Shown here: positions 1-13,081 of the stretch, in pieces
Position numbering within the stretch: position 1 is the stretch's first letter
Layout of the letters: every line of letters begins with the position of its first letter
Origin: Betaproteobacteria bacterium
Lineage (GTDB): Bacteria; Pseudomonadota; Gammaproteobacteria; Burkholderiales; Burkholderiaceae
DNA: 13,081 bases
Assembly: GCA_009921765.1 (NCBI GenBank)
Contig: RFXC01000120.1
Span: forward strand, 1 to 13,081
Direction: 5' to 3'
Made by a program: the position numbers and the translations under genes
Notes under the pieces: model-generated
What the model was told of the DNA's origin: nothing
What the model saw: only the letters and a program-made list of their open reading frames with translations
Databases searched by the model: none

Positions 1-757
1 CCTGCACGGCCGCCCCGGCCTCTGCGGGCGGCTTGAAACCCAGCTTGTTCGCCAGTTCGCCCACCGCATCACGACCGTCATGCAGCACCGACATGGCCTT
101 GCGAAGGCTCAACCACTCCTCATCGGTCAGGTCGCGGGCAACCGACCAGAGTTCTTCGAGCGGGGGCTTGGGCATACCGGGCTCGGCTGGATCAGGTCGT
201 CCAGGCAACCCGACGGAATCCGTGTCATCCGAAGGGTCTTCGTCGTCAGGCTTTCCCAGGACGGGACCCGCCGAGAGATCGTCATCGTCAGACTCTTCGC
301 GATCGGGTTCTTCCGGGCGCTCAGGCTTCGGCGGCGGCACGGCCGGGTCCGGCAATGCAGTCACGGGTTGACCTGGCTTGCCCGCGGAACCACCAAGAAA
401 CGGAGCAAGCCATTCGGGGTTGACACGCAACGCAGGCGCCCAGGTCGCGGACGGCGCCTGCCATCCGGTCGTCGGGGCGATGAACACCCGTCCGGTCGCC
501 GAATCCAGCCAGCCGACGATCGACTGACCGGTCATCATCTCTGCGGGGGGAGGCTTGAAATCCAGACTGACGGCAAGCGCCTTGAGTGCATCGCCACCGC
601 GCGCAAAAGACCGCAGCGCCAGATCAAGGCTGCCCGGGTCTGGCTTGCCGCCGCTCAAAAATCCCAGCGCAGCGGAGATCAGACCTGGAGATGAGACCAC
701 AGAGGGGGCAGACAGGCCCCCCGGTGCGGGTGCTGCGGGGACGGTGGCGTGGCTCAC
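1..757 (-). CDS. Unrecognised acidic, proline-rich repeat protein (3' end beyond window)
   Basis: I do not recognise this protein. The frame is open for 252 codons from a GTG at 757 to the left edge, so the C-terminus is missing. The GTG is chosen because AAGGA lies 10 bases upstream; another in-frame GTG at 820 has no good ribosome site, and a stop at 836-838 limits extension. No signal peptide or membrane segment is visible. Residues 43-73 are a predicted helical stretch ending in FKPPPAE, and residues 217-246 repeat it, ending in FKPPAE. Between them lie a small Trp- and Gly-containing region (about 75-125) and a disordered linker (about 135-200) rich in Pro, Asp and Glu, including a run of four Asp at 157-160. 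The reading frame is supported by GC-rich third positions and the amino-acid repeat. It lies downstream of the aldolase gene on the same strand, 132 bases away. A multi-repeat surface or scaffold protein is possible, but the function is unknown. Confidence 0.72.
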   Translation of the reverse strand, partial: MSHATVPAAPAPGGLSAPSVVSSPGLISAALGFLSGGKPDPGSLDLALRSFARGGDALKALAVSLDFKPPPAEMMTGQSIVGWLDSATGRVFIAPTTGWQAPSATWAPALRVNPEWLAPFLGGSAGKPGQPVTALPDPAVPPPKPERPEEPDREESDDDDLSAGPVLGKPDDEDPSDDTDSVGLPGRPDPAEPGMPKPPLEELWSVARDLTDEEWLSLRKAMSVLHDGRDAVGELANKLGFKPPAEAGAAVQ

Positions 758-810
758 GATGTCGGAGTCCTTGTTGTTCGTGAAATGGACATTCACGGCG
801 ATCTGATGGG

Positions 811-839
811 ATTTTTTCACATTCCGTGCGCCAACTCAA
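811..839 (-). promoter_or_regulatory. Weak candidate promoter for the repeat protein
   Basis: Read on the minus strand, TTGAGT (834-839) and AAAAAT (811-816) are 17 bases apart, each matching the sigma70 consensus at 4 of 6 positions. If real, transcription would begin near 804 and the GTG at 757 would be the natural start. The run of six A is the only AT-rich patch in this 132-base gap. No terminator hairpin is evident here, so read-through from the aldolase gene is an equal possibility. Confidence 0.22.
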
Positions 840-889
840 GCGAAGGCCCGGCGCGGGGACTGGGAGCACCCGATTTGACCTTCGTCAGG

Positions 890-1663
890 TCAGCGATAGC
901 CAGGCAGCTCCCTGTCCAGCACCCGCATCATTGCTTCAAAGAACAGCCGATCCCGGTCGGCTCCCGAGTGCGTTTCCAGGTCGGCCGGGGCCAGGACCTT
1001 GGCAACGATCGCCGGGTCGATTTCCTGCAGTTCGCGGCCTGTTGCCATCGCGAGCATCTGAGTGCGACAGGCCCGCTCGAGCTTGTAGAGCCGACGGTAC
1101 GCCTGGGCGACGGTCTTGCCGGTGGTGATCACGCCATGATTCTTCATGAACACAATCGGCTTGTCGCCTGCGATTCGCGCCAGCCGTTCCCCTTCCGAGG
1201 GCAGGTCGGCGGTGCCGTCGTAGTGATCGTCATAGGCGATGTCGCGGGCCATGAAGACAGCCGTCTGGGTGGCATTCAACAACCGGTTGTCTTTCAGCAT
1301 GTTGAGCGCAACTGCCCAGGGCTGATGCGTGTGCAGTACCACCTCGGCCCCGGTGAGCCGGTGAAACGGTGCATGAATACACCATGCCGACAGCTCAACC
1401 TTGCCTTCGCCCTCGAGCGTCTGCCCGGATTCGTCGAACATCACCAGATCGTCGGCCCGCGCTTCTGACCAGTGATACCCGAACGGCAGAATGAGATAGC
1501 GCCCGGGCTGGCCAGGGACGCGCGCGGTGAAATGGTTGTCTATGCCCTCGTCGAGTTCGTGCAGCACCGCCATCCGCATCGCAGCGGCAAGCTGCACCTT
1601 CAATTCGCGAAGCGCCGCCTGATCGCGATTCGAGGCGGCGACTGGCAGTCGTGTGACGCTCAT
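890..1663 (-). CDS. Class II aldolase/adducin family protein
   Basis: A 257-residue protein of the class II aldolase/adducin fold. Members are cytosolic, usually zinc-dependent, and act on hydroxy-aldehyde or ketose-phosphate substrates. Visible zinc-ligand candidates are the HTH pair H111 and H113 (in VLHTHQP) and H176 (in KNHGV). These match the two-His plus one-His pattern of the family. The position of the family's catalytic glutamate is not exact here (E90 is nearby but shifted). The ATG at 1663 is preferred to the ATG at 1696 because AGGAG sits 7 bases before it. The gene begins 59 bases after the leuA stop on the same strand and could be co-transcribed with it, although a role in leucine synthesis is not known for the family. 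The substrate cannot be told from sequence. Many such proteins in Burkholderiales are annotated only at family level. Confidence 0.93.
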   Translation of the reverse strand: MSVTRLPVAASNRDQAALRELKVQLAAAMRMAVLHELDEGIDNHFTARVPGQPGRYLILPFGYHWSEARADDLVMFDESGQTLEGEGKVELSAWCIHAPFHRLTGAEVVLHTHQPWAVALNMLKDNRLLNATQTAVFMARDIAYDDHYDGTADLPSEGERLARIAGDKPIVFMKNHGVITTGKTVAQAYRRLYKLERACRTQMLAMATGRELQEIDPAIVAKVLAPADLETHSGADRDRLFFEAMMRVLDRELPGYR

Positions 1664-1722
1664 TGCGGTTCTCCTAAAGGATTCAGGCTCGAACAACTCG
1701 GGCAGAGGCTAAGGGCGCTTTC

Positions 1723-3267
1723 TCAGACACCCAACTGGGGGTTGACCCGCTCCACGTCGCTGTGCAGCTTGTTCAGCGCGTTGAGGTAGGCCTTGGCTGA
1801 TGCAACGATGATATCGGGGTCGGCCCCCACGCCGTTCACAATCCGTCCACCGCGCGAGAGCCTGACGGTGACCTCCCCCTGCGATTCGGTACCGGTGGTG
1901 ATCGCATTGACCGAATAGAGGAGGAGCTCCGCTCCGGAGTCCACCTGAGATTCAATGGCCTTCAGCGTCGCATCGACTGGACCATTGCCGTCGGCGCGGC
2001 TGCGCGCCTCGCGACCAGCCACCGACAGGGTGATCTCGGCATGCGGCCGCTCGCCGGTTTCCGAGCCCTGAGCAAGCGACACCAGCTTGTAGTGTTCGCT
2101 CTCGGGCGCGACCGATTCATCGGAGAACAGCGCCTGAATGTCCTCATCAAAAATATCGGACTTGCGGTCAGCCAGGTCCTTGAAACGCGAGAACGCGGCG
2201 TTCAGCTCGGTTTCGGAATCCACCGGAATGCCAAGCTCAAGCACGCGCTGCTTGAACGCATTGCGGCCAGAGAGCTTGCCCAGGACGATCCGGTTGGTGG
2301 CCCAGCCCACGTCTTCGGCCCGCATGATCTCGTAGGTGTCGCGGTGCTTGAGCACACCGTCCTGATGAATCCCCGAGGCGTGCGCAAACGCATTGGCCCC
2401 CACCACCGCCTTGTTGGGCTGCACCGGAAAACCGGTGATGCCCGAGACCAGTTTGGATGCCGGCACGATCTGGGATGCATCGATCCCGACATCAAGGCCG
2501 AAGTAATCGCGCCGGGTCTTGACCGCCATCACAATTTCTTCAAGCGATGTGTTGCCCGCACGCTCGCCCAACCCGTTCACCGTGCACTCGATCTGACGCG
2601 CGCCGCCAATGGTGACGCCAGCGAGCGAGTTGGCGACCGCCATGCCGAGGTCGTTGTGGCAGTGCACAGACCAGACCGCTTTGTCGGAGTTTGGAATGCG
2701 CTCGCGCAGGTTTCGAACCAGCTGACCGAAGAGCTCGGGCACCGAATAGCCCACCGTGTCGGCGATGTTGATGGTGGTGGCACCCTCACGGATCACGTCT
2801 TCAATCACCCGGCACAAAAAATCAGTATCCGAGCGACTGCCATCTTCCGGAGAAAACTCCACGTTGTCGGTGAACTTGCGCGCGAAGCGCACAGCAAGCC
2901 GCGCCTGTTCGTGCACCTGCTCGGGCGTCATACGGAGTTTCTTCTCCATATGCAGCGCAGAGGTGGCAATAAAGGTGTGAATGCGCGCGGATTTCGCACC
3001 TGCCAGGGCCTCTGCCGCCCGCGATATGTCTCGATCGTTGGCGCGAGAGAGCGAGCAGACGGTGGAGTCGCGTATGGTGTTGGCAATGGCCTTGACCGCT
3101 TCGAAATCGCCGTTGGAGGAGGCTGCAAATCCAGCCTCGATCACATCCACCCGAAGCTTCTCAAGCTGGCGGGCAATGCGCAGCTTTTCCTCTTTGGTCA
3201 TGGATGCGCCGGGGCTCTGCTCGCCATCGCGCAGGGTGGTATCGAAGATGATCAGTTTGTCGGCCAT
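1723..3267 (-). CDS. leuA: 2-isopropylmalate synthase
   Basis: Full-length LeuA (514 residues; the family is usually about 510-560). It condenses acetyl-CoA with 2-oxoisovalerate to 2-isopropylmalate, the committed step of leucine synthesis, in the cytosol. The N-terminal TIM-barrel has the signature [10 protein letters not shown] at residues 11-20, with R13, D14 and E16. The metal-binding HCHND is at 202-206 and NGLGERAGN at 231-239. KLSGRNAF (331-338) marks the linker region. From about residue 392 to the end is the LeuA allosteric/dimer domain, the site of leucine feedback in this family. The ATG at 3267 has AGGAG at 3276-3280, 8 bases upstream. A leader ORF ends 70 bases before the start, and a promoter lies ahead of that, so control by leucine at the leader is likely (inference). 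The aldolase gene follows after 59 bases. Homocitrate and citramalate synthases are relatives, but the length and C-terminal domain favour LeuA. Confidence 0.97.
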
Positions 3268-3284
3268 TTCGGATGCTCCTGGGT

Positions 3285-3355
3285 CTGCCCCCGCTGGTTT
3301 GGGAGGCCTGCACTTCAGATTGTGGGGGAAGGGGTGTTTAGCGCGCGGGGCGCAG
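3285..3355 (-). promoter_or_regulatory. Candidate leuA leader RNA pairing near the ribosome site
   Basis: On the minus strand, CTGCGCCCCGC (3345-3355), which overlaps leader codons 33-36, can pair with GCGGGGGCAG (3285-3294). All ten bases of the second arm pair with a single bulged G in the first. The second arm ends 4 bases before the leuA AGGAG (3276-3280). The loop would be about 50 bases. No U-run follows, so this is not a classic intrinsic terminator; any effect would more likely be on translation. A ribosome stalled at leader leucine codons 31-33 would cover the first arm and leave the leuA start region open. This is seen as base complementarity only; function is inferred. Confidence 0.4.
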
Positions 3356-3451
3356 TAGCAGCCGCACGCCGGGGAGGCGTAGCGCTGCCAGGCGACGGAC
3401 GCGGCGGGCGTGGTCGCGGGCGGACACGGCAGTGGAGTGTTCGCTGGGCAT
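3338..3451 (-). CDS. Probable leucine leader peptide upstream of leuA
   Basis: A 37-codon ORF from ATG at 3451 to TAA at 3338-3340, ending 70 bases before leuA on the same strand. Six of the thirteen residues 21-33 are leucine ([13 protein letters not shown]). Leucines 24 and 32 use CTA, a codon that is rare in such GC-rich genes; this matches the logic of leader peptides that sense charged leucyl-tRNA, such as enterobacterial leuL. The basic first half (RDHARRVRR) has no obvious role. No good ribosome binding site precedes the ATG, and the predicted -10 box ends only 7 bases upstream, so the ORF would be leaderless or nearly so. It may be translated from the very 5' end of the leuA transcript. 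The alternative is a chance ORF in GC-rich DNA; the leucine run, codon choice and position argue against that. Confidence 0.55.
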
Positions 3452-3458
3452 GCCCTGG

Positions 3459-3488
3459 ACTATACGGGCAACCCGGCGCCGGTTGCAA
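3459..3488 (-). promoter_or_regulatory. Predicted sigma70-type promoter of leuA
   Basis: Read on the minus strand, TTGCAA (3483-3488; 4 of 6 consensus) and TATAGT (3459-3464; 5 of 6) are separated by 18 bases. This is the best promoter-like element in the window. The -10 box ends 7 bases before the leader ATG, so the start of transcription should fall at or within a base or two of that ATG. Confidence 0.6.
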
Positions 3489-3640
3489 GCGGAACCCGAT
3501 GGGGGCGCGGTCGTCGTTGCACCGGGCCCGCACGGCTGAGCCCGTGTTCAGGGGTAAGCTTGCGCATTGACAAAGTAGCCGCCTGCGCACACGGACGAAT
3601 GCGCGACCGGAAGAACCTTTCAAATGCGGGAACCCTGACC

Positions 3641-3964
3641 ATGAAGCTCGCAACCGCTCAGTGCTTTCAGACGAACTTCGAAGGGGCGATGGTCGAGCGA
3701 ATTCATCAGGCGCACAGCGATGGCACCGGCGCCGTGATCATCAACGCCGGCGCCTGGACGCACTACAGCTACGGCATTCGCGATGCACTCGCAATACTCA
3801 ACTGCCCGATCGTCGAGGTGCACATGTCCAACGTTCACGCGCGCGAGGAATTCCGCCATACCTCGGTGTTCTCGCCGATCGTGCGCGGCCAGATATGCGG
3901 CTTCGGCATCGACAGCTACCTGCTGGGGGTACGCGCAGCCGTGTCTGCGCTCAAGGCAGGTTAG
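3641..3964 (+). CDS. Type II 3-dehydroquinate dehydratase-like protein, N-terminally truncated
   Basis: A 107-residue protein matching the C-terminal two thirds of type II dehydroquinases (about 145 residues), which interconvert 3-dehydroquinate and 3-dehydroshikimate. Seen: FQTNFEG (9-15), [11 protein letters not shown] (33-43), the catalytic-histidine region [12 protein letters not shown] (58-69) followed by FRHTS (71-75), and GQICGFG (83-89). Missing: the family's N-terminal NGPNLNLLG segment and the lid carrying the catalytic Arg and Tyr. No upstream frame between 3420 and 3640 encodes them. The ATG at 3641 lacks a clear Shine-Dalgarno; an in-frame ATG at 3599 would add 14 unrelated-looking residues. 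The core motifs are intact, so the loss may be recent or the short form may have a non-catalytic role. The gene is 20 bases ahead of the enolase-superfamily gene and probably shares its transcript. It is either a truncated pseudogene or a short paralog; it is unlikely to be the cell's only AroQ. Confidence 0.75.
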
Positions 3965-3984
3965 TCTGGCGCGAGGGCGGGATC

Positions 3985-5145
3985 ATGACGAGTCGGGATC
4001 GCTCCCAGCGCAGCATCCTGCGCTGCCATCAGGTCAGGGTGAGCGAGCGCACCGTCTGGACCTTTGTCGAAATCAACGATGGCGATTTCAGCGGGCTGGG
4101 GGAAGCCACGCTGGAAGGGCGGAGCGATGAGGTCGAACGCGCCGCGCGAAGCCTTGGAGAGGCGCTTTTCGAGCCAGGATCGCGCCCGTCGGAAAGCCAT
4201 CTCGAACGCCTCGCCCAATGGCTGCTGGCCGATCGCTGTGCGCACAGTCTCGTCAACGCCACAGCGCTGAGCGCAATCGAGCAGGCGCTGCACGATCTGC
4301 TCGCCAGGCGGGCGGGGTTGGCCCTGCATGCCCGCCTCGGGCAGGCACAGCGCAGCCGGATCCCGCTCTACGCGAACATCAACCGGGGTACCGTCCCGCG
4401 AACACCCGAGCGCTTCGCGGCCCGCGCGCTGCGCGCCGCGGGCCAGGGCTTCAACGCAATCAAGATGGCACCCTTTGACGGCGTGAGCCCGGAGGCCGAC
4501 GACGCACCCGCGCAGCGCGCGCTCGTCGACGCCGGCCTTGCCCGCATTGCAGCGGTACGTGCCGCACTCGATGCGCATTTCCCCGACTGCGATCTGATGG
4601 TCGATTGCCACTGGCGCTTCAATGCCGCCCAGGCCATGCAGATGACCGACGAACTCGCGCGACTGAAGGTCAGCTGGTACGAATGTCCGGTCGCTGAAAT
4701 CCCCGAACAATTCGCCACGTTGCGCCAGATTCGCTCACGGGCAAACGATCTTGGCATGCAACTGGCGGGCGCAGAAACAATGATCGGTGTGAACGGCTTT
4801 CTGCCCCTCCTGAAGGCTGGGCTCTATGACGTGGTCATGCCCGATGTCAAGCACGCGGGCGGGCTCACCGAGGTGCTGCGCATTGCCGAGACCGCCGCAG
4901 CCCATGGGGCGGCCTGCTCGCCGCACAACCCCACAGGCCCCATCTGCCACGCTCACAGCCTGCATGTTTCGGCTGTGTTCAATGATCTGCCCGCCCTCGA
5001 GGTGCAGTTCGAGGAGAGCGATCTTTTCTTTGCCCTTGCCGACCCGGATCTGCCGCGCTTCGAGGCGGGTATGAGCGCACTGCCGTCCGGGCCTGGTCTG
5101 GGCACCCGATGCCACATCGACCCCGTCGCGGCCCAGGAGGACTGA
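3985..5145 (+). CDS. Mandelate racemase/muconate lactonizing enzyme family protein (acid-sugar dehydratase-like)
   Basis: A 386-residue member of the enolase superfamily, which abstracts a proton next to a carboxylate using Mg2+. The N-terminal capping domain runs to about residue 125, followed by the barrel. Metal ligands are D207 (MVDCHW), E233 (YECP) and E264 (AGAET). K160 (AIKMAP) is in the position of the first barrel lysine, but residue 162 is Ala, so the KxK pair is incomplete. D287 and H314 are 27 residues apart, as are D270 and H297 of mandelate racemase, giving the Asp-His dyad of that subgroup. The dyad favours a racemase or sugar-acid dehydratase over a muconate cycloisomerase. 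The ATG at 3985 follows a purine-rich stretch (GAGGGCGGG). The Bug gene starts right after its TGA, and the upstream gene is 20 bases away. Substrate unknown; an organic acid delivered by the Bug system is inferred. Confidence 0.92.
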   Translation: MTSRDRSQRSILRCHQVRVSERTVWTFVEINDGDFSGLGEATLEGRSDEVERAARSLGEALFEPGSRPSESHLERLAQWLLADRCAHSLVNATALSAIEQALHDLLARRAGLALHARLGQAQRSRIPLYANINRGTVPRTPERFAARALRAAGQGFNAIKMAPFDGVSPEADDAPAQRALVDAGLARIAAVRAALDAHFPDCDLMVDCHWRFNAAQAMQMTDELARLKVSWYECPVAEIPEQFATLRQIRSRANDLGMQLAGAETMIGVNGFLPLLKAGLYDVVMPDVKHAGGLTEVLRIAETAAAHGAACSPHNPTGPICHAHSLHVSAVFNDLPALEVQFEESDLFFALADPDLPRFEAGMSALPSGPGLGTRCHIDPVAAQED

Positions 5146-6168
5146 ATGCCCGCTGCCACGCTGCTCACTCTGGAATCCCGCATTCGCACGCGTCGCGCGG
5201 CAGTCGCGGCCATTGCGGCCGGTGCGCTCGCCACATTCATTGCTGCGCTACCCGCCACCGTCAGCGCCCAGCCCTTCCCGACCCGTGCGGTCCGCATCAT
5301 CGTTCCAAGCCCGCCGGGCGATGGCTCCGACCTGACCGCGCGTGCGCTCGCGCAGCGGCTGTCCGACAGCTGGGGACACCCGGTGGTGGTGGAAAACCGG
5401 CCTGGCGCAGGCGGCCGTATCGGTACCGAGGCCGCGGTATCGGCCAACCCCGACGGTCACACCCTGCTCATGGGAAACGCCGGTTCGAACGGCATCAACG
5501 CCGCGATCTACAAGCTGCCCTACGACCTTGAGCGCGGATTCGATCCCGTCACCCTGGTCATGCGCGCCCCCAACGTGCTGGTTGTCAGCCCGCAACTGGG
5601 TGCGAATTCGGTCGTCGAACTGATCCGGCTGTTGAAAGCCCAACCCGGAAAATTTGCTTACGGCTCTGGCGGCGTGGGCAGTTCGGCCCATCTGTCGGCC
5701 GAACTCTTCAAGCTGATGGCGGGCGTCGATCTGCTGCACGTGCCCTACAAGGGCGCGGTCGGCGCACTCAACGCAGTCATCTCGGGCGAGGTCGCGCTCT
5801 TTCTTGGCAACCTTCCACCGGCCATCGGTCATATTCGTAACGGCCGGGTTCGGGCCCTGGGTGTGACCACGCTCACCCGCTCCCCGCTGTTGCCGGACGC
5901 GCCCACGCTTGACGAGGCAGGACTGAAGGGCTTCGAAACCGTGGCCTGGTTCGGCCTCTTCGCACCCGCCGGAACACCCGCCACCACGATCGGTATGGTT
6001 CAGCAGGCGGTCGCGCGTACGCTCGCCGACACCGAGGTTCGCAAGTTGATCGACACCCTTGGCGGCGAACCCGTTGGCGGCAGCGCCGCCGACTTCCGGG
6101 CGCTGGTGAGCGCCGACATCGCCAAGTGGCGTCGGGTCGTGGCCTCAGCCGATATCCGGGCCGAGTAA
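5146..6168 (+). CDS. Tripartite tricarboxylate transporter (Bug family) substrate-binding protein
   Basis: A 340-residue periplasmic receptor of the Bug/TctC family, which captures carboxylates, often aromatic or dicarboxylic, for TctAB-type membrane permeases. A signal peptide covers residues 1-41: a basic segment (RIRTRR), an Ala-rich hydrophobic core and a likely cut after VSA before QPFP. Family marks are VPSPPGDGSD (53-62), ENRPGAGG (83-90), GSGGVGSSAHL (173-183) and HVPYKG (198-203). The ATG directly abuts the TGA of the preceding gene, and its ribosome site AGGAGG lies inside that gene's last codons, so translation is probably coupled. No TctA or TctB permease gene is in the window, so this receptor would have to work with permeases encoded elsewhere, as is common for the expanded Bug family in Burkholderiales. 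The ligand is not predictable; the enolase-superfamily partner suggests a hydroxy acid. Confidence 0.96.
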   Translation: MPAATLLTLESRIRTRRAAVAAIAAGALATFIAALPATVSAQPFPTRAVRIIVPSPPGDGSDLTARALAQRLSDSWGHPVVVENRPGAGGRIGTEAAVSANPDGHTLLMGNAGSNGINAAIYKLPYDLERGFDPVTLVMRAPNVLVVSPQLGANSVVELIRLLKAQPGKFAYGSGGVGSSAHLSAELFKLMAGVDLLHVPYKGAVGALNAVISGEVALFLGNLPPAIGHIRNGRVRALGVTTLTRSPLLPDAPTLDEAGLKGFETVAWFGLFAPAGTPATTIGMVQQAVARTLADTEVRKLIDTLGGEPVGGSAADFRALVSADIAKWRRVVASADIRAE

Positions 6169-6172
6169 AGCG

Positions 6173-6592
6173 CTAGGGCTTGAGCGGGGCCTCGCAGGGT
6201 CCCTTGTCGCTGCGCCGCAGGCAGGTGCAGACCAGACTGAACTGCTTCACCTCTTCTTTGCGGAGCGGCCGGAGACCGCTGCGACGCAGCTGGTTGGCCG
6301 GCACCCACACCGCGGGCTCGAGGCCCCGGATCACACGACCACGGTCGCGAAGGTCGAGCTGCACGCTCGCACAATGCACCGGAGCGGCCAGCGGATTGCG
6401 AATCTCGAACACCATTCGTTCGGGTGCGCCGTCCACCCAGCCCGCGCGAATATCGAGTCGGCCAAATTCTGCGGACTGCAGCGGGTAACTTTTCAGATCG
6501 GGATCGATGCCGGTCAAGCTGAACCCGCTCGCTGCGTGGGCGACCAACCCAAGACCCATCACGCAAAATGCAGCGGACACAATGCTGCGCAC
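6173..6592 (-). CDS. Small predicted exported protein of unknown function
   Basis: A 139-residue protein that I do not recognise. The GTG at 6592 is chosen because it puts a clear signal peptide at the N-terminus: hydrophobic residues 4-18, then AHA before a likely cut near residue 20-21. Purine-rich GGGGGCGGG lies just upstream. The frame stays open further upstream to 6748, but that extension is low-complexity Arg/Ala/Pro and overlaps the Mo-subunit gene. The mature part has a pattern of short beta strands (for example RMVFEIRNPLAAPVHCASV, 59-77) like an Ig-like beta-sandwich, and four cysteines at 74, 122, 124 and 133, with CTC near the end, which suggests disulfides or metal binding. It starts 128 bases after the Mo-subunit stop on the same strand, and its own stop is only 4 bases from the convergent Bug gene. 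A link to the hydroxylase is not shown. Confidence 0.68.
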   Translation of the reverse strand: MRSIVSAAFCVMGLGLVAHAASGFSLTGIDPDLKSYPLQSAEFGRLDIRAGWVDGAPERMVFEIRNPLAAPVHCASVQLDLRDRGRVIRGLEPAVWVPANQLRRSGLRPLRKEEVKQFSLVCTCLRRSDKGPCEAPLKP

Positions 6593-6720
6593 GATCCCGC
6601 CCCCGCGCCGACGACCTGGCCCTCGCGCAGCGGCCAAAGCGGCCAGCGCGCCCCTCCGGTTCGCATGCACGACGACCGGCGCGGGCGGCGCGGTGCCTCG
6701 CCTCCCAGCCGGTGACGCGC

Positions 6721-8994
6721 TCAGGCGGCGGGGTTCAGCGCCTCCCATACACGGGCAGCCGTAAACGGGGTGTCCATTGCCGCCACGCCCTGGCGGCGCA
6801 GGGCGTTCATCATGGCGTTGGTCAGTGCGGGGATGGAACCCGTGCAGCCGGCTTCGCCCACGCCTTTGGCGCCCACGCGATTGAGTTCGGTTCGGGCCTG
6901 AATTTGCTCCGCCTCGACGGTCGGGATGCAGCCCGCCTTGGGCAGCGCGTAGTCCATGAGCGAGCCGGTGCTCAGCTGACCACGCTCATCGTAGATGGCG
7001 TGCTCGCAGAACACCTGCCCCCAGCCCTGCACCACCCCGCCCTGAAGTTGCCCGATGACAAGCTGCGGGGAAATGACGCGCCCCAGATCGTCAACCGCCA
7101 CGTAGCGCACGACGTCGGTGATGCCGGTGGCAGGATCAATTTCGATCTCCGCCACATGGGTGCCGTTCGGGAACGTGGAGCCCGACTGCGCCTTGCCCTC
7201 GGCGGACAGCCGCGCACGCTGCGCGGCGTCGAGCCGGGGAATCCAGGTGGCGAGGTCGGGTGCAGATCCCGCCGCCCCGCCGGACTCTGCCCAGAGCGTC
7301 TGCGCCTGCTCGCGGATGCGGGCACAGAGCTCGACGATGGCGCTGCCTGCGCCATAGAGCGTGCGCGAACCCCCTGTGCCGTTACCCATCAACGCCCGAC
7401 CATGATGCCCGGCCGCATAGCGGACGCGCGAGGCAGGCAGCCCGAGTTCCTGTTCGACGATGGTGGCAAACGAGGTTTCGTGACCCTGGCCAGATGCGCC
7501 GGTGACCCCATAAATCGTGAGCTGCCCCTGCTCGTCGAAATCACCCTGCACCGTGTCGGCGGGCACTGCGCCGGCACCGGAAGCCTCGAGATAGCAGGCG
7601 AGCCCGATGCCGCGCAGCTTGCCCTGCCGGGCTGCGGCCTCGCGACGCGCTTCGAACCCCGCCCAGTCCGACAACTCGAGTGCGCGATCGAGTGTGCGAT
7701 GGAATTCGCACAGATCGTAGAGCGTGCCGTTGGCGGTCTTGTAGGGAAACGCCTCGGGCGGGATGAAATTGATCCGCCGCAACGCCACCGGATCAAAGCC
7801 ATGCTCGTGCGCCGCATGGTCAAGCAGCGTTTCAATGGCAAAGGCGATATCGGGTCGGCCCGCTCCCCGGTACGCGGCCATCGGCACGGCATTGGTGTAG
7901 ACAAGCTTCGAGTTCATATAGAGCGCGGGGACGCGATAAGACCCACCCATCGTGACCGACAGGTTGCGCGCGCCGATGAGTGAACTGGGCCCGGCACTGA
8001 AGGCTCCGAGATCGATCGTATCGTCGAAGCGGAGCGCGAGAATCCGGCCGTCACGGTCAAGCGCGACCGAGCCATCGAGCGTGAGGGCCCGGCCCTGGTA
8101 TTCGCTCACGAACACTTCCGAGCGTGTCCCGGTCCAGCCCACCGGGCGGCCCAGATGCCGGGCAGCCAGAACCACCAGCACATGCTCGCTATACGGGTTT
8201 GAGCGCAGCCCGAAGGAGCCGCCCACATCATAGGTGAGAACCTCGATCTGCTCAGCCGGAATGCCGCTTGCGACCGCGACCGACTTGAGCATGCCGGTGA
8301 CGCCCTGCGAAGGGGTGAAGAGCCGGGTGATGCCGGTTGCAGCATCATGCGAGGCGATCACCGCCCGAGGCTCCATCGGAAAGCCAACCAGACGCTGACT
8401 GTGGACGCGATGCCGGCTTTTGAGCGGAGCGCGCGCAAAGGCCTCGGCCACCGCCTGCTCGTCACCCGACTCGAAATGCAGCGACAGATTGCCCGGCACG
8501 TTCGGGTGCAACTGTGGCGCCCCGGGCGCCAGCGCCTGGTCGGGGGTCACCACAGGCTCGAGCTCTTCGTATTCGATGTCGGCGAGTTCGGCCGCATCCT
8601 GCGCCTGCGCGGCCGTGTCAGCCACCACCATGGCAACCGGCTGACCCACAAACAGCACCTGCCCGTGTGCGAGCACCGGCATGGTGGCGACCTGCTGGGT
8701 CGTGCCGCCGCGGCCTGGGAAGGTGAAGCTGTTGGGAAGGCTGCCGCCGCCTTGCTGGATGACTTCCTCGGCCGTCATCACCCAACGAACGCCCGGCGCT
8801 GCGCGCACCGCCGACAGATCGACGCGCACGATGCGGGCGCGGGCGTGCGGCGATCGGATCACATGCCCGTGGAGCATCTGATCAGGACGCAGATCATCGG
8901 TGAACGCCCCCGTGCCGGTAATGAGGCGATGGTCTTCGCGGCGCGCGTAGTGCACGCCCGGCAGACTGGTTTCCGAAGCGGGGACGGCGCTCAT
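6721..8994 (-). CDS. Molybdenum hydroxylase large (Mo/molybdopterin cytosine dinucleotide-type) subunit, xanthine dehydrogenase family, form II CoxL-like
   Basis: A 757-residue catalytic subunit of the xanthine oxidase/CO dehydrogenase family, which hydroxylates aromatic heterocycles, aldehydes or similar substrates using water. Domain a/b hammerhead covers roughly residues 20-140, and the two Mo-binding domains follow. Seen: YDVGGSFG (255-262), AYRGAGR (374-380), TGASGQGHE (498-506) and the active-site VGEAG with base E714. The AYRGAGR loop is that of form II, so this is not a true CO dehydrogenase, whose loop reads AYxCSFR. The ATG at 8994 overlaps the stop of the 2Fe-2S gene by 4 bases (ATGA), so translation is coupled; an upstream ATG at 9069 would lie inside that gene. 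It is the last subunit of a FAD, 2Fe-2S, Mo operon. The substrate is unknown; isoquinoline, nicotinate, carnitine-like or aldehyde substrates are known for relatives. No cofactor-maturation genes (CoxD/E/F, MocA) are visible. Confidence 0.96.
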
Positions 8995-9461
8995 GCAGCA
9001 CTCCCGGCCATGGCACCCGCTGCCTGCCGAACCGCAGCAATGATGTTGGCATAGCCCGTACAGCGGCAAAGATTGCCGGCAAGCCCTTCAATGATCTGTT
9101 CGTCGGTGGGATTGGGGTGGCGCGAAAGGAGCGACGTGACCGACATGATCATGCCCGGGGTGCAAAAGCCGCACTGAAGCGCATGGCACTCGGTAAAGGC
9201 AACTTGTACCGGGTGAAGCGATTGGCCGCCCAGACCCTCGATGGTGGTGATGCGGCAGCCATCGGCCTGCCCGGCCAGCATGGTGCAAGCCTTCACGCCC
9301 TGCCCGTCGACCAGGACGGTACAGCAGCCGCACTGACTGGTGTCACAGCCGACATGGGTGCCGGTGAGGCCGAGCTGTTCGCGCAGCACCTCGACCAGCA
9401 GGGTGCGACCTTCAACCTCGAGGCTCTGGGCCTTGCCGTTTACTTCAATGGAAATGTTCAT
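8991..9461 (-). CDS. 2Fe-2S subunit of the molybdenum hydroxylase
   Basis: A 156-residue small subunit carrying two 2Fe-2S clusters, moving electrons from the Mo site to FAD. The plant-ferredoxin-type cluster uses C39, C44, C47 and C59 ([10 protein letters not shown] then KAC). The second cluster uses C97 and C100 (QCGFC) and C132 and C134 (NLCRC), all standard for the family. Length is normal. The ATG at 9461 has GGAA 5 bases upstream. It starts 27 bases after the FAD-subunit stop, and its TGA overlaps the ATG of the Mo subunit. No Tat signal is present, so the complex is expected in the cytosol. All ligand cysteines are present, so the protein looks functional. Confidence 0.97.
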
Positions 9462-9488
9462 TCCGGTTCCAGAAAAATCAGAAGGGAC

Positions 9489-10271
9489 TCAGGCGAGCTC
9501 GCGCAGCGCCTGCTCGCACATCACTTTGGCCAGATGCGCGCGATAGCGTGCGGGCGCATGGATGTCTTCGAGCAGATCGGGGTGGTCGAGTGTGGGGACC
9601 GTTGAACCGTTCGCCCATGCCTGCTCGGCCGCCGTCCATCGAAACACGCCACCGCCCGCTCCCGTCACCGTGACCCGCAAACCCGCAGCGCCCAGGTCGG
9701 CCGCGAATACGCCCGCCATGGCATAGCCTGAGGCAGGATGCTTGAACTTGGCGTACGCGCTTCGCCGCGGCAGCCTGAAGCGGATACCCGTGATGAGTTC
9801 GCCCGGCTCCAGGGCAGTCATGAAAAAGCCCTGGAAAAAATCGGCTGCAGCGAGTTCTCGCCGGTCGGTGACAACGACCGCATCAAGCGCGAGGACCGCC
9901 GCCGGATAGTCGGCCGCCGGATCGTTGTTCGCCACCGACCCGCCTATCGTGCCGCGGGCGCGCACCTGTGGATCGCCAATCAGACCAGCCAGCCGGGCGA
10001 GGCCCGACGCCACGCGGGCCACCTCGGCGGAATCGGCCACCTGCTGATGACGGGTGGCAGCGCCGATCCAGAGATGGTCGGCGCGCACCGCGATGCCCTG
10101 CAGGTCGGGCAGGCGGCCGATATCGATCAGCTGCGAGACCTGGTTGAGCCGGTGTTTGAGGGAAGGGATCAGCGTCATGCCGCCGGCCAGCGGCCGGGCC
10201 TCGCCGTCCTGGGAAAGAGTGCTGGACGCCTCGCTCAGGCTGGCGGCGCGCCGGTATTCGAATGCATGCAT
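9489..10271 (-). CDS. FAD-binding subunit of the molybdenum hydroxylase (CoxM-like)
   Basis: A 260-residue medium subunit that binds FAD and passes electrons from the iron-sulfur subunit to an acceptor. Seen: the FAD-binding ARPLAGGMTLIP (25-36) and TIGGSVANNDPAADYP (108-123), which replace the family's AGGQSLLP and TIGGNLAHADPAADxP. The C-terminal CO dehydrogenase flavoprotein domain follows from about residue 170. The start is the ATG at 10271 (MHAFEY), where family proteins begin. The frame stays open upstream to 10532, but that extension is low-complexity and would overlap the divergent gene. The Shine-Dalgarno is weak, which may mean low expression or a different start mechanism. It heads the three-gene operon; the 183-base gap to the divergent gene at 10455 must hold both promoters, but I see no convincing hexamers there. 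Confidence 0.95.
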   Translation of the reverse strand: MHAFEYRRAASLSEASSTLSQDGEARPLAGGMTLIPSLKHRLNQVSQLIDIGRLPDLQGIAVRADHLWIGAATRHQQVADSAEVARVASGLARLAGLIGDPQVRARGTIGGSVANNDPAADYPAAVLALDAVVVTDRRELAAADFFQGFFMTALEPGELITGIRFRLPRRSAYAKFKHPASGYAMAGVFAADLGAAGLRVTVTGAGGGVFRWTAAEQAWANGSTVPTLDHPDLLEDIHAPARYRAHLAKVMCEQALRELA

Positions 10272-10454
10272 CGGAATTTGTGCCGGGAAGTGTCGGAGAA
10301 GCCGAAAGTGTATTCGCTCGCGGACACGACCGCCTCGAAAGGCCCCTGCCAGCGGCACGGCTCGTGAGAACGCGTGCGGCGCCCGCCGGCCCAGGCTCAT
10401 CCGGTGAGCCTCGCGGGCCCGCATCATCGCCGATCGCCAATCCGGAGCCGCACC

Positions 10455-11168
10455 GTGCCCCCTTCCGCGCTCAGTCGCCCCCACTTGCGCCGCCTGCGTC
10501 AGATGTTCCGTTCCTCTGGCTGGCCCTGCCATGACCCCGTCGAGATCGATCTGCTGGGCGCAGGGCTGATCGAACGTCTGGTCTCACCCGAGCCCGGGCT
10601 GCGACCCGATACGATCCGCGTCACCGACGCAGGCGTTGCGGCGCTCGCGCTCGCCCAGACGCTGAACCGCCGGGCGCTCGGCGCGCACGAGGCACTGGTC
10701 CGACTCACCGCCCAGTGGCTGGTGGCGCAAGGCCGACTCGCCTGGACCGGGCTCTCGCTCCTGTCACCCGAAGCGCCGGGCGGCGGTTGGGGCCCCTGCC
10801 GCCCGGATGTCTTTTCACTTCGCATCTCCAGCTTCGAACACGCGCTTGAGCCCACCATCCACGAGATCAAGGTGAGTCGCGCCGATCTGCTGGGCGATCT
10901 GCGCCAACCGGGTAAACGCGGCGCCTACTTCGGGCTGGCGCAACGCGTCTGGTACGTGCTTGGCGAATCGGCCCAAGGCGAACCCATCGCTGATCCCGCA
11001 GAAATTCCGCCCGAGTGCGGGGTTCTAGTCGCCTGCGGCGATGCGCTGAATATCGCGCGGCCAGCCCCGGCGCGCGATGCCCGCCCCATCGCGTTGCCCA
11101 CCTGGCTTGCGCTTGCCCGGGCGCAGCCGCTCGACACCGAAGCCGCCAGCCCGCAGCACTGCCTTTGA
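10455..11168 (+). CDS. Protein with a PD-(D/E)XK nuclease-like motif, function unknown
   Basis: A 237-residue protein. The GTG at 10455 is chosen for GGAG 7 bases upstream; the longer frame from 10374 is Arg/Pro low-complexity. The first 80 residues are predicted helical with a region like a winged helix (FRSSGWPCHDPVEIDLL, then IRVTDAG at 54-60). The middle has RPDVFSL (116-122) and HEIKVSRADLLGDLR (136-150), so D118, E137 and K139 form a PD-(D/E)XK-type signature. The EIKVSRAD(L/F)LGD pattern recalls MmcB-type putative repair endonucleases of alphaproteobacteria, but the rest differs. A following GAYFGLAQRVWYVLG would be the next core strand. It is divergent from the molybdenum hydroxylase operon and 128 bases ahead of the TerC gene. 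A nuclease or DNA-repair role is inferred from motif only, with no catalytic proof. Confidence 0.8.
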   Translation: MPPSALSRPHLRRLRQMFRSSGWPCHDPVEIDLLGAGLIERLVSPEPGLRPDTIRVTDAGVAALALAQTLNRRALGAHEALVRLTAQWLVAQGRLAWTGLSLLSPEAPGGGWGPCRPDVFSLRISSFEHALEPTIHEIKVSRADLLGDLRQPGKRGAYFGLAQRVWYVLGESAQGEPIADPAEIPPECGVLVACGDALNIARPAPARDARPIALPTWLALARAQPLDTEAASPQHCL

Positions 11169-11239
11169 CGGCAGACAAGTCCGGTGCGCGTGGGAGCTTG
11201 GTTCAGTGAAAAAACCCGGGTGAAGTCAGCCCTTGCGCT

Positions 11240-11253
11240 GGCGTGATCACGCC
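11240..11253. repeat. Perfect 14-base palindrome ahead of the TerC gene
   Basis: GGCGTGATCACGCC reads the same on both strands. It lies 43 bases before the TerC start, in the middle of the only non-coding stretch here. TTGCGC (11234-11239) precedes it directly, and TTATCC follows. It could be a dimeric regulator's operator or simply chance; no known operator is recognised. Confidence 0.35.
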
Positions 11254-11296
11254 CCGGCCTTATCCTCGACCTTCGCACCTTCCTTACGGACTCGCC

Positions 11297-12010
11297 ATGG
11301 ATCTGCTGCTGTCGCCCGAAGCCTGGATCGCGTTTGCCACGCTTACCGCACTCGAACTCGTCCTGGGCATCGACAACATCATTTTCATTTCGATTCTGGT
11401 GGACCGGCTCCCCGCCCATCAGCGCGAACTCGCGCGCCGCATCGGCCTGTTCGCAGCCATGTTCATGCGCATCGGCCTGTTGCTGGTGTTGTCCTGGATC
11501 ATCGGGCTGGTCGAGCCGCTGTTCAATGTTTTCAACCAGCCGATTTCGGGACGCGACCTGATCCTGATCGCGGGAGGCCTCTTCCTCATCTGGAAGAGCA
11601 CAAGCGAAATCCACCATGCAATTGAGGGCAGCGAAGCCGGGCGCACCAGCGCGGCGGCGAGCTTTGGCGCCATCATCGCCCAGATCATGATCATTGATCT
11701 GGTGTTCTCTCTCGACTCGATCATCACCGCAGTAGGGATGGTGGACCGGGTCGAGGTGATGATCGCCGCCGTGGTGGTGTCGGTTGCGCTCATGATGGTG
11801 TTTGCCCGGCCAATCGGAGAATTCGTCTCCCGGCACCCCACCATCAAGATGCTGGCCCTCAGTTTCCTGGTGGTGGTCGGCATGGTGCTGATCGCCGAGG
11901 GGTTCGATCACCATGTCCCCAAGGGTTACATCTATTTCGCGATGGCCTTCTCGGTGGTGGTGGAGTTGCTCAACATTCGCCTGCGCAGTCGCCAGCCGAC
12001 AAAAAGTTGA
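11297..12010 (+). CDS. TerC family integral membrane protein
   Basis: A 237-residue membrane protein of the TerC family (YgdQ/YoaE-like core without CBS domains), with about seven hydrophobic segments. Hallmark acidic residues within the membrane are in ELVLGIDNIIF (20-30; E20, D26) and IDLVFSLDSIITA (133-145; D134, D140), the two halves of the family's internal duplication. TerC proteins are tied to metal-ion export, in particular manganese loading of exported proteins or Mn efflux in characterised relatives, and to tellurite resistance by name. The ATG at 11297 has ACGGA 6 bases upstream. Nothing resembling the yybP-ykoY manganese riboswitch is seen in the 128-base upstream gap. The neighbours do not form an obvious operon with it; no ter cluster genes are present. 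Confidence 0.94.
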   Translation: MDLLLSPEAWIAFATLTALELVLGIDNIIFISILVDRLPAHQRELARRIGLFAAMFMRIGLLLVLSWIIGLVEPLFNVFNQPISGRDLILIAGGLFLIWKSTSEIHHAIEGSEAGRTSAAASFGAIIAQIMIIDLVFSLDSIITAVGMVDRVEVMIAAVVVSVALMMVFARPIGEFVSRHPTIKMLALSFLVVVGMVLIAEGFDHHVPKGYIYFAMAFSVVVELLNIRLRSRQPTKS

Positions 12011-12021
12011 AATCAGGCCCG

Positions 12022-12037
12022 GCACAGCACGCTGTGC
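12022..12037. repeat. Short inverted repeat after the TerC gene
   Basis: GCACAGC and GCTGTGC are perfect inverted copies separated by two bases, giving a 6-base stem with a four-base loop. It starts 12 bases past the TerC stop. No T-run follows on either strand, so intrinsic termination is doubtful; it may be an operator or chance. Confidence 0.3.
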
Positions 12038-12104
12038 AGCGGGGGCGACAGCATGCATACTCGGGGCACGCATCATGAGATCAACAACCCCAACGGAGAC
12101 CGAC

Positions 12105-13081
12105 ATGCTTGCAGCAGACCTCTCGTCAGCCCCCCAGTCCCATCGCCTGCGCTGCGCCTGTGGAGAACCCCACGCAGGCCGTCGCCGCGCACTGGGTGGT
12201 CTGGCCGCCCTGGGCGGACTGTCGCTCGCTTCAGGCTGCGCCACGATGGGTGCCGGCGGGGCGCCTGCCCCGCGAATCGACGTTCATCACCATATCGTGC
12301 CCCCTGCATGGCTTGAGTCGCTTCGGCGCGCCAAACTCGATTCGCCACCGGTTGTGAATTGGACCGTTCAGCAGTCGCTGGAAGACATGGACCGCGGGGG
12401 TGTCACGACATCCATGACCTCGCCCACGCTTCCCGCCGTGAGCTTTCTGCCCGCCGCCGAGGCCGCGCGCGTAGCGCGCGAATCCAACGAGTGGACACGC
12501 AAGCTCGTGGACAGTTCCAAGGGGCGGTTCCGCATGTTCGCGCTGCTGCCCATGCCTCACGTTGACGAGACGCTGCGCGAAATCGCCTACGCGCTCGATG
12601 TCCTCAAAGCCGACGGCGTCGCCTTCATGACCAGCTACCAGGGGCGTTACCTGGGAGACAAGGCGTTTGCGCCGGTCATGGATGAACTGCATCGGCGAAA
12701 GGTCACCGCCTACACCCATCCCGACAATCCGGCCTGCTGCGAGAACGTGGCAAGCGGCGTGCCGCCTGTCATCATCGAGTACGGCACCGACACCACGCGC
12801 ACCATTGCGAGCCTGATTTTCTCGGGAACGGCACAGCGCTGTCCGGACATCAACTTCATCTTCTCGCACGCGGGCGGCACCATCGCCGCACTCACCGACC
12901 GGTTCCTGGTTCAGATCGTGTCCATGCCCAACTACAAGCAGCGCGGCTTCACGAGTGAGCGCGTGCTGAAAGAGCTTCGCAGCTTCTACTACGACACCGC
13001 GCAGACCTCAAACCCGATGGCGATGGCTGCGCTCACGCGGCTGGTTCCGGTCACCCAGATCGTATTCGGCAGCGATTACCC
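12105..13081 (+). CDS. Metal-dependent amidohydrolase (ACMSD-like), exported, 3' end beyond window
   Basis: The first 325 codons of an amidohydrolase-2 family protein; no stop before the right edge. The ATG at 12105 has GGAG 6 bases upstream. Metal ligands of the family are all present: the HxH pair H61 and H63 (DVHHH), H205 (YTHPD), H255 (FSHAGG) and D324 (FGSDY, right at the edge). Family members are decarboxylases or hydrolases of aromatic or related acids. Unusually for ACMSD relatives, residues 1-45 look like an export signal: three arginines at 26-28, a hydrophobic run (ALGGLAALGGLSLA) and SGC at 43-45, suggesting a twin-arginine-exported lipoprotein anchored through C45. The -3 position of the lipobox is Ala rather than Leu, Val or Ile, so lipidation is less certain than export. 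A Cys-rich RLRCACGE (14-21) lies before the arginines. The substrate is unknown. Confidence 0.9.
   Translation, partial: MLAADLSSAPQSHRLRCACGEPHAGRRRALGGLAALGGLSLASGCATMGAGGAPAPRIDVHHHIVPPAWLESLRRAKLDSPPVVNWTVQQSLEDMDRGGVTTSMTSPTLPAVSFLPAAEAARVARESNEWTRKLVDSSKGRFRMFALLPMPHVDETLREIAYALDVLKADGVAFMTSYQGRYLGDKAFAPVMDELHRRKVTAYTHPDNPACCENVASGVPPVIIEYGTDTTRTIASLIFSGTAQRCPDINFIFSHAGGTIAALTDRFLVQIVSMPNYKQRGFTSERVLKELRSFYYDTAQTSNPMAMAALTRLVPVTQIVFGSDY

Follow-up and report, generated by a model that had tools for sequence, protein, structure and literature searches.

In enterobacteria (E. coli and S. Typhimurium), the leader peptide encoded by leuL, upstream of leuA, is rich in leucine and uses CUA as control codons; the leu leader of S. 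Typhimurium contains three of these, and a swap to CUG is described as reducing sensitivity (PMC1183508). In S. meliloti trpL, the source of the peptide peTrpL and the small RNA rnTrpL, the RNA is reported to begin at the ATG of the leader ORF, and rnTrpL to be made by transcription attenuation (PMC7298713). In the tnaC leader of E. coli and the mgtL leader of Salmonella, a region accessible to Rho lies at the end of the leader ORF or behind it, and stalling prevents the action of Rho: in tnaC, Rho is described as blocked by the stalled ribosome (PMC5021804), and in mgtL, proline starvation is described as masking the Rho region (PMC8429421). In the actinobacterial LEU element, as proposed in the source, a leucine run in an upstream ORF precedes leuA, a classical attenuator is absent, and the leucine codons pair with the ribosome-binding site (PMC1262725). 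Leaderless mRNAs have been reported in transcription start-site studies of B. cenocepacia and C. metallidurans, the main texts of which do not mention leuA.

The locus analyzed here lies in a window (the whole stretch of DNA that was analyzed) of 13,081 nucleotides. Like enterobacterial leuL, it has a leucine-rich leader ORF with CTA codons upstream of leuA, but its leader is predicted to be leaderless, and an intrinsic terminator, an antiterminator and an Rfam match are all absent in the window. It is akin to S. meliloti trpL in the predicted start of the RNA at the leader ATG, and differs from it in the amino acid and the operon concerned. The arrangement would also be that of tnaC and mgtL, except that the signal here would be leucine codons and that Rho dependence is inferred here from base composition only. 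The pairing proposed for the LEU element, with which the locus shares the leucine-rich upstream ORF, was not found here. The leaderless leader peptide of S. meliloti trpL, as described in the source (PMC7298713), is a precedent, and the leu leader here is a variant. The open-licence literature yielded neither a leaderless leu leader nor a Burkholderiales leuA attenuator, and an overlap with Vitreschak 2004 is possible. The main elements of the locus are the following.

3483..3488, minus strand: -35-like hexamer TTGCAA (promoter scan; the close relatives L084-L088 have TTGC at the equivalent position).
3459..3464, minus strand: -10-like hexamer TATAGT, 7 nt before the leader ATG (promoter scan; the -10 signal peaks at 6-7 nt across loci).
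3338..3451, minus strand: leader ORF of 37 codons plus stop, the A of its ATG (3451) being the predicted transcription start (homologous ORFs in L084-L088, L001, L002 and others).
3380..3382, minus strand: rare leucine codon CTA, codon 24 (sequence; CTA enrichment in leaders).
3353..3361, minus strand: leucine run CTG CTA CTG, codons 31-33 (sequence; middle codon compared over 35 leaders ending LRxAR).
3276..3280, minus strand: Shine-Dalgarno-like AGGAG of leuA (GGAG is invariant in an alignment of 25 sequences).
1723-3267, minus strand: leuA, 2-isopropylmalate synthase (the curated models TIGR00973 and NF002087 above cut-off; Pfam HMGL-like and LeuA_dimer).

The upstream neighbour of leuA is a type II dehydroquinase gene at 3641-3964 (+), and because this gene is divergent, leuA needs its own promoter here. 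Between 3200 and 3700, a promoter scan finds a single site, the pair TTGCAA-18-TATAGT with nine of 12 consensus matches (shuffle mean 0.0, sd 0.2), and terminator-like sites in the same interval number zero (shuffle mean 0.3). The leader ORF has leucine at positions 21, 24, 26, 31, 32 and 33, with CTA at codons 24 and 32; over the eight main ORFs of the window, CTA is rare (two of 296 leucine codons). An earlier note on this DNA had described the promoter-like pair, an ATG 7 bases past the -10 box, and a 37-codon ORF with six leucines in residues 21-33 and two rare CTA codons, all of which are present as described. An Rfam search of the window gave zero family matches, and the same search of 16 related loci gave merely three weak, unrelated matches below the gathering score, all in L160. 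Elsewhere in the window, a 264-aa ORF at 10374-11168 (+), flanked by molybdenum hydroxylase genes and a TerC gene, has no Pfam match at E 1e-5.

The leader was surveyed in 165 leuA loci including that of the window, a sample that leans to close relatives. A scan of genome contigs with LeuA contributed the 80 best of 581 confirmed loci. In a search of the family of the L002 genome (Lautropia sp. SCN 69-89), LeuA was matched in 41 of the 74 genomes with an E value of 1e-200 or lower; 30 of these 41 were taken as loci, two of them repeating L001 and L002, and ten further ones were cut out. An order-wide draw found LeuA in 168 of 200 genomes at E 1e-150; the upstream DNA of 60 was taken, and the leuA start was located by script in 47 of the 60. 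The two repeats were left out of the 165 loci, as were L083 and L121, where the leuA start was not found. A quick LeuA tree was built with 118 rows, the loci of the order-wide draw being too short for inclusion. The LeuA proteins of L084-L088 are 92-100% identical to that of the window and form one supported group with it.

When leaders were sought by leucine density only (an ATG ORF with at least four leucines in eight residues, promoters ignored), one was found in 73 of 118 loci, compared with six of the 118 reverse complements and two to six of 118 in ten shuffles. In front of 96 candidate ATGs, a -10 score above 5 bits occurs at 6 nt in 28% and at 7 nt in 44%, and at any other distance between 0 and 39 nt in at most 9%. 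A joint criterion (a -10-like hexamer, a spacing of 6-8 nt, then an ORF with at least three leucines in eight residues) identifies leaders in 105 of the 165 loci; none of the 165 reverse complements qualify, and 20 shuffles yield 1.35 of 165 on average, counts that are uncorrected for ancestry; nine other spacing windows tried under the same criterion gave 0-15 loci. Among the 105 leaders, the spacing is 7 nt in 61, 6 nt in 39 and 8 nt in five, and the start codon is ATG in 101 and GTG in four. By established promoter geometry, a spacing of 6-8 nt should place the first transcribed base at the A of the start codon. The leaderless start of the leader ORF that the earlier note had suggested is thus borne out by the -10 spacing over the loci, as far as promoter geometry predicts it, and the conservation of the leucine-rich ORF in related Burkholderiales that it had called for is found in these 105 loci. 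The N-terminal part of the leader peptide is highly variable among loci.

The 60 loci that fail the joint criterion are heterogeneous: nine have a LeuA-like coding end just upstream, two have less than 200 nt of upstream sequence, 13 pass a relaxed test only (at least two of them doubtful), and 36 show nothing. In the first of these sets (L008, L033, L035, L037, L042, L050, L064, L077 and L079), the DNA directly upstream of leuA resembles the C-terminus of another LeuA, by motif match only, which suggests tandem leuA copies, and the leader may lie before the first copy. By eye, the putative leader of L172 resembles the end of an upstream membrane-protein gene. A scan of the same type over 16 ilvB and 13 trpE loci of 14 genomes (trpE was matched in 12 of the 14) found no credible leaderless leader; L185, the sole listed ilvB row with a -10 box at the right spacing, was judged spurious. 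L203 and L204 have short Trp-rich ORFs upstream of trpE, with no -10 box at the leaderless spacing, and these ORFs may be ordinary trp leaders.

CTA accounts for 171 of the 690 leucine codons in the 105 leaders and for 13 of 3055 in leuA genes from the same set of loci (odds ratio 77), a comparison for which p values are not to be taken at face value because the sequences share ancestry; at least one CTA occurs in 87 of the 105 leaders. At the level of sequence, no other single finding argues as strongly as this enrichment for a leucine-sensing role of the ORF, and the comparison across leuA loci upholds the original proposal of a leucine-codon leader peptide with rare CTA control codons. Overall, a predicted leaderless start and rare-codon sensing are well supported, the leader is very probably a real leucine sensor, and the sensor is, as judged from these comparisons, widespread in the sampled Burkholderiales leuA loci.

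The leaders differ in what lies between them and leuA. In this region, 49 of the 105 leaders were called terminator type (T, a hairpin followed by a T-run) and 56 terminator-less (N), a split that rests on the T-run threshold and includes apparently wrong T calls, by eye, in L026, L049, L136 and L160. On the LeuA tree, the Comamonadaceae/Sphaerotilaceae group (n=56) consists of 40 T loci, 16 without a leader and no N locus, and the group of the window (n=31) of 26 N loci and five without a leader. Wherever a Burkholderia, Pandoraea or Oxalobacteraceae row has a leader, it is of type N; the T calls of two Paraburkholderia rows look mistaken. Terminators may extend beyond one clade because L140 and L159, which are not in the tree, have a clear hairpin and T-run, as perhaps has L123. 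No intrinsic terminator was seen in the window or, apart from a few exceptions, in the sampled lineages outside Comamonadaceae/Sphaerotilaceae. The hairpin of the window is the following.

3287..3307, minus strand: hairpin GCCTCCCAAACCAGCGGGGGC without a U-run, before the leuA ribosome-binding site (folding).

It is followed by agacccagg, and a U-run is absent. The Comamonadaceae/Sphaerotilaceae leuA loci (L004-L080, e.g. L021, L022 and L068) have a compact classical attenuator: the leader is leaderless, CTA-rich and often 15-20 codons long, its last codons contain an antiterminator arm, and the terminator is of the GGCCCG...CGGGCC type and has a T-run. These T-type leaders are like that of the window in gene, in the CTA-rich leucine leader and in being leaderless by spacing, and unlike it in the hairpin with a T-run and in the antiterminator arm within the last leader codons.

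Base composition around the leader stop suggests what could take the place of a terminator in the window.

3318..3377, minus strand: 60-nt C-rich, G-poor stretch straddling the leader stop, a candidate rut site (maximum of the leader region, 99.98th percentile of the 60-nt windows of the strand).

Rut sites are described as C-rich, G-poor and little structured (PMC5021804). Measured from the end of the leader stop, the richest 60 nt reach 40 nt upstream and 20 nt downstream, and their C-rich portion beyond the stop is 3319-3337 (-). For the window, the excess of C over G in the fixed 32 nt after the stop lies at the 98.3rd percentile. Across loci, the mean of C minus G in these 32 nt is 0.318 for N loci versus 0.168 for T loci, and the value is at or above the 95th percentile of its own locus in 37 of 39 N loci (out of 56) versus 17 of 42 T loci (out of 49), counting loci with enough flanking sequence. 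The C-rich tract ends in a recurring motif of the type CCCCACAAT(T) in 16 of the 56 N loci, e.g. 3319-3328 in the window, L133, L134 and L170.

These features would fit the following course of events. Transcription would start on the A of the leader ATG, so that no Shine-Dalgarno sequence would be needed: a ribosome could bind directly at the free 5' end of the RNA, by the leaderless initiation that the sequence suggests. The ribosome would then read the CTA-enriched leucine codons near the end of the ORF and, when charged tRNA-Leu is low, would stall there, as in the enterobacterial leu leader. In the presence of leucine, ribosomes would finish and leave, Rho would load on the C-rich stretch, and transcription would end before leuA; under leucine shortage, the stalled ribosome would sit on the C-rich stretch and keep Rho off. 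Two observations weigh against this output. A ribosome stalled at codon 32 (within codons 31-33) should cover merely a part of the C-rich stretch, and in E. coli, stalling upstream of a rut site is reported to be capable also of promoting Rho termination (PMC5021804), which is the opposite direction. The C-richness may, furthermore, merely keep the spacer unstructured. We consider it likely that the leader is a leucine-responsive leader-peptide attenuator of leuA, with a sensor and a putative Rho-dependent output; for the output itself, Rho-dependent attenuation via the C-rich stretch is the leading inference for the window, albeit a tentative one. Somewhat more speculative is the broader scenario of an attenuator, widespread in Burkholderiales, that dispenses with a leader Shine-Dalgarno sequence and an intrinsic terminator and relies instead on Rho, loading on a C-rich stretch covered by the stalled ribosome, with Comamonadaceae/Sphaerotilaceae having swapped the Rho exit for a terminator and kept the sensor.

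Translational attenuation, in which a stalled ribosome alters RNA pairing and so frees the leuA ribosome-binding site, was the mechanism favoured by the earlier note, and appears unlikely. The note had taken the missing U-run to point to translational control; the U-run is indeed absent in the window, but its absence fits Rho-dependent termination equally well. The 10-base complementarity that the note saw, of the ORF end to the sequence preceding the leuA ribosome-binding site, does exist, as about 10 pairs around one mismatch or bulge, but it equals that of shuffled sequence: the duplex energy is -23.7 versus a shuffled mean of -24.1 kcal/mol (p 0.50) in the window, and among 15 loci tried, only L088 reached p 0.03. 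Nor are the two arms kept together in an alignment of relatives, where the 3' partner varies and the ORF end is nearly constant. Stalling at codons 31-33 had been expected to free the leuA start, but over 29 loci the mean cost of opening the ribosome-binding site is 6.8 kcal/mol for free RNA, 6.6 with a stalled ribosome and 6.8 with a ribosome at the stop, with no consistent difference. The window taken alone shows a small shift in the expected direction (8.6 free, 7.1 stalled and 8.3 kcal/mol at the stop), which shrinks to 5.0 versus 5.4 when pairing is restricted to RNA 3' of the ribosome. A further point in favour of translational attenuation is that, in 25 of the 28 N loci of the window's family, 7-20 nt separate the end of the hairpin from leuA, and the base of the hairpin could pair with the ribosome-binding site in some loci. 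Elsewhere, however, the hairpin mostly lies farther away, and because its distance to leuA ranges from 30 to more than 60 nt in several of the other loci without a terminator, sequestration of the ribosome-binding site is not generally conserved. The pairing of the ORF end with the sequence ahead of the ribosome-binding site was rejected on the shuffle comparison and the opening costs, and translational control is left without positive support.

Improbable, too, is that the hairpin of the window is a degenerate or weak intrinsic terminator in classical transcription attenuation, a possibility raised by the Comamonadaceae/Sphaerotilaceae relatives with their terminator and antiterminator arm in the leader. 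In folding predictions with the 3' arm of the hairpin omitted, and with the stall position set at the first CTA (or at a leucine codon where CTA is absent), the leader of the T type holds the 5' arm of the terminator in 36 of 49 loci, compared with 28 of 49 for stalling at the last CTA and two of 49 with the ribosome at the stop. As modelled, this pattern is classical antiterminator logic. It is seen only with the 3' arm omitted, as in co-transcriptional folding; at equilibrium, with the whole hairpin, the T-type probability is 0.90 stalled versus 0.94 at the stop, and drops by more than 0.3 in just two of 49. Among 55 N loci, the 5' arm is held in 21 (first CTA), 14 (last CTA) and four (stop) with the 3' arm omitted. 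In the window, the hairpin 5' arm is hardly held under these settings (0.13, 0.08 when stalled and 0.11 at the stop; no switch), and at equilibrium the hairpin has a probability of 0.80 both stalled and at the stop, so that a leader-controlled switch was not found. The weak-terminator reading does gain from the eight of 55 N loci in which the hairpin drops by more than 0.3 at equilibrium when the ribosome is stalled, six of them from Burkholderia/Paraburkholderia. Against it, the hairpin of the window has no U-run, terminator-like sites are missing, and a competing pairing was not found there. In the six Burkholderia/Paraburkholderia loci (L009, L013, L015, L020, L048 and L072), a hairpin GCGTCGCC...GGTGGCGC, with the U-run absent, is predicted only with the ribosome at the stop (probability 0.0 stalled versus 0.73-0.96 at the stop), and this lineage may, in these models, have an arrangement of its own.

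The end of the leader ORF is itself conserved, at the level of DNA.

3338..3358, minus strand: 21-base core CTACTGCGCCCCGCGCGCTAA at the ORF end, conserved at the DNA level, with a possible small GCGC:GCGC hairpin (core search, alignment).

In the window's family, most leaders end in CTR CTG CGC nnn GCG CGC TRA. All 35 leaders that end in LRxAR have CTG CGC nnn GCG CGC at the four codons; for comparison, CGC makes up 1667 of 2780 arginine codons and GCG 1922 of 4969 alanine codons in the leuA genes. The middle codon of the leucine run in these 35 leaders is CTA in 22, CTG in 10 and CGA in three. The pattern CTRCTGCGCNNNGCGCGCTRA has 29 matches in 28 of the 74 family genomes (the other 46 of 74 are without an exact core), compared with one match for the reversed-pattern control; 28 of the 29 lie directly upstream of leuA, 25 of them at the LeuA hit from the family search. 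The core matches of L212, L216 and L221 are just upstream of leuA in a leader that begins 7 nt after a -10 box, and L220 is the exception. L221 (genome G038, of the window's group) is a second leuA-like gene with its own leaderless leucine leader and the same core end.

The core may form the GCGC:GCGC hairpin, as modelled, and its four pairs are possible in 47 of the 56 terminator-less leaders versus three of the 49 terminator leaders. Its folding energy is hardly better than that of synonymous recodings (mean z -0.73, and -0.25 in the terminator type), and RNAalifold, applied to 25 sequences, detected no pair change within it; the constraint on the core is shown at the sequence level only, because in the 47 leaders all four pairs are invariant and the energy is hardly better. 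RNAalifold also reported a five-pair helix in columns 11-27 of alignment A1, inside the leader ORF, with both-sided changes in all five pairs, which may be an alignment artefact of coding sequence.

The DNA-level conservation of the last codons, together with the peTrpL precedent as described for S. meliloti (PMC7298713), could be taken to mean that the leader peptide or a small leader RNA acts in trans and that the conserved ORF end reflects this action. Such a role is quite improbable, given that the N-terminal part of the peptide varies widely, that the core sits at leuA in nearly all of its matches, and that an enrichment of CTA is what codon sensing in cis predicts. Still less probable is a fold like that of the actinobacterial LEU element, in which the leucine codon run pairs with the leuA ribosome-binding site: a leucine-rich upstream ORF precedes leuA there too, according to the source (PMC1262725), but the longest exact complement between the ribosome-binding site and the leader is five bases in the window and four to six in six further loci. 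That the ORF stands beside a promoter by chance and has no function is contradicted, for the group, by its recurrence in 105 of 165 loci, by the CTA enrichment and by the position of the core at leuA, and is hardly credible.

If the leucine-responsive attenuator with its putative Rho-dependent output is real, many Burkholderiales would gain a leucine sensor at leuA that is unlisted in Rfam. These loci would also amount to a natural experiment with one sensor and two exits, an intrinsic terminator in one clade and none in that of the window and others. Leaderless initiation would become testable in a setting where timing counts, because the ribosome must exert its effect on RNA polymerase before more than one to two hundred bases have been transcribed.
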